Positions 1 to 64,000 of a DNA stretch of 64,000 nucleotides are shown in pieces. The position numbers and the translations under genes are program-made. This DNA comes from Olsenella uli. GTDB lineage: Bacteria > Actinomycetota > Coriobacteriia > Coriobacteriales > Atopobiaceae. Positions within the stretch are counted from its first letter, which is position 1; each line of letters starts with the position of its first letter. The DNA is taken from the NCBI RefSeq assembly GCF_016900775.1, contig NZ_JACJKN010000002.1:62001-126000 (forward strand), given 5' to 3'. The notes under the pieces were generated by a model. That model ran no database searches and was not told the DNA's origin. It saw only the letters and a program-made list of their open reading frames with translations.

Positions 1-891
1 CGCCTCGTAGGAGAAGACGCCGCGCCGGCGGTCCTCGATGGACTGCGGCGTGCCGCCCATGATGATCCCCAGGTGGCGTGCCTTGCCCTGGAGCGTGTCG
101 TTGTACATGGTGAGGATTTTCTCGTAGTTATACTGGCGCGAGGTGGCGTTGGGGATCTTGTAGAGGTTCACGAGCTCGTCTATGAGCACGAGAAGCCCCT
201 GGTAGCCCGCGCCCACGAGGAACTGCGCGAAGAGCTTGAGGTACTCGTACCAGTTGTCGTCCGAGATGCAGGCGTTGACGCCCAGCTCGCCGCGCGCCTC
301 GGTCTTGGTGCGGAACTCGCCGCGCAGCCACTTGACCACGCCGGCGCGCCGGACGTCATCCCCCTCGAGGCTGGCCCGATAGTAGAGGCGCAGGACCTGG
401 GTGAAGTCGAACCCGCAGACGAGCTCCTGGATGGGGGAGAGCTGCTCGGCGAGCGCCTCCTCGGCATCTGGCCGCTCGCGAAGCGCCGTCACCCAGCGGT
501 CGAGCACGAGCGCGAGCGCGCCGCCCTCGGGCCGCGTCTTGGTGGAGAGGTTTCGGATGAGCTCGCGGTAGGTGGCAAGGCCCTGGCCCTGCCCGCCCTG
601 AAGGCGCCGCTCGGGCGAGAGGTCGGCGTCTGCCACCACAAAGCCGTTGCCCATGGCATGCGTGCGGATGGTCTGCAGGAGGAAACTCTTGCCCGCGCCG
701 TAGCGGCCCACGAGGAAGCGGAAGCTCGCCCCGCCGTCCGCCACGAGCTCGAGGTCGTGCAGGAGCGCCTGAATCTCGCGTTCGCGCCCCACGGTGATGT
801 AGGGAAGCCCGATGCGGGGTACGACACCGCCCTTGAGCGAGTTGATGATGACCGCCGCTATGCGCTTGGGAACCCTCGGTGCGTCCGCCAT
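1..891 (-). CDS. BrxC/BrxD-like P-loop ATPase (DUF2791), 3' end outside window
   Basis: Partial gene read on the minus strand. It starts at the ATG at 889-891, behind a GGAGAGGAG ribosome site, and runs off the left edge after about 297 codons. The N-terminal part carries a Walker A-like loop, GRYGAGKSF, near residue 65, and a hydrophobic strand ending in LIDELVNLYK (Walker B-like) near residue 245. This layout fits the DUF2791 ATPases (Pfam BrxC_BrxD) used in BREX and in TerB-linked gene sets. In the TerB-linked sets that I recall, a TerB_N/TerB_C protein, this ATPase and a DEAD/DEAH helicase lie in a row. A TerB protein is present here, but about 4.7 kb upstream at 5613-7154 on the same strand, with unrelated genes in between. 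A DNA-processing or anti-phage role is inferred from the family. The helicase would lie left of the window. Confidence 0.7.
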   Translation of the reverse strand, partial: MADAPRVPKRIAAVIINSLKGGVVPRIGLPYITVGREREIQALLHDLELVADGGASFRFLVGRYGAGKSFLLQTIRTHAMGNGFVVADADLSPERRLQGGQGQGLATYRELIRNLSTKTRPEGGALALVLDRWVTALRERPDAEEALAEQLSPIQELVCGFDFTQVLRLYYRASLEGDDVRRAGVVKWLRGEFRTKTEARGELGVNACISDDNWYEYLKLFAQFLVGAGYQGLLVLIDELVNLYKIPNATSRQYNYEKILTMYNDTLQGKARHLGIIMGGTPQSIEDRRRGVFSYEA

Positions 892-944
892 GCCGCTCCT
901 CTCCTCCGGGGAAGAGCAATTCTAGCACAGGTGTTCGACAGAAA

Positions 945-977
945 ACCTGACAAACGACCCGGTCACCTTTGTCAGGT
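945..977 (-). repeat. REP-like palindromic unit
   Basis: The unit is an inverted repeat with 10-bp arms, ACCTGACAAA and TTTGTCAGGT, around a 13-nt centre. In minus orientation it matches the unit seen at 24006, 27805 and elsewhere. It lies between the ATPase start and the LytTR stop codon and touches that stop. Confidence 0.85.
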
Positions 978-1741
978 CAGCCGAAGTTGCGGGTCACGGC
1001 GCTCGCGATGCTGAGCTGGATCTCCTTCACCCTGCGCGCGGGGATGGGGATTCGCTCGCCGGAGACGAAGAGGATGCCGTCGCGCCCGACGCCCTGGACG
1101 TAGCGCACGTTCACCACGTAGAAGCGGTTCGTTCTCACGAACTGGGCGGGCAGGAGGTCGCAGAGCTCGCGCAGCAGCACGCTCACGGTCACGGTGCGGT
1201 CGCTGAGGTGCACGATGCAACGCTTGCCCGCAGACTCGGCGTAGACGATCTCCTCCGGGTCGGCGAACACGATGCCGTCCTCGGAGGGGAGCTGCAGGCG
1301 TCGGGGCGCGCCTCCGTCATCGGGCCTTCTGAGGTCGGCCGGGTCCTTCGCCCATCTGCTCGGCCACTCGTTGGAGAAGTGGGCGAGGGTGATCTTCCAC
1401 CTCCCCTCCTTCCGATGCAGGCTGACGGTCACCCGCTGGTTGACGGTCCCGTCCACGCACGGGCCGCTCAGAAGATAGGTTCCGACGACGATCGCGTCGT
1501 CGGGCTTGTTGGTGTAGAGGGAGTGAAAGGTCACGTTGCGCGCGACGACGCCGGGAGGGTTGAGCGGCCAGCTTGCGTATGCCGTACGCCCGTGGAAGAC
1601 CTTGGACCCCGCCGAGACGAGCACGCTCTGCTCGTCGAGAAGCTCGAGAAAGGCGGAGCGCTCGTTGACAAAGATTCCGAGGATGCTCTGCTTTACACGC
1701 TCGGCGAGCTGTCTGCCGCCCTGGTTCCCGTTCTCTTTCAT
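977..1741 (-). CDS. LytTR-family regulator with N-terminal NTF2/SnoaL-like domain
   Basis: The protein is 254 residues long. The N-terminal half (about 10-135) looks like a nuclear-transport-factor-2/SnoaL-like sensing fold, with the recurring SNEW motif near its end. The C-terminal half (about 150-250) is a LytTR DNA-binding domain, recognisable from EIVYAESAGKRCIVHL followed by LLPAQFVRTNRFYVVNVRYV. No receiver domain is present, so it is not a classical response regulator. I chose the ATG at 1741 because a run of ten G (C10 on the plus strand, 1747-1756) sits just upstream as ribosome site; an in-frame ATG at 1762 is possible. A diverged paralogue follows at 2006-2829, in the same orientation. 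The target genes are unknown; the truncated capsule gene to the right is one candidate. Confidence 0.75.
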   Translation of the reverse strand: MKENGNQGGRQLAERVKQSILGIFVNERSAFLELLDEQSVLVSAGSKVFHGRTAYASWPLNPPGVVARNVTFHSLYTNKPDDAIVVGTYLLSGPCVDGTVNQRVTVSLHRKEGRWKITLAHFSNEWPSRWAKDPADLRRPDDGGAPRRLQLPSEDGIVFADPEEIVYAESAGKRCIVHLSDRTVTVSVLLRELCDLLPAQFVRTNRFYVVNVRYVQGVGRDGILFVSGERIPIPARRVKEIQLSIASAVTRNFG

Positions 1742-2005
1742 GCTGCCCCCCCCCCTGCTCATTGACCGTATGTCGAGAGGCCTGGCCTCCATCCGGGGCC
1801 GCCCCTCCCAGCGACGTGCGGCACCGGTCTTCGTCCGAAGAGTGCGGGATGCCGATTTCCCGCAAGGCGGCGCGTCCCCGCGCGAGCGGCCGTCTTCCAA
1901 TGGGGACGAACCGCGCGAGAAACGTTGTAGCATACCCGAGGGATAGGTGACGCGCAGAAAAGAGACCGCTCGGCGTCGCTGGCGACCGTTCGGTGCCCGT
2001 TGCGG

Positions 2006-2829
2006 CTAGGCCGTCCGTCTTGACAGCTCGAGCTCCACCTCGAGTCGCCGACGCTTGAGGATGGGGATGCGGTCGCCGTTGCTCATGGTGATCTCGCAGC
2101 CCGAGAGCGCGGTGATGTGGCCGCGGTTCACGACATAGCTCCGGTGCACGCGCGCAAACTGGCGGGGGAGCAGCTCGAAGACGTTGGCGAGCAGCAGCTT
2201 GACCGTGATGGTGCGGTCGACGAGATGGATGACCGTCCGCTTGGCGCATGCCCCGGCATAGACGATCCGGGAGGGGCTTATAAAGGCCGTGCCCCCCTCG
2301 ACGGGCAGCGCGATGCTCTCCTCGTAGCCCTCGTCCCGAATCCTGCTCGCGCGGAGGATGTCCTGGACGTAGCGGTAGGTCTGGCGGCTCACCCTGACGG
2401 GGAAGGGGATGTCGCCGTCGAGCGGCCCCCACTCGTTCGAGGTGTGGACGAGGTAGGCCTCCAGGCGCCGCCCTGATGGCGGCAGTTGATGGTGATGCGC
2501 TGCCGCTCGGACGAGAGCATCTGGTGGTCCGCGTCGGAGTAGATGGTGTAGAACCCGGCTATGACGGCCTCTGACGGCGACCCCGCCTCCACGACGTGAA
2601 AGCGGGCGTCCCGCACGAGGAAGGAGGGCATCTCGGATGCGTCCGACATGGCCTTCGCGAGGTCGCGCAGGCCCCACGTGATGTCCGACCCCGCCCCGAT
2701 GAACAGGCAGTCCGAGGCGAGGTGCCCGAGGACGGTGTCGTAGTCCTTCCGGTAGTAGGCGGTGACGATGCGCGCGGCAAGCCAGAGAAGGTCCCCCTTG
2801 CAGGGAGCCTGCTCTGGGTCAGGCGCCAT
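2006..2829 (-). pseudogene. Second LytTR/NTF2-like regulator, single-base frameshift
   Basis: This is a paralogue of the gene at 977-1741, with the same two-part build. The N-terminal half reads in one frame from the ATG at 2829 (ribosome site GAGGAGG) to the residues ITINCR-HQGGAW. The C-terminal half, from EAYLVHTSNEW onward with a complete LytTR domain (IVYAGACAKRTVIHL, QFARVHRSYVVN), is in another frame. Alignment with the paralogue places the break at 2461-2462, where the plus strand has CC and an intact gene would need CCC. The change is one base in a short homopolymer, so a sequencing error is possible. Both halves are well preserved, which suggests a recent or artefactual lesion. If real, only the N-terminal domain would be made. 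Confidence 0.7.
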
Positions 2830-3036
2830 AGGTTCCTCCTCTCGGGACGTCCGTGTGCGTGTGGGCCATTTTCGTTCCGAGAGGAGCGAGGGATGGGTTG
2901 GCCGAACCAAAGGCGGGGGCTGGGGAATGAACGGCGTTTTCTGAGGGGGCTGGCGAGCGAGTCGGTATCGTGGAGGGCTACGAGAATGCTGCCGGCGGCC
3001 CGAGGTGTCTCGGGGCCGCCTCGGGAAGGGGACTGG

Positions 3037-3810
3037 ATGACGCTGTTCGAGCTGCTCGGCCTGCTGAGGAAGCACCTCAAGTGGCTCATTGTCGTTCCCG
3101 TTGCCTGTGCGCTTATTGCGGCTGCGTATTGCTACGCCATGGTGCGGAACGCCTACACGACGAGTGCTACGCTCTACGTTCTCGTTTCCGAGGAGACCGC
3201 TCAAGGCGAGTCGTATTCGTCGCTCTCCAGCAACTTCAGCGTGAGCCAGCAGATTGCAACCGACATCTCCCAGCTCATAACGAGCGAGCGCGTACGTGCG
3301 GATGCCGCCAAGACGCTCGGGTGGAGCTCGATCGCGGACTACGGCATCTCGGTGGCGAGCAGCGAGGGCTCTCGCGTGGTGAGGGCCCTCGTCAGAGGTC
3401 CCAGCCCCGCGGGCGTGGCGGAGGTGGCAAACGCCGTTGCCGAGGTCTCCTCCGACGTGGCGCAGGAGGTCATGAACGTCCAGAGCGTCAACGTGCTCGA
3501 CCGCGCCGAGAAGCCGTCCACCCCGAGCGGGCCCAGCCGTAAGCTCTATGTCCTTCTCGCGGCGCTCGGGGGTCTCTTTGCTACGTTTGCGGTGGTCGTT
3601 CTCTCCAGCCTGTTTGACACGCGCGTCCGTGACCCCAAGACGGCCGAGGACATCTCGGGCATTTCCGCGCTGGAGATTATTCCCGCTTTCGGCGGAGCGG
3701 GCCGCGGCTCCGAAGGGGAGGTCACCGAGACGGTCCGCAATGCGCAGGACGGCATGAAGACCCTGCTTACCAATCTCATGTTCCTCGGGGTAGACGAGCC
3801 GATTCGGGAC
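3037..3810 (+). pseudogene. Wzz-type chain-length determinant / BY-kinase, cut off by IS
   Basis: From the ATG at 3037 (ribosome site GGAAGGGG) 258 codons are native. A transmembrane segment (about residues 17-35) is followed by the extracytoplasmic Wzz region, then a second membrane segment (about 170-190). The cytoplasmic linker ends in LLTNLMFLGVDEPI. In fused polysaccharide co-polymerase/tyrosine kinases, that phrase comes just before the Walker A kinase part. Here the reading frame runs into the insertion sequence at 3811, so the kinase domain is missing. The gene would have controlled capsule or exopolysaccharide chain length. No other capsule gene is in the window, so the rest of the locus is probably deleted or lies elsewhere. 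Divergent from the LytTR pair across 207 bp. Confidence 0.75.
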
Positions 3811-5110
3811 TGCGGACGAAAAGTTGGACCAGATGGTCCGGACGGGAGGTCCGCATGTTCGACCCCGAAGACGTTGAGCTGGCGCTGCTCGCGCTGGAGG
3901 AGGGGATGACGCCCCGCGAGGCCGGCGAGCTGGTCGGCGCCGGGAGGGAGACGGTGAGGAGGTGGGCCGCCGGCCGCCGGCCCCACCCGCGCTCCGGGCC
4001 CGCCCGCGCTAAGATTCCCCCGAAGCCGAAGCCGAAGCCGAAGCCGAAGCCGAGGCCGGCCGCGACGAGACGGGAGGGGCACGCCGTGACGGGAGCCGAG
4101 AGGGAGGCCTACGAGGCCGCGATGACCGAGAACATGCTGCTCAGGGCGGTGTTGGACGACCTAAAAGCGGCGGGCTCCGACCCCCGTTCGATCTCGAGGA
4201 GGAGAAGGGTCGAGCTTGGCGAGAGATTGCGCGCGGCGACCGGCCTGCCCCTCCGAGAGATCACCCGTTTCTTGGGGATCTCGAGGAGCTCCTACGCCTA
4301 CCACCGCGCTAGGCTCGGCCGCGACAAGTACGCCGCGCCGCGCGACGAGGTCGAGGCCCTCTTCCGCTCCATGGGCGGCGGGCGCGGCTACCGCGCCGTG
4401 CACGCCGAGCTGGGGCGGCGCGGGACGCGGGTCTCGGAGAAGGTCGTGAGGAGGCTCATGCGCGAGCGGGGGCTCAGCGCGGCCAGGCGCCGGCGCCGGG
4501 CGTGGAGCTCCTACGCTGGCGAGGCCTCCCCGGCGCCACCGAACCTCCCGCTGCGCCCCGACGGGACGCACGACTTCTCCGCGCCCGCCCCGAACCTGCT
4601 CTGGGTCACCGACATCACCGAGTTCAGGCTGCCCTGCGGCTCGAAGGCCCACCTCTCCGCCGTCCTCGACTGCTTCGGCGGGCGCCCCGTCTCCTGGTCG
4701 ATCGGGGCCTCCCCCCACCGCCCGGCTCGCGAACTCGTCGCTCGAGGGCGCCTGCGCGACGCTCGCGCCCGGGGAGCGGCCCGTCGTCCACTCCGACCGC
4801 GGCGGGCACTACCGCTGGCCGGGCTGGGCCGAGGTGTGCCGGCGCGGCCGCCTCGTCAGGAGCATGTCGCGCAAGGGCCGCAGCTGCGACAACGCCCGCA
4901 TGGAGGGCTTCTTCGGGACGCTCAAGAGCGAGTTCTTCCACGCGCGTGACTGGCGGGGCGCGGACCTCGGCGGCTTCATGGTCGAGCTCAACCGGTGGCT
5001 CCACTGGTTCCGCTCGGGGCGCATCTCGGAGTCGCTCGGGTGGCGCACCCCGGACGAGAACCGGAGGCTGCTGGGCTACGCGGTGTAGGATGTACAAGAA
5101 AACGTCCGCA
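3811..5110 (+). mobile_element. IS3-family-like insertion sequence, about 1.3 kb
   Basis: The element begins TGCGGACG (3811) and ends CGTCCGCA (5110), which gives the TG...CA ends usual in the IS3 family. The symmetry extends outward four bases (GGAC at 3807-3810, GTCC at 5111-5114), so the true ends may be 3807-5114. It contains one transposase reading frame with a frameshift. I see no direct target duplication. The left neighbour is a 3'-truncated capsule gene and the right neighbour a 5'-truncated kinase gene, so the element joins two unrelated broken genes. This suggests an IS-mediated deletion or rearrangement, not a simple insertion. Confidence 0.8.
3855..5088 (+). pseudogene. IS3-family DDE transposase, +1 frameshift in a C run
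   Basis: The N-terminal helix-turn-helix part (ALEEGMTPREAGELVGAGRE) is followed by a low-complexity KP repeat (about residues 55-68, from a GAAGCC tandem at 4021-4055). An HTH_21-like region and an rve integrase core come next. The first catalytic aspartate is in WVTDITEF. The second (HSDRGGHY) and the glutamate (NARMEGFFGTLKSE) are in another frame. The shift is at 4711-4716, where six C occur and five would restore the frame. Unlike many IS3 elements, orfA and orfB appear fused from the start at 3855. The shift could be decay, a sequencing error or a programmed event; a C6 run is not the usual slippery A6G signal, so decay or error is likelier. Confidence 0.8.
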
Positions 5111-5646
5111 GTCCTTTCCTGCCCGTTGTTGCGCGCAACAACGGGCAGCTCCTGCATGCGTCGCTCGTGGAGTACAAAGGCCGTGCCGTGGCCTTTACGG
5201 CATCCTCCGGGACCGGCAAGTCCACGCAGGCCGACCTCTGGCATGAGCATCTGGGCGCGGAGATCATGAACGGGGACCGCGCGTTTGCCCGTCGCTTTGA
5301 CGGGGAGTGGCGTGCGTACGGCTCGCCGTGGGCGGGCTCTTCCCCTTACGTCAGGAACGTCAGGGCGCCACTGGCTGCCGTGGTGGTGCTTGAGCAGGCG
5401 CCGGAGAACCGAATCCGCCGCCTCGGCGCCGCTGAGGTCATGGCCCGCCTCTATAACAACGTGCGCTACCCCTTCTGGGACGAGGGGGCCACTGCGGCCT
5501 CGCTCGAAACGCTCGACGCACTCGTCCGGGAGGTCCCCGTCTATCTGCTCGCGTGCCGTCCGGACGAGGAGGCCGTCCGCATCACGCATGACGCCATCTT
5601 CTGCTCCGGGGCCTATCCGAGTACTGCGCGCACGTCATCGGCGTAG
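5111..5646 (+). pseudogene. HprK/PEPCK-like serine kinase remnant, 5' truncated
   Basis: The frame is open from the IS end. It reads NGQLLHASLVEYKGRAVAF, then the P-loop SSGTGKSTQ, then NGDRAF, and continues with conserved spacing to DAIF. This resembles HPr-kinase-like proteins, which are often encoded beside PqqD-type or peptide-modification genes. The N-terminal part of the family is absent and no ribosome site precedes it. An internal GTG at 5167 could start a shortened protein. The last codons overlap the 3' end of the TerB gene by 34 bp in convergent orientation, so the 3' end may also be a junction. I treat it as non-functional debris left by the event that placed the IS. Confidence 0.6.
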
Positions 5647-7154
5647 TCCTCAACGAGCGAGGGCGCGCCTGACGCGTCAAGCTCCAGCACCGTGTCCCCC
5701 ACGAGGTCAAAGAGCTTCTCGTTGATGGCGTCCACGAGAAGGTCGGCGTTCTGGGCCGAGGGGGCGTGCCCGTCGAGAAGTCCCCGGAGGAGCGCGTCCT
5801 CCTCTTGCGTGAGGCTGGGGCCTTCGCGCTTCTCGGCGGCCTGCGTGGTCTGCGGCAGCGGGGGCGCCGGCTCCTCCATGCGCTCCTCGTCAACGAGCAG
5901 GGACTCCCTGGTCACGGCGGCCGTCGCGCGAATGCCCGCGAGCTTGGAGAGGTCTATCTCAACGCGGCGTGGCGCGTGCGTCCGCTTCCAGTCAAGGTAG
6001 TCTGCGACAACGCGGTCGATGAGCGAGACGAGGTACTTGGGGTCGCCGTGCTCCTTGAGGGGGTGGGGGTACTCGAGCGCGGCGCGCAGCTGGCGGTCCG
6101 CGGCCCTCAGGATCTGGCCGAGCTTGGCGCTCCGCCCGCCGCCGTCATGAAGGGCGCTGCAGGTCCAGAGGCCGTTTCTGCACTCGTAGCGCCGGGTCTC
6201 CCCAAGCTCGTAGACGCAGTCCGCATGCCTGCCGTCGGGGTAGAACACCGCCGAGGCGAACATGAGGTGGGGCATCGTCTGGCGCGTGCCGAAGAGGGAC
6301 TCGACGAGGTCCTGCTTGCGGCTGCCGTGATAGTAGCGCGCGAGCTGCCGAAAAACGGCGCACGTGACCGCGCGGAGGTCGTCCGGGCTGTCGCGATAGA
6401 GCCGGCTGCCTGCGGGGCGGTAGGTCGAGAGCTGGTCGAGGGCGGCAAAGAGGCCTTGGTCGGCGGTGGGGTCGAGTGGGAAGCGCATGGGGGCCCGTCG
6501 GCGGCCTCGCTCGGGGACGTGGGCAAGGGCCTCTTCCTCGGCGCGCGCGAGCACCATGACGGCCTCGTCGTGCTGGGCATTGGCATAGGGGAGGGCAAGG
6601 CGCTGATCAAGCCCATGATAGACTGCATAGTCGACGAGCCAGGGCCGGACGTAGCGGTCGAGGCTCGGGTCAAGCTCTCGATAGGCCTTCCAAAAGGCCT
6701 CGATGGCCTGGAAGCCCCTCGCGCCGGGCACGACGCCGATGCCGTTCAGGAGCTCGTAGAGGTACACGAACGCAAACGAGGTCGAAGTCTGCTGGATGTC
6801 CCCCCTGCGCACGTGCGCCCGCCAGGTGAAGTAGCCCCTGAGCTGTCGGTCGTCCATCGCATCGTAGGTGGGGAAATAGCTTGAGAACGTGCCCGCGTAG
6901 GGGCAGTCGTCCTCGTAGTCGGCCATGAGGCGCGCCTGTTCCACAAAGAGGCGCGCGTCCGACCACGAGCGGGCCTCGGGGCGTCGCGCGAGCGCGCGCA
7001 TCTGACGAATCTCGTCGGGGACGTAGCTCCTGAGCTGGGATCCGCGCATCAGGATGGGCTCGTCGGAGTACGTCCTTGAGCTTGAGAAGGCATGCCCGCC
7101 CTTCGCACGGCTTGCCGCGATGATCTGCTGGATGAGTGCGTCAACGTCCGTCAC
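5613..7154 (-). CDS. TerB_N/TerB_C-domain protein
   Basis: The protein is 513 residues. The central part matches the TerB_N pattern: ARLFVEQARLMADYEDDCP, then YFTWRAHVRRGDI near residue 110 and YLYELLNGIG near residue 130. The C-terminal acidic segment (about 440-513, LTQEEDALLRGLLDG and EKLFDLVGDTVLELD) fits TerB_C. In comparative work on tellurium-resistance domains that I recall (Anantharaman and Aravind), such proteins neighbour a DUF2791 ATPase and a superfamily II helicase. Here the ATPase starts at 891 on the same strand. The intervening 4.7 kb holds LytTR genes, a capsule gene and an IS, so the operon appears split. A direct role in tellurite resistance is unlikely; stress or phage defence is the usual guess. 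Confidence 0.75.
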   Translation of the reverse strand: MTDVDALIQQIIAASRAKGGHAFSSSRTYSDEPILMRGSQLRSYVPDEIRQMRALARRPEARSWSDARLFVEQARLMADYEDDCPYAGTFSSYFPTYDAMDDRQLRGYFTWRAHVRRGDIQQTSTSFAFVYLYELLNGIGVVPGARGFQAIEAFWKAYRELDPSLDRYVRPWLVDYAVYHGLDQRLALPYANAQHDEAVMVLARAEEEALAHVPERGRRRAPMRFPLDPTADQGLFAALDQLSTYRPAGSRLYRDSPDDLRAVTCAVFRQLARYYHGSRKQDLVESLFGTRQTMPHLMFASAVFYPDGRHADCVYELGETRRYECRNGLWTCSALHDGGGRSAKLGQILRAADRQLRAALEYPHPLKEHGDPKYLVSLIDRVVADYLDWKRTHAPRRVEIDLSKLAGIRATAAVTRESLLVDEERMEEPAPPLPQTTQAAEKREGPSLTQEEDALLRGLLDGHAPSAQNADLLVDAINEKLFDLVGDTVLELDASGAPSLVEDYADDVRAVLG

Positions 7155-7233
7155 GGCACCTCCGTCTCGTCTCGATCACAACTCATCATACGCGCGTCGG
7201 GCCCGAGCCCCCCCTGCCGAGGAGGCTGGGCGT

Positions 7234-7464
7234 GCGCAATCAGCTCCTTGGTGCGAAGTTCGGTCGGTTTGCTGCGCAATCAGCCCCTTGGTGCGAAGAC
7301 CTTTTCGGCCCTATTTGGAAATGAGCGCCTAACGCATCAATTACTGAATGAATTTATCTGGGGTTTTGCTGAGACGGAGTCAAGCGCCTCTCAAATTGTC
7401 TTCGCACCAAGGCGTTGACTGCGCAGGGCAGCGCCCTTTCTTCGCACCAAGGGGCAAATTGCGC
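7234..7464. repeat. Four-unit palindromic repeat cluster (locus A)
   Basis: There are four 25-bp units at 7234-7258, 7274-7298 (forward), 7400-7424 and 7440-7464 (inverted). Each unit starts GCGCAAT or a near match and ends CTTGGTGCGAAG, with a variable middle. Forward and inverted pairs both have an exact 40-bp period with 15-bp spacers. The 101-bp AT-richer centre has no gene. The same design occurs at 54415-54636. The cluster fills most of the 336-bp gap between the TerB and YaaA genes. Confidence 0.85.
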
Positions 7465-7490
7465 AGAGCGGCCCGGCGCGAGGTGCCTGT

Positions 7491-8246
7491 CTACGGCTCC
7501 CTGACAAACACAAGCGTGTCCTCGTCGGAGGCCTCGTCATCGATCCGGTATCCTCGCTCCCGAAAGCCCCGCAGGTCGTCAGGCGTGCCGGCGCCCCGCT
7601 CGGCGCACCAGCGGATGAAGGTGCCGCGCGCCGCCTTGGCCTCCGTTGCCGGCTGGCGGAGGCGCCCGTCGCGCTCTACGCAGAAGAGGCAGGTCAGCGC
7701 CCGTGGGCCGTTCGGCCGCACCCAGGGCGTGACGGCCCGCGCGTACTCGACCGAGGCTACGTTGACGATGAGGTCGCACTCCTCGGCGAGCGCGTCATAG
7801 AGCGTCGAGCCCCAGAACTCGTAGAGCCCGCGAGCGCCGTCGACCGCCAGGCGCGCCTGCATCTCCAGCCGGTAGGGCGTCACGCCGTCGAGTGGGCGGA
7901 GCATGCCGTAGAAACCCGAGAGGATGCGCAGGTGGTCATCGAGCCAGGAGAGCTCGTCCACGGTCATGACCTCGGGCGCCATGTGGCGGTACTGAATCCC
8001 CTCGTATGAGATGACGGCCGCCGTAAGGTCGTGCCCGAGGTCCATGGAGCACAGCCGGTCGTAGTTGAGCGCGGCGAGCCGGTCGCTGCAGTTCCAGAGC
8101 GACTGCGCCTCAGCGAGGGAGAGCTGCCGGAGGGCGTCCAGGAGGCGCTCGGTCCTCTTGAGAAAGGCTGGCGCGCTCCGGGGGAGCGGGGGCGCATCGA
8201 TGACGCGCATCTTCTTCGCGGGGGAGGTGATGATCCTGAGCGTCAT
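7491..8246 (-). CDS. yaaA: Peroxide stress protein YaaA (DUF328)
   Basis: The protein is 251 residues, a normal length for the UPF0246/DUF328 family. The start reads MTLRIITSPAKKM, the hallmark ITSPAKK motif. Further family signatures are the block AALNYDRL and GFYGMLRPLDGVTPYRLEM, followed by LYEFWGSTLYDAL. In Escherichia coli the homologue lowers free iron and DNA damage under peroxide stress and binds DNA; transfer of that role to an anaerobe is inferred. It is encoded alone, divergent from the methyltransferase-like gene at 8343. The gap to that gene is 96 bp and must hold both promoters. Confidence 0.9.
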   Translation of the reverse strand: MTLRIITSPAKKMRVIDAPPLPRSAPAFLKRTERLLDALRQLSLAEAQSLWNCSDRLAALNYDRLCSMDLGHDLTAAVISYEGIQYRHMAPEVMTVDELSWLDDHLRILSGFYGMLRPLDGVTPYRLEMQARLAVDGARGLYEFWGSTLYDALAEECDLIVNVASVEYARAVTPWVRPNGPRALTCLFCVERDGRLRQPATEAKAARGTFIRWCAERGAGTPDDLRGFRERGYRIDDEASDEDTLVFVREP

Positions 8247-8342
8247 GGCTTCTCCTGGCGGGATTTGCGTTTCGGTGAGATTCTAGCAGCGGCGAGCCGT
8301 GCGGCCTATCATGGTCGCACGGCGCATCGAGGAGGAGGGCCT

Positions 8343-9188
8343 ATGGCTGGATGGGGGCGCGCGGGGATCGTCGCGGCGGCGCTCGGCGCGGTGGCGGCAC
8401 TCGGCGCGGCCGTCCGGATGCGGCTGCTCGACGCGCATCTCGTCCGAACGATGGACGGCCCCGCGCTCGTCTACAACATCCGCGACGCCGCCGGCGCCCG
8501 CGTTCGCGTCCTGCGCGCGGGCGGCGTCTACCAGTCTGCGACGTATCTCGGCGACCGCAGGATGGAGCCGGCCTTCGAGTACTATCGCGCCTTCGGGAGG
8601 CTCTTTGACCTGCGGCCGGATGCCCGGAGCCTCCTCGTCATAGGCGGGGGCGGCTTCGCCTTCCCCAAGATGGTCGCCTCCGGGCACCCGGGGGCGCGGA
8701 CCGACGTGGTGGAGATCGACCCCGCGGTCATCGACGCCGCGCGCAGGTGGTTCTTTCTCGACGAGGCCATCGCGCTCGCGCGCGCAGGCGGCGGGGGCCT
8801 GCGCGTCATCTGCGATGACGGCCGCGCTTTTCTCAAGCGGGCATCGGGCCCCTACGATGCGGTGGTGCTCGACGCCTTTGTCGGCGCGGAGCCGGTGCGC
8901 TCGCTCGCCACGGTTGACGCCCTGCGCTCGGCGCGTCGCGCGCTGGCCCCCGGCGGCGTCCTTCTCGCCAACGTGGTCTCGCGTGACGGTGGCTCCGACA
9001 TCAGCTTCCTGCGCTCCTTCGTGGCCACGTCGCTCACGGCCTTCTCGCACGTGGAGGTGGCGCTCGCCACGGACGACGACCACGCGGGGGAGGACAACTA
9101 CCTCGTCGCGGCGTCCGATGGGCCTCTCGGCCTGTCGGACGCCATCCTCTACGATGCGGACTTCCTCGGCCCGGTCCTCCTTGACTGA
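8343..9188 (+). CDS. Spermidine-synthase-like methyltransferase-fold protein
   Basis: The protein has 281 residues. One N-terminal membrane segment (about 5-22) precedes a Rossmann fold. SLLVIGGGGFAFPKM, then DVVEIDPAVIDAARRWF, then VICDDGRAFLKR and YDAVVLDAFVG are the nucleotide-binding and acidic motifs of the spermine/spermidine synthase superfamily. The Asp pair of true polyamine synthases is partly kept (DAF), but no decarboxylating partner such as SpeD is nearby. The exact substrate is therefore unknown; many such membrane-tethered members are uncharacterised. I chose the ATG at 8343, behind GAGGAGGG. The gene stands alone, followed by a 114-bp gap to htpG. Confidence 0.75.
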   Translation: MAGWGRAGIVAAALGAVAALGAAVRMRLLDAHLVRTMDGPALVYNIRDAAGARVRVLRAGGVYQSATYLGDRRMEPAFEYYRAFGRLFDLRPDARSLLVIGGGGFAFPKMVASGHPGARTDVVEIDPAVIDAARRWFFLDEAIALARAGGGGLRVICDDGRAFLKRASGPYDAVVLDAFVGAEPVRSLATVDALRSARRALAPGGVLLANVVSRDGGSDISFLRSFVATSLTAFSHVEVALATDDDHAGEDNYLVAASDGPLGLSDAILYDADFLGPVLLD

Positions 9189-9233
9189 GCGGACGGCTCG
9201 CCCGGTGGGGCCGCCGTGTATCTAAGCGTCTCC

Positions 9234-9262
9234 GACTGAGATTATCTAAAAACGGGTACACT
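9234..9262 (+). promoter_or_regulatory. Possible sigma-70-type promoter of htpG
   Basis: GACTGA and TACACT are 17 bp apart, with the second box preceded by GGG, about 40 bp upstream of the htpG start. The -35 box is weak. No CIRCE or HAIR operator was recognised. Confidence 0.3.
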
Positions 9263-9302
9263 ACCCCTCGTTCAACAAGGCAGCACGAAAGGGGAGCGCC
9301 GC

Positions 9303-11327
9303 ATGCGCAAGTTCAAGACAGAGAGCAAGAAGCTGCTCGACCTCATGATCAACTCCATCTACACCAACCGCGAGATCTTCCTCCGCGAGCTGATCTCCAA
9401 TGCCTCGGACGCGATCGACAAGCTCTACCTCAAGAGCCTCACGGACAGCTCCGTGGCCGTTGACCAGGCCAACCTTGCTATCAACGTGGCCTTTGACAAG
9501 GACGCCCGCACCATCACCGTCTCCGACAACGGCATCGGCATGACGGCCGAGGAGCTGGAGAAGAACCTCGGCACCATTGCCCACTCCGGCTCCGAGGAGT
9601 TCAAGGCCGCCAACGCCGAGGCCCAGGGCGACGCCGTGGACATCATCGGCCGCTTTGGCGTGGGCTTCTACTCCGCCTTCATGGTGGCGCGCGAGGTCTC
9701 CGTCATCAGCCGCGCGTACGGCTCCGACGAGTGCAACCGCTGGACCTCGGACGGCATCGAGGGCTACACGATCGAGCCCGTTGCCACCGACGACCCCGCC
9801 TGGCGCGCCGAGCCCGGGACCTCCGTCGTCATGACCCTCAAGGAGAACGCTGAGGAGGCCAACTACGACGAGTTCCTGAGCGAGTGGAAGCTCAAGGAGC
9901 TCATCCGCCGCTACAGCAACTACGTGCGCTATCCCGTCCAGATGCTCGTGACCAAGAGCCGCGAGAAGGAGAAGCCCGCCGACGCCGGCGACGACTACAA
10001 GCCGGAGTGGGAGGACTACACCGAGCTCGAGACCGTGAACTCGATGACGCCCATCTGGAAGAAGCGCGGCTCCGAGGTCACGGACGAGGAGTACGCGGAG
10101 TTCTACAAGTCCACCTTCCACGACTGGGTGGACCCCGCGCGCACCTTCAGCCTGCACGCCGAGGGCACGCTCGAGTACGACGCGCTGCTCTTCATCCCCG
10201 GCCAAGCCCCCTTTGACCTCTACAGCCGTGACTACGAGAAGGGCCTCGAGCTTTACAGCTCCAACGTCCTCATCATGGAGAAGTGCGCAGACCTCCTGCC
10301 CGACTACTACAACTTCGTCCGCGGCGTCGTGGACTCCGCCGACGTCTCGCTCAACATCTCCCGCGAGACGCTCCAGCAGACCCGCCAGCTCCAGGCCATG
10401 GCGCGCCGCATCGAGAAGAAGATCACGGGCGAGCTCGAGGCCATGCGCAACGACGACCGCGAGGCCTACGAGAAGTTCTTCGAGAACTTCGGCCGCGGCC
10501 TCAAGTACGGCATCTACTCCAGCTACGGCATGAAGAAGGACGAGCTCGCGGGCCTGCTCCTCTTCTGGAGCGCGCGCGAGCAGAAGATGGTCACGCTCCA
10601 GGAGTACGTGGCCGCCATGGCGGACGGCCAGAAGGCGATCTACTACGCCGCCGGCGACGACCGCGAGCGCCTGGCCAAGATGCCCGTGGTGGAGGCCGTG
10701 CTCGCCAAGGGCTACGATGTGCTCCTCTGCACGCAGGACGTGGACGAGTTCTGCTTCCAGGCCATGCGCGACTTCACGGCCAAGGGCCTGCCCAAGACCT
10801 ACGCCGATGACGCCGCGCGCGAGGCGGCCGAGAAGGCCGTGGCCGACGGCGCCGAGCCCGAGGTCGAGGACCGCACCGTGGAGCTCAAGAACGTGACCTC
10901 CGGCGACCTGGACCTTGCCTCCGACGAGGAGAAGAAGGAGGCCGAGGAGGCCACCAAGGCCAACGAGGGCCTGTTCGAGACCATGAAGGACGCGCTGGAC
11001 GGCCAGGTCGAGAAGGTCGCGGTGTCCACGCGTCTCGCCGCCGACGGGGCGCCGGCCGTGATCACCTCCGAGGGCCCGCTCAGCCTTGAGATGGAGAAGG
11101 TCCTCGCGGCCGGGCCCGAGGCGGAGCAGGCGCCCAAGGCCACGCGCGTGCTCGAGGTCAACGCCAAGCACCCGGTCTTCGAGAAGCTGCGCGCCGCGCG
11201 GGAGGCGGGCGACGCCGAGAGGGTCAAGCTCTACGCGGGCCTCCTCTACAACCAGGCCCTGCTCGTCGAGGGCATCCTACCCGAGGACCCCGTGGCCTTT
11301 GCCTCCCAGGTCTGCGAGCTGATGTAG
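9303..11327 (+). CDS. htpG: Molecular chaperone HtpG (Hsp90)
   Basis: This is a full-length bacterial Hsp90 of 674 residues. The GHKL ATP-binding domain is at the N-terminus: LRELISNASDAIDKL holds the catalytic Glu and Asn, DNGIGM the adenine-binding Asp, and IGRFGVGFYSAFMVA is also present. The middle domain (about 230-500) contains the NISRETLQQTRQL segment with the catalytic arginine region. The C-terminal dimerisation domain is longer than in E. coli by an acidic stretch (about 500-560, rich in Glu and Asp). It folds or stabilises client proteins in the cytoplasm. The start at 9303 follows AAAGGGGAG. It is monocistronic, and a large repeat cluster (locus C) follows the stop. Confidence 0.95.
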   Translation: MRKFKTESKKLLDLMINSIYTNREIFLRELISNASDAIDKLYLKSLTDSSVAVDQANLAINVAFDKDARTITVSDNGIGMTAEELEKNLGTIAHSGSEEFKAANAEAQGDAVDIIGRFGVGFYSAFMVAREVSVISRAYGSDECNRWTSDGIEGYTIEPVATDDPAWRAEPGTSVVMTLKENAEEANYDEFLSEWKLKELIRRYSNYVRYPVQMLVTKSREKEKPADAGDDYKPEWEDYTELETVNSMTPIWKKRGSEVTDEEYAEFYKSTFHDWVDPARTFSLHAEGTLEYDALLFIPGQAPFDLYSRDYEKGLELYSSNVLIMEKCADLLPDYYNFVRGVVDSADVSLNISRETLQQTRQLQAMARRIEKKITGELEAMRNDDREAYEKFFENFGRGLKYGIYSSYGMKKDELAGLLLFWSAREQKMVTLQEYVAAMADGQKAIYYAAGDDRERLAKMPVVEAVLAKGYDVLLCTQDVDEFCFQAMRDFTAKGLPKTYADDAAREAAEKAVADGAEPEVEDRTVELKNVTSGDLDLASDEEKKEAEEATKANEGLFETMKDALDGQVEKVAVSTRLAADGAPAVITSEGPLSLEMEKVLAAGPEAEQAPKATRVLEVNAKHPVFEKLRAAREAGDAERVKLYAGLLYNQALLVEGILPEDPVAFASQVCELM

Positions 11328-11348
11328 GCCTGCCGTCCTCGCGCGCCG

Positions 11349-11552
11349 GCGTCGCGGGATCGGGGCTCGTGGCAACCTCACTTCGCCGGGCGTTGGGAAA
11401 TCCGGGCTTATGGCAGAGCCCGGAGAGATCATCCTGCGCGTTTGTCGGGCGGTGTTGCGGTAGATGGGGTTGTGGCAGCCGTCAGGCTGCCACAACCCCA
11501 TTTCCGTCAACGCCCGCCCTTGGCCTTCTGCCATAGCCCCGCTTCGCGCAGC
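11349..11552. repeat. Five-unit repeat cluster (locus C)
   Basis: Five units of about 28 bp share a core close to GGGGTTRTGGCAG. The TGGCA marks lie at 11370, 11411 and 11473 (forward), and the inverted TGCCA marks at 11488 and 11529. The steps are 41, 62, 15 and 41 bp. The third and fourth units form a hairpin with the arm GGGGTTGTGGCAGCC. The cluster covers most of the 343-bp gap between htpG and the SixA-CHAD gene. The same geometry, reversed, occurs at 44149-44353. Confidence 0.8.
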
Positions 11553-11670
11553 GCCCCTCGCGGGCCGCCGGGAGTGTCACATCTCTGAAAACCGCTCCCC
11601 GAAGCCGAGAACTCGGCGAGCGGCTAAGGGCTATTCTGGAAAGTCGTTAGCAGCGAGGGACGGGGGACAC

Positions 11671-13023
11671 ATGGTCAAGACGCTGGTTCTCGTTCGGCAC
11701 GGAGACCCCGAGGCGACGTCGTCCTCGGGTGCGGACCTCGACCGCAGGCTCACGGCGTCGGGGGCGCGCTCGCTCAAGATGGCCTATCCGCGCACCTTTG
11801 CCCTGCTCGGGGATGACGTCGAGGCGGCCCTGTGGAGCAGCCCCGCGATCCGCGCCCTCGAGACCGCCCAGATCGTGGCGGATGCCATCGACACCGAGGA
11901 CATCGAGGTGCACGACTCGCTCTACGCGCAGGACGTCGCGGCGTTTCTCGCCGAGCTCTCCGAGGCCGAGGCACCCGTCGTGATCGCCGTGGGACACGCG
12001 CCCTTCGTCGACCAGCTCGCAACGCGCCTTCTGGGCGGCTCGCCCGGTTTTGGCAAGGGGGCCTCCGCGGCCATCGCGCTGCCGGAGGGCTTCTCGGGCA
12101 CGGGCAGGCTCCTGTGGTTCGTCGCCGGTCCCGAGACCCGGACGTGGGACGAGCTCGCCATCGTCGAGCATGAGATCGGGGGCGCGGCGCGCGACCTCGT
12201 GGCCCTCTCCGACGCGTTTCTCGCCAGGCCGGAGGACCCGGAGGGGCTGCTGCGCTTCAGGATCGGGCTCAGGCGCATGAGGTCGCTCCTGCAGTTCATC
12301 GCCCCGTGGCAGACGAAGAAGCAGAACCGCCGCTGCGAGCACGTCCTCAAGGAGCTGCAGGTGGCCTCCGCGCACCTGCGCGCGCTCGACATCCTCTCCC
12401 AGAGCGTCGACGGCCTCGTGGAGAGCGGCGAGCTCGGCGACAACAGCCTCCTGCCGATGGCGTGCGCCAAGGAGCGCTCGCTCGAGTGCGCCTCGCTCGT
12501 GACCCTCATGCGCAAGCGCCACTCCGGCAAGCAGCTCGCCAAGATCGCCAAGGACCTCGCGCACGTGAGCTGGAAGTCCAAGGTCTCCGAGCGCGGCCTC
12601 TCGGCCGACGACCTGCGTCGCCACTTCGACGCCGAGTTCGCCGAGCTCGACGAGGACCTCTTCGGCCTTGACCTGCGCGACGGCGACGCGGTCTACTCCG
12701 CCCGCCGGGACGCCAAGGAGATGCACTACGTCGCGGAGCGCCTGGGCGCCGTGCTCGGCCCGGACCGCGCGGTCATGAGCGAGTACATGGATGAGATCCA
12801 GCGCGAGCTGGGGGCCCTCTCGGACGCCTGGGGCAACCGCCGCCTCGCCGACGAGTACTCCAAGAGCCCGCGCTTCCGCGGCGTCCGCGCCGACCTCGGC
12901 GTGGTCGGCCGCGACCAGGCGGAGATCGTCTCCGCGATCACCTCGGGCCTCGAGCGCATGGAGGCCGACAGCCGCTCCGGCGAGGCCAGAGACGACGAGG
13001 GCGAGAAGGACCAGGAGGACTAG
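11671..13023 (+). CDS. SixA-type histidine phosphatase fused to CHAD domain
   Basis: The protein has 450 residues. Residues 1-160 form a phosphohistidine phosphatase of the SixA branch. The catalytic LVRHGDP has its histidine at 10, SSPAIRALETAQ follows, and the second histidine is at 109 (AVGHAPFVDQ). Residues about 180-430 form a CHAD domain, an alpha-helical bundle rich in conserved His and basic residues (RFRIGLRRMRSLLQF, KEMHYVAERLG) that binds polyphosphate in known cases. The C-terminal tail is highly charged. I chose the ATG at 11671, behind GGGGGACAC. The fusion suggests phosphatase activity directed at or controlled by polyphosphate; this is inferred. It lies 3 bp before fumC and is probably co-transcribed. 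Confidence 0.85.
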   Translation: MVKTLVLVRHGDPEATSSSGADLDRRLTASGARSLKMAYPRTFALLGDDVEAALWSSPAIRALETAQIVADAIDTEDIEVHDSLYAQDVAAFLAELSEAEAPVVIAVGHAPFVDQLATRLLGGSPGFGKGASAAIALPEGFSGTGRLLWFVAGPETRTWDELAIVEHEIGGAARDLVALSDAFLARPEDPEGLLRFRIGLRRMRSLLQFIAPWQTKKQNRRCEHVLKELQVASAHLRALDILSQSVDGLVESGELGDNSLLPMACAKERSLECASLVTLMRKRHSGKQLAKIAKDLAHVSWKSKVSERGLSADDLRRHFDAEFAELDEDLFGLDLRDGDAVYSARRDAKEMHYVAERLGAVLGPDRAVMSEYMDEIQRELGALSDAWGNRRLADEYSKSPRFRGVRADLGVVGRDQAEIVSAITSGLERMEADSRSGEARDDEGEKDQED

Positions 13024-13026
13024 CGC

Positions 13027-14424
13027 GTGGCCGAGAAGAACGAGGGGTGGCGCGTCGAGCGCGACTCGATGGGCGAGATGCTCGTGCCGGCGGACGCACT
13101 CTGGGGCGCGCAGACCGAGCGCAGCCATGAGAACTTCCCCATTGGCACCGAGCGCATGCCGGAGGAGATCGTGCGCGCCTTCGCGCTGGTGAAGCAGGCC
13201 GCGGCGCGGGCGAACTGCCGCCTGGGCCGCCTTTCCCCCGAGGCGCGCGACCTCATCTGCGAGGCCGCCGACGAGGTGCTCGCCGGCGAGCACGATGCCG
13301 ACTTCCCCCTGGTGGTGTGGCAGACGGGCTCCGGCACGCAGTCCAACATGAACATGAACGAGGTGCTGGCCAACCGCGGCAACCAGCTCGCGGCCGAGAA
13401 GGACGTGGCGCTGGAGCGGCCGCTCCACCCCAACGACTCGGTCAACATGAGCCAGTCCTCCAACGACACCTTCCCCACGGCCATGCACGTGGCGGCGGCG
13501 CTTGCGGTGACGGGGCGCCTGCTTCCCGCGATCGACCAGCTCGTGGGCACGCTGCGTCGCCTGGAGGCGGAGAACGCGGGCGTGGTCAAGAGCGGCCGCA
13601 CCCACCTGCAGGACGCGGTGCCCATCTCCTTCTCCCAGGAGATCTCCGGCTGGCGCGGGCTTCTCGAGGGCTCGCGCGAGGAGCTGCTCGCCGCCATGCC
13701 GGGGCTCTACCGCCTGGCGCTCGGCGGCACGGCCGTGGGCACGGGCCTCAACGCGCCGGCGGGCTTTGACGAGGCGGTGGCCGCGGAGCTCGCAGGCCTC
13801 ACCGGCCTGCCCTTCGTGACCGATCCCAACAAGTTCCGCGCGCTCACGGGCAAGGACGCGCTCGTGTTCTCCCACGGCGCCGTGAAGGGGCTCGCGGCCA
13901 ACCTGATGAAGATTGCCAACGACGTGCGCTGGCTCGCGAGTGGCCCGCGCCTCGGCCTGGGGGAGATCCAGATTCCGGCCAACGAGCCGGGCAGCTCCAT
14001 CATGCCGGGCAAGGTGAACCCCACCCAGTGCGAGGCCGTGACGATGGTGGCCGTGCAGGTCATGGGCAACGACGCCGCGATTGGCATGGCGGCCTCGCAG
14101 GGCAACTTCGAGCTCAACGTCTTCATGCCCGTGATCGCCTACAACTACCTGCAGTCCGTGCGCCTGCTCGCGGACGCGATTCTCTCCTTCGACGAGCGCT
14201 GCGTCTCCGGCATCACGGCCAACCGCGAGAAGATGGACGAGAACCTCCACCGCTCGCTCATGCTGGTGACGAGCCTCAACCCCCATATCGGCTACGACAA
14301 CGCCGCGCGCGTGGCCAAGAAGGCCTTCGCCGAGGGGACGTCGCTCAAGGAGGCCTGCGTGGCGCTGGGACTTCTCGCCCCCGAGCGCTTCGACGAGGTC
14401 TTCCATCCCGAGCAGATGGTGTAG
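13027..14424 (+). CDS. fumC: Class II fumarate hydratase
   Basis: The 465-residue protein converts fumarate to malate and back. The signature [16 protein letters not shown] of the fumarase/aspartase superfamily contains the catalytic serine loop. [13 protein letters not shown] and [11 protein letters not shown] are the other two substrate-binding conserved regions. The initiation codon is GTG at 13027, three bases after the stop of the preceding gene. It is the oxygen-stable, iron-free enzyme type, typical of the partial reductive TCA branch in anaerobic actinobacteria. A REP pair follows the stop and could act as a terminator or mRNA-end structure. Confidence 0.95.
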
Positions 14425-14443
14425 TGCCGGCCCGGCAGAGACG

Positions 14444-14513
14444 ACCTGACAAAGGTGACAGGGTCATCTGTCATGAAAAATCATGACAGATGACCCTGTC
14501 ACCTTTGTCAGGT
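14444..14513. repeat. Head-to-head REP pair with perfect 33-bp arms
   Basis: Two REP units face each other around an AAAA loop. The left arm starts ACCTGACAAAGGTGACAGGG and ends TCATCTGTCATGA; the right arm is its exact complement. As RNA it would fold into a 33-bp stem. It sits 19 bp after fumC, like a BIME in enterobacteria. Confidence 0.9.
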
Positions 14514-14615
14514 GCCCTGCGCGTGTTTCCACTTTGCCGCCGCGTGAAACGCAAGCAGGCAACTGGGAATATCATGGGAGTGCCGCGACCGCGGCATCTA
14601 CCCGAGAGGAGTCCC

Positions 14616-19015
<4,400 letters not shown>

Positions 19016-19018
19016 GCG

Positions 19019-19062
19019 TGACGGGGGGACGGAGGAGCTGTCGCCGCTCCGTCCCTCTGTCA
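19019..19062. terminator. Hairpin between lacZ and HigA-like gene
   Basis: The near-palindromic stem TGAC...GGGACGGAG / CTCCGTCCC...GTCA lies between convergent genes, and its right foot covers the antitoxin stop. No clear T run is present. It could work as a two-way terminator. Confidence 0.5.
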
Positions 19063-19362
19063 CGCGAGCCGGATGGTCTTGTCGCCAATCTGGATAAGGG
19101 CCTCGAAGGTGCCGCCGAGCGCCTCGGCATAGCGCATGAGCGTGCTCACCTTGAGCGAGCCGATGTCACCGCTCTCGACCTCCGAGACGCGCGCCTGGCT
19201 GATGCCCATGCGCTCGGCGACGTCCGTCTGCGTAAGATGCTCCGCCTTGCGCGCCTCCTGCAGCTCGTAGGCGCGGCACTCGGCTATGAGCCTGAGCGCC
19301 TCCCGGTGAATCTCCTCCCGGTCAAAGCCCCTACGGGCAATAAAGTCGTCAAGCGCGTCCAC
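19060..19362 (-). CDS. XRE-family antitoxin, HigA-like
   Basis: This is a 100-residue protein. Residues about 38-92 form a Cro/CI-type helix-turn-helix (LTQTDVAERMGISQARVSEVESG). The N-terminal part is helical, as in antitoxins of the HigA/gp49-partner group. It overlaps the 3' end of the upstream toxin gene by 14 bp, so the toxin is translated first, the order typical of higBA. It should neutralise the toxin and repress the shared promoter upstream of 19729. No copy of the partner genes was noticed elsewhere in the window. Confidence 0.85.
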   Translation of the reverse strand: MDALDDFIARRGFDREEIHREALRLIAECRAYELQEARKAEHLTQTDVAERMGISQARVSEVESGDIGSLKVSTLMRYAEALGGTFEALIQIGDKTIRLA

Positions 19363-19729
19363 CGTTATCCTTCCATTCGAGATAGCGTCTATAGCGTCGC
19401 TCTGCCTCTGGTATTGCCTTCTTGTACCACTTGCCCCACTTCGGCCCTCGCTTGAGGAAGCCAGCCTTATCTCCTGCCAAAAGCGTCACGGCGTTTCTGT
19501 CTTCATCAAAGACGAAGAGAATCCTTATCTCGCTCCTTCCGGTTGATCTTGGCCTCAGCTCCTTTAGGTTGTGAATCGAAGATCCGTGGATGGCATCCAC
19601 GAGAGGACGTCCGAGCGCGGGGCCGTCTGCAGCAAGTGCTTCCGGGGCTTCCGCAACGCGTAGCGCAATGGGTTCATCAAGCGAATCGAGCCAGCTTCGA
19701 ATTAATTCCGTCTGCACCTTCCACCTCAT
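19349..19729 (-). CDS. RelE/HigB-family (gp49-like) toxin
   Basis: The protein has 126 residues. The blocks LKELRPRSTGRSEIRILFVFDEDRNAVTLLAGDKAG and WYKKAIPEAERRYRRYL (shown here only as landmarks near residues 54-118) are characteristic of the phage-derived gp49/HigB group of mRNA interferases (Pfam PF05973). The ATG at 19729 is preceded by AAAGG. Upstream, 19730-19956 holds no gene I can support. That stretch is AT-rich at both ends and probably carries the operon promoter. The pair reads as a stability or stress module; activity is not provable from sequence. Confidence 0.85.
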   Translation of the reverse strand: MRWKVQTELIRSWLDSLDEPIALRVAEAPEALAADGPALGRPLVDAIHGSSIHNLKELRPRSTGRSEIRILFVFDEDRNAVTLLAGDKAGFLKRGPKWGKWYKKAIPEAERRYRRYLEWKDNGGRA

Positions 19730-19956
19730 ACTATAACCTTTCCCCTATATTGCACAAGAGCCAATGGCTCCCTAGAAACGGGAGAATCAGATTGGGTTGT
19801 TCGTGTGAGATGGCCGCTACCTGGGCGTTCGGATTCGGCGGCCCGTCCAATGCGCGCGCCGCTGTGGCCGCAACCTGCCGTCGCGCGCCTCCCCGCATTC
19901 CTTCGCGGGCTAGGGCACAACCATATTACAAACAAATGTTCTAGTCAACAGGAAAA

Positions 19957-19987
19957 GAAGGGCCCGTGACGCCTGCGACGTCACGGG
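19957..19987 (-). terminator. Terminator of the FKBP gene
   Basis: On the minus strand, GGCCCGTGACGTCG pairs with a CGTCACGGGCC-type arm, and CTTCTTTTCC follows. It lies 24 bp after the FKBP stop. Confidence 0.7.
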
Positions 19988-20010
19988 CCAGTGCTGCACG
20001 GGTGCCTGAT

Positions 20011-20439
20011 TTAGCCTTCAACCTCGATGAGCTCGATGTTGAAGTTGAGCGCCTTGCCGGCCATCTCGTGGTTCATGTCAAAGGTGATGTTGCCGTTCTC
20101 CACGGTCGTCACCACGGCGGGGAAGGGCTGGCCGGTCGGCGCGGTGAGCATGACGCGGTCGCCGGCGGAGAGGGTCTCCGCGCCGGGCATGGCGGACACG
20201 GGGACGGTCTGGATGAGGCGCTCGTCGCGCTCGCCATAGGCCTCGGCAGGCTCGAGGCGCACGTCGACGACCTGACCGACCTCCATCTCGCGCACGGCCT
20301 CGTCGAAACCCTTGATCATCTGGCCGGCCATGCAGGTGAAGGCGAGCGGCTCGCCGCGGTCGCGCGAGGAGTCGAACTTCGTGCCGTCGTCGAGCGTGCC
20401 GACGTAGTGGACCTTGACCTTCTTGCCCTCGTTGCTCAT
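20011..20439 (-). CDS. FKBP-type peptidyl-prolyl isomerase, SlyD-like
   Basis: The 142-residue protein begins VKVHYVGTLDDGTKFDSS and has the flap insertion (about 60-115) of the SlyD branch: VRLEPAEAYGERDERLI, then SAMPGAETLSAGDRV. FDMNHEMAGKALNFNIEL ends the FKBP fold, as in SlyD. The histidine-rich metal tail of E. coli SlyD is missing. It catalyses proline isomerisation and acts as a chaperone in the cytoplasm. The start is the ATG at 20439. It is transcribed alone, with a terminator at 19957-19987. Confidence 0.92.
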   Translation of the reverse strand: MSNEGKKVKVHYVGTLDDGTKFDSSRDRGEPLAFTCMAGQMIKGFDEAVREMEVGQVVDVRLEPAEAYGERDERLIQTVPVSAMPGAETLSAGDRVMLTAPTGQPFPAVVTTVENGNITFDMNHEMAGKALNFNIELIEVEG

Positions 20440-20590
20440 GGTTCTCCCGTTCTGTCTGGGCCAGTTCCGACCCCTGATTGTGACAGAACGGGAGAGGTCG
20501 TGCTTGGGGCGGTGTGCGTATCCGCCCCTCATCGCGCTTATCTGGGGCAAAGAGGGGGGTATGCGCGATCGCCCTCGGTGCGGCTGTGCC

Positions 20591-21679
20591 CTAGTCGCGG
20601 TCGGCGCGGTCCCAGATGCGGTCCCAGACGCGCTCGGTCAGGAGCTGGTCGCGCAGCGCCGGCCAGGCATCTGCCGTGAGCTGCCCGGAGTCAAGCGTGA
20701 CGCCGAGCACCTCCTCCATCATCGCGCGCTCAATGACGTGGAGATCCTGATCGTAGTCCCGGCCGTCGTCCTCCGTCTCCACGATCACGAGCGAGTCCAG
20801 TCCGTCAACGGCGCACATGAGGGCCGCTGCGTCAAAGACGAGCGCGCGGTCCACGTGGTCGTCGTCGCGGGCGAGGAGGTCGCGGTCCTCATACTGGTAG
20901 GAGAGCGTCACGGTGCCTGAGCTCTCCGCGCCGGAAACGCCGAGGAGATAGTCGCTCACGGGCAGCGTCCGGGCGAGCTCCTCGATGCGAGGGGCGTCCG
21001 TCACGGCTGTCCCGGCATAGGCGGCGAGGCCCTCGGGGCTCACGGCCTCGACCTCGGCAGTGAGGCCGGTCCCGCTTCCCTCTGGGGCGCCGTAACGACC
21101 GCCCGCCCCGTCCTGCGGCGCGCTCTGCTGTGCGGATCCATCAGTCTGTGCGGTCTGCCCCTCGCCCTGCGGCGCCGCTTCCGGCCCTGCCTGGGTGGAG
21201 GGCTCGCCGGCAATGACCGTGACGTCATCCGTTGACGTCTGCATCGTCTCCGCCCCGAAGAGGGCGTTGAACCCGAGGGCGCCCAGAATCGCCACGGCCA
21301 CAAAGCCGCCCGCCACGGCGGCGACGATCTTGCCCGTCGACCAGCGCCTCTTCTGCGGGGCGTCCGCCTCCGCCGTGGGCGCGGGCGGGATGTCCTCCCT
21401 GGCGCCCGTCTCCTCCGCGGCGGCGACCGCAGGCGCCACGACCGTGGGCTCGGCCGCGGCATCGCCGTCCTTCTTGCCCATGACGTCCTCGACGCTCGTC
21501 ACGGCCTCGCAGGTGCGACGATACGCCTCTGCCTCGCCCATGCCCTGCGCGAGGTAGTCCTCGTAGCGCGCCACGAGGTTGCCGTATATCTCCTCCTTGA
21601 GCTCGATGATCTCCGCGTCGAGCGTGCGTCCCTCGAAGAGGTGCTCGACGTACATCCTGATGTCGCTGATGCCGCTCAT
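20591..21679 (-). CDS. Membrane protein with HAAS-like N-terminus, PadR partner
   Basis: The protein has 362 residues. The first about 70 residues (YVEHLFEGRTLDAEIIELKEE...) look like the permease-prefix/HAAS domain often encoded after PadR regulators. A single membrane helix lies near 118-140 (IVAAVAGGFVAVAILGALGF). A Gln/Gly/Ala-rich linker follows, and then an extracytoplasmic domain (about 215-362) that resembles the DUF4825 type (TVTLSYQYEDRDLLARDDDHVDRALVFDAAAL as landmark). The ATG overlaps the PadR stop by four bases, which indicates translational coupling. It is probably an envelope sensor or stress effector under PadR control; its function is unknown. Confidence 0.65.
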   Translation of the reverse strand: MSGISDIRMYVEHLFEGRTLDAEIIELKEEIYGNLVARYEDYLAQGMGEAEAYRRTCEAVTSVEDVMGKKDGDAAAEPTVVAPAVAAAEETGAREDIPPAPTAEADAPQKRRWSTGKIVAAVAGGFVAVAILGALGFNALFGAETMQTSTDDVTVIAGEPSTQAGPEAAPQGEGQTAQTDGSAQQSAPQDGAGGRYGAPEGSGTGLTAEVEAVSPEGLAAYAGTAVTDAPRIEELARTLPVSDYLLGVSGAESSGTVTLSYQYEDRDLLARDDDHVDRALVFDAAALMCAVDGLDSLVIVETEDDGRDYDQDLHVIERAMMEEVLGVTLDSGQLTADAWPALRDQLLTERVWDRIWDRADRD

Positions 21680-22026
21680 CTGGCGCCTCCGTCCTGGCTG
21701 AGTAGTCGGTCGATGATGGTCCGGGCGCGGACCCACCGCGCCGTGGCCTCGGCGAGCTCCCCGCGCCCGCCCTCGGTGATGTGGTAGTACTTGCGACGCG
21801 CCCCCTGGGACTCGCTGCCCCAGTAGCTCTCCACGAGCCCCTGACCCTCGAGGCGCTTGAGGCTCGTGTACAGCGAAGGCTCCTTCATCTCGTAGGCGCC
21901 CTCGCTCGCGTGCGCCACGCCCTTCAGGATCTCGTATCCGTAGGAGTCGCCGCCGGTGAGGGCGTTGAGCACGATGGCGTCGATGTTGCCCCTGATGAGG
22001 TCGCTCTCCGCGTCCCTGCCTGCCAT
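21676..22026 (-). CDS. PadR-family transcriptional regulator
   Basis: The 116-residue protein has a winged helix-turn-helix. LIRGNIDAIVLNALTGGDSYGYEIL, then PSLYTSLKRLEGQGLVESYW and RKYYHITEGGRGEL are the PadR landmarks. A short C-terminal dimerisation helix follows, typical of the subfamily 2-like small PadR proteins. It shares an ATGA overlap with the membrane protein gene downstream. Its own promoter region contains an inverted repeat (22064-22087), so autorepression is likely. The ligand is unknown. Confidence 0.9.
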   Translation of the reverse strand: MAGRDAESDLIRGNIDAIVLNALTGGDSYGYEILKGVAHASEGAYEMKEPSLYTSLKRLEGQGLVESYWGSESQGARRKYYHITEGGRGELAEATARWVRARTIIDRLLSQDGGAR

Positions 22027-22063
22027 GGGTCACCTCCTCGTCCGTCTCTGAGCTTAGTCTAGC

Positions 22064-22104
22064 GTACTACTTCGATAGACATAGTACACTGATATACGAT
22101 ATAC
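22064..22104 (-). promoter_or_regulatory. Candidate PadR operator/promoter
   Basis: An inverted repeat GTACTA-12 bp-TAGTAC (22064-22087) and a tandem GATATACGATATAC (22091-22104) lie in an AT-rich pocket just upstream of the PadR gene. PadR sites are usually dyads, so this is a reasonable binding site, by inference only. Confidence 0.45.
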
Positions 22105-22178
22105 CGTGAACGGCGAGGATACAGAGGCGAGCGGCGGCGAGAAAAACGGCGCCCCGACCAAAGCCGGGGCGCCGCGTC

Positions 22179-23993
22179 CTAGCCCTCCTGCCCCTCCTGG
22201 GGCGGTGTCTCCGCCACATCCCCGGCGGACGGCCCGCCAGGGGACGCGGGGGCGTCCGCCTCGCTCTTCTCGTCCAACGACGTGGCCGTCATCACGCGGT
22301 CGGACTCGGTGCAGGTGAACGAGATCGCGTCCCCCGGCTGGTACGTGACGATCTCCAGCATGCCGGGCAGCGCGAAGTCGTAGATGGCGTCGTCGCCCGC
22401 GAGCGTGACGTAGAAGTGGGAGTTGCCGTCCACAACGGCCTGGGCGATCGTCTCCACCACGCCCTCGACCCGCCGCTCGCTGGAGGCCGCCGCGGCCTCG
22501 TCCTCGCCGAGGACGCCCGCGCCCGCCATCATGTCGAGGTAGGCCTCCTGGCACTCGGCCACCGTGGAGCCCGTGGCCACGCTCTGGTACTGCTCCACGT
22601 TGATCATCGCGTACATCTTCACGAGGCCGGCGTCGTCCTTGAGGCTCATGAAGTACGTGGGCTGGCCCGCCACGTTGAGCAGGAGCGGGAATGTGGACTG
22701 GTAGCCGAGGTTCTGGACCTGGCCCTCGGCCGAGGCCATCGCGGAGTCCTCCGTCGCGCCGGCCACGGGGTAGTAGTGGGACTCGCCCGTGCGCTGGTTC
22801 ACGAGGATGAAGCCCACGTTGGAGCTGTCGGCCGTGACCGAGCTCACGCCGGAGTAGAGGTAGATGTCCTCGCCCTGGGCGAGGTAGTTGTAGCCGAGCT
22901 CGCCGTTGGTGCCCGGGGTGGTGCGCACCACGCCCTGCTGGCCGAGCCACGAGTTGAGCCAGCCACCGGAGTAGGCGCCGCTCCAGTTGTACTGCTCGAT
23001 GACGAGGTCGGCGGGGTAGGCGCGGTCGACCCACGTGGGGCAGTCCTCGATCGCGTAGTCCTGGGTCTCGCCGGTGCAGGCGTTCACGAGTACCACGCGC
23101 GCGATGGTGGTGCCGTCAAAAAGGCCGATCGTGCGACGCTGGACGGGGTAGACCCACCAGGGGTTGCCGTCCTCGTCGAGCTCGAAGGACTTCTGGTCGA
23201 AGAGGTAGGTGGGGTAGCGCAGCTGCACGTGGCGGTCCACGTTGCGCAGGAGCGGCTCGGAGTCCGAGTACATTATCGGCTGCTCGAGGCGCACGACCTG
23301 GGTCTCCTGCGAGGCCATGTCAACGAGCACGTAGGCCGGGATGCCCGTGTCGCGGTTTGAGAGCCACTTGAAGAGGTCGGCGTAGGCGAGCGGGCTCACG
23401 CGCACAGGGCGGCCCCGGTAGTTGATCTGGCTGTAGGTGTCCGCGATCTCGAACTGGCTCACGTACTCGGGGATGGAGCCCATCGCGCGGTTGCCGAGGA
23501 GAATGGCCGACTCCCGGTCAATGACGGGGACCTCGGAGTAGTCCACCTCCTCGATGTCCTCGGCGAAGGTCCCCTCCGTGGTCTGGAGGACGGAGGCGTA
23601 GCGCTCGGCGTTGCCCGGGATGAAGGGCTGGCCAAAGAGGACGCCCAGCGCGAAGGCGGCGACGACGCTCGCCGGGATCACCATGAGGCGGCGCAGGAGC
23701 GTGCGGCGGCGCGAGGAGCGCAGCGAGGCCACCCAGAGGCTTGCCGCAACGATCGCCGCGACGGCGATGATCCAGGTCCACACCTGCACGCTGCCGAGGT
23801 TGATGGCCGGGTGGAACCACCAGTAGCAGGCCGCGAGCACAATGACGAGCACGACGGCAAGCACGATGAGCGCCCGGCGGCTCCACTGCGCGAGCGACTC
23901 GAACGGGTCTTTGCCCGGCGCGCCGCCGCCCGACTGCCGGCTGCGGAGCGCCTCGGCGAAGATCTGGTCGAAGGGGCTCTGTCCCTGGGGCAT
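22179..23993 (-). CDS. Large membrane protein of unknown function (604 aa)
   Basis: I do not recognise the family. Three hydrophobic segments lie near residues 42-58 (IVLAVVLVIVLAACYWW), 68-88 and 102-122. They are followed by about 430 residues predicted outside the membrane and a Pro/Glu-rich tail (EKSEADAPASPGG). The long domain is rich in Tyr, Gln and Asp, and contains phrases such as YPTYLFDQKSFELDEDGNPWW and ILVNQRTGESHYYPVAGA. These resemble repeats seen in CvpA-like or exported ligand-binding proteins without clear motifs. The ATG at 23993 follows GAGGAGCAG. A REP unit lies just upstream, then murI divergently. It is probably an envelope protein conserved in Coriobacteriia. Confidence 0.6.
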   Translation of the reverse strand: MPQGQSPFDQIFAEALRSRQSGGGAPGKDPFESLAQWSRRALIVLAVVLVIVLAACYWWFHPAINLGSVQVWTWIIAVAAIVAASLWVASLRSSRRRTLLRRLMVIPASVVAAFALGVLFGQPFIPGNAERYASVLQTTEGTFAEDIEEVDYSEVPVIDRESAILLGNRAMGSIPEYVSQFEIADTYSQINYRGRPVRVSPLAYADLFKWLSNRDTGIPAYVLVDMASQETQVVRLEQPIMYSDSEPLLRNVDRHVQLRYPTYLFDQKSFELDEDGNPWWVYPVQRRTIGLFDGTTIARVVLVNACTGETQDYAIEDCPTWVDRAYPADLVIEQYNWSGAYSGGWLNSWLGQQGVVRTTPGTNGELGYNYLAQGEDIYLYSGVSSVTADSSNVGFILVNQRTGESHYYPVAGATEDSAMASAEGQVQNLGYQSTFPLLLNVAGQPTYFMSLKDDAGLVKMYAMINVEQYQSVATGSTVAECQEAYLDMMAGAGVLGEDEAAAASSERRVEGVVETIAQAVVDGNSHFYVTLAGDDAIYDFALPGMLEIVTYQPGDAISFTCTESDRVMTATSLDEKSEADAPASPGGPSAGDVAETPPQEGQEG

Positions 23994-24005
23994 CCCTGCT
24001 CCTCT

Positions 24006-24036
24006 CCTGACAAAGGTGACCGGGTCGTTTGTCAGG
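24006..24036 (+). repeat. REP-like unit
   Basis: This is a plus-oriented unit, CCTGACAAAGGTGACCGGG followed by TCGTTTGTCAGG. It lies between the 604-aa membrane protein start and murI, and so within their divergent promoter region. Confidence 0.85.
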
Positions 24037-24116
24037 CTAAGTATGCCCGAGGGGCGCGCCCCTGTCACATTGGGTATCCTATAGTGGTCAGAGGCGACGT
24101 AGGAGAGGGGGTGCGC

Positions 24117-24884
24117 ATGGGCGGCTTCGTGGGGGTCCTCGACTCCGGCGTGGGCGGCATCAGCGTGCTCCGCTCGCTCGTGGAGGAGCTGCCGCAGGAG
24201 GACTTTCGCTTCTTTGGCGACTCCGCCAACGCGCCCTATGGCGAGAAGGCCGAGGACGAGGTCTTCGTGCTCACCCGCTCCATCGTGGAGCGCTTTCTCG
24301 CGGACGGCGCGAAGGCCGTCGTCATCGCCTGCAACACGGCCACGTCCGTTGCCGCCGCGCGCCTGAGGGCCGCGCATCCCGCGGTCCCGATCGTGGGGAT
24401 AGAGCCCGCGCTCAAGCCGGCCGCCAAGGCCCTCCCGCATGGCCGCATCCTCGTGATGGCCACGGAGGTGACGCTGCGGCTGGAGAAGTACCACGAGCTC
24501 GCGCGCGCCTGGGGAGGGGAGTGCGAGGTCATCTCGGTGCCGTGCCCGGGGCTTGCCGCCCGCATCGAGCAGGGCGACCTCGACGCGCCGGACCTCACCG
24601 CGATGATTCGCGGCTTTGTGGGCGCCTATGCCGGGACGGTCGACGCCGTGGTGCTCGGCTGCACGCACTACCCCTTCGTGCGTCGGCAGATTGCCGAGGT
24701 CGTGGGGCAGGGCGTCCGCTTCTTTGACGGCGGCGCCGGGACGGCGCGCCAGCTGCGCAAGCGTCTCGCCGAGGAGGGGCTCCTCTCCTCCCGGGACCGC
24801 GTCGGCCACGTCGACTTTGCCTCGAGCCTGGACACTCCTGAGGAGATTGCCCTCTATGGGAGGTTTTTCTCGCTCCCGCTGTAG
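24117..24884 (+). CDS. murI: Glutamate racemase
   Basis: The 255-residue enzyme interconverts L- and D-glutamate for peptidoglycan. The N-terminal GVLDSGVGGISVLRSL, the first catalytic cysteine in VIACNTATSVAA (near residue 73) and the second in VLGCTHYPFVRR (near 182) are intact. The proton-relay Asp and Glu of the family are plausible in FFGDSANAPYG. The ATG at 24117 lies six bases after GGAGAGGGG; a GTG at 24111 is an alternative. No other cell-wall gene is adjacent. A 131-bp inverted-repeat element follows. Confidence 0.94.
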   Translation: MGGFVGVLDSGVGGISVLRSLVEELPQEDFRFFGDSANAPYGEKAEDEVFVLTRSIVERFLADGAKAVVIACNTATSVAAARLRAAHPAVPIVGIEPALKPAAKALPHGRILVMATEVTLRLEKYHELARAWGGECEVISVPCPGLAARIEQGDLDAPDLTAMIRGFVGAYAGTVDAVVLGCTHYPFVRRQIAEVVGQGVRFFDGGAGTARQLRKRLAEEGLLSSRDRVGHVDFASSLDTPEEIALYGRFFSLPL

Positions 24885-24890
24885 GCGTGA

Positions 24891-25021
24891 TTCCGTTTCT
24901 AGGTGTTTTTTCGCGCGATGCTGAAGCACTACTTTATTGGTAGCATTTAATGAACTGCTGTTTTGCGGTTTGAGGAGGGCGGGATACTCCGCAGTCTTCG
25001 GAAAAACACCTAGAAGTGGAA
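24891..25021. repeat. MITE-like element with 23-bp inverted ends
   Basis: The left end starts TTCCGTTTCTAGGTGTTTTT (24891-24913) and the right end (24999-25021) is nearly its exact complement. The 131-bp body is much richer in A and T than its surroundings and holds no reading frame I can support. The left end directly follows murI. Confidence 0.6.
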
Positions 25022-25060
25022 CGGTGGCTAGCAGCGGTCTGCGCGACACGCCTGTACGAC

Positions 25061-25084
25061 AAAAAAGGGCGGCCGCAGCCGCCC
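25061..25084 (-). terminator. Rho-independent terminator of the DegV gene
   Basis: On the minus strand, GGGCGGCTGCGGCCGCCC is followed by TTTTTT. This is a classic stem plus T tract, 24 bp after the DegV stop. Confidence 0.85.
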
Positions 25085-25107
25085 GTAAGATATCGAATGC
25101 CCGGAGC

Positions 25108-25992
25108 CTACTCCCTCCGCTGGCCCCAGAAGAACGTGGCCACGGTGCCCGGGCCGGTGTGCACGCCGATGGTGGCGCCGATGGGGAAGATCTCCACCTT
25201 GCCGTCGAGCTTGGGGAACGTCTCCTCGATGCGGCGCGCGACCTCCTGGGCGTCGTCAAGGCACTCGGACTGGCTGATGAAGCACTTGCCGGAGTAGTCG
25301 CGCCCGCCCTCGGCGAGCTCGGCCATCTTCTCCACCACGCGGCCGATCGCCTTGGCCTTGGTGCGGATCTTCTCCTTGACGGCGAGCGAGCCGTCGGGTT
25401 CCACGTCCATCACGGGGCAGATCTTGAGCATGCCGCCTACGAGCCCCGCGGCCTTGGAGATGCGGCCGCCGCGCACGAAGAACGTGAGGTCGGACGAGAA
25501 GAACCAGTGCTGGACCTCGTGCTTGTGCTCCTCGGCCCAGGCGGCGAGTTCGTCGATGCCCATCCCCGTATCGCGAAGCCCCGCGAGGCGCTCCATGAGC
25601 AGGCCATAGCCGGCGGACGCGGCGAGCGAGTCGATGACGTAGACCTTGCGGTCGGGGTACTTCTCGGCCAGCTGGTCGCGCGCCGCGCACGCGGAGTTGT
25701 AGGTGCCGGAGATGCCGGAGGAGAGCGTCACGTGCAGTACGTCCGTCCCTGCGGCGAGGTACTTCTCGAAGTGGGCCATGTAGTCGCCGGCGCTGATCTG
25801 CGAGGTCTTGGCCTCGGCGCCGGCGAGCATCTTGGCATAGAGCTCGGCCGGGGAGTTGGTGGCCCCGAAGTCGTCCTTGCACATCTCGCCGTTGAGGTAG
25901 TAGTTGAAGTAGAGGTACGCGATGTCGTGCTCCTCGAGCCACTCTCGGGTGACGTCGGCAGTGGAGCAGCAGCTGAGAACGTAGCTGGGCAT
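25108..25992 (-). CDS. DegV-family fatty-acid-binding protein
   Basis: The 294-residue protein has the DegV/EDD fold. The N-terminal strand VLSCCSTADVT, the SGDYMAHF-like region, the ligand loop HVTLSSGISGTYNSA, and VIDSLAASAGYGLL are diagnostic. The C-terminal domain contains KIRTKAKAIGRVVEKM and GPGTVATFFWG. In Gram-positives such proteins (FakB) present fatty acids to the kinase FakA for incorporation into phospholipids. No fakA gene is in the window, so the specific lipid is unknown. Divergent from the M3 peptidase gene, with 97 bp between them. Confidence 0.9.
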   Translation of the reverse strand: MPSYVLSCCSTADVTREWLEEHDIAYLYFNYYLNGEMCKDDFGATNSPAELYAKMLAGAEAKTSQISAGDYMAHFEKYLAAGTDVLHVTLSSGISGTYNSACAARDQLAEKYPDRKVYVIDSLAASAGYGLLMERLAGLRDTGMGIDELAAWAEEHKHEVQHWFFSSDLTFFVRGGRISKAAGLVGGMLKICPVMDVEPDGSLAVKEKIRTKAKAIGRVVEKMAELAEGGRDYSGKCFISQSECLDDAQEVARRIEETFPKLDGKVEIFPIGATIGVHTGPGTVATFFWGQRRE

Positions 25993-26089
25993 GGAAGACT
26001 CCTCTGACGGGTACAATACCAACTCGAATCATAGCCGAACTCGCCCCCGCGCACCCTGCGCCGGAGGCTTTCCCGGAGGGAGAACCCGC

Positions 26090-27805
26090 ATGAGCGATGC
26101 CGTGAAGTTCGAGGATATGCCCTACGAGCGCCCGGACCTGGAGGCCGTGAAGGCCGAGTACGCGCGCCTCGCCAAGGCGCTGGCCGACGCCGAGACCTTC
26201 GAGGCCGCCGAGACCGCGTTTCTCGAGAAGGACCAGCTCGACCGCCACACGCAGACGGCCTACGAGCTTGTCTACATCCGTCACACCATCGACACGCGCG
26301 ACGCGTTCTACGATGCCGAGTCCACCTTCTGGGACGAGGCCATGCCCGAGCTCGAGCAGGCAGAGGACGCCTTCAAGGCCGCGCTTCTCTCCACGCCCTT
26401 CCGCGCGCGCCTTGCCGAGAAGTACGGCGAGCTCCTCTTTGCCCAGGCAGAGCAGCAGCGCCGCACCATCAAGCCGGAGATTGTGGAGGACATGAAGCGC
26501 GAGAACGCCCTCACGCAGGAGTACGTGAAGCTCATCGCCTCCGCGCAGATCCCCTTTGAGGGCGGCACCTACACGCTCTCCCAGCTCACCCCGTTCAAGA
26601 AGTCGGCCGACGACGCCCAGCGCCTGGCGGCCTGGAAGGCGGAGGGAGCCTGGTACAAGGAGCACCAGGCGGACCTCGACCGCATCTACGACGAGCTCAC
26701 CCACGTGCGCGACGCCATGGGCAAGAAGCTCGGCTATAAGAACTACCTGCCGCTTGGCTACGACCGCATGGAACGCCTCTCCTACGGCCGTAAGGACGTG
26801 GAGCGCTTCCGCGAGGCCGTGCGCACCTACGTGGTGCCGCTGGCCGACAAGATCTACCGCGCGCAGGCCGAGCGCCTAGGCGTGGCCTACCCGCTCTCCT
26901 TTGCCGACGAGGCGCTCTCCTTCCGCTCCGGCAACCCCGCGCCGCGCGGGGGCGCCGACGACGTGCTCGAGGCCGGTCGCACCTTCTACCACGCGCTCAG
27001 CCCCGAGACCGGCGCCTTCTTCGACATGATGCTCGACCGCGGCCTCATGGACGTGCTCTCCACCGAGGGCAAGGCCGGCGGCGGCTACATGACGCAGATT
27101 CCTGACTACGACGTGCCCTTCATCTTTGCCAACTTCAACGGCACGCAGGGCGACGTCGAGGTGGTCACGCACGAGGCCGGCCACGCGTTCTCCTACTACA
27201 TGAACACCGACAAGACGCCCATCGGCCTCTCCATGCCCTCGACGGAGGCCTGCGAGGTCCACTCCATGTCCATGGAGTTCATGGCCTGGCCCTGGGTCGA
27301 GGAGTTCTTCGGCGACGACGCGCGCAAGTACCGCTATGCGCACCTGGCCGGCGCCATCACCTTCATTCCGTACGGCACGTTGGTCGACCACTTCCAGCAC
27401 GAGGTCTACGAGCGTCCCGAGATGACGCCCGCCGAGCGCCATGCCACCTGGAAGCGCCTGCTCGGCGTCTACATGCCGTGGATGCGCCTCGACGGCGAGA
27501 TCCCCTTCTACGCTGACGGCGAGGGCTGGCAGCGCCAGCACCACATCTACGAGAACCCGCTCTACTACATCGACTACTGCCTCGCGCAGACGGTCTCGCT
27601 CGAGTTCTGGGCCATGTCACAGGACGACTTCAAGGCCGCCTGGGAGCACTACATGGCATACACGCGCCAGGGAGGCACGCGCGCCTTCACGGATCTGCTC
27701 GCGCACGCCGGCATGCGCTCGCCCTTCGACGAGGGCTGCCTCAAGGGCATCTGCGAGCGCGCCACCGCCTGGCTCGAGTCCTACGACCTTACCGGCATTG
27801 CCTAA
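26090..27805 (+). CDS. M3-family oligoendopeptidase (PepF-like)
   Basis: The cytoplasmic zinc metallopeptidase has 571 residues. The zinc site is VVTHEAGHAFSYYM (HEXXH near residue 364), and the third ligand Glu is probably in STEACEVHSMSMEFM. The long helical N-terminal half closes over the substrate channel as in oligopeptidase F. It degrades short peptides of about 5-20 residues and may process peptides taken in by the Opp system encoded 3 kb downstream. The ATG at 26090 follows GGAGGGAG. A REP unit starts at its stop codon. Confidence 0.9.
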   Translation: MSDAVKFEDMPYERPDLEAVKAEYARLAKALADAETFEAAETAFLEKDQLDRHTQTAYELVYIRHTIDTRDAFYDAESTFWDEAMPELEQAEDAFKAALLSTPFRARLAEKYGELLFAQAEQQRRTIKPEIVEDMKRENALTQEYVKLIASAQIPFEGGTYTLSQLTPFKKSADDAQRLAAWKAEGAWYKEHQADLDRIYDELTHVRDAMGKKLGYKNYLPLGYDRMERLSYGRKDVERFREAVRTYVVPLADKIYRAQAERLGVAYPLSFADEALSFRSGNPAPRGGADDVLEAGRTFYHALSPETGAFFDMMLDRGLMDVLSTEGKAGGGYMTQIPDYDVPFIFANFNGTQGDVEVVTHEAGHAFSYYMNTDKTPIGLSMPSTEACEVHSMSMEFMAWPWVEEFFGDDARKYRYAHLAGAITFIPYGTLVDHFQHEVYERPEMTPAERHATWKRLLGVYMPWMRLDGEIPFYADGEGWQRQHHIYENPLYYIDYCLAQTVSLEFWAMSQDDFKAAWEHYMAYTRQGGTRAFTDLLAHAGMRSPFDEGCLKGICERATAWLESYDLTGIA

Positions 27806-27837
27806 CCTGACAAAGGTGACCGGGTCGTTTGTCATGA
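27805..27837 (+). repeat. REP-like unit
   Basis: The plus-oriented unit ACCTGACAAAGGTGACCGGG plus TCGTTTGTCATGA follows the M3 peptidase stop directly and ends 13 bp before the next start. Confidence 0.85.
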
Positions 27838-27850
27838 AAGCGAGAAGAGC

Positions 27851-28369
27851 GTGAGAAAGAAGGCCCGCGAGCGGCTCAAGGACTTCGGGCCGGACGACAA
27901 CGGGAAGATGGCCTACCTCGGCGACCACGTCCGCCTGGTCGCGGGGCAGGACCGGCGCCGACTCGCCGCCGCGCTGTGGGCGGCGTGCGGCGTGGGCGCG
28001 ATGTCCGTGCTGGGGGCCTCGCTCGCCAACCCGGCGGGGCTCTCCGGCTGCCCCTACGTGGTGCTTCCGTATGTCGCGCAGTTCGTGGCGATGGTGTCGG
28101 TGCTCTGGGGCATGGGCAGGTTCTCCGTTGCCGGCGAGCGCGTGCGCGCCTACGTGCGGGACGAGACCGTGGGCGCGCTGCCGCGGCGCGCGGTCGTCGC
28201 GGCGGCGCTCGGGCTCGTGGCCGTGGTGGGGGAGGTCGCCCTTCTCGCTACGGGCGGGTCGGCGCCGGCCGCGGCGGACTTCGCGTTTCTTGCCTGCGAG
28301 GCGGTCTCGGTCGTGGCGCTCGTGACGCTGCGCCGCCTCTGCCTCGCCACCGAGTGGGAGTCCTGCTAA
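27851..28369 (+). CDS. Small four-helix membrane protein of unknown function
   Basis: The protein has 172 residues from a GTG start. A basic N-terminus (MRKKARERLKDFGPDDNG) is followed by four hydrophobic helices near 42-60, 66-88, 113-133 and 140-160. No motif was recognised. The start is behind GAGAAGAG, weak as a ribosome site, and lies just downstream of a REP unit. It is followed by a small palindrome and an acetyltransferase gene in the same direction, so the two may be co-transcribed. Confidence 0.6.
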   Translation: MRKKARERLKDFGPDDNGKMAYLGDHVRLVAGQDRRRLAAALWAACGVGAMSVLGASLANPAGLSGCPYVVLPYVAQFVAMVSVLWGMGRFSVAGERVRAYVRDETVGALPRRAVVAAALGLVAVVGEVALLATGGSAPAAADFAFLACEAVSVVALVTLRRLCLATEWESC

Positions 28370-28388
28370 TTGGGGACAGTCCCCAATT
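28368..28388. repeat. Palindrome AATTGGGGA/TCCCCAATT
   Basis: Nine-base arms with a CAG loop overlap the stop of the membrane protein gene. A second ACAGTCCCCA follows. A related inverted AATTGGGAC / GTCCCCAATT pair occurs in the phnE-phnG gap (60585-60672). Confidence 0.6.
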
Positions 28389-28486
28389 TACAGTCCCCAG
28401 TTGGTGACGGCGGCGAGGGCATGGGGAGTGCACGGGGCCGGGCGAGAACGGCCCGAGAGGACAGACGAGAGAGGGGGTGCAGGGTC

Positions 28487-29047
28487 ATGAAGAAGGCGGA
28501 CGTCTGCTGGAAGCGCGAGGACGGGCACGTGCTCAGGCTCGCTCGCGCCGAGGACGCGGATGCGTACTGGGCGGGGCTCTCGACGCTCGACGCGGAGGCC
28601 GCGTATCTCACGGGCAGCGGGGACCAGTATGAGAGGGACGAGGCCACGGGCTTCTTCCTGCGCTGCGTGGGAGATCCGGACCGCCGCGACCTGCTGATCT
28701 TCTCGCCCGACGGCGCCGTGCTGGGGGAGAGCGTCGTGAACGAGATCGACTGGCGGGCGAGAAGCGCCAACTTCAGGATCTGCATCTTCGGCGCGGCGGG
28801 CCGCGACCGGGGGCTCGGCTCCTGGGCCGTGGCCCTCACGCGCGACCATGCCTTTGCCGACCTGGGCCTGCACCGCCTTGAGCTGGACGTCTTCTCCGTC
28901 AACCCGCGCGCGGAGCACGTCTACGCCAAGGCCGGCTTCCGGCGCGAGGGCGTCCGGCGCGATGCCATACTCCTGCCTGACGGCGCCCGCTGCGACGACG
29001 TCCTCATGGCAATTCTCGAGGAAGAGTGGCGCGCCCGGGCCCGGTGA
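28487..29047 (+). CDS. GNAT-family N-acetyltransferase, RimJ/RimL-like
   Basis: The protein has 186 residues. Its fold features are HVLRLARAEDADAYW at the start, GESVVNEIDWRARSANFRICI for the central strands, RDRGLGSWAVALTRDHAF for the acetyl-CoA pyrophosphate loop, and LHRLELDVFSVNPRAEHVYAKAGF near the end, as in ribosomal-protein acetyltransferases. The substrate is not predictable. The ATG at 28487 follows GAGGGGGTGCAGGG. Confidence 0.85.
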   Translation: MKKADVCWKREDGHVLRLARAEDADAYWAGLSTLDAEAAYLTGSGDQYERDEATGFFLRCVGDPDRRDLLIFSPDGAVLGESVVNEIDWRARSANFRICIFGAAGRDRGLGSWAVALTRDHAFADLGLHRLELDVFSVNPRAEHVYAKAGFRREGVRRDAILLPDGARCDDVLMAILEEEWRARAR

Positions 29048-29181
29048 TGGGGCGCCGCCGCCGATTGCCGGGCCATTGCAGGTTCGCGTCTGACGAAACC
29101 AGTTTGTAACCAGTGCGTGAAAGCGTTACCGCCGCGGTCTCTTTTAAGATTTCCAAAAAGTAACATTCACCCGGAGTATGA

Positions 29182-29194
29182 GATACTAGGTATC
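29182..29194. promoter_or_regulatory. Palindromic operator candidate upstream of oppA
   Basis: GATACTAGGTATC is a perfect dyad about 85 bp before oppA, in a 230-bp intergenic region with an AT-rich stretch around 29130-29165. It is a likely promoter and regulator site; the binding protein is unknown. Confidence 0.4.
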
Positions 29195-29277
29195 CTGTAC
29201 CGAGGCTCTACGCCGGACGCGCTCGGGGAAGTGCGCCGGTTGAAGACGATCCCCACATGGGAGGAAGGTAGGGAAAG

Positions 29278-31557
29278 ATGCTCGTAACCAGAAGAAGGAT
29301 GCTCGGGCTCTCCGCAGCCACGATGGGCGCGCTCGCCCTTGCCGCCTGCAACGGCAACGGCGGCGAGGCCAGCAACGGCGGCGAGGCCGCGTCCGACCAC
29401 GCCGGCACCCTCGTTGCGTCCACCAGCGGTCTTGAGGGCAAGTTCTGCCCGCTGTTCACCGCCTCTGCGGCCGACCAGGACGTCGTGAGCTTCAACAACA
29501 TCGCGCTCCTCGCCACCGACCGCATGGCCGAGCCGATCTACAACGGCATCGAGGGCGAGACCAAGGAGTACAACGGCACCGAGTACACCTACACCGGCCC
29601 GGCCAACATCGAGATGGTCGAGAACGCCGACGGCACCGTCAACTACAACATCCAGCTCCGTGACGACCTCAAGTTCCACGACGGCTCCAACATGACGGTG
29701 GACGACATCATCTTCACTTTCTACTCCTACTTCGACCCCACCTACGACGGGTCGGCCACCCTCTACTCCAACGACATCCAGGGCCTGGCCGAGTACCGCT
29801 CCGGCATGGCCACGCTTGCCTCGCTCATCGGCAACGCCGGTCGCGAGAACACCGACTTCACCTACTTCACCCAGGAGCAGCAGGATGCCTTCTGGGCGGC
29901 CGTCGACGACGGCGGCACTAAGTTCGCCCAGGAGATCGTCGACTACGTCAACGATCCTGCCAACGGCGTCGTCGAGGAGGGCTCCGACCCGCTGAGCGTG
30001 GCCGACGCTGCCGCCAACTGGGGCTACTCCGACCTTCCGGCCGACGCCACCGCCACCACCTTCTTCGAGGCCATCGCCGCCAACTACGACTGGAACTTCT
30101 CGCTGATGGAGGCCGAGACCGCCGGCACCGCCCTCTCCGAGCTCATCCCCGAGGATGTCTACAACATGGGCACCCAGGGCGTCGAGACCGGCGAGGCCGC
30201 GCCGAACGTTGCGGGCATCGTCAAGGTCGACGACTACAACATGTCCGTCGTCACCAACGGCGTCGACGCCACGATGATCTACCAGCTCTCCATCGCCCCG
30301 TGCTCGATGAAGTACTACGGCGACGAGTCGCTCTACGACTACGAGAACAACTCCTTCGGCTTCAACAAGGGCGACCTCTCCAAGGCCCGTGGCCTCAACG
30401 GCCAGCCCATGGGCTCCGGCGCCTTCAAGTTCGACGACTACACCTCCGGCACCGTCCACATGTCCGCCAACGAGGAGTACTACAAGGGCGCGCCCAAGAC
30501 CCAGCACCTCAACCTCGTTGAGTCGCAGGAGGCCGACATGGTGACCGGCGTCCAGGCCGGCACGCTCGACATCTCCCAGCCTTCCTACTCCATGGAGGTC
30601 GAGGGCCAGATCAAGGAGATCAACGGCAATGACTCCGTGAACGGCGACGTCATCACCACCTTCCTGCACGACTACCGCGGCTATGGCTACCTGGCCATCT
30701 CCGCCAACAAAGTGAACGTCGCGGGCGACCCGGCCTCCGATGCCTCCAAGGCCCTGCGCAAGGCCATCTGCACCCTGATCTCTCCGTTCCGCGCGTCCGG
30801 CATCGCCTCCTACTACGGCGACACCGCGTCGGTCCTCAACTACCCGATCTCCACGTCCTCCTGGGCGTCCCCCAACGAGACCGACCCGGGCTACGCGGAG
30901 TGCTACTCCACCGACGCCTCCGGCAACCCGCTCTATACCCAGGGCATGAGCGATGACGAGCGCATCGAGGCCGCCAAGGCCGGCGCGCTCACCTGGTTCG
31001 AGGCAGCTGGCTACACCGTCGCCGACGGCATGCTCACCGCTGCCCCCGAGGGCGCCAAGCTCGAGTACCAGTGCAACATCGGCGGTGGCGGCCAGGGCGA
31101 CCACCCCACCTTCATGATTCTGCAGGAGGCCAAGAACGCCTTCTCCGAGATTGGCATGAACTTCATCGTGAACGACATCGCCAACGCCTCCGACCTCTTT
31201 GCCTCCTACCAGTCTGGCGAGGCCGAGATGTGGTGCGCCGCCTGGCAGTCCACGGCCGATCCCGACATGTACCAGCTCTATCACAGCCAGGGCTCCACGA
31301 ACTACTACTGCATCAACGACGCTGACCTCGACGAGCTCATCGAGGCCGGCCGCCAGACGCTCGAGACCGAGAGCCGCAAGGCCATCTACAAGGAGGCCAT
31401 GGACATCATCCTCGACTGGGGCGTCGAGCTGCCCGTCTACCAGCGCAGCGAGTGCACCCTCGTTTCCTCTGAGCGCGTGAACATCGACTCCGTCGTCCAG
31501 GACCAGACCCCGTACTGGACCTGGAAGGACGAGATCGAGAAGCTCGAGCTCAAGTAG
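29278..31557 (+). CDS. oppA: Oligopeptide ABC transporter substrate-binding lipoprotein
   Basis: The SBP_bac_5-type protein has 759 residues, longer than the usual 540-600. The N-terminus has a twin-arginine-like RRRMLGLSAATM, then the lipobox LALAAC with the lipidated Cys at 24, so it is anchored outside the membrane. Characteristic phrases are VNYNIQLRDDLKFHDGSNMTVDDI near 125 and GSGAFKFDDYTSG near 380. An insertion of about 100 residues near 180-290 (ADAAANWGYSDLP...) explains part of the extra length. It captures peptides for the permease encoded next. The start follows GGAGGAAGG. A strong hairpin separates it from oppB, allowing higher oppA expression. Confidence 0.92.
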   Translation: MLVTRRRMLGLSAATMGALALAACNGNGGEASNGGEAASDHAGTLVASTSGLEGKFCPLFTASAADQDVVSFNNIALLATDRMAEPIYNGIEGETKEYNGTEYTYTGPANIEMVENADGTVNYNIQLRDDLKFHDGSNMTVDDIIFTFYSYFDPTYDGSATLYSNDIQGLAEYRSGMATLASLIGNAGRENTDFTYFTQEQQDAFWAAVDDGGTKFAQEIVDYVNDPANGVVEEGSDPLSVADAAANWGYSDLPADATATTFFEAIAANYDWNFSLMEAETAGTALSELIPEDVYNMGTQGVETGEAAPNVAGIVKVDDYNMSVVTNGVDATMIYQLSIAPCSMKYYGDESLYDYENNSFGFNKGDLSKARGLNGQPMGSGAFKFDDYTSGTVHMSANEEYYKGAPKTQHLNLVESQEADMVTGVQAGTLDISQPSYSMEVEGQIKEINGNDSVNGDVITTFLHDYRGYGYLAISANKVNVAGDPASDASKALRKAICTLISPFRASGIASYYGDTASVLNYPISTSSWASPNETDPGYAECYSTDASGNPLYTQGMSDDERIEAAKAGALTWFEAAGYTVADGMLTAAPEGAKLEYQCNIGGGGQGDHPTFMILQEAKNAFSEIGMNFIVNDIANASDLFASYQSGEAEMWCAAWQSTADPDMYQLYHSQGSTNYYCINDADLDELIEAGRQTLETESRKAIYKEAMDIILDWGVELPVYQRSECTLVSSERVNIDSVVQDQTPYWTWKDEIEKLELK

Positions 31558-31582
31558 GTCCCTTTCCCGAGTTGAACGCGTT

Positions 31583-31611
31583 GGGCGCGACGGCAGAGTG
31601 CCGTCGCGCCC
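31583..31611 (+). terminator. Attenuating/stabilising hairpin after oppA
   Basis: A perfect 13-bp stem GGGCGCGACGGCA / TGCCGTCGCGCCC with a GAG loop lies 26 bp after oppA, without a T run. A second structured stretch (about 31649-31715, with GCTGGAAG/CTTCCAGC inside GAGACC/GGTCTC) follows. The 200-bp gap holds no gene. Confidence 0.7.
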
Positions 31612-31757
31612 CGCGCCATCGCTAGGGGCTGGTCCCCTGTTGGATTGAGAGACCTCCTTCCCGTGCTGGAAGACAGAGAGGCTGCGCCTTCCAGCGCAGA
31701 AACGGGGTCTCTTCTGCCCGCGAATGGGCGGGCACAAGTGAGAGGAGCGTTTGCGAC

Positions 31758-32744
31758 GTGAGAACCTATATCGTCAAGCGCATCGGAATCTCGGTCATCA
31801 TCCTGCTGTGCGTGACCTTCATCATCTATGGCCTGATGCGCGCGCTGCCGTCCTCCTACGTGGAGACCATGGCGATGCAGCTCTCTCAGGCGCCGGGCGC
31901 CAAGTCCTTCGAGGAGTGGATGGCCCAGCTCAACGCCCAGTATGGCCTCGACCAGCCGGTGCCCATCGGATATGTCACCTGGCTCGGCGACTTCATGACC
32001 GGCAATTTCGGTGACTCCTGGAAGTTCAACGTGCCGGTCCTGACCGAGTTCCAGAACACCATCGGCATCTCGTTTGCCATGGGCGGCATCGCCTTCGTGC
32101 TCTCCACGGCGATCGCCGTGCCGCTCGGCATCCTCGCCGCCACCCACCAGTACTCCAAGGCCGACTACATCATCTCCGCCGTCGCGCTTGCGGGCATCTC
32201 GCTGCCCACCTTCTTCTTCGCGACGCTGCTCAAGCTGATCTTCTCGGTCGGTCTGGGCTGGTTTGACCTCTACGGCCTCATGGGGCGTGACTTCGCCCAG
32301 CTCGACGCCGTCGGCCAGGCGCTTGACATGGTGAACCACATGATCATGCCCGTGGTTACGCTCACGGTGATCCAGATCGGCTCGCTCATGCGCTACACGC
32401 GCACCAACATGCTCGAGGTGCTCAACGCCGACTACATCCGCACGGCGCGCACCAAGGGCCTGCCCGAGCACAAGGTCATCTACAAGCACGCCTTCCGCAA
32501 CACGCTCATCCCGCTCGTGACCGTCATCGGCGGTTCGCTCCCGGGCCTGTTCTCCGGCGCGCTCATCACCGAGACGCTCTTCATGATCCCGGGCACGGGC
32601 TACACGTCCTACCAGGCCATGACCGGAGGCGACATCCCCTACACGATGTTCTTCCTCACGTTCATCGCCATCATCACGCTGCTCTCCAACCTCCTGACCG
32701 ACATCCTCTACGCGGTGGTCGACCCCCGCGTTCGCATCTCCTAG
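31758..32744 (+). CDS. oppB: Oligopeptide ABC transporter permease OppB
   Basis: The protein has 328 residues with six membrane helices. The first is at about 9-29 (ISVIILLCVTFIIYGLM), and the others follow a periplasmic loop of about 70 residues. The EAA loop near residue 235-255 (YIRTARTKGLPEHKVIYKHAFRN) contacts the ATPases. PLVTVIGGSLPGLFSGALITE and the end phrase LTDILYAVVDPRVRIS are typical of OppB/DppB. It forms the channel together with the next gene. The ATG at 31758 follows GAGAGGAGCG. Confidence 0.94.
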   Translation: MRTYIVKRIGISVIILLCVTFIIYGLMRALPSSYVETMAMQLSQAPGAKSFEEWMAQLNAQYGLDQPVPIGYVTWLGDFMTGNFGDSWKFNVPVLTEFQNTIGISFAMGGIAFVLSTAIAVPLGILAATHQYSKADYIISAVALAGISLPTFFFATLLKLIFSVGLGWFDLYGLMGRDFAQLDAVGQALDMVNHMIMPVVTLTVIQIGSLMRYTRTNMLEVLNADYIRTARTKGLPEHKVIYKHAFRNTLIPLVTVIGGSLPGLFSGALITETLFMIPGTGYTSYQAMTGGDIPYTMFFLTFIAIITLLSNLLTDILYAVVDPRVRIS

Positions 32745-32761
32745 GAAGGCGGGTGTAACTC

Positions 32762-34441
32762 ATGAGCGATTCCAAGAACGGCATGCCCGCCGAGAAGAAC
32801 GACCAGGCGAAAGACGATGCGCAGGAGTACTCCCTCAACGACGACCGTCGCGTGAAGGTGCTCTCCCCGGGCGCCCTTATCGCCAAGCGCTTCTTCCGCA
32901 ACCGCCTCGCCGTCGTCGGCCTTGTCATCCTCGTCGTGATGTTCGTGTTCTCGTTCATCGGCGGCCTGGTGAGCCCCTACGGCCAGGACCAGACCTTCTC
33001 CACGATGACGAAGCTCAACACGCAGTACGCCGGCATCACTGAGACCACCTCGCTGCGCTACACCGCCGCGCCCGACGCGGACTTCGGCGCCCTCGTGCAG
33101 TCCAGCGCCAACTCGGCCATCAACTCCGGCGCGACGTCCTTCGAGCGCAGCGGCGTGACCTACACGATCGAGCAGCCCGCATCCGACCTCTATGTGTTCA
33201 AGCAGGGCGGCGAGGTCGTGGCCTACGCCTCCACCGAGGTCGTGAGCGTCCCGTCCGGCGCGTCGACGCCCTCCTTTGACTTCCAGATCGCCGCCATCAC
33301 GGCCGTCTCCAACGCAAACGCCGCCGGCAGCGCCGCCCCCGCCCCCGAGGTGGGCGAGGAGGGCGTCGTCGTGGTCGAGAGCGGCGAGGAGAACGCCGCG
33401 GAGGATGCTGCCGAGGCCCAGGCCGCCGGTAACACCTTCGAGGCGGACGGCCAGACCTACTCGTTCGACGAGTCCGGCAACGTCATGGACGCCTCCGGCG
33501 CCACCGTCGCCATGGTGAGCCCGTTTGTCATGTCTGCCTCCGACGGCAACACCGTCATTCCCGACGACCTGCGCGAGGCGCTGCTCACCGCCGTCTCCGC
33601 CGACGTGAGCGACGTCACGTACACCGACGCCGACGGCGCCGAGCACACCTACACGATCTCCTATGACGCCTACTCCAAGGTCTACAACGTCACCGAGACC
33701 ACGGAGAACCTGGTCTACGACCGCTATGCCAGCCCCTCCGCGGAGCACTGGCTCGGCACCGACGGCAACGGCATGGACATGCTCACGCGCCTCATGTACG
33801 GCGGCCGCGTGTCGCTCATCATCGGCTTCATCGTCGTCTTTATCGCCGCGGGCCTGGGCGTCATCATGGGCGGCATATCCGGCTACTTCGGCGGCTGGGT
33901 GGACAACCTCATCATGCGCATCGTCGACGTCTTCTACTGCCTGCCCTCGATGCCGATCATCATCATCCTGGGATCGGCGATGGACGCCATGCGCCTCGAC
34001 CCGTGGATCCGCATGATCTACCTCATGCTCATCCTCGGCTTCCTGTCCTGGCCCTCCATCGCCCGCCTCGTGCGCGGCCAGATTCTGTCCCTGCGCGAGC
34101 AGGAGTTCATGCTCGCCACCGAGGCCACGGGCATCTCGATTCCGCACCGCATCATCCGGCACCTCATCCCCAACGTCATGCCGCAGCTGATCGTCTCCTG
34201 CACCATGAGCCTCGGCTCCACGATCATCACCGAGGCCACGCTCTCGTTCCTCGGCCTGGGCGTGAAGTTCCCGTTTGCCTCGTGGGGCAACATCATCTCC
34301 GACGTCAACAACGCCTTCGTCATGACCAACTACTGGTTCATCTGGATTCCCGCCGGCATCTGCCTGCTGCTCGCGGTCCTTGGCTTCAACTTCGTGGGCG
34401 ACGGCCTGCGCGACGCCTTCGACCCCAAGATGAATCGCTAG
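32762..34441 (+). CDS. oppC: OppC permease with a large extracytoplasmic insertion
   Basis: The protein has 559 residues, while OppC is normally about 300-350. The first membrane helix lies at about 50-70. Normal sequence resumes at EHWLGTDGNGMDMLTRLMYGG (near 328), followed by the other helices and the EAA loop (ATEATGISIPHRIIRHLIP). Between them lie about 255 extra residues outside the membrane. The insertion is rich in Ala, Glu and Thr, and contains two similar halves: TSFERSGVTYTI...GEVVAYASTEVVS (125-162) and NTFEADGQTYSF...GATVAMVSPFVMS (224-258). It may bind or guide the long OppA. The start is behind GGCGGGTG, 17 bp after oppB. Confidence 0.9.
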   Translation: MSDSKNGMPAEKNDQAKDDAQEYSLNDDRRVKVLSPGALIAKRFFRNRLAVVGLVILVVMFVFSFIGGLVSPYGQDQTFSTMTKLNTQYAGITETTSLRYTAAPDADFGALVQSSANSAINSGATSFERSGVTYTIEQPASDLYVFKQGGEVVAYASTEVVSVPSGASTPSFDFQIAAITAVSNANAAGSAAPAPEVGEEGVVVVESGEENAAEDAAEAQAAGNTFEADGQTYSFDESGNVMDASGATVAMVSPFVMSASDGNTVIPDDLREALLTAVSADVSDVTYTDADGAEHTYTISYDAYSKVYNVTETTENLVYDRYASPSAEHWLGTDGNGMDMLTRLMYGGRVSLIIGFIVVFIAAGLGVIMGGISGYFGGWVDNLIMRIVDVFYCLPSMPIIIILGSAMDAMRLDPWIRMIYLMLILGFLSWPSIARLVRGQILSLREQEFMLATEATGISIPHRIIRHLIPNVMPQLIVSCTMSLGSTIITEATLSFLGLGVKFPFASWGNIISDVNNAFVMTNYWFIWIPAGICLLLAVLGFNFVGDGLRDAFDPKMNR

Positions 34442-34454
34442 GGAGGGGCAGCCA

Positions 34455-35681
34455 ATGTTTGGATCCGAGAAGAAGAAGGAGGCGGGCTACCTCTCCGCAA
34501 GGGAGTCCCGCCGCATCTCCAAGGAAAACCGCAAGATCACGCAGGAGTACGAGAAGAAGCGCAAGCGCAAGAACGTGGACCCGTCCGAGTACGCCTGCGA
34601 GATGCGCAACCCCGGCAACGCGGTCGAGTTCGACGACGTGCACACGTACTTCTTCACCGACACCGGCGTGGTGAAGTCCGTCGACGGCGTCTCCTATGAC
34701 GTGCCCGTGGGCAAGACCGTGGGCGTGGTGGGCGAGTCCGGCTGCGGCAAGTCCGTCACGTGCCTCTCGCTCATCCAGCTTCTGCAGCGCCCGCAGGGCC
34801 AGGTCACGGGCGGCTCCATCCGCCTCAACCTCGGCGACCACGCCATCGACGTGACCAAGGCCCCCGAGGAGGCCATGCAGAAAATCCGCGGCTCCGAGGT
34901 CTCCATGATCTACCAGGAGCCCATGACCTCGCTCAACCCGGTCTTCAAGGTGGGCGAGCAGATCGAGGAGGTCATCGCCCTTCACGACGGCAAGGACTGG
35001 TCCAAGGAGCAGATCAAGGCCCGTGCGATCGAGATGATCGAGACCGTGGGCATCGCCAACTCCGAGGGCGTCTACGGGATGTACCCGCACGAGCTCTCCG
35101 GCGGCATGCGCCAGCGCATCATGATCGCCATCGCGCTCGCCTGCAACCCGCGCATCATCATCGCCGACGAGCCCACCACGGCCCTCGACGTCACCATCCA
35201 GGCGCAGATCCTCGACCTGCTCCGCTCGCTCAAGGAGAAGATCAACTCCTCGATCATCCTCGTGACGCACGACCTGGGCGTCGTCGCCGAGATGGCTGAC
35301 TACGTCGTGGTCATGTACGCCGGCCGCATCGTGGAGCGCGGCACCGCGGAGGAGATCTTCGACCACCCGGCGCACCCCTACACCATCGGCCTCATGGCCT
35401 CCAAGCCCGTCGTGGGCAAGAAGGTGGAGCGCCTCTACTCCATCCCGGGCAAGGTCCCCAACCCGGTCAACATGCCGGACTACTGCTACTTCAAGGACCG
35501 CTGCGAGCTCTGCGTCAAGGCGTGCTCCGGCGAGTACCCGCACATGGTGCGCCTCTCGCCCACGCACGAGGTGAGCTGCTACCGCTACTACGACAACGCG
35601 ACGGCCGAGGCGGCCAACGAGACCGCCGCCGTTCTCGACAATCTCATCACCGGCACCGACACCAAGGGGGAGGAGAAGTAG
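34455..35681 (+). CDS. oppD: Oligopeptide ABC transporter ATPase OppD
   Basis: The protein has 408 residues. A basic N-terminal extension (about 1-55, KKKEAGYLSARESRRISKEN) precedes the ABC domain. Walker A is [12 protein letters not shown], the Q-loop SMIYQEPMTSLNP, the signature LSGGMRQRIMIA, Walker B IIIADEPTTALD and the H-loop VTHDLG. The C-terminal oligopeptide-type extension (about 320-380) carries the Fe-S-like cysteine group CYFKDRCELCVKACSG known in this subfamily. It powers import with OppF. The start at 34455 follows GGGAGGGGCAG. Confidence 0.95.
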   Translation: MFGSEKKKEAGYLSARESRRISKENRKITQEYEKKRKRKNVDPSEYACEMRNPGNAVEFDDVHTYFFTDTGVVKSVDGVSYDVPVGKTVGVVGESGCGKSVTCLSLIQLLQRPQGQVTGGSIRLNLGDHAIDVTKAPEEAMQKIRGSEVSMIYQEPMTSLNPVFKVGEQIEEVIALHDGKDWSKEQIKARAIEMIETVGIANSEGVYGMYPHELSGGMRQRIMIAIALACNPRIIIADEPTTALDVTIQAQILDLLRSLKEKINSSIILVTHDLGVVAEMADYVVVMYAGRIVERGTAEEIFDHPAHPYTIGLMASKPVVGKKVERLYSIPGKVPNPVNMPDYCYFKDRCELCVKACSGEYPHMVRLSPTHEVSCYRYYDNATAEAANETAAVLDNLITGTDTKGEEK

Positions 35682-35682
35682 C

Positions 35683-36711
35683 ATGGCTTCCGCGAACACG
35701 GCCGTGGACGTCACGTCCACCGACGCCTCCGCCAAGAGCGACGACATCATCCTCGAGGTCAACGACCTCAAGAAGTACTTCCCCATCAAGGGGGGCATGT
35801 TCAACCGCGTGCAGGGCTACGTGAAGGCCGTCGACGGCGTCTCCTTCAAGCTGCGCCGCGGCCACACGATGGGCCTTGTGGGCGAGTCCGGCTGCGGCAA
35901 GTCCACCACCGGCCGCACCATCCTGCGCCTCGCGGGCGAGAAGACCGGCGGCGACGTGCTCTTCAACGGTCGCGAGGTCTACAGCCTCAACGCCAAGGAG
36001 CTCCACGACGCCCGCACCAAGATGCAGATCATCTTCCAGGACCCGTACTCGAGCCTCTCGCCGCGCCTCCCGATCTCCGAGATCGTGGGCGAGGCGGTCC
36101 GCGAGCACAACCTCGTGCCCAAGGACGAGCTCGACGACTACATCGACAAGGTGATGGAGGAGTGCGGCCTGCAGCCGTACCACAAGATGCGCTACCCGCA
36201 CGAGTTCTCCGGCGGCCAGCGCCAGCGCATCTGCATCGCTCGCGCCCTCGCCCTGAACCCCGAGTTCATCGTCTGCGACGAGCCCGTCTCGGCACTCGAC
36301 GTCTCCATCCAGGCGCAGATCATCAACCTCCTGCACGACCTGCAGGAGGAGCGCGGGCTCACCTACCTCTTCATCAGTCACGACCTCTCCGTCGTCGAGC
36401 ACATCTCGGACGCCGTGGGCGTCATGTACCTCGGCGGCATGGTCGAGTACGGCTATACGGCCGACATCTTCAAGAACCCGCTGCACCCCTACACCAAGGC
36501 GCTCTTCTCGGCCATTCCCATCCCGGACCCCAAGGCCAAGCAGAACCGCATCGTGCTCGAGGGCTCCATCCCCTCGCCGGCGAACCCCCCCAAGGGCTGC
36601 AAGTTCCACACGCGCTGCCCGTTTGCCAAGGACTGCTGCCGCGAGGTGGCGCCCGAGCAGAAGGAGCTGGAGCCGGGCCACTTTGTCTCCTGCCACCTCT
36701 ACGACGAGTAG
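35683..36711 (+). CDS. oppF: Oligopeptide ABC transporter ATPase OppF
   Basis: The protein has 342 residues. Its motifs are Walker [15 protein letters not shown]-loop [12 protein letters not shown], signature [12 protein letters not shown], Walker [15 protein letters not shown] and the H-loop FISHDLSVV. The oligo_HPY-type C-terminus contains [14 protein letters not shown], again a cysteine cluster. The start is one base after the oppD stop, so both ATPases are translated together. The order oppABCDF is canonical. Confidence 0.95.
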
Positions 36712-36719
36712 GGGGCGTC

Positions 36720-36995
36720 GTGGCAGCAAGGCGCCGCGAGAAGGACGACTTCGAGGACGACGGCCGCGTCATCGCCGACATGTCGGCGGTGGAGCGGCCG
36801 TCGCTCTTAGGGCACGTTCCCGAGCGCAGGCGAGACGTCGAGCCCCGGGCGCCCCGTCGCCCCAGGGTCGAGCTCACCACGAAGGAGCGTCTCTGGATGG
36901 CGCTCGGCGCCCTCAAGGCGGGCCTCACCATCGGCTGCGTCTACGTGGTGGTGCTCGGCCTCGTCATCGTTGTCCTTCTCGCCCTCTGGTCCTAA
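36720..36995 (+). CDS. Small single-pass membrane protein after oppF, unknown
   Basis: The protein is 91 residues, with a GTG start 8 bp after oppF. The N-terminal 55 residues are strongly charged (AARRREKDDFEDDGRVIAD, then many Arg). A short LTTKERLWMALGALKAG precedes one hydrophobic helix (LTIGCVYVVVLGLVIVVLLALW), which ends the protein. That gives a cytoplasmic tail and a C-terminal membrane anchor. I do not recognise the family. Its spacing suggests membership of the opp operon, perhaps as an accessory subunit. A REP pair follows directly. Confidence 0.6.
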   Translation: MAARRREKDDFEDDGRVIADMSAVERPSLLGHVPERRRDVEPRAPRRPRVELTTKERLWMALGALKAGLTIGCVYVVVLGLVIVVLLALWS

Positions 36996-36999
36996 GGTG

Positions 37000-37070
37000 A
37001 CCTGACAAAGGTGACAGGGCAAACTGTCATGACCCTTTCATGACAGTTTGCCCTGTCACCTTTGTCAGGT
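37000..37070. repeat. Head-to-head REP pair
   Basis: Two inverted REP units with perfect 33-bp arms (37000-37032, 37038-37070) surround CCCTT. The arms start ACCTGACAAAGGTGACAGGG and continue CAAACTGTCATGA. It follows the opp operon and could act as a terminator. Confidence 0.9.
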
Positions 37071-37143
37071 CGCCCTTGCCAGAAAGCCTTCGGGGTCGCG
37101 TTGGGGCATACTCTAGGCGGCGGGGTCGAGCGAGGAGGTGCGC

Positions 37144-38199
37144 ATGGGAAGGTCTGGAGGTGGCGGTGGCTTCTCCGGCGGTGGTCGCTCGGGTGGCTTC
37201 TCGGGCGGGGGCCGAAGCTCGGGTGGCTTCTCGGGCGGCGGCTTTGGCGGTCGCAGCGCGCGGCCCGCGGGCGGCCCGCGGCCAGGAGGCGGGCCCATGC
37301 CGCGCCCGCACGTGCACGTGGGCATGCCGTTCTTCGGCGGGTTTGGCGGCTTTCGCCGGCCCGTCGTCGTGACGGGGGGCGGCGCTCCCGCGGGAGGCGG
37401 CTGCGGTGGCTGCCTCGGGGGCATCCTGGGGCTCGTCCTCGCCGCGCTGCTCATCGCAGCGCTCATGAGCGGGCTTTCCACCTGCGGGGGAGGCTATCAC
37501 GGCTCGTACTTCTCCCCCTCGGCGCAGGGGCAGGCATCCGCCACGGTCCGCGAGAAGCTGTCCCCGGACGCGGTCACTCGCACGGACTTCTACACTGACG
37601 CGGATGGCGACTGGATTCACAGCGCCGGGCGCCTCACGAAGGGCCTCGAGGAGTTCTATGACCGGACCGGCGTCCAGCCCTACGTCTACATCCTCCCCAA
37701 CGGCACCACCACCTCCATAGATGAGCTGACGGAGCGCGCGGAGCAGCTCTACGGCGAGCTCTTCCAGGATGAGGGGCACTTCCTCCTCGTCTTCTGCGAC
37801 GCGGGCGACGGCACCTTCAACTGCGGGTACACGGTCGGCACGGCCGCCTCCGCGATAATGGACTCCGAGGCGCTCGACGTTCTGGCGGACGAGCTCAACT
37901 ACGCCTACAACAACGCCGGCACCGACGAGGAGGTCTTCTCCGACGCCTTCTCGCGGACGGCGGAGCGCATCATGGCCGCCGCTGAGGAGGAGCAGGAGGG
38001 CGAGACCACGATGCTCATCGTGGGCGGCGTCCTCGTGGTCGTGGCGGCGGGGGCGGGAGTCGCCTACGTCCTCAGGCGTCGCCGCGCCAGGGAGGCCGAG
38101 GAGAAACAGAGGATGGAGGACATCCTCAACACCCCGCTCGAGAAGTTTGGGGATAAGGACGTCGAGGACCTCGCGGACAAGTACGAGGACAAGGACTAG
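37144..38199 (+). CDS. TPM-domain-like membrane protein with Gly-rich N-terminus
   Basis: The protein has 351 residues. Residues 1-75 are low-complexity Gly/Ser/Arg (repeats of GGFSGGG, then GGRSARPAGG), followed by a first helix (about 87-106). The middle (about 125-285) fits the TPM/YgcG domain, with GVQPYVYILPNGTTT, then DEGHFLLVFCDAGDG and YTVGTAASAIMDSEALDVL. A second helix (about 300-320) and a Lys/Glu-rich tail end it. Such proteins are linked with envelope maintenance, and TPM members have phosphatase-like activity in plants. The ATG at 37144 is six bases after GAGGAGG. It is followed at 12 bp by pspA. Confidence 0.75.
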   Translation: MGRSGGGGGFSGGGRSGGFSGGGRSSGGFSGGGFGGRSARPAGGPRPGGGPMPRPHVHVGMPFFGGFGGFRRPVVVTGGGAPAGGGCGGCLGGILGLVLAALLIAALMSGLSTCGGGYHGSYFSPSAQGQASATVREKLSPDAVTRTDFYTDADGDWIHSAGRLTKGLEEFYDRTGVQPYVYILPNGTTTSIDELTERAEQLYGELFQDEGHFLLVFCDAGDGTFNCGYTVGTAASAIMDSEALDVLADELNYAYNNAGTDEEVFSDAFSRTAERIMAAAEEEQEGETTMLIVGGVLVVVAAGAGVAYVLRRRRAREAEEKQRMEDILNTPLEKFGDKDVEDLADKYEDKD

Positions 38200-38211
38200 A
38201 AGGGAAACGCC

Positions 38212-38892
38212 ATGGGCATTCTGGACCGCTTCACCACCATCGTGAAGGCCAACCTCAACGAGCTGCTGGACAAGGCCGAGGACCCCGCAAAGATGGTCGA
38301 CCAGTACCTCGTCGACCTCACGGAGTCGCTCGCCGACGTCAAGCGCGAGACCGCCGGCGTCATGGCCGAGGAGGCCCGCACCAGGCGCGCGGTCGACGCC
38401 AACGCCGAGGAGGTCGCCCGCATGGAGGGCCTTGCCAAGAAGGCGCTCAAGGCCGGCAACGAGGACGACGCCCGCGTGTTTCTCGCCAAGAAGCAGAAGC
38501 TCGAGACCACCGGCGCCGAGCTTGCGAAGGCGGCCGACGCGGCCAAGGCCAATGCGGACAAGATGCGCCAGATGCACGACAAGCTCGTGAGCGACATCGA
38601 GGACCTCAAGGCGCGCCGCGAGACCATCAAGGCCAAGATGGCCGTCGCCAAGACCCAGGAGAAGGTCGCCGGCTACACCTCCGGGTCCGACAGGGCCGAG
38701 AGCGCCATCGAGGCCTTCAACCGCATGGAGGAGAAGGCCGACCGCATGCTCGACACCGCGGACGCCATGGCCGAGCTCAGCTCCGAGCCCGCAGACGACG
38801 CGGAGAGCCTTGCGGAGAAGTACGCCGGCGCTGTCGACGATGCCGCCGTGGACGACGAGCTCGCCCGCCTCAAGGCCGAGATGGGCCTCTAA
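38212..38892 (+). CDS. pspA: PspA/IM30-family envelope stress protein
   Basis: The 226-residue protein is almost wholly alpha-helical and coiled coil. The start MGILDRFTTIVKANLNELLDKAEDPAKM is the PspA/Vipp1 amphipathic-helix region (given only as a landmark, residues 1-28). The family assembles ESCRT-III-like scaffolds that mend the cytoplasmic membrane. Its place after the TPM gene suggests that protein is its membrane partner, in place of PspB/C. The stop is followed immediately by a REP unit and a strong terminator. Confidence 0.9.
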   Translation: MGILDRFTTIVKANLNELLDKAEDPAKMVDQYLVDLTESLADVKRETAGVMAEEARTRRAVDANAEEVARMEGLAKKALKAGNEDDARVFLAKKQKLETTGAELAKAADAAKANADKMRQMHDKLVSDIEDLKARRETIKAKMAVAKTQEKVAGYTSGSDRAESAIEAFNRMEEKADRMLDTADAMAELSSEPADDAESLAEKYAGAVDDAAVDDELARLKAEMGL

Positions 38893-38924
38893 CCTGACAA
38901 AGGTGTCAGGGTCGTTTGTCATAA
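38892..38924 (+). repeat. REP-like unit
   Basis: This is a plus-oriented variant with GTGTCAGGG in the middle (ACCTGACAAAGGTGTCAGGG then TCGTTTGTCATAA). It begins at the last base of the pspA stop. Confidence 0.85.
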
Positions 38925-38926
38925 AA

Positions 38927-38960
38927 CGCGGGGCGAGAAGACCGTTCTTCTCGCCCCGCG
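38927..38960. terminator. Two-way terminator hairpin
   Basis: A perfect 15-bp stem CGCGGGGCGAGAAGA / TCTTCTCGCCCCGCG has a CCGT loop. AAAA precedes it and TTTTT follows a few bases after. It lies between convergent pspA and the DUF1893 gene. Confidence 0.85.
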
Positions 38961-38986
38961 CATGCGTTTTTAGAGGGTGCTGGCCG

Positions 38987-39421
38987 CTACGCCGTGAGCG
39001 CCATCTGGCGCGCCCGCTCCTCGAGCACGCTGACGGCCTCGTAGGGCTCCCAGACGTTGGTGACGGACTCGTCCATGGGGCACTGGCCGCTCTTGGCACG
39101 GTTGCTGATGTGGGGCACGAGGACGTCATGGCTGATGAAGATGCCCGCGGCGAGAAGGACGGCGCGGCCGGTCCAGGACATGACGGGGGAGAAGACGGCC
39201 TCCGGGCCGAGCACGGCGTAGAGCAGCGCCGGGGCCTTGCCCACGACCTTGTCGGCGACGGAGAAGCCCCTGAGGCTGCGGCCATCGGCGATCATCTTGA
39301 GGAGCGGCTTCACGCCGCGCTCGCGGCAGACGATGATGTCATCCCTGCGAACGGCCACGAGCGTGGCGTCCTTGTTGGCGATGAGCAACGCGCGAGCGAG
39401 GTCGAGATCGGTTGCGTCCAT
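38987..39421 (-). CDS. DUF1893-domain protein
   Basis: The 144-residue protein has the family landmarks LARALLIANKDATLVAVRRDDIIVCRERGVKPLL (a landmark of about residues 8-41), VADKVVGKAPALLYAVLG and FISHDVLVPHISNR. The fold resembles deaminase-like proteins, and two cysteines (in CRERG and GQCPMD) are kept. DUF1893 proteins occur in many anaerobes and lack an established function. The start is the ATG at 39421. Confidence 0.85.
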   Translation of the reverse strand: MDATDLDLARALLIANKDATLVAVRRDDIIVCRERGVKPLLKMIADGRSLRGFSVADKVVGKAPALLYAVLGPEAVFSPVMSWTGRAVLLAAGIFISHDVLVPHISNRAKSGQCPMDESVTNVWEPYEAVSVLEERARQMALTA

Positions 39422-39518
39422 GTCTTCAATCCTCCCAAGTCCGTGGGTGAATTCAGATCAAGCGGGTACTGTACCACAACGGCCGGCCCCCGCAACGCCG
39501 TTCACCGAAATCGATACC

Positions 39519-39550
39519 ACCTGACAAAGGTGTCAGGGGAATTTGTCAGG
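39519..39550 (+). repeat. REP-like unit, left flank of RAYT
   Basis: The unit ACCTGACAAAGGTGTCAGGG then GAATTTGTCAGG lies 121 bp before the RAYT start. Two units of opposite orientation lie on the other side of that gene. Confidence 0.85.
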
Positions 39551-39670
39551 AAACTGACGGTGAGCTGACAGAAAGCTGCATAGAGTTTTAATAATAAACA
39601 CTGCGAATTTAATTCACATGGTGCATCTCATGTGATGATGGCTCCATCTCAAAGGGGAGGGAGAGCCGCC

Positions 39671-40444
39671 ATGAGGCCGCCGCGGATGGGATCGGAGTCG
39701 GGGTACTACCACGTTGTTGCGCGAGGCAACGGCAAGCAGATCATCTTTGAGGGCGATGACGATCGCTCTGTGTTTGTCCGCATGCTCGGCGAAAGCACGG
39801 CGGCGGTTGGCATGGGCGTCATTGCCTGGTGCCTCATGGAAAACCATGTCCATCTGATCCTCGAAGACGCGGAGGGCGGGCTGAGCGACGGCATGAGGTC
39901 GCTGCTGGCCCGCTATGCGCGCTACTTCAACGAGCGGACCGGGCATGTCGGCCATGTCTTTCAGGAGCGCTTCTACAGCGAGCCGATAGAGAGCGAGGGC
40001 TACCTGCTCGCCGCCGTGCGCTACGTGCACCTGAACCCCGAGCGGGCGGGCGTGTGCGCCGCGGGGGAGTACCGATGGAGCAGCTATCGGGAATATCTGG
40101 GCACGCCCGGCCTGGCGAGGACGGAGCTGGTGCTTGAGATGGTCCAGGGCCCCAGGGGGTTCATCGAGCTGTGCGCGGATGGCGGCGGCTCGGTCTATGT
40201 GCCAGGGCATGTCCGCGGGCTTGACGAGGGCGCGGGGCTCCGCGTTGCGACGGAGGTGCTTGCCGCGGCCGGCCTGGGGGCGCCGGGAGACGTTAAGGGG
40301 CTTTCGCGGGCGCGGAGAAACGCGGCAATCAGGCTGCTGAGCGAGAGGGGCTTCTCAATACGAAGGATTGAGCGCCTGACGGGCGTGGGTCGCGGAACCA
40401 TAGCCTATGTCCTCTCGAGCGGGCGAGAAGAACCTGACAAATGA
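39671..40444 (+). CDS. REP-associated tyrosine transposase (Y1/HUH, RAYT-like)
   Basis: The protein has 257 residues. The Y1 transposase fold shows the HUH metal motif as HVHLIL (59-64) in WCLMENHVHLIL, and the catalytic tyrosine is probably Y85 in YARYFNERTGHVGHVFQERF. VRYVHLNPERAG follows, as in the RAYT/TnpA_REP group. The C-terminal 50 residues carry an added helix-turn-helix (LLSERGFSIRRIERLTGVG). I chose the ATG at 39671 because GGGGAGGGAG precedes it. REP units flank the gene on both sides, and its last codons and stop lie inside the unit at 40432. RAYTs cut and join REP hairpins in enterobacteria; that role here is inferred. Confidence 0.85.
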   Translation: MRPPRMGSESGYYHVVARGNGKQIIFEGDDDRSVFVRMLGESTAAVGMGVIAWCLMENHVHLILEDAEGGLSDGMRSLLARYARYFNERTGHVGHVFQERFYSEPIESEGYLLAAVRYVHLNPERAGVCAAGEYRWSSYREYLGTPGLARTELVLEMVQGPRGFIELCADGGGSVYVPGHVRGLDEGAGLRVATEVLAAAGLGAPGDVKGLSRARRNAAIRLLSERGFSIRRIERLTGVGRGTIAYVLSSGREEPDK

Positions 40445-40463
40445 CCCTGTCACCTTTGTCAGG
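40432..40463 (-). repeat. REP-like unit overlapping the RAYT stop
   Basis: Minus-oriented unit (on the plus strand ACCTGACAAATGACCCTGTC then ACCTTTGTCAGG). The RAYT stop TGA at 40442-40444 lies within it. Confidence 0.85.
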
Positions 40464-40501
40464 AAACGGGCCGCTGTCCCGGGGGACAGCGGCCCGAAAA
40501 A

Positions 40502-40532
40502 GTGACAAACTACCCTGTCACCTTTGTCAGGT
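40502..40532 (-). repeat. REP-like unit after RAYT
   Basis: Second minus-oriented unit in tandem (GTGACAAACTACCCTGTC then ACCTTTGTCAGGT), ending four bases before the stop of the convergent GGGtGRT gene. A small GC hairpin (GGGCCGCTGTCC / GGACAGCGGCCC) lies between the two units. Confidence 0.8.
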
Positions 40533-40535
40533 CGG

Positions 40536-41540
40536 CTACTCGTTGAGCGCGGCGTTGACGGCGACGGCGCAGGCGACGGTCGCACCGACCATGGGGTTGT
40601 TGCCCATGCCGATGAGGCCCATCATGTCCACGTGGGCGGGCACCGAGGAGGAGCCGGCGAACTGGGCGCTGGAGTGCATGCGGCCCATGGTGTCGGTCAT
40701 GCCGTAGGAGGCGGGGCCGGCGGCCATGTTGTCCGGGTGCAGGGTGCGGCCGGTGCCGCCGCCGGAGGCGACGGAGAAGTACTTCTTGCCGGCGAGCACG
40801 CGCTCCTTGAAGTAGGTGCCAGCGACGGGGTGCTGGAAGCGCGTCGGGTTGGTGGAGTTGCCGGTGATGGAGATGTCGACGTTCTCGTGCCACATGATGG
40901 CCACGCCCTCGCGGACGTCGTCGGCGCCGTAGCAGTTGACCTCGGCGCGCGGGCCGTCGGAGTAGGCGATCTTCTCGACGATGTTGAGCTCGCCGGTGAA
41001 GTAGTCGAACTGGGTCTTCACATAGGTGAAGCCGTTGATGCGGGCGATGATTTGGGCGGCATCCTTGCCGAGGCCGTTCAGGATGACGCGCAGCGGCTTC
41101 TTGCGGGCCTTGTTGGCGTTGAGCGCGATGCCGATGGCGCCCTCGGCGGCCGCGAAGGACTCGTGGCCGGCCAGGAACGCGAAGCACTCGGTGTCGTCAC
41201 CGAGAAGCATGGCGCCCAGGTCGCCGTGGCCCTTGCCGACCTTGCGGTCCTCGGCCACGGAGCCGGGGACGCAGAAGGCCTGGAGGCCCTCGCCAATCAT
41301 GGCGGCGGCCTCAGAGGCGCTCTTGGCGCCCTTCTTGATGGCGATGGCGCAGCCGCAGACGTAGGCCCACTTGGCGTTCTCGAACGCGATGGACTGGACG
41401 CCCTCGACGATCTCGCGCGGGTTCACGCCCTTGTCGAGGCAGATCTGCTCGGCTTCCTCGAGGGAGGAGATGCCGTTCTCAGCGAGCACCTTGTTGATCT
41501 TGTCGATGCGGCGCTCATAGCCCTCAAACGAAACTGCCAT
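40536..41540 (-). CDS. GGGtGRT protein
   Basis: The 334-residue protein carries the name-giving motif near residue 275 (ASGGGTGRTLHPDNMA). Other family phrases are VNPREIVEGVQSIAFENA, LGAMLLGDDTECFAFLAGHESFA and MGLIGMGNNPMVGATVACAVAVN. The family occurs in anaerobes and has no settled function. The gene follows a NifU-like scaffold gene by 18 bp, an association that I recall as conserved, so a role in Fe-S cluster handling or a metal-dependent enzyme is plausible. The start is the ATG at 41540, behind AAAGGGAGGG. Confidence 0.88.
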   Translation of the reverse strand: MAVSFEGYERRIDKINKVLAENGISSLEEAEQICLDKGVNPREIVEGVQSIAFENAKWAYVCGCAIAIKKGAKSASEAAAMIGEGLQAFCVPGSVAEDRKVGKGHGDLGAMLLGDDTECFAFLAGHESFAAAEGAIGIALNANKARKKPLRVILNGLGKDAAQIIARINGFTYVKTQFDYFTGELNIVEKIAYSDGPRAEVNCYGADDVREGVAIMWHENVDISITGNSTNPTRFQHPVAGTYFKERVLAGKKYFSVASGGGTGRTLHPDNMAAGPASYGMTDTMGRMHSSAQFAGSSSVPAHVDMMGLIGMGNNPMVGATVACAVAVNAALNE

Positions 41541-41558
41541 TTGGTTTTCCCTCCCTTT

Positions 41559-42293
41559 CTACTCGTGAACGGGGAAGACGTTGGCGACCGTGTGGGTCTC
41601 CTCGTCCGTCCTGGGGTCGATGTACTTGGCGGCGTTCTCCCACTGGCCGTAGTGGCCCATGGCGCCGGCGATGGCGTCCTCGGGGGTCTTGCCGGCCTTG
41701 AGGGCCTCGGTGAACTTGCCGAGGTTCAGGAACTCGAAGGCGATGATCTCGTTCTTGTCGTTGAGCGCCATGCGGGTGACGTAGCCCTGGGCGAGCTCGA
41801 GGTAGCGGGCGCCCTTGGCCTTGGTGCCGAACATGGTGCCGACCTGCGTGCGCAGGCCCTTGCCGAGGTCGTCGAGGGAGGCGCCCACGGGCAGGCCGTC
41901 CTCGGAGAAGGCGGTCTGGGAGCGGCCGTAGACGATCTGGAGGAAGAGCTCGCGCATGGCGACGTTGATGGCGTCGCAGACGAGGTCGGTGTTCAGGGCC
42001 TCGAGGATGGTCTTGCCGGGGAGGATCTCGGAGGCCATGGCGGCGGAGTGGGTCATGCCGGAGCAGCCGAGGGTCTCGACGAGGCACTCCTCGATGACGC
42101 CCTCCTTGACGTTAAGGGTGAGCTTGCAGGCACCCTGCTGGGGCGCGCACCAGCCCACGCCGTGCGTGAGGCCGGAGATGTCCTTGATCTCCTTGGCCTG
42201 GACCCACTTGCCCTCCTCGGGAATGGGCGCGGGGCCGTGATATGCGCCCTTGGCAACGGGGCACATATTCTCGACTTCTGCGGAATACTGCAT
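41559..42293 (-). CDS. NifU/IscU-like iron-sulfur scaffold protein
   Basis: The protein has 244 residues, longer than IscU (about 130). The cysteines expected of a scaffold appear as ENMCPVAKGAYHG, GWCAPQQGACKLTL and VETLGCSGMTHSA. VCDAINVAMRELFLQIVYGRSQTAF continues the IscU-like fold (landmark near residue 107). The C-terminal 90 residues (YLELAQGYVTRMALNDKNEI, then DAIAGAMGHYGQWENAAKYI) are particular to the versions paired with GGGtGRT proteins. No IscS-type desulfurase is adjacent. It is the first gene of the two-gene unit; its promoter would be in 42294-42506. Confidence 0.82.
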   Translation of the reverse strand: MQYSAEVENMCPVAKGAYHGPAPIPEEGKWVQAKEIKDISGLTHGVGWCAPQQGACKLTLNVKEGVIEECLVETLGCSGMTHSAAMASEILPGKTILEALNTDLVCDAINVAMRELFLQIVYGRSQTAFSEDGLPVGASLDDLGKGLRTQVGTMFGTKAKGARYLELAQGYVTRMALNDKNEIIAFEFLNLGKFTEALKAGKTPEDAIAGAMGHYGQWENAAKYIDPRTDEETHTVANVFPVHE

Positions 42294-42423
42294 GTAGTGC
42301 TCCTCTCCATGAATCTCCTGCCGGTGCCATGCCCCGGCGCGAACGAACCGGTCCCCTCAGACCGGCCAGAGCCATGCGGCGGCCCAATGGGCAGCCCGTA
42401 CCTAAGTTTACGGCAAAACGGCA

Positions 42424-42478
42424 GGGCGAGAGGAGCGCAGCGTCACGAATCTGCCGCGGGCGGACGTTCTTCTCGCCC
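42424..42478. repeat. Imperfect inverted repeat with GGCGAGA arms
   Basis: GGGCGAGAGGA (42424) and TCTTCTCGCCC (42468) pair around a 33-nt centre. It lies in the 213-bp gap upstream of the scaffold gene and just after the YafQ-like toxin stop. Confidence 0.45.
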
Positions 42479-42506
42479 CGCGCGCCCTCCCGCCGCGTGC
42501 GGGCGC

Positions 42507-42803
42507 CTAGCGGAAGATCTCCCGGTGCGTGCCCGTGCGCTGGAAGACGGCGAGGTTGCCCTGCACGGCCCATACGAGCAGCCAGTCCCCGGCGTTGCAG
42601 ACGTGGCACTCGTTGGAGCCCGCCCACTGCCCGGCGAGCCGGTGCATGTTGTGCCTGCGGACGAGCTCCTGCCGCGCGGCGAGGGTGTTGGAGAGGATGA
42701 GGTCGATGACCTCCTTCAGCGGCGCCATGCCCGTTCCACTCTTGAGGAGTCGCTTGTAGTCCCGCTGGAACTTGGGAGTGTAGTCGGGTCGCAGCTGAGC
42801 CAT
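42507..42803 (-). CDS. YafQ/RelE-type mRNA interferase toxin
   Basis: The 98-residue protein has TPKFQRDYKRLLKSG, then WAGSNECHVCNAGDWLLVWAV and the end RTGTHREIF, with the C-terminal His that YafQ needs for catalysis. The start directly follows the stop of the DinJ-like antitoxin (no gap), so translation is coupled. Toxins of this group cut mRNA in translating ribosomes. It is the second toxin-antitoxin module of the window, unrelated to the HigBA-like pair. Confidence 0.88.
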   Translation of the reverse strand: MAQLRPDYTPKFQRDYKRLLKSGTGMAPLKEVIDLILSNTLAARQELVRRHNMHRLAGQWAGSNECHVCNAGDWLLVWAVQGNLAVFQRTGTHREIFR

Positions 42804-43079
42804 CTAAGCCTCCAGCGCCGCGAACATCTCGGCCGCAGAGTCGTAGCCCTTGATCTCCCCGCGTGCGTGGGCCGCAAAGATCTCCTCCGTCTCGCGGATG
42901 GCCTCGAGGGACTCCTCGTTGGGCTGCTCGCCGTCAAAGGTGATGGGGATGGACCCGGTGCGGACCATGTAGGTCCAGAACGCGCGCGTCACCGACGCGA
43001 GGTCCAGGCCGAAGCTCTTGGCGACCTCGGAGGCCCCGGCCTTAAGGTCCTCGTCGACGCGAATGGCATAGCTGGTCAT
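42804..43079 (-). CDS. RelB/DinJ-family antitoxin
   Basis: The protein has 91 residues. The N-terminal ribbon-helix-helix is MTSYAIRVDEDLKAGASEVAKSF (a landmark for residues 1-23), followed by LASVTRAFWTYMVRTGSIP, typical of DinJ. The acidic C-terminal tail (EETEEIFAAHARGEI-like) should wrap the toxin. It represses its own operon. The ATG at 43079 follows AAAGGAG. The promoter lies in the 121-bp gap to the EamA gene; that gap includes an AT-rich ACATCGTTATATGTATAACC stretch (43100-43120). Confidence 0.88.
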   Translation of the reverse strand: MTSYAIRVDEDLKAGASEVAKSFGLDLASVTRAFWTYMVRTGSIPITFDGEQPNEESLEAIRETEEIFAAHARGEIKGYDSAAEMFAALEA

Positions 43080-43200
43080 CTGTAGCTCCTTTGTAGTATG
43101 GACATCGTTATATGTATAACCAGAATCGCACGATCCTATCCGTTTCCACTTGGTGAGCGCGACGGCGCGAGCGGCGAGGGCGGCGCTATACTTTCCCACC

Positions 43201-44133
43201 ATGGATACCGAGAAGAACATCGGCCCGGGCGCGCGGCATGGGGAGGCCGCGGTGCCCCAGTGGGCCTGGAAGCTCTCCCTCGCCGCCTGCGCCGCCATCT
43301 GGGGCGGCTCGTTCGTGGTGATGAAGGACACGCTGGACAGCATCCCGCCCGCGTGGCTCATGGGCATACGCTTTGCCGCGTCGGCCGTCATCGTGGGCGC
43401 GCTCTTCTGGCGGCGCCTGCGGGACAACCTCGACGGCAGCCACCTCGCCATGGGCGCGATCTTGGGCCTGGCGTCCGGCGCCGCCTTCGTGGTGCAGAAC
43501 ATCGGCCTCGATGACACCACGCCGGGCAGAAACGCCTTCCTCACGGCCATCTATTGCGTGATGACGCCGTTCATCAACTGGCTGGTCACGCGCCGGCGAC
43601 CCGACGGGGGCAACGTGCTCGCGGCGGTCCTCGCCATCGTGGGCGTGGGGCTGGTCGCGCTCGGCGACGACCTCTCGCTCATCATGAGCGGCGGCGACTG
43701 GATGACGCTCGTGGCGGCGGTGCTCTTCGCCGTGCACATCGTGCTCGTGGCGCGCTTCTCGTCCGCGCACGACGTGATGACGCTCACGGTGGTGCAGCTC
43801 GCCGTGAGCGCCGTGGTCGCGCTCGGAACGGCGCTCGCGCTCGAGGCGCCGCCCGCGCCGGCGGTCTTTGCCTCCCCGGACACCTGGTTCTCGCTCGCGT
43901 ACCTAGTGCTGCTGTCGTCGTGCGTGTGCATGGTGTTCCAGAACCTCGGGCAGGCGCACGTGCCGCCCGCGCAGGCGTCGCTCCTGCTCTCGCTGGAGAG
44001 CGTCTTTGCCGTGGTGGCGAGCGTGCTCTTCTACGGCGAGCTCGTGACGCCGCGGATCGCGCTCGGCTTTGGCACGATCTTCGTGGCCGTGCTCGTGAGC
44101 GAGCTCGGCGTGAGGCGTCGCGCGCAGGGATGA
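43201..44133 (+). CDS. EamA/DMT-family permease
   Basis: The 310-residue protein has about ten hydrophobic helices in two EamA repeats. The first repeat begins LAACAAIWGGSFVVMKDTLD, and the second carries LLLSLESVFAVVASVLFYGE, the conserved end-of-repeat phrase. Drug/metabolite transporters of this kind export amino acids or other small molecules; the substrate is unknown. The gene is preceded by the divergent toxin-antitoxin module and followed by repeat locus D. Confidence 0.85.
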   Translation: MDTEKNIGPGARHGEAAVPQWAWKLSLAACAAIWGGSFVVMKDTLDSIPPAWLMGIRFAASAVIVGALFWRRLRDNLDGSHLAMGAILGLASGAAFVVQNIGLDDTTPGRNAFLTAIYCVMTPFINWLVTRRRPDGGNVLAAVLAIVGVGLVALGDDLSLIMSGGDWMTLVAAVLFAVHIVLVARFSSAHDVMTLTVVQLAVSAVVALGTALALEAPPAPAVFASPDTWFSLAYLVLLSSCVCMVFQNLGQAHVPPAQASLLLSLESVFAVVASVLFYGELVTPRIALGFGTIFVAVLVSELGVRRRAQG

Positions 44134-44148
44134 CGCCGGGGCGCAGCG

Positions 44149-44353
44149 TGCGTTGCGCCTTGCGGGGTTCTGGCAGGAGCGCGAGGAATCGCGTTGCCAA
44201 ATGCGGGGTCATGGCAGTTTTTGCGCTGCCATGACCCCCTTTTCCACAACAGGGGCGAGAAGAACCGCAGGTCGCGTCCCGTCGCCGCTGCCATAGCCCC
44301 CACATCGACAACGTGGATTCGCCGTCGGCTGCCACAACCCCGTTTTTCTCGAC
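44149..44353. repeat. Five-unit repeat cluster (locus D)
   Basis: Two forward units (TGGCA marks at 44171 and 44212) and three inverted units (TGCCA at 44227, 44289 and 44330) give steps of 41, 15, 62 and 41 bp. This is exactly the reverse order of locus C. Unit cores read GGGGTCATGGCAG or close. It fills most of the 267-bp gap between the EamA and NudC genes, and includes one GGCGAGAAGAAC (44254). Confidence 0.8.
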
Positions 44354-44400
44354 GCGCGCCAGGGCTATCCTGTACGCGTCCGCGAGCGACGGGAGGGCCC

Positions 44401-45300
44401 ATGATCCAGGAGTTTGGCGCCGAGCACGCCTACGACAACCACTTCGAGCCGCACGAGCCGGAGGGGGACTCCTACGTCCTGCACTTCCGCGAGGGCGGCT
44501 GCCTCACGCGCGTCACCCACGTGGGCGGCACCGACGCCGATGCGGGCGACGCGGGGGAGGAGATAGAGCTCCCGCGCCTGGGCGACTACCCGCGCAGGCC
44601 CTCCCACATGACGTATCTCTTCTCGCTTGGCGACGAGCGGTTCTTCCTGGCCCTTGACGAGCGGGTGGCGGCGCCGGCGGGCTTCACGTACGAGTCCGTC
44701 AACTGGCTGCGCCGCGCGGAGCCCCAGCACCTGCTCTTTGCCGCGGCGACGGCCTCCCAGCTGGACCGCTGGTATCGCGAGAACCGCTACTGCGGCCGCT
44801 GCGGCGCGCCGACGGAGCTCGCGCCAAAAAGCCGGGAGATCGTGTGCCCCGCGTGCGCCCGGATCGTGTACCCCAAGATCTGCCCGGGCGTCATCTGCGC
44901 CGTGGTGAGCCGGGGCGCGGAGCCCGCGGACGACCGGATCGTGCTCACGCGCTATGCCGGGCGCACGACCGCGCTCTGGGCGCTCGTCGCGGGATTCACC
45001 GAGATAGGCGAGCCGCTCGAGGACACCGTGCGGCGCGAGGTCAGGGAGGAGGTCGGGCTCTCCGTCAAGAACCTGCGCTTCTACAAGAGCCAGCCCTGGA
45101 GCTTCACCGATACGCTCATGGCGGGCTTCTGGTGCGAGGTGGACGGCGACGACGCGCTGCGTGTGGACCACTCTGAGCTCAAGGAGGCCCGCTGGTTCAG
45201 GCGCGACGAGATTCCGCCGGAGCGCACGGGCGACCGCGCGAGCATGACGGGCGAGATGATCGAGCGCTTCCGCCTCATGGGGCGGGCTGCCTGGGAGTAG
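44401..45300 (+). CDS. nudC: NADH pyrophosphatase / NAD-decapping Nudix hydrolase NudC
   Basis: The protein has 299 residues. A zinc ribbon is seen as CGRCGAPTE and CPACARIVYPK near residues 130-155. The Nudix box is GFTEIGEPLEDTVRREVREEVGL (catalytic Glu pair in REVREEVG), followed by the NudC-specific SQPWSFTDTLMAGF. It hydrolyses NADH to NMNH and AMP, and removes NAD caps from RNA in E. coli. The ATG at 44401 follows GGGAGGG. A hairpin at 45345 separates it from the convergent XRE gene. Confidence 0.93.
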   Translation: MIQEFGAEHAYDNHFEPHEPEGDSYVLHFREGGCLTRVTHVGGTDADAGDAGEEIELPRLGDYPRRPSHMTYLFSLGDERFFLALDERVAAPAGFTYESVNWLRRAEPQHLLFAAATASQLDRWYRENRYCGRCGAPTELAPKSREIVCPACARIVYPKICPGVICAVVSRGAEPADDRIVLTRYAGRTTALWALVAGFTEIGEPLEDTVRREVREEVGLSVKNLRFYKSQPWSFTDTLMAGFWCEVDGDDALRVDHSELKEARWFRRDEIPPERTGDRASMTGEMIERFRLMGRAAWE

Positions 45301-45344
45301 GCGCCGCGTCGGCCCGCAGAGGGGCTGCCGAGAAGAACGAAGTG

Positions 45345-45390
45345 CCGCACCGCGTTCGCTCGCCGAGGGTGTGCGAGCGGCGCGGTGCGG
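45345..45390. terminator. Two-way hairpin between nudC and XRE gene
   Basis: CCGCACCGCG / CGCGGTGCGG, with an inner CGCTCG / CGAGCG stem, lies between convergent genes. No clear T run is present. Confidence 0.55.
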
Positions 45391-45426
45391 TGCGTGGCAT
45401 GCCGGAGCAAGGAGGGTGGCTGACCG

Positions 45427-45696
45427 CTAGCCTCGCTTCTCGTAGTTTCTCTCGCGAATCTCGCCGAGGGTGCGCTCGGCCTGCTCCTCCTCGGGGGTCA
45501 TGTAGTCGATGATGTCTCCCGGCTTGCAGTTGAGGACCTGGCAGAGGGCTTCGAGCGTGGAGAAGCGCATACCCCTGATGTGGCCGTTCTTGATGTTGGA
45601 AAGGTTGACGGTGGAGGTGCCAACTCTCTTGGCAAGCTCCGTCGACGTGATCTTTCTCTCGGCCATGACCCGATCGAGCCTCATGACAATAGGCAA
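45427..45696 (-). CDS. XRE-family regulator (YozG-like)
   Basis: The protein has 89 residues with an internal Cro/CI helix-turn-helix (ERKITSTELAKRVGTSTVNLSNIKNG; landmark for residues 13-38). FSTLEALCQVLNCKPGDIIDYM is the usual second half of this compact group. The C-terminal 25 residues are acidic and basic coil. It is the last gene of the radical SAM/peptide/DUF2975 unit, 39 bp after the membrane gene. Pairing with a DUF2975 protein is common in Firmicutes and actinobacteria. It may bind the dyad at 47585-47599; that is inferred. Confidence 0.88.
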   Translation of the reverse strand: MPIVMRLDRVMAERKITSTELAKRVGTSTVNLSNIKNGHIRGMRFSTLEALCQVLNCKPGDIIDYMTPEEEQAERTLGEIRERNYEKRG

Positions 45697-45735
45697 CTTT
45701 CACCTCCGGAACGGCATTCATTTCGTCTAAGGATA

Positions 45736-46227
45736 TCAAACGAAAGCGTCGGAGTCTTCCTTGAGGGCATCTCCATACCGAACAACCATCGCAAGGCAGA
45801 TGAGAAAGACAATCATCACGATGACCTTGAGGTCAAGCCCCGATTGAGGGACTATCACGGCGCCAGCGGAAGTGGCAATTGGATCAAACGTAGGCACGAG
45901 CTGGTCAATGAGAGTCCTCACCACGAGCAATGCGGCCGCGCCCGACAACCTGAGCGATTGCCTGGAGCTGAAGGGAGACCCTGCCTTTCGGAATCTCCGC
46001 AGGAACTCTGCCATGAACAGCACGGCGCCCGCGGTTGAGACATGGGACATCAGGGCTAGTGCTGGAAACAGGCTCCGGGTGGGGGTCGTCGGGTGATGCA
46101 ATGCCAAAACCGCGGCTAACAGTATAAGGGCGATTAGACAATATATGAAGAGTAGATATAGGAAGACCGCTCCGACTGTTGAGAAAATGCGCGCCAGCCG
46201 GTACTCTCTCTTGATTCTTTCAGGCAT
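45736..46227 (-). CDS. DUF2975 membrane protein
   Basis: The 163-residue protein has four membrane helices: near 18-42 (FLYLLFIYCLIALILLAAVL), 55-75, 93-113 and 133-153 (VIVMIVFLICLAMVV). I chose the ATG at 46227 because TAGGAG sits eight bases before it; that AGGAG overlaps the stop of the small peptide gene. A TTG at 46248 is an alternative. DUF2975 proteins are commonly encoded beside a YozG-type regulator, as here, but have no proven function. In this unit an immunity or export role for the peptide is possible, as inference. Confidence 0.8.
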   Translation of the reverse strand: MPERIKREYRLARIFSTVGAVFLYLLFIYCLIALILLAAVLALHHPTTPTRSLFPALALMSHVSTAGAVLFMAEFLRRFRKAGSPFSSRQSLRLSGAAALLVVRTLIDQLVPTFDPIATSAGAVIVPQSGLDLKVIVMIVFLICLAMVVRYGDALKEDSDAFV

Positions 46228-46237
46228 GTCATTACTC

Positions 46238-46312
46238 CTAAATGCCAATTACGATTCCATTGATATCAACACAGAAACCATTGCGCCCCTCGATCTCAAA
46301 CAGCATCCGCAT
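46238..46312 (-). CDS. 24-residue peptide coupled to radical SAM gene (putative modified-peptide precursor)
   Basis: The ATG at 46312 shares its A with the TGA stop of the radical SAM gene (TGATG), so it should be translated by the same ribosomes. A second ATG at 46306 lies 8 bases after GGGGAGG and gives 22 residues. The peptide begins MRMLFEIEGRNG and ends FCVDINGIVIGI. It has one cysteine, one aspartate-rich turn and a hydrophobic end. The stop lies in the ribosome site of the DUF2975 gene, so the four genes are packed as one operon. A peptide next to a SPASM radical SAM enzyme is the usual layout for radical-SAM-modified RiPPs, but no homologue is known to me. Confidence 0.5.
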   Translation of the reverse strand: MRMLFEIEGRNGFCVDINGIVIGI

Positions 46313-47553
46313 CACCTCCCCTCGGAGAATCGTTGCCGCAGGTGCTCGCCGAGGCGGTCGTAGTACGCGCTCGAGAGCGCGCAGTACGGGTCGCACCCGG
46401 TAAGGCTCCCCGTGGACATGAGCGCCCGCGCGCGGCACCCTCCGCCGCACGTCGGGCGCCGGCTGCAGGCGTCACAGCGATCGAAGGCCCTGGCGTCAAG
46501 CTCGGCAAACAGGCGCGCGACCTTTCCGCCCAGGATCTTCTCGGCGTCGTCCGCGTAGGCGTTGCCCATGGCCAGCCGGCGGTCGTGCAGCAGGTGACAG
46601 GGGTAGGCCGTCCCGTCCGCGGCCACGCTGAGCGTGCGCACGCCCGCCCCGCAGGACCTGCGGACGCCAAGCGCGCCGCCCCCTGGCAGGTCGTCCCCGT
46701 AGTCGAACCCCGTGTCGGCGGCGGCTCTCCCCAGCTCGGCGAGGCGGGCATCGCCGATCGCGTAGTCGCCGAGCTCCTCTGAAGGGGCGGTGAGCAGGCT
46801 GAACCCAACGCTTGCGTCCAGCCTGCGGGCAACGTCTCGGTAGCTATCCATGTCGTCGAGGTTTCTCCCGTGAATTGTTGGGAGGACCCGGGCCGCAATT
46901 CCCGCGGCGCGAATCGTCTCGACCGCGGACGCGAGGCGCTCGAAGCTCTGCCGCCCGCGCAGGTGGGCGACGGAGCCCTGCGAGCACCCGTCGAACGCGA
47001 CGCCGATGCAGCTCACGGTCCCCGCGAGCGGCTCGACGTTCTTCTCGGTAACGAGGAGTCCGTTGGTAAGGACGATGACCTCCCCGATTCCCGCGGAGCT
47101 GGCGGCGCCGGCGATGCCGGGCAGGTCGTCCCGGAGGAAGGGCTCGCCCCCCGAGATGACGAGGCGTGCCACGCCGAGGGAGGCGAGAAGGCCAATCGCC
47201 CGGGCCAGGCTCTCGGCCGGCGGGTCGGGCAGGAGGTTCCTGTCGTCGCCCTCCGAGTAGCAGAACCGGCAGCGGAGGTTGCAGCGTTGCGTCACGTGCA
47301 GGTATGCGGACCGTACGCGTGCGCGCCCCGGCGCGAGAGGCCCTCCGGGGAGGAGGTATCCCCCGTGCCGCAGGCGCTCCGCGAGCACCGCGCACTCGGC
47401 GGGCACCTCGCCAGCGTCCACCTCGCGAACCGCCAGCTCCCTGCAGAGCGCCTCCCCGGCGGCGGTCAGCCCGATGACGCCTCCCGTGCTGAGGTTCCCC
47501 ACGAGGGGAATACCTCCCAGCGAGAAGAGCTCGGCATGGGCGGCAAGTCGCAT
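46312..47553 (-). CDS. Radical SAM/SPASM-domain peptide-modifying-type enzyme
   Basis: The protein has 413 residues. Residues 1-75 resemble a PqqD-like peptide-recognition domain (NLSTGGVIGLTAAGEALCREL). The radical SAM core starts with CNLRCRFCYS (cysteines 91, 95, 98), then VISGGEPFLRDDL and VLTNGLLVTEKN. A C-terminal SPASM-type iron-sulfur region has CGAGVRTLSVAADGTAYPC, then CDACSRRPTCGGGCRA. Enzymes of this build crosslink or epimerise short peptides, and some act on other substrates. The first gene of a four-gene unit, it starts at the ATG at 47553 behind GGAGGAGGGG, with its own promoter upstream. The 279 bp to the HAD gene (47554-47832) hold this promoter and no other gene I can support. 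Confidence 0.85.
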   Translation of the reverse strand: MRLAAHAELFSLGGIPLVGNLSTGGVIGLTAAGEALCRELAVREVDAGEVPAECAVLAERLRHGGYLLPGGPLAPGRARVRSAYLHVTQRCNLRCRFCYSEGDDRNLLPDPPAESLARAIGLLASLGVARLVISGGEPFLRDDLPGIAGAASSAGIGEVIVLTNGLLVTEKNVEPLAGTVSCIGVAFDGCSQGSVAHLRGRQSFERLASAVETIRAAGIAARVLPTIHGRNLDDMDSYRDVARRLDASVGFSLLTAPSEELGDYAIGDARLAELGRAAADTGFDYGDDLPGGGALGVRRSCGAGVRTLSVAADGTAYPCHLLHDRRLAMGNAYADDAEKILGGKVARLFAELDARAFDRCDACSRRPTCGGGCRARALMSTGSLTGCDPYCALSSAYYDRLGEHLRQRFSEGR

Positions 47554-47584
47554 GACCCCTCCTCCGTTCGCGCTCTATGTAGCG

Positions 47585-47633
47585 CTGTATATGATACAGA
47601 TGCAATATATGGATTTAAGTAGTTTTCTGTTAA
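47585..47633 (-). promoter_or_regulatory. Promoter and dyad operator of the radical SAM operon
   Basis: Read on the minus strand, TTAACA (47633-47628) and TATATT (47609-47604) lie 18 bp apart. Just downstream, CTGTAT-3 bp-ATACAG (47585-47599) is a perfect dyad placed over the expected start of transcription, 32 bp before the gene. The XRE protein of the same operon is a natural candidate to bind it. Confidence 0.5.
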
Positions 47634-47832
47634 CGGTATAAAAGCTATGGAAACTTAAATAATCAAGATGAGCAAACAATTAACAAAATGATGTTAAGTC
47701 CCACACGGGGAGGAGAAAAGGGGATGCCCCCCTCCCACAAAGAGGGGATAGGGGGGCAGAATACCGGCAGCTGACGGGGCGGCGCGCGCCAGAAAAGTGA
47801 GCGCTGGCAGGCTCCGGGGGCGTGTCCCTGAA

Positions 47833-48666
47833 CTATAGCCCTGCGCGAAGGATGAACTTCTCGATCGCCTCGGCCACGCCACCTGCATCGTTGTCGTCTC
47901 GGCAAACGTAGTCTGCGGCCGCCTTGGCCTCGTCCGTCGCGTTTGCCACGGCGACGCCGAGCCCCGCGGCGCGAATCATCGATATGTCGTTCGAGCTGTC
48001 GCCGATGGCCATCGTCTCCTCGGGAGGGACGCCGAGCATCCGCGCGAGCTCGAGAAGCCCGATGCCCTTGCTGATGCCTGGGGCGTTGAACTCAAGGTAG
48101 CGGTTTGACGAGTAGACGACCTCAAGCCCCTCGGTGAGCCCCATCTCCGCGAGCTCGCGCTCGGTCTGGCGAAGGAGGTCCATGTCGAGGCTCATGAAGA
48201 GGAGCTTGACGACGCTCTCCCCGGTCTGGGAGAGAAAGCCCAGGTCCTTCTCGTCCGTCTCCACGATGTTCATGCGCCCCTCGATGTAGGCGCGCTCCTC
48301 GGGGAGGAAGTTGCGCACGTAGACGTGGTCGAGCGTGTAGAGGTGCATGCAGAAGCCGCTCTGGACGCCGTAGCGGTAGAGCTCCTCGGCGCGCACCGGG
48401 TCAAGGCCGCAGCTGGTAAGGGGCCTGAGCTGCGAGTTCTCGGTGATGACGCCGCCGTTGAAGGAGAGGACGTACTCTCCGGGCGCACCGAGCAGCCCCA
48501 GCTCCTCGAGCGTCCCGGACACCGAGGCGAAGGGGCGTCCCGTCGCGGGGACGAAGCGCGCCCCGCGCTCGCGGGCGGCGGAGATGGCGGCGCGGACGCG
48601 CTCGGGCACGTGATGGCCGGAGTCGAGCAGCGTCTCGTCGAGGTCGGCGGCGATGAGGCGATACAT
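47833..48666 (-). CDS. Cof-type HAD phosphatase
   Basis: The protein has 277 residues. HAD motif I is AADLDETLLDS (nucleophile Asp), motif II PATGRPFASV, motif III K in GISKGIGL, and motif IV MAIGDSSNDISMI. The large C2 cap of the Cof/YidA subfamily lies between motifs II and III (about 85-190). It dephosphorylates sugar phosphates or nucleotides such as FMN in related bacteria; the substrate is unknown. The ATG at 48666 is divergent from the leucine leader across 273 bp. That region holds promoters and one GGCGAGAAGAAC (48786). Confidence 0.9.
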   Translation of the reverse strand: MYRLIAADLDETLLDSGHHVPERVRAAISAARERGARFVPATGRPFASVSGTLEELGLLGAPGEYVLSFNGGVITENSQLRPLTSCGLDPVRAEELYRYGVQSGFCMHLYTLDHVYVRNFLPEERAYIEGRMNIVETDEKDLGFLSQTGESVVKLLFMSLDMDLLRQTERELAEMGLTEGLEVVYSSNRYLEFNAPGISKGIGLLELARMLGVPPEETMAIGDSSNDISMIRAAGLGVAVANATDEAKAAADYVCRDDNDAGGVAEAIEKFILRAGL

Positions 48667-48939
48667 GGGTTCCTCCCTGGCAGGGGTGTCCTGACCCGCT
48701 CAGGGTACTCCGTCTGGCGTCAGATGGCGAGCCCCGCCGCGTGTGTTCGCACAACCTTGAGAGAGGGGAGGGGAGCGGCGCGCATGGCGAGAAGAACCCG
48801 CCGCCCGTCCGCCGCCGCGCGCCGCCCGCGGAATCAATTGTTTCGGCTCCGAATCCTTCTGGGGGCCGTAGGGTCATCTGTGGCATAGTGCGGCGTATCG
48901 CACCCGCTGGGGGTGCGCGACCGTCAAGGGGGTCCGGCA

Positions 48940-49062
48940 ATGGTACGGCATGGGGCTGCTGTCATTCGAGTCACCGAGCGCACGTCCGCGCTCGTGCTTC
49001 TCGGCAGCCGGGACCTCCTGCTTGCCAAGGCCAACCTACTCGACCTAACCAGCGCGCGCTAG
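48940..49062 (+). CDS. leuL: Leucine-rich leader peptide (attenuator)
   Basis: The 40-residue reading frame lies behind AAGGGGG, seven bases before its ATG. Nine of 40 codons are leucine. They are clustered in ALVLLGSRDLLLAKANLLDL, and two are the rare CTA codon near the end (codons 33 and 36). The stop is followed by a GC hairpin and then a strong terminator (49091-49127) before leuA. This is the layout of a leu attenuator: when charged tRNA-Leu is scarce, ribosomes stall on the late leucine codons and the terminator would not form. The peptide itself needs no function. Confidence 0.8.
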   Translation: MVRHGAAVIRVTERTSALVLLGSRDLLLAKANLLDLTSAR

Positions 49063-49090
49063 GGTTAGCACACCCCTGCGCGCGCCCGCC

Positions 49091-49127
49091 GTGCCGCCGT
49101 CGCCCTGAGGGGGACGGGGCACTTTTT
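49091..49127 (+). terminator. Attenuator terminator upstream of leuA
   Basis: The stem GTGCC-CCGTC-CCC / GGG-GACGG-GGCAC has a TGAG loop and is followed by TTTTT, 60 bp before leuA and 29 bp after the leader stop. A preceding GCGCGC...GCGCGC hairpin (49053-49084) can act as pause or antiterminator. Confidence 0.85.
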
Positions 49128-49186
49128 GTGCGCCGCCCCGCCGCCCCGCGGCCCTCCCCACGAAGGCATAGGAGAAAGGCACCCAC

Positions 49187-50722
49187 ATGACCAGGAAGAT
49201 TCACATCTTTGACACCACCCTGCGCGACGGCGAGCAGAGCCCCGGCGCCTCCATGAACACCGAGGAGAAGCTCGTCATTGCCCAGCAGCTCATCCGCATG
49301 GGCGTGGACGTCATCGAGGCGGGCTTCCCCATCTCCAGCCCGGGCGACTTCCGCTCCGTGCAGGAGATCGGCCGGCTGGCGGGCGACGACTGCGTGGTCT
49401 GCGGCCTCACGCGCGCCGTGGAGAAGGACATCGACCGCGCGGCCGAGGCGCTCAAGTGCGCCAAGCGCCCGCGCATCCACACCGGCATCGGCGTCTCGCC
49501 CTCCCACCTGCGCGACAAGCTGCGCATCACCGAGGACGAGTGCGTGGAGCGCGCCATCCACTGCGTGGAGTACGCCAAGCGCTACGTCGAGGACGTCGAG
49601 TTCTACGCCGAGGACGCGGGCCGCGCCGACCAGGCCTTCCTCGAGCGCGTGATCCAGGCCGTCGTGAAGGCCGGCGCCACCGTCGTGAACATCCCGGACA
49701 CCACGGGCTACCAGCTGCCCGAGGACTTCGGACAGCGCATCAAGGGCCTCGCGGACAACGTCATCGGCATCGAGGACGTCATCATCTCCGTGCACACGCA
49801 CAACGACCTGGGCATGGCCACGGCGCTTGCCCTCCAGGGCGTCAAGAACGGCGCCCGCCAGATCGAGTGCACGATCAACGGCCTGGGCGAGCGCGCCGGC
49901 AACACCGCGCTCGAGGAGGTCGTCATGGCGATCAAGATGCACGGCGAGGAGCTGGACGCCCACACCGACATCGTGACCCAGGAGCTCACGCGCGCGAGCC
50001 ACCTCGTCAGCCGCATCACGGGCATGAGCGTCCAGGCCAACAAGGCCATCGTGGGCGCCAACGCCTTCGCGCACTCCTCGGGCATCCACCAGGACGGCGT
50101 CCTCAAGGCCCGCAACACCTACGAGATCATCGACCCCGCCGACGTGGGCGCCGCCGGCTCCGAGATCATCCTCTCCGCCCGCTCCGGCCACGCCGCGCTG
50201 CGCCACCGCCTGGCCGAGCTCGGCTACACCTTCGCCGACGAGGAGTTCGATGAGGTCTACCAGCGCTTCCTGGAGATCGCGGACCAGAAGAAGGAGGTCT
50301 ACGACGAGGACCTCGAGTCCATGGTCCAGGAGCGCCAGCGCGACGTCGCGGCCGTCTACACGCTCGACGCGCTGCAGGTCTCCTGCGGCGACCCGCTCAT
50401 CCCCACGGCCACGGCCACCATCACCGACGAGCTGGGCGTGGCGCACGTGGTCGCCGCCACCGGCGCCGGCCCCGTCGATGCGGCCTACCAGGCCATCGAC
50501 AAGGTCGTGGCGGTCCACGGCGACCTCGCGGAGTTCTCCGTCAAGGCCATCACCCGCGGCATCGACGCCATCGGCGAGGTCACGGTGCGCATCACGGCCG
50601 AGGACGGCAAGGTCTACACCGGCCGCGGCGCGGACAACGACATCATCGTCTCGAGCGCGAAGGCGTACGTGAACGCCATCAACCGCATGATCCAGACGGC
50701 GCGCTCGAAGGAAGGGAAGTAG
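49187..50722 (+). CDS. leuA: 2-isopropylmalate synthase
   Basis: The 511-residue enzyme has the HMGL-like TIM barrel with [17 protein letters not shown] at the N-terminus (metal-binding DGEQ) and [14 protein letters not shown] (HxH metal ligands). The C-terminal LeuA regulatory dimer domain (about 385-500) is present. The enzyme condenses acetyl-CoA with 2-oxoisovalerate, the first step of leucine synthesis, and the C-terminal domain binds leucine for feedback inhibition. [18 protein letters not shown] is a family signature. It is regulated by attenuation at the leader upstream. A hairpin (50738) follows in the 219-bp gap to leuC. Confidence 0.95.
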
Positions 50723-50737
50723 TCGGACGGTCCTGGC

Positions 50738-50807
50738 GGCGCGAGGTTCTTCTCGCCAGCTCATTGCGCTGCGCGCAAAAGTCGCTGGACGAGAAGAACC
50801 TCGCGCC
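50738..50807. repeat. Long hairpin H2 between leuA and leuC
   Basis: Perfect 18-bp arms GGCGCGAGGTTCTTCTCG / CGAGAAGAACCTCGCGCC surround a 34-nt centre. The centre is less like the shared core of the other hairpins, but has GCTCA and GCGCAAAA. The rest of the gap (to 50941) holds the leuC ribosome site and no gene. Confidence 0.7.
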
Positions 50808-50941
50808 GTCGGGGCCTGCGATATCGTTCCTGCGACGGGATGGTGCTCACGCGCCCCTCGCAGGCCTCTAACCGGAAGGCTCGAGAGTACGTTTGACCTA
50901 GGGAGCCCGTCAATTTGACGCCCCGACTAAGGAGGAGAGAC

Positions 50942-52204
50942 ATGGCGCGTCCCCAGACCATGGCGGAGAAGATACTCGCGGCGCACGCGGGGCTCGAGGA
51001 GGTCGTTCCCGGGCAGCTCGTCGAGTGCGACCTCGACCTCGTCCTCGCCAACGACATCACGGCGCCCATCGCCATCAAGACGGTGCGCGAGATCGGCGCC
51101 GGCGTCTTTGACAAGGACAAGATCTGCCTCGTGCCCGACCACTATGCCCCCAACAAGGACATCAAGAGCGCCGAGCAGACCAAGGTCACGCGCGACTTTG
51201 CCCACGAGTACCAGATCACGCACTACTACGAGCAGGGCTGCATGGGCATCGAGCACGCGCTTCTGCCCGAGCGCGGCATCGTGGTGCCCGGCGACCTGGT
51301 GATCGGCGCGGACTCCCACACCTGCACCTACGGCGGCATCGGCGCCTTCTCCACCGGCGTGGGCTCCACGGACGCCGGCGTGGGCATGGCCACCGGTCGC
51401 GCCTGGTTCAAGGTGCCCGAGACCATCCGCATCGAGGTCGAGGGCGAGCTGCCCGCGGGCGCCTCGGCCAAGGACATCATCCTGCACGTCATCGGCAAGA
51501 TCGGCGTGGACGGCGCGCTCTACTGCGCGATGGAGTTCGCGGGATCCACGATCGAGGCGCTCTCCGTGGAGGGCCGCCTCACCATCGCCAACATGGCCAT
51601 CGAGGCCGGCGGCAAGGCGGGCCTCTTCGAGGTGGACGACAAGTGCCGCGAGTACGTGAGCCGCCGCTCGCAGCGCCCGATCGTCGAGTACCACCCCGAT
51701 CCCAACGCCGCCTACAAGCAGGTCATCAAGATCGACGCCGCGGACGTGGTGCCCACTGTGGCCTGGCCGCACCTGCCCTCCAACACGCACCCGGTGGCCG
51801 AGAGTCGTGACATCAAGATCGACCAGGTGGTCATTGGCTCCTGCACCAACGGCCGCATCGAGGACATGCGCGCCGCGGCCGACGTCCTCTGCGGGCGCAC
51901 CGTCGCCGAGGGCGTCCGCTGCATCGTGATTCCCGCGACGCAGGGCGTCTGGCTCGAGTGCGTGCACGAGGGCCTGATGGACATCTTCATCAACGCGCAC
52001 TGCGTGGTGTCCACGCCCACGTGCGGCCCGTGCCTGGGCGGCTACATGGGCATCCTTGCGGCGGGGGAGCGCTGCGTGTCCACCACCAACCGCAACTTCG
52101 TCGGCCGCATGGGCGACCCGACCTCCGAGGTCTACCTGGCGAGTCCCGCCGTCGCGGCCGCCTCGGCTGTCGCGGGCCACATCGCCCTGCCCTCGGACCT
52201 GTAG
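50942..52204 (+). CDS. leuC: 3-isopropylmalate dehydratase large subunit
   Basis: The 420-residue protein is of the shorter archaeal/anaerobe LeuC type. The 4Fe-4S ligands are in VIGSCTNGR (near residue 300) and [10 protein letters not shown] (near residue 360). The landmark [16 protein letters not shown] binds substrate. It isomerises 2- to 3-isopropylmalate with LeuD. The ATG at 50942 follows AAGGAGGAGAG. It is separated from leuD by 287 bp with two hairpins, unusual for two subunits of one enzyme. Confidence 0.95.
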
Positions 52205-52212
52205 CGTCTCTG

Positions 52213-52298
52213 GGTGGCCGAGCTTGTCGCCGTGCTCAAACAGCTTCGGCGCAAAGGGCGCGCCTGCAGAACTGTGCGCGGCGACAAGCTCGGCCACC
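52213..52298. repeat. Core-motif hairpin H3
   Basis: Perfect 19-bp arms (GGTGGCCGAGCTTGTCGCC and complement) enclose a 48-nt centre that starts GTGCTCAAACAGCTTCGG and ends CAGAACTGTGCGC. It lies directly after leuC. Confidence 0.8.
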
Positions 52299-52390
52299 TC
52301 GCGCTTCTATTCAGGCGGTGGAGGTTCCGCGATGGCGCGGTCCGCAAGGCAGCTCCTCTTACCGCCTGTTTTGTACTTGCAGCGGCGCTG

Positions 52391-52466
52391 GAGCGGTGGC
52401 GTCTGCCTCCGGCGCAGTTCTTCGCAACGCGAAGCTGTTTGAGCACGGAGGCAGACGCCACCGCTC
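52391..52466. repeat. Core-motif hairpin H4, inverted relative to H3
   Basis: Perfect 21-bp arms (52391-52411, 52446-52466) surround a centre whose reverse complement begins TGCTCAAACAGCTTCGCG and ends AAGAACTGCGC. It lies 25 bp before leuD. The 92 bp between H3 and H4 contain a further CAGGCGGT/ACCGCCTG pair and no gene. Confidence 0.8.
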
Positions 52467-52491
52467 GGGCACCTTACAGAAAGGAACGACC

Positions 52492-52998
52492 ATGCAGTTC
52501 AAGGGAACTGTCTTTAGGTACGGACGAGACATCGACACCGACGTCATTATTCCGGCGCGCTACCTCAACACGTCGGATCCCGCGGAGCTTGCCGCGCACT
52601 GCCTCGAGGACCTCGACCCCACGTTCGTCGGCCGCGTGAAGCCCGGCGACATCGTCGTGGCCGAGGAGAACTTCGGCTGCGGCTCCAGCCGCGAGCACGC
52701 CCCCGTGGCCATCAAGGCGGCCGGCGTGTCCTGCGTCATCGCCAAGAGCTTCGCGCGCATCTTCTACCGCAACTCCATCAACATGGGCCTGCCCATCCTC
52801 GAGTGCCCGGAGGCCGTGGACGCCATCTCTGACGGCGACGTGGTCTCCGTGGACGCGGACACCGGCACCATCACCGACGAGACCACGGGCGCCGTCTTCC
52901 ATGCGCAGCCGTTCCCGCCGTTCATTCAGGAGATCATCAACGACGGCGGGCTCGTCGCGCGCACCAAGCGCGTGATGGCCGAGAAGGGCGGTAACTAG
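52492..52998 (+). CDS. leuD: 3-isopropylmalate dehydratase small subunit
   Basis: The 168-residue protein has [20 protein letters not shown] at the start, the active-site loop [13 protein letters not shown] and [19 protein letters not shown], as expected of LeuD. It completes the isomerase with leuC. The start is the ATG at 52492, behind GAAAGGAACG and the hairpin H4. The next gene, leuB, starts two bases after its stop. Confidence 0.95.
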
Positions 52999-53000
52999 TC

Positions 53001-54131
<1,131 letters not shown>

Positions 54132-54143
54132 AAGCTCAGGGTT

Positions 54144-54231
54144 GGCGGGAGGCCGAGAAGGTCCGGCTCTCAGACAGCTTGCCGCGAAGGGCGCGGCAAG
54201 AACTCGCGGCGGACCTTCTCGGCCTCTCGCC
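54144..54231. repeat. Core-motif hairpin H5 after leuB
   Basis: 22-bp arms (54144-54165, 54210-54231, one G-U-compatible mismatch) enclose a centre that contains CTCAGACAGCTTGCCGCG and, later, GCAAGAACTCGCGG. It shares the core with H1, H3 and H4. Confidence 0.75.
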
Positions 54232-54288
54232 GTTGCGGCTATCCGGCTGGGCTGCCGTTGGGAGGGGTCCATTCCGATAGCCTTTGGT

Positions 54289-54340
54289 GCCCTATTGAGT
54301 AAAAATGCTCAGCGCAATGAGTATTTTTACTCAATAGGGC
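54289..54340. repeat. AT-rich long hairpin
   Basis: 23-bp arms with one mismatch (GCCCTATTGAGTAAAAAT..., and the matching TATTTTTACTCAATAGGGC) surround a GCGCAA loop. The AT content contrasts with the GC-rich surroundings. It may be a terminator remnant or a mobile-element end. Confidence 0.7.
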
Positions 54341-54414
54341 ATCTAGCTTGAGATCCATTCCGGTTCTGTTGAGACGCGCATAAGCACGTCCTGTCGTTTC
54401 GGCGGCGGCTGAGC

Positions 54415-54636
54415 GCGCAATCACCGGGATGGTGCGAAAACGGTCGAGGGTTTTGCGCAATCACCGGGATGGTGCGAAGCGCATCTGCGGGTTTCGCAGG
54501 CAGCGAGTCAACAAAAGCCCAGATGGCGATTTGCCCGTGTGACTCCAGAGCGGCTTTGGATGCCAAAAACGCTTCGCACCATCCCGGTGATTGCGCAGCG
54601 CACCGAGCTGCCTTCGCACCATCCCGGTGATTGCGC
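54415..54636. repeat. Four-unit palindromic repeat cluster (locus B)
   Basis: Forward units lie at 54415-54439 and 54455-54479, inverted units at 54572-54596 and 54612-54636. All begin GCGCAATCACCGGGATGGTG in their own sense and end CGAAG or CGAAA. The period is 40 bp with 15-bp spacers, as at locus A; the centre is 92 bp. Together with H5 and the AT-rich hairpin it fills the 539-bp gap between leuB and the VOC gene, which holds no gene I can support. Confidence 0.88.
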
Positions 54637-54670
54637 GGAGTCCTATGTCAGATTTTGCCAGGCGGTGGTG

Positions 54671-55054
54671 CTAGACCGTGATCTCCACCTGGCTGCCCTC
54701 GGGACCGAGGATGCAGGACTCGTAGTAGCCGTCGCCCGTGGTGCGCGGTCCGCTCACGACCTCATATCCCGCTGCGGCGAGCTCGGCGGTGAGGCGGTCG
54801 ACCTCGGACTCGGAGCCTACCGAGAAGGCGAGGTGCGCCCAGCCGGTGCGCGCGAGGTCCTTGCTCGCATCCGTCATTCCCGGCTTGGTCATGACCTCGA
54901 GGCGCGCCCCGTCGTCGAGGGTGAGGAAGTAGGAGCGAAAGCCCGTTCTCGGGTTGTGATATCCGTTGCCGGCGACGGCGCCGAAGAAGCGGACGAAGAA
55001 GTCCCGCGTCCCCTCGAGGTCGTTGACGTAGAGCGCGACGTGCTCGATTCTCAT
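54671..55054 (-). CDS. VOC (glyoxalase/bleomycin-resistance-fold) protein
   Basis: The protein has 127 residues with one pair of beta-alpha-beta-beta-beta modules. It begins MRIEHVALYVNDLEGTRDFF and has the second metal half in WAHLAFSVGSESEVDRL, with GPEGSQVEITV at the end. The ligand His/Glu positions (H5, E50 region, H75, E124 region) fit a glyoxalase I-like metal site. The substrate is unknown. Divergent from the PatB gene with a gap of 72 bp. Confidence 0.85.
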   Translation of the reverse strand: MRIEHVALYVNDLEGTRDFFVRFFGAVAGNGYHNPRTGFRSYFLTLDDGARLEVMTKPGMTDASKDLARTGWAHLAFSVGSESEVDRLTAELAAAGYEVVSGPRTTGDGYYESCILGPEGSQVEITV

Positions 55055-55126
55055 GGGCCCCTCCAATCCCGGGCGTCCTTCGTTGCGAGTATCCTAGCAG
55101 AGGAAAACCGCGGCGAAGGGACCCCC

Positions 55127-56335
55127 ATGACCTATGACTTTACGACCATCCTCGACCGTGCCGGGCATGACGCGCTCGCGCTCGACGCCATCGGCGCTCC
55201 GGGCTCGGGATATCCCGCGCCTGACGAGGGCTTCGACCCCATCCCCATGTGGGTCGCGGACATGAACTTCCCCGTGGCGCCCTCTATCACGCGTGCCATC
55301 GAGGAGCGGCTCCAGTACTCAACCTTTGGCTACTTCCGTCCGAGCGATGCCTACTACCAGGCCATCATCGACTGGCACCGCGACCGCAAGGGCATGGGCG
55401 ACCTCGAGCCGCGCCACATCGGCTACGAGAACGGGGTGCTCGGCGGCGTGGTCTCGGCGCTCACGGCCTTTGCGGCGCCGGGGGATCCGGTACTCGTGCA
55501 CAGCCCCACCTACGTGGGCTTCACGCACGCGCTCGAGGACAACGGCTTCAAGATCGTGCACTCGCCGCTCGTTCGGGACGCGGACGGCGTCTGGCGCATG
55601 GACTTCGAGGACATGGAGCGCCGCCTTGCCGAGGGGCACATCCACGTGGCCATCTTCTGCTCGCCGCACAACCCCTGCGGGCGCGTGTGGGAGCGCTGGG
55701 AGGTCGAGCGGGCGATGGAGCTCTTCCGTGCCCACGACTGCGTGGTCGTCTCCGACGAGATCTGGTCGGACATCGTGCGCCCGGGGTACACCCACGTCCC
55801 CACGCAGTCCGTCTCCGACGACGCGCGCGAGCGCACGATTGCGCTCTACGCTCCGAGCAAGACCTTCAACCTCGCGGGGCTCATCGGCAGCTATCACGTC
55901 ATCTACAGCGACTACCTGCGCGACCGCGTTGAGTCCAAGGGCGCCAAGCCCCACTACAACTCGATGAACGTGCTCTCTCAGCATGCGCTCATCGGCGCCT
56001 ATGGCCCCGAGGGCCGCGCGTGGGCCGACGAGCTCAACCAGGTGATCGCCGGCAACGTGGACTGGGCGTGCGACTTCATCGAGCATAGCCTCCCCGGCGT
56101 TGACGTCTTCCGGCCGCAGGGCACCTACATGCTCTTCCTCGACTGCACGCGATGGTGCGAGAAGAGCGGGCGGGACATCGACGAGCTCCTGCGCGCCGGC
56201 TGGCGCGTGGGCGTCTACTGGCAGGACGGGCGTGCCTTCAACGGCCCCTGCCACATCCGCATGAACCTGGCACTGCCGCTCTCCCGCGTGCAGGAGGCCT
56301 TCGGGCGCCTGGAGTGTCACGTCTTCTCCGCTTAG
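55127..56335 (+). CDS. MalY/PatB-type cystathionine beta-lyase
   Basis: This is a 402-residue PLP-dependent aminotransferase-fold enzyme. The signature IPMWVADMNFPVAPSI near residue 40 is typical of MalY/PatB. VFSDEIW-like VVVSDEIWSDIV binds the ring, and the Schiff-base lysine is in APSKTFNLAGLIGSYHV (near 245). HPHNP-like FCSPHNPCGRVW is present. It cleaves carbon-sulfur bonds of cystathionine or cysteine conjugates. It could supply homocysteine together with the sulfhydrylase at 14616, although they are 40 kb apart. The ATG at 55127 follows GAAGGGACC. Confidence 0.9.
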   Translation: MTYDFTTILDRAGHDALALDAIGAPGSGYPAPDEGFDPIPMWVADMNFPVAPSITRAIEERLQYSTFGYFRPSDAYYQAIIDWHRDRKGMGDLEPRHIGYENGVLGGVVSALTAFAAPGDPVLVHSPTYVGFTHALEDNGFKIVHSPLVRDADGVWRMDFEDMERRLAEGHIHVAIFCSPHNPCGRVWERWEVERAMELFRAHDCVVVSDEIWSDIVRPGYTHVPTQSVSDDARERTIALYAPSKTFNLAGLIGSYHVIYSDYLRDRVESKGAKPHYNSMNVLSQHALIGAYGPEGRAWADELNQVIAGNVDWACDFIEHSLPGVDVFRPQGTYMLFLDCTRWCEKSGRDIDELLRAGWRVGVYWQDGRAFNGPCHIRMNLALPLSRVQEAFGRLECHVFSA

Positions 56336-56785
56336 GCGTGCCCAGCCAAGAGGGCTGACCTCTAGAGATTGGCGGTATCCCAAACATGGGTGGATGGGTG
56401 GGCAGGTGGGCGAGTGACTGCTTTCGAACAGACGGGGCCCTTCTGGATGCCCTATCCGGTCGGAAGCTGTCACTCACCAACTCAACTAACTCGCCTATCT
56501 GCTCGCTTGCCCGCGCGTGGACTTGTCGCCGCGTTCTGCATCCAGCCCTCGTGCCGGCAAGCTTTTGGTAAGGCGCGTCAGCATTTCGTATCGAGAGCGT
56601 CAGCATCCGCGCGGGGACCGGCCGGCCCCCGCGCGGACTTTCGTAAGGCTTGGTCAGTGGTCGGTAAGGCTCCCCCGAGCGCGCGGAATCGACGGCCGGG
56701 CGATTCGTACCATCTCCCCCGGAGTCCGCGATGCGGACAGGACAACACGTGAAGGGGCGCGTGCCCCGAAGGGAGAGTCATCGCG
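56336..56785 (+). promoter_or_regulatory. 450-bp upstream region of the phosphonate operon
   Basis: I see no gene here. A direct repeat GCGTCAGCAT occurs at 56575-56584 and 56597-56606 (22-bp step, two helical turns). Around it are three GTAAGGC sites (near 56568, 56644 and 56668). A GC stem CCGCGCGGGG / CCCCGCGCGG (56607-56636) follows. The repeats could be binding sites for a phosphate-starvation regulator, but they do not match the E. coli Pho box. Confidence 0.4.
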
Positions 56786-57895
56786 ATGAGCCTCAACAAG
56801 ACCCCGATGTCCCGTCGTTCGTTCCTCGGCGCCCTGGGCGTCACCGCCCTTGGCCTCGGTCTCGGCCTCACCGGCTGCGGCGGCACCGACGCCGGCAAGG
56901 GCGGCGCCGCCACGAGCACCGATGACGCTGCCGGCGCCGACGCCGCCTCGCTCGACAAGATCACCATGGTGTGGCTGCCCAACGAGTCCGCCGCCGAGTT
57001 CGACGCGGGCCGCGAGGAGTTTGGCCGCGTCCTCTCCGAGTACGCGGGCGTCGAGGTGGAGCTCATGACCACCACCGACTACAACGTCGCCATCGAGGCC
57101 ATCGCCTCCGGCAAGGCCCAGATGGCCAACCTCGGCGCCGAGGGCTACATCCAGGCCCAGGAGAAGAACCCCAACGTCCACTCCCTCTTCACCACGGCCG
57201 ACACCGAGGGCACCCTCGACGGCGCCAAGTACTACAGCCGCATCGCCGTGCCCGCCGACCAGCTGTCCGAGTACGAGGACTCCTCCTCCGCCACCGGCTA
57301 CTCCATCAAGAACATCAAGGGCAAGCGCATGAGCTTCGTCACGCAGACCTCCACCTCCGGCTTCAAGGTGCCCTGCAACGCCATCATGGCCGAGTTCCCT
57401 GACGAGGTGACCTCCACCGACGAGCTTGCCCAGCCCGGCTTCTTCAGCCAGGTCCTCTTTGGCAACTCCCACCCGGGCTCCTGCGTGAACCTGCTCCAGG
57501 GCGACGCCGACGTGGCCGCCTTCGATGACATCGACGTCGACATGTACCTCGCCGTCCCCGAGGGCGAGCGCGACGCCGTGAACCAGCCCGGCGCCGTCTA
57601 CGGCGTGGCCGAGGGCGCGGCCCAGCCCTTCGACCGCGTCCAGGGCAAGGAGTTCGGCATCATCCAGTCCACCCCCGTCCTCAACGGCCCCATCGTCTAC
57701 AACGCCGACGTGCTGCCCGAGGACCTCAAGGACAAGATCCTCGCGGGCATGACCTCCGCCGACGTCGCCAACAACGAGCAGCTCTTCGCCCCCGAGGACG
57801 CCGAGGGCACCGGCGCCATCTGGAGCAAGGGCGACACCGCCGGCTTCATCGCGGTCGACGATGAGTGGTACGACCCCATCCGCGAGCTCGCCTAG
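56786..57895 (+). CDS. phnD: Phosphonate ABC transporter substrate-binding lipoprotein
   Basis: The protein has 369 residues. A lipoprotein signal (RRSFLGALGVTALGLGLGLTGC, Cys near 31) includes a twin-arginine-like start. A Ser/Asp/Ala-rich linker follows and then the PhnD-type fold: ITMVWLPNESAAEF, VEVELMTTTDYNVAIEAIASGKAQMANLG (landmark near 85-115), and FVTQTSTSGFKVPCNA for the phosphonate pocket. It binds phosphonates or phosphite outside the membrane. First gene of the phn operon; the ATG at 56786 follows GGGAGAG. Confidence 0.92.
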   Translation: MSLNKTPMSRRSFLGALGVTALGLGLGLTGCGGTDAGKGGAATSTDDAAGADAASLDKITMVWLPNESAAEFDAGREEFGRVLSEYAGVEVELMTTTDYNVAIEAIASGKAQMANLGAEGYIQAQEKNPNVHSLFTTADTEGTLDGAKYYSRIAVPADQLSEYEDSSSATGYSIKNIKGKRMSFVTQTSTSGFKVPCNAIMAEFPDEVTSTDELAQPGFFSQVLFGNSHPGSCVNLLQGDADVAAFDDIDVDMYLAVPEGERDAVNQPGAVYGVAEGAAQPFDRVQGKEFGIIQSTPVLNGPIVYNADVLPEDLKDKILAGMTSADVANNEQLFAPEDAEGTGAIWSKGDTAGFIAVDDEWYDPIRELA

Positions 57896-57995
57896 ACCAC
57901 CCTGCTGCCCGGCACCCTTCCCGCCGGGCCCCTCCAGGCGGCGTCCGGCGCTTGGCGTCGGGCGCCGCGCCCGCACGAAAAAGGAAAGGAGCGTC

Positions 57996-58850
57996 ATGGA
58001 CACCACCCAGCTGCTTGCCGTGACCGGTCTTGGCAAGGCGTATCAGACGCGCCGCGGCGACGAGGGGCAGCGCGCGCTCACGGACGTCGACTTCACGGCG
58101 GAGCCCGGCGAGCTCATCACCGTCATCGGGCCCTCCGGCGCCGGCAAGTCCACGTTTCTGCGCTGCATCAACCGCCTCATCGAGCCCACCGACGGCACCG
58201 TCGTCTTCTGCGGCCAGGACATCACGCACCTCTCGCGGGGGCAGCTCCGCCCGGTGCATCGTCAGATAGCGATGATCTTCCAGAACTACAACCTGGTCTA
58301 TCGTCTCACCGCGATTCAGAACGTGCTGCACGGTCGCCTGGGGTACAAAAACGTGCTCGCGGGAAGCCTCGGCCTCTATACGGAGGAGGAGAAGATCCAC
58401 GCCTTCGAGCTCCTCGACGAGGTGGGCCTGGGAGAGTTTGCGTATCGTCGCGCCGACCAGCTCTCCGGCGGGCAGAAGCAGCGCGTCGGCATCGCGCGCG
58501 CCCTCATGCAGGACCCCAAGATCATGCTCTGCGACGAGCCGATCGCGAGCCTCGACCCCAAGAGCTCGCGCATGGTCATGGAGCAGCTGCGCCGGCTTTC
58601 CCGCTCCCGCGGCATCACCTGCATCGTGAACCTCCACCAGGTTGACTTTGCCCTTGAGTTCTCCGACCGCATCGTGGGGCTGCGCGCCGGCGAGAAGGTC
58701 TTCGACGGCTCCCCGGCGGAGTGCACCCCCGACGTCATCCGCGGCATCTACGAGGGGGACGCCGAGGCCATGGTCGACGTGACGGTCGGGGCCGAGAAGG
58801 ACGGGCGGGTCGTCGCCCCCGCCGCGCCCGCGATGGGGGAGGCCCGATGA
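57996..58850 (+). CDS. phnC: Phosphonate ABC transporter ATPase
   Basis: The 284-residue protein has Walker A GPSGAGKSTFLR, the Q-loop MIFQNYNLVYRLT (typical of PhnC), the signature LSGGQKQRVGIA, Walker B IMLCDEPIASLDP and the H-loop NLHQVDFA. About 30 extra C-terminal residues are Ala-rich. It energises uptake through the two permeases. The start is the ATG at 57996 behind AAAGGAAAGGAG; it is separated from phnD by 100 bp and overlaps the next gene by four bases. Confidence 0.95.
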   Translation: MDTTQLLAVTGLGKAYQTRRGDEGQRALTDVDFTAEPGELITVIGPSGAGKSTFLRCINRLIEPTDGTVVFCGQDITHLSRGQLRPVHRQIAMIFQNYNLVYRLTAIQNVLHGRLGYKNVLAGSLGLYTEEEKIHAFELLDEVGLGEFAYRRADQLSGGQKQRVGIARALMQDPKIMLCDEPIASLDPKSSRMVMEQLRRLSRSRGITCIVNLHQVDFALEFSDRIVGLRAGEKVFDGSPAECTPDVIRGIYEGDAEAMVDVTVGAEKDGRVVAPAAPAMGEAR

Positions 58851-59671
58851 GCGCGGGTGTCGCGGCCGCCTCGCGCCCCTCGGTCGACCTCGCGTGGTTC
58901 CGGCGCAAGCAGCTGCGCGCGATCGCGATCGTCGTCGCGGCCGTGCTGGTGTTCCAGGGCTGCTCGATGATCTGCAACTTCAGCCTCGCCTACGCCATCA
59001 CCTCGATTCCGGCCGCCTTCGTCTGGATGCTCCAGAACTTCATCCCCACGGCCGAGTCGTTCCAGTACTTCTCGATCATCATCGAGCAGACCGTCTCGAC
59101 GGCGCTCGACAGCGTGGCGGCGACGATGGTCGCGGCCGTTGCGGGCATCGTGCTCTCGGTGCTCGGATCCTCCTCGGTCGGCGTGGAGTGCGCTCCGGTG
59201 CGCGCCGTCATCCGGGCGATCGCGAGCGTCTTTCGCAACATCCCGATGATCGCGTGGGCGCTTCTGCTCCTCCTCTCGTTCAAGCAGAACGAGTTCACCG
59301 GGTTTCTCGCCCTGTTCCTCACCACCTTCGGGCAGCTGACGCGCTTCTTCCTGGACACCTTCGACGAGATTCCGGGCGGCCCCATCGAGGCGCTGCGCGC
59401 GACGGGCGCCTCGTACTGGCAGGTCGTGTTCCAGGCGGGCATCCCGCTCGCGGTGGCGGACCTCATGAGCTGGATGCTCTACATGGTGGAGACCAACATC
59501 CGCTCGGCCACGCTCATCGGACTTCTCACGGGCACGGGCATCGGCTTTGTCTTCAACCTGTACTACACGTCGTTTCGCTATGACACCGCGGGCCTCGTGA
59601 TCATCGTGACGATCGTCTTCGTCCTCGTGATCGAGGCCGTGTCCAACAAGGCGAGGAGGTCGATGATCTGA
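58847..59671 (+). CDS. phnE: Phosphonate ABC transporter permease, first copy
   Basis: The protein has 274 residues with six hydrophobic segments. The permease loop is near residue 185 (EALRATGASYWQVVFQAGIP), the contact site for PhnC. Helices are near 25-45, 90-112, 132-150, 160-175, 205-225 and 250-268. It overlaps phnC (ATGA) and shares one base with the following phnE gene, so the two probably form a heterodimeric channel. The N-terminus is longer than in the second copy's homologues. Confidence 0.92.
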   Translation: MSAGVAAASRPSVDLAWFRRKQLRAIAIVVAAVLVFQGCSMICNFSLAYAITSIPAAFVWMLQNFIPTAESFQYFSIIIEQTVSTALDSVAATMVAAVAGIVLSVLGSSSVGVECAPVRAVIRAIASVFRNIPMIAWALLLLLSFKQNEFTGFLALFLTTFGQLTRFFLDTFDEIPGGPIEALRATGASYWQVVFQAGIPLAVADLMSWMLYMVETNIRSATLIGLLTGTGIGFVFNLYYTSFRYDTAGLVIIVTIVFVLVIEAVSNKARRSMI

Positions 59672-60549
59672 TGGAGAGCGTGCGCCTCACCGAGGGCGCG
59701 GCGGCGACCGTCGAGCGCGACGTGCGCGGCAAGATCCGCCTCACCTCGTCCTCCAACCGCAACGCGTCCGTGCAGCTGACCCTGGCCGTGCTTGCCGCGC
59801 TCACCGTGGTGACGTTCCTGCGCATGGGATACGGCACCGTGGACCTCGCGCAGGCCACCCGCCAGGCCCTCTCGGACTTCTGGGCCATGATGGCCCAGCC
59901 CGCCCTCGACCCGCCCTACGGCGCCGGCCACTTCACGTGGGAGACGGTGCTCGAGAGCGCCGTCATCACGCTGGCCATCACGGCCATCACCACGGTCATC
60001 TCGGGCATCGTGTCGTTCTTCCTGGCGCTCGCCGCCTCGGAGAACCTCTCGAGCCCCGCGGTCTCCAACGCGGTCAAGGCCGTCGTGGCGATCATCCGCT
60101 CCATTCCCACGATCCTCTGGGTCCTCGTCTTCACCGTGGCCATCGGCCTGGGCTCCGAGGCGGCGGTGCTCGGCATCTCGTTCCACTCGATCGCCTATCT
60201 CACCAAGAGCTACTCCGAGTCGTTCGAGGAGATTGACGCGGGCGTGATCGAGGCCCTGCGCGCCTCGGGCGCGAGCTTCTGGCAGGTGGTCTTCCAGGCG
60301 ATCGTGCCGGCCACCATCACCAAGATCATCTCCTGGACGTTCATCCGCCTGGAGATCAACTTCACCAACGCGGTGGCCGTGGGCGCCTTCGCCGGCGCGG
60401 GCGGGATCGGCTTTCAGCTCTACCAGGCGGGCAGCCGCTACTACAACCTCCACGAGGTGGGCGTGATCGTCTACGTGTGCCTCATCGCGGCCTTCGTGCT
60501 CGAGTTCGTCTCGGTGCGCCTGCGCCGCCGCTACATCCTCAACGACTAG
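59671..60549 (+). CDS. phnE: Phosphonate ABC transporter permease, second copy
   Basis: The protein has 292 residues with the same fold. The ATPase-contact loop is EALRASGASFWQVVFQAIVP near residue 195, and VAVGAFAGAGGIGFQLYQAGSRYY near the end is a PhnE hallmark. It starts in the stop codon of the first copy (TGATG). Two PhnE genes in tandem are known in several bacteria. A 133-bp gap with hairpins follows before phnG. Confidence 0.92.
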   Translation: MESVRLTEGAAATVERDVRGKIRLTSSSNRNASVQLTLAVLAALTVVTFLRMGYGTVDLAQATRQALSDFWAMMAQPALDPPYGAGHFTWETVLESAVITLAITAITTVISGIVSFFLALAASENLSSPAVSNAVKAVVAIIRSIPTILWVLVFTVAIGLGSEAAVLGISFHSIAYLTKSYSESFEEIDAGVIEALRASGASFWQVVFQAIVPATITKIISWTFIRLEINFTNAVAVGAFAGAGGIGFQLYQAGSRYYNLHEVGVIVYVCLIAAFVLEFVSVRLRRRYILND

Positions 60550-60674
60550 CAGGAAAAAGGGGACGGGTTATTTCCTGCAGCTTAATTGGGACAGGCCTGT
60601 CCCGCGCCCGCACCCCCGGCCGAGGCCTGCCCCAAAACCTCTGAAAGAAAAAAACACGTCCCCAATTTGCAGAA
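60550..60674 (+). promoter_or_regulatory. Structured spacer between phnE and phnG
   Basis: A CAGGAAA/TTTCCTG hairpin (60550-60577) is followed by AATTGGGACAGG (near 60586) and, at the far end, CGTCCCCAATTTGCAG (60657-60672), which pair as a foldback. The motif resembles the palindrome at 28368. It may limit read-through from transporter genes into the lyase genes. Confidence 0.5.
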
Positions 60675-60682
60675 AGGAACGC

Positions 60683-61147
60683 ATGATTTCAAGACGGAGA
60701 AGGACCGAGGCGCTCGTGGAGAGCGACCCCTCGGTGGCACGCGGGCTCGCGGAGCTCGTGGAGCGCGCGTCCGAGGTCCGCGAGGTCGTCCCCGCGCGAC
60801 AGGGCCTCGTCATGTGCCAGGTTCGCGAGACGGCGAGAAACTCGCGGTTCTACCTCGGCGAGGCGCTCATGACCGAGTGCCGCGTGAGGATCGGCGACGT
60901 GGAGGGGCTCGGCGCCGTCCTCGGCGGGGACGCCGCCCTCGCGCACGACCTCGCGGTGGTGGACGCCGCGCTCTCGGGCGCGGACCTGTGCGCCGACGTG
61001 GTCGCGGAGCTCGAGCGCGGCATCCTCGCCGCGGAGCGCCGGGTTGCCGACGGGCGTGCCCGCGCCGCGGCCCGCACGTGCGTCTCGCGCGTGAGCTTCG
61101 ACGAGATGGGCGGCCAGGACATGAGCGTGCAGGCGGTGGTCAAATGA
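60683..61147 (+). CDS. phnG: C-P lyase subunit PhnG
   Basis: The 154-residue protein has VVPARQGLVMCQVRETARNSRFYLGEALMTECRV (a landmark for residues 34-67) typical of PhnG, and a helical C-terminus. PhnG works with PhnH, PhnI and PhnL to attach the phosphonate to ATP's ribose, giving ribose 1-phosphonate triphosphate. It overlaps phnH by four bases (ATGA). The start is behind AGAAAGGAACGC. Confidence 0.9.
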   Translation: MISRRRRTEALVESDPSVARGLAELVERASEVREVVPARQGLVMCQVRETARNSRFYLGEALMTECRVRIGDVEGLGAVLGGDAALAHDLAVVDAALSGADLCADVVAELERGILAAERRVADGRARAAARTCVSRVSFDEMGGQDMSVQAVVK

Positions 61148-61827
61148 CGCGCGACGACGTCTTCGAGCGCGACTCGGTCCTCGATCGGCGCGCCTTTGCC
61201 CTCCAGGCGGCCTTCCGCGCCCTGCTTGACGCGACGGCGCGCCCCGGGGAGGCCGTGGAGCTTCCGCGGGCGGACGGGCCGTGCGCGGCCGACGCCGCCG
61301 AGGCGGGGCTCTACCCCTCGACGGTCGAGGTGGCCGACGTCCTGCTCGACGCCGCCACCACGTTCGCGGTCGCGGGGTGCGCGGGCGAGGGCGCCCTGCC
61401 GGCCCGCGTGACCTCTCGGCGCACCCACGCGCTTCTCGCCCCGCTCGACGAGGCCCCCTACGTGCTGCTGCCCGAGGCCGTCCGCGCCGACGGGGCCGCG
61501 CGCGCCATCGCGGCGCTCACGCCCGGCACCCTGCTCGACCCGCACCTCGGGGCGACCTGCCTGGTGGAGTGCTCCGCCCTCGTGGGCACGGGGCGCGACC
61601 GCGCGCGCGTGGGGTCCGTCTCGGGGGACGTCCCCACGAGCCGCTGGCGCCTCACGGGCCCGGGCATCAAGGAGAGCGCGGTCGTGGAGTGCGACCGGGC
61701 GGACGTCCTTCTTGCCCGCGCCGGCCGCGCGGACGAGTTTCCCTGCGGGATCGACCTCGTGCTCGTCAGTCGGGCGGGGCACGTGGTCGCCATCCCGCGC
61801 ACGACGCGGATAGAGGAGGTGGCCTGA
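61144..61827 (+). CDS. phnH: C-P lyase subunit PhnH
   Basis: The protein is 227 residues. AFRALLDATARPGEAVELP at the N-terminus and GTLLDPHLGATCLVECSAL are PhnH landmarks, and LTGPGIKESAVVE resembles the PLP-like dimer fold seen in the E. coli protein structure. It belongs to the GHIJ core complex. It overlaps phnG and phnI, so the stoichiometry is set by coupled translation. Confidence 0.9.
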   Translation: MTRDDVFERDSVLDRRAFALQAAFRALLDATARPGEAVELPRADGPCAADAAEAGLYPSTVEVADVLLDAATTFAVAGCAGEGALPARVTSRRTHALLAPLDEAPYVLLPEAVRADGAARAIAALTPGTLLDPHLGATCLVECSALVGTGRDRARVGSVSGDVPTSRWRLTGPGIKESAVVECDRADVLLARAGRADEFPCGIDLVLVSRAGHVVAIPRTTRIEEVA

Positions 61828-62960
61828 TGGGATACGTTGCCGTGAGCGGCGGCGAGCAGGCGATCGCCGCCTCGCTCGACCTGCTTGAGGAGCGACGCCT
61901 CGAGGGCGGGGCCGTGTCCTGCGCGCTCATTCGCGACGCGCTGCCCGAGCTCGTCGAGCAGGTGCAGTCCGAGGGGTCGCTCTGGGCCCCCGACGAGGCG
62001 GCCGTGGCCGTCAAGCAGGCGCGCGGATCGGTTGAGGAGGCCGTCTTCCTCATGCGCGCGTGGCGCTCCACGCTCGAGCGGCTCTACGTCTCGCGCGTGA
62101 TCGACACCTCGAAGATGCGCGTCGACCGCAGGATCTCCGCCGCGTTCAAGGACGTCGCGGGCGGCCAGGTGCTCGGCGCCACGCGTGACTACTCGCACCG
62201 CCTCATCGACTTCGACCTTGCAGACGAGACGCCCGCCGACGTGCGCGAGCGCCTTCGCCAGATCGGCGAGAACCTCGCCGACGAGGCGGACCCCTCCCGC
62301 GCGGCCGACGACGCCGAGACGCTCGCGCACATGCCGCGCGTCCTGGACTACCTCCGCTCGCTCGACATGGTGCGCTCCTGGCCGGTCGACGACGCCGAGC
62401 CAATCGACGTCACCAAGACGCCCCTCTCCTTCCCCGCGCCGAGAAGCGCGGTCCTCCAGGCGCTCTCCCGCGGCCTCACGCAGGCGGTGGTGGCCATCGG
62501 CTACGCGGCCATCCGCGGCTTTGGCCTCTCGCACCCCACGGTGGGGGAGCTCCGCCGCGGCGACCTCGCGGTGACCATCGACGCCCCGGGGGGCGCTGGC
62601 GAGAAGGACGACGCCTACTACCTGGGCTCCATTCCCGCCACGGAGGTGGAGAGCCTCATCGTCTGCGACGAGGTGGACGAGCGCGGCCAGCACCGCTCCG
62701 CGCTCGACGTGGGCTATGGCCTGGTGATGGGCGCAGACGAGTCCAAGGCCATCGCCATGAGCGTGCTCGACCACAGCCTGCGCGCGGACGACGTGCGCTT
62801 TCCCACCCAGGACCAGGAGTTCGTCCTCTACCACATCGACGGCGTGGAGGCCACCGGCTTCATCAGCCACCTCAAGCTGCCCCACTACGTCACCTTCCAG
62901 AGCAAGCTCGACTCGGCGATCCGCTCCATGGCCGAGAAGGGGGGCGAGTCCGATGCGTAG
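61827..62960 (+). CDS. phnI: C-P lyase subunit PhnI
   Basis: The 377-residue protein opens MGYVAVSGGEQAI, the usual PhnI start. RDYSHRLIDFDL, GYAAIRGFGLSHPTVGELR and FPTQDQEFVLYHIDGVEATGF (landmarks) follow the family. PhnI has nucleosidase activity that frees adenine from ATP in the first C-P lyase step. The ATG shares one base with the phnH stop, and its end overlaps phnJ by 8 bp. Confidence 0.93.
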   Translation: MGYVAVSGGEQAIAASLDLLEERRLEGGAVSCALIRDALPELVEQVQSEGSLWAPDEAAVAVKQARGSVEEAVFLMRAWRSTLERLYVSRVIDTSKMRVDRRISAAFKDVAGGQVLGATRDYSHRLIDFDLADETPADVRERLRQIGENLADEADPSRAADDAETLAHMPRVLDYLRSLDMVRSWPVDDAEPIDVTKTPLSFPAPRSAVLQALSRGLTQAVVAIGYAAIRGFGLSHPTVGELRRGDLAVTIDAPGGAGEKDDAYYLGSIPATEVESLIVCDEVDERGQHRSALDVGYGLVMGADESKAIAMSVLDHSLRADDVRFPTQDQEFVLYHIDGVEATGFISHLKLPHYVTFQSKLDSAIRSMAEKGGESDA

Positions 62961-63816
62961 GAACTACAACTTCGCCTTCCTCGACGAGGGCTCCAAGCGC
63001 GAGATTCGCCGGGCGGCGCTCAAGGCCGTGGCCATCCCGGGCTACCAGGTGCCCTTTGCCAGCCGCGAGATGCCCATCGGACGCGGCTGGGGCACGGGCG
63101 GCCTGCAGCTCACGCTCTCCTGCATCGGACCCGACGACGTGCTTAAGGTCATCGACCAGGGCTCTGACGCGAGCGTGAACGCGGTCTCCATCCGCCGCCT
63201 CGTGCGCGAGACCACGGGCGTGGCAACCACCACGCACACGGGGGAGGCCACGCTCATCCAGAGCCGCCACCGCATCCCCGAGCGCCCGCTCACCCGCGAC
63301 CAGCTGCTCGTGCTGCAGGTTCCCACCCCGGAGCCGCTGCGCACCTACGAGCCGCGCGAGACCGTCACGCGCCGCCTCCACGCCGAGGCCGAGTACACGG
63401 GCGCCTATCTCGAGCTCTTCGAGCAGGTGGTGCGCTACGGCACCACCACGACGGGCGCGGACCACCCCGTGATGGTGAACGGGCGCTACGTCATGGCGCC
63501 GAGCCCCATCCCGCGCTACGACAACGCCAAGCTCAACGACTCCGAGAACCTCACGCTGCTCGGCGCCGGCCGCGAGAAGAAGATCTACGCCGTGCCGCCG
63601 CACACCCGCGTGGAGTCGCTCGCCTTTGACGACCACCCGTTCGTGACCGAGGACTTCGAGGGGGCGCGCTGCTGCGTCTGCGGCGCCACGGGCGTCTACC
63701 TCACCCAGACCGTGGACCCTGCGACGGGCGAGCCCGCCTGGCAGTGCTCCGACACCGACTTCTGCGCCCAGCGCGCCGCCGCGCGCGCCGCGGCCGAGAG
63801 GGGAGGCGATGCCTGA
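62953..63816 (+). CDS. phnJ: C-P lyase PhnJ, radical SAM enzyme
   Basis: The 287-residue protein is the catalytic C-P lyase. The iron-sulfur cysteines are C240, C243, C265 and C271, which exactly matches the known CX2CX21CX5C spacing. The start FAFLDEGSKREIRRA and IGRGWGTGGLQLTLS are family phrases. PhnJ cleaves the carbon-phosphorus bond by radical chemistry, releasing methane from methylphosphonate. It shares one base with the phnK start. Confidence 0.96.
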   Translation: MRRNYNFAFLDEGSKREIRRAALKAVAIPGYQVPFASREMPIGRGWGTGGLQLTLSCIGPDDVLKVIDQGSDASVNAVSIRRLVRETTGVATTTHTGEATLIQSRHRIPERPLTRDQLLVLQVPTPEPLRTYEPRETVTRRLHAEAEYTGAYLELFEQVVRYGTTTTGADHPVMVNGRYVMAPSPIPRYDNAKLNDSENLTLLGAGREKKIYAVPPHTRVESLAFDDHPFVTEDFEGARCCVCGATGVYLTQTVDPATGEPAWQCSDTDFCAQRAAARAAAERGGDA

Positions 63817-64000
63817 TGGCCGAGAAGAACGGCGAAGGCGAGAAGAGCGTTCTTCTCCCCGCCACCGCGCGCCATGAGTTCGTCGACGAGGCGCCGGTCC
63901 TGGCCGTGCGCCACCTGTCCCGCCGCTTTGGCCCGGGCTGCGCGCACTGCCTCGCCCCGGGGGCCGAGCTCGAGCGCAACATCTGCCCGGTCTGCGGGAC
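63816..64000 (+). CDS. phnK: C-P lyase ATPase PhnK, 3' end outside window
   Basis: Only 61 residues are visible. After a charged start (MAEKNGEGEKSVLLPATARHE would be the first 21; quoted here only to MAEKNGEGEK) comes LAVRHLSRRFGPG, the first strand of an ABC ATPase. It is interrupted by CAHCLAPG and CPVCGT, a CxxC...CxxC pair that could bind zinc. This short insertion is seen in many Gram-positive PhnK proteins, as I recall. PhnK docks on the GHIJ core. The Walker motifs would lie beyond the edge. Confidence 0.85.
   Translation, partial: MAEKNGEGEKSVLLPATARHEFVDEAPVLAVRHLSRRFGPGCAHCLAPGAELERNICPVCG

Follow-up and report, generated by a model that had tools for sequence, protein, structure and literature searches.

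A conserved radical SAM peptide cassette of Coriobacteriia in which peptide and membrane protein diversify jointly, and its possible role in communication

What might a radical SAM enzyme, a very short peptide, a membrane protein and a transcriptional regulator do together? The question is raised by a 64,000-nucleotide stretch of the Olsenella uli genome (the window), the minus strand of which holds four open reading frames in the order radical SAM/SPASM enzyme, short peptide, DUF2975-like membrane protein with four transmembrane helices, and XRE (HTH_26) regulator. A sequence-only reading of this DNA had proposed a new radical SAM peptide system made up of four genes on one strand; the reading frames confirm this arrangement, and the proposal itself is supported by the conservation of both gene order and peptide protein sequence, as described below. 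The features of the locus are as follows.

46312..47553, minus strand: radical SAM/SPASM enzyme, 413 aa (Pfam Radical_SAM 8e-20, SPASM 1e-6), with residues 1-66 forming a PqqD-like N-terminal region in the model
46315..46321, minus strand: likely ribosome-binding site of the peptide gene, GGGGAGG, read from the sequence and overlapping the last codons of the radical SAM gene
46238..46306, minus strand: precursor peptide MLFEIEGRNGFCVDINGIVIGI, 22 aa, with a homologous short reading frame in 70 of 75 loci
46235..46240, minus strand: TAGGAG, read from the sequence, in which the peptide stop codon lies within the ribosome-binding site of the membrane-protein gene
45736..46227, minus strand: DUF2975-like four-helix membrane protein, 163 aa (DUF2975 E=0.0043, and a structural model), with a homologue in 69 of 75 loci
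45427..45696, minus strand: XRE/HTH_26 regulator, 89 aa, TTG start (HTH_26 2e-21), with a homologue in 68 of 75 loci
47585..47599, minus strand: dyad CTGTAT-CAT-ATACAG, present here and not conserved
47627..47637, minus strand: ACCGTTAACAG, a weak alternative candidate regulatory site, with similar sites upstream in the window's family

The peptide had been read as 24 residues long, with a start codon overlapping the radical SAM stop. The first in-frame ATG (46312) does overlap that stop, as TGATG, but it is not conserved in relatives and was rejected as the peptide start. The start shared by relatives is the second in-frame ATG, two codons later at 46306 and behind GGGGAGGTG, a layout that recurs in many of them, and the peptide therefore comprises 22 residues rather than 24. 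In relatives the peptides start with MLF (MQF in two) behind a AGGAGGTG-type site, and a GGAG-, AGGAG- or GAGG-type site lies 5' of 63 of 69 peptide genes. At the other end of the gene, the location of the peptide stop within the ribosome site of the DUF2975 gene was described correctly, and the same TAGGAG arrangement is seen again in many relatives; the membrane-protein start that they keep is ATG 46227, giving 163 aa.

A dyad overlapping the promoter had also been put forward as an operator. The dyad CTGTATCATATACAG does exist, but it is absent from the two closest relatives (L029 and L030), leaving its role as an operator unsupported. Palindrome and 8-mer counts of the upstream regions found no conserved operator and gave only weak GTTAAC-type sites; within the window's family, ACCGTTAA occurs in five upstream regions and CCGTTAAC in four, both weak signals. 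Elsewhere on the minus strand of the window, two adjoining reading frames at 42507-43085 resemble, by eye, a toxin of the YafQ/RelE type (98 aa) and an antitoxin of the DinJ/RelB type.

Four genes that form a conserved unit

In samples of one genome per species, some of them incomplete, and with genes called by simple ORF finding, the enzyme was detected in 22 of the 140 genomes of the window's taxonomic family. Across the class, 68 of 398 Coriobacteriia genomes matched at 1e-40, 67 of them at E<=1e-107, and the last match, at 6e-41, falls outside the radical SAM family; given this gap, the family is sharply delimited. It spans three families of one order, the two besides the window's own being, we infer, Eggerthellaceae and Coriobacteriaceae, and in a phylum sample of 396 genomes the matches were confined to the same order. 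A wider spread was considered and rejected: the matches on plasmids of Streptococcus, Clostridioides and Treponema are distant ones, and the neighbourhoods in Streptococcus and Clostridioides differ from the cassette.

Among the 75 loci of the radical SAM family, the MLF peptide is present at 70, the membrane protein at 69 (one truncated) and the regulator at 68, several of the missing partner genes being accounted for by contig ends. The usual gene order is radical SAM, peptide, membrane protein, HTH, and seven loci (L101, L114, L116, L117, L121, L128 and L130) have the alternative order peptide, membrane protein, HTH, radical SAM. Since both orders keep the four genes adjacent, the cassette stays a unit after rearrangement. 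A search for the same gene order in other Coriobacteriia, which the sequence-only reading had suggested, thus recovers the four genes together over three families, even when rearranged. All-against-all ORF clustering of 76 loci found no other real gene near the cassette's frequency, the next being present at 20 loci, and showed no transporter or exporter and no protease common to the cassette loci, nor any dedicated oxidoreductase or peptidase conserved nearby.

Several loci lack one or more of the components. A frameshifted peptide in a relative that keeps the enzyme had been named as evidence that would speak against the system, and this was found at one locus only, L022/L043, where the peptide is shifted by a single base in an 85%-complete genome. 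L109 and L119 keep the radical SAM and HTH genes and have lost both the peptide and the membrane protein, as if a variable block had been deleted. The HTH gene is absent from L046, and L129 carries tandem MLF peptides, MLFLSSGNAGCVNVGFVLCVSLGYDPLNL and MLFFSKALSAGCMSLGVGLCLTWGASNGTWTG, just 3' of the radical SAM stop, together with neither membrane protein nor HTH gene. Enzyme, peptide, membrane protein and XRE regulator nonetheless constitute a conserved unit. A further gene of about 310 aa, with an N-terminus that looks LysR-like by eye, lies on the opposite strand about 2.4 kb before the radical SAM stop in 20 loci of one branch (for example L107).

The precursor peptide and its partners

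The peptides share the motif MLF...CxxI, to which the two-cysteine forms add CxxxG. Forms of 21-25 aa with one core Cys are found in the window's family and one other, and forms of about 26-29 aa have two, as in MLFYSEADPRSVCYPIGFNGSCFAIGF. MLF opens 67 of 69 peptides (the other two have MQF), Cys1 is present in all 69 and Ile, Val or Leu occupies position Cys1+3 in 66; Gly at Cys+4 or +5 is usual. An Asp-Ile-Asn-Gly turn, to which attention had been drawn in the window's peptide, is not conserved, whereas MLF, the Cys, Ile/Val at Cys+3 and a Gly near the C-terminus are. In the two-Cys peptides, Gly at Cys2+4 is invariant (44/44) and is written with all four synonymous codons (GGC 14, GGG 12, GGT 10, GGA 8), indicating that selection acts on the protein. 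Together with a pooled pN/pS of 0.42 (77 pairs; pS is near saturation), this bears out the expectation that the peptide's codons would be conserved at the amino-acid level. Given this constraint and its presence at 70 of 75 loci, the peptide reading frame is no chance occurrence. The constant N-terminus and the variable remainder look like a leader and a core, and thioether rings would be compatible with the CxxI(G) repeats. The peptide is probably cross-linked by the radical SAM enzyme and probably thioether-bridged.

Two further observations concern the peptides. In the alternative gene order, those of L101, L114, L116, L117 and L121 have C-terminal tails extending about 6-12 residues past the last conserved Gly, which are perhaps cut off on maturation. 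In addition, the Met-Leu-Phe that opens all but two peptides (46298-46306 in the window) consists of the same three residues as fMLF, the formyl peptide detected by mammalian formyl-peptide receptors; the likeness probably reflects merely an enzyme recognition motif.

The enzyme is of a known kind, being a SPASM RiPP maturase. Its CX3CX2C radical SAM motif (C91, C95, C98) is invariant across 19 homologues, as are the seven cysteines at 301, 319, 360, 363, 369, 373 and 391, and with Pfam SPASM scoring above its cut-off this upholds the SPASM-type cysteine region claimed earlier. For the PqqD-like N-terminus, the AlphaFold model (pLDDT 88.5) shows three strands followed by helices, the order of a PqqD/RRE domain, although no sequence profile picked up such a domain. 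The closest fold in the PDB is that of the thioether-forming maturase CteB (5why), followed by anSME, SuiB and TigE. No NCBIfam equivalog matched at its cut-off; the best was StsB (NF045574), at 109 bits against a cut-off of 625, and PqqE and the mycofactocin maturase are among the weak profile matches. An identity as viperin was rejected, as the PADLOC viperin matches span only the common radical SAM core.

The membrane protein of the window matches Pfam DUF2975 (PF11188) at E=0.0043 and 17.4 bits, under the 27-bit cut-off, and the assignment to DUF2975 made earlier would not stand on this protein taken singly; however, a match at E<=0.01 is obtained for 33 of 59 homologues, which makes it a distant DUF2975 member. 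Its model has four helices (pLDDT 91.6), and a PDB fold search with it returned no significant match, the weak GPCR-like matches (E>0.5) being generic helical bundles. By the positive-inside rule two of its loops lie outside; sequence entropy peaks in these and is lowest in the cytoplasmic loop and tail. The regulator matches HTH_26 (PF13443) at 2e-21 and 76.4 bits against a 22-bit cut-off, and is 98-100% identical in the two closest relatives.

DUF2975 and an HTH gene of this XRE family also occur as a two-gene module without the radical SAM gene. The window's own genome carries another DUF2975 gene next to one for an HTH_26 regulator (G000:C4:5134-5781; L078, L161), with orthologues across the genus, and neither a radical SAM gene nor an MLF peptide was found near it. 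The cassette therefore looks like a pre-existing membrane/regulator module joined to a radical SAM enzyme and its peptide.

Joint diversification of peptide and membrane protein

Closely related loci differ sharply in how well the four products are conserved. Identities of the radical SAM enzyme, peptide, membrane protein and HTH regulator are 97, 67, 58 and 98% for L102/L105, 96, 63, 44 and 97% for L098/L099, and 78, 59, 42 and 100% for the window and its nearest relative (L028/L029). The corresponding pS values for the first two pairs are 0.15, 0.68, 0.69 and 0.26, and 0.20, 0.44, 0.79 and 0.30. In these sister species synonymous sites approach saturation solely in the peptide and membrane-protein block, which points to a history older than, or foreign to, that of the neighbouring genes.

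The edges of this block are sharp. Between L102 and L105, nucleotide identity is 88% upstream, 90-97% in the radical SAM gene and 100% over the first 15 bases of the peptide gene, falling to 66% over the remainder of the latter; the first half of the membrane-protein gene cannot be aligned, its last 60 bases are 97% identical, and identity is 93% in the HTH gene and 85% downstream. The variable block thus begins past the MLFYS codons and ends ahead of the last 20 aa of the membrane protein. L112 and L113 have kept the same allele and show no dip in identity. By its radical SAM enzyme L102 is nearer to L105 (97% against 93% to L097), whereas it is nearer to L097 by both peptide (93 against 67%) and membrane protein (77 against 58%).

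The same tendency appears across the family. In 12 of 48 triplets, against about five expected by chance, peptide and membrane protein were both discordant with the radical SAM enzyme; singly they were so in 15 and 17, and the HTH regulator in 2. A partial Mantel analysis given the radical SAM enzyme also linked peptide and membrane protein (r=0.21, p=0.001; for peptide and HTH, p=0.077), with the triplets and Mantel pairs drawn from related, non-independent sequences and the p-values accordingly indicative. An intrinsically fast evolution of DUF2975 was rejected as an explanation: orthologues from modules without the radical SAM gene are 91, 93, 91 and 86% identical, while the cassette membrane proteins of the same genome pairs are 40, 60, 53 and 42% identical, a control that rests on one family, a second having given too few orthologues. 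Peptide and membrane protein thus diversify jointly, as one block flanked by an enzyme and a regulator that are both conserved, in a pattern that resembles agr-type specificity groups. Such co-diversification fits a signal and its receptor and a toxin and its immunity protein equally.

Possible functions and related systems

The simplest account of the exchange of peptide and membrane protein as a block is that the membrane protein binds the peptide, and the conservation of both its cytoplasmic face and the regulator suggests that the output does not vary. We take as the best reading, at even confidence, a self-contained radical SAM RiPP pheromone cassette, in which the cognate membrane protein would detect the modified peptide and signal to the XRE regulator. 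The enzyme would bind the constant N-terminus MLF[E/Y] via its putative PqqD-like domain and cross-link the variable C-terminal part through the one or two conserved Cys, most likely by a thioether to an Ile/Val or Gly that follows three to five residues later. The product would leave the cell by a housekeeping route and be recognised by the variable outer face of the cognate four-helix protein, the conserved cytoplasmic loop and tail of which may relay the signal to the regulator, which in turn may control the cassette and possibly further genes. The different alleles would then mark out specificity groups like those of agr quorum sensing.

The main rival, which we consider rather unlikely, is a bacteriocin with its immunity protein: the modified peptide would kill close relatives, the DUF2975-like protein would confer immunity and might also signal, as SdpI does to SdpR, and the XRE protein would autoregulate the cassette. 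Toxin/immunity pairs, too, typically show coupled hypervariation of a peptide and a membrane protein, and streptosactin, which is made by enzymes of the StsB family, the best-matching NCBIfam profile, inhibits the strain that produces it as well as related ones (PMC8172795). The cassette nevertheless has no dedicated exporter or protease, its regulator is conserved along with the enzyme, and the occurrence of the membrane-protein/regulator pair without any radical SAM peptide suggests a sensor/regulator role.

The lack of an exporter and the tight coupling of the enzyme, peptide and membrane-protein reading frames would suit a modified peptide that is retained inside the cell, where it acts on the membrane protein from its inner face or serves as a small subunit of it. 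This we hold to be improbable, as the membrane protein varies most in its predicted outer loops and an internal subunit offers little reason for the exchange of blocks between species. Still less probable is that the peptide serves, like PqqA and MftA, as starting material for a small redox cofactor: the very short precursor, the single SPASM enzyme with a putative PqqD-like domain and the weak matches to PqqE and the mycofactocin maturase would suit such a role, but what would be the cofactor-forming part is hypervariable between sister species, which makes this unlikely, and no conserved oxidoreductase or peptidase lies nearby.

The pheromone reading can also be set against described systems. 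Streptosactin (GggA/GggB = StsA/StsB) and other streptococcal RaS-RiPPs likewise place a short Cys-containing precursor beside one radical SAM/SPASM enzyme and are linked to a regulator, and the un-nested Cys-to-i+3 thioether rings of streptosactin (PMC8172795) are comparable to the CxxI of the cassette. Unlike them, the cassette lacks Rgg/SHP, protease and transporter, has another precursor motif and includes the membrane-protein/XRE partner; it is not among the 16 streptococcal RaS-RiPP subfamilies listed (PMC13361665). With CteB and PapB, maturases of ranthipeptides and sactipeptides, the enzyme shares the SPASM architecture, and all may plausibly follow one logic, in which a Cys is paired with an acceptor a few positions along the peptide; identity to CteB is 18-19% in the fold alignment, and the precursors differ. 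PQQ and mycofactocin systems similarly combine a very short precursor with a radical SAM/SPASM enzyme, and have a PqqD-like recognition domain, for which the model shows a candidate here, but their cofactor-forming residues are invariant, whereas the cassette has a hypervariable core and no cofactor genes.

In agr, too, the peptide and its membrane partner make up a hypervariable block in an otherwise conserved operon. The cassette differs in having no AgrB protease, histidine kinase or response regulator, in the predicted radical SAM modification of its peptide and in its DUF2975-like partner; it may work like agr, and is not a member of it. The modules of DUF2975 with YozG-like HTH_26 contain the same pair, an HTH gene of this family standing beside every radical SAM-free DUF2975 gene examined, but neither a radical SAM gene nor an MLF peptide was found beside them, and their DUF2975 proteins are conserved between related species.

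Radical SAM peptide cassettes are known, and a search of the open-licence literature yielded no description of one that has this precursor motif or this membrane-protein/regulator pair or that comes from this lineage; the motif, the DUF2975/XRE partnership and the evolution by specificity blocks were likewise absent from the curated libraries and the papers searched. It seems possible, at a little short of even confidence, that the cassette represents an undescribed class of communication system in Coriobacteriia, in which a radical SAM cross-linked pheromone of 21-29 residues and a DUF2975-like four-helix receptor coupled to an XRE regulator are exchanged, peptide and receptor as one block, into specificity groups. 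The allele-block pattern provides a direct genetic handle on the peptide's binding partner, the DUF2975-like protein, from a family for which the sources searched give no function, and dozens of natural alleles permit cognate and non-cognate combinations to be compared directly. If this reading is true, the DUF2975 family would gain a function and, if confirmed, the cassette would show how Coriobacteriia communicate or compete.
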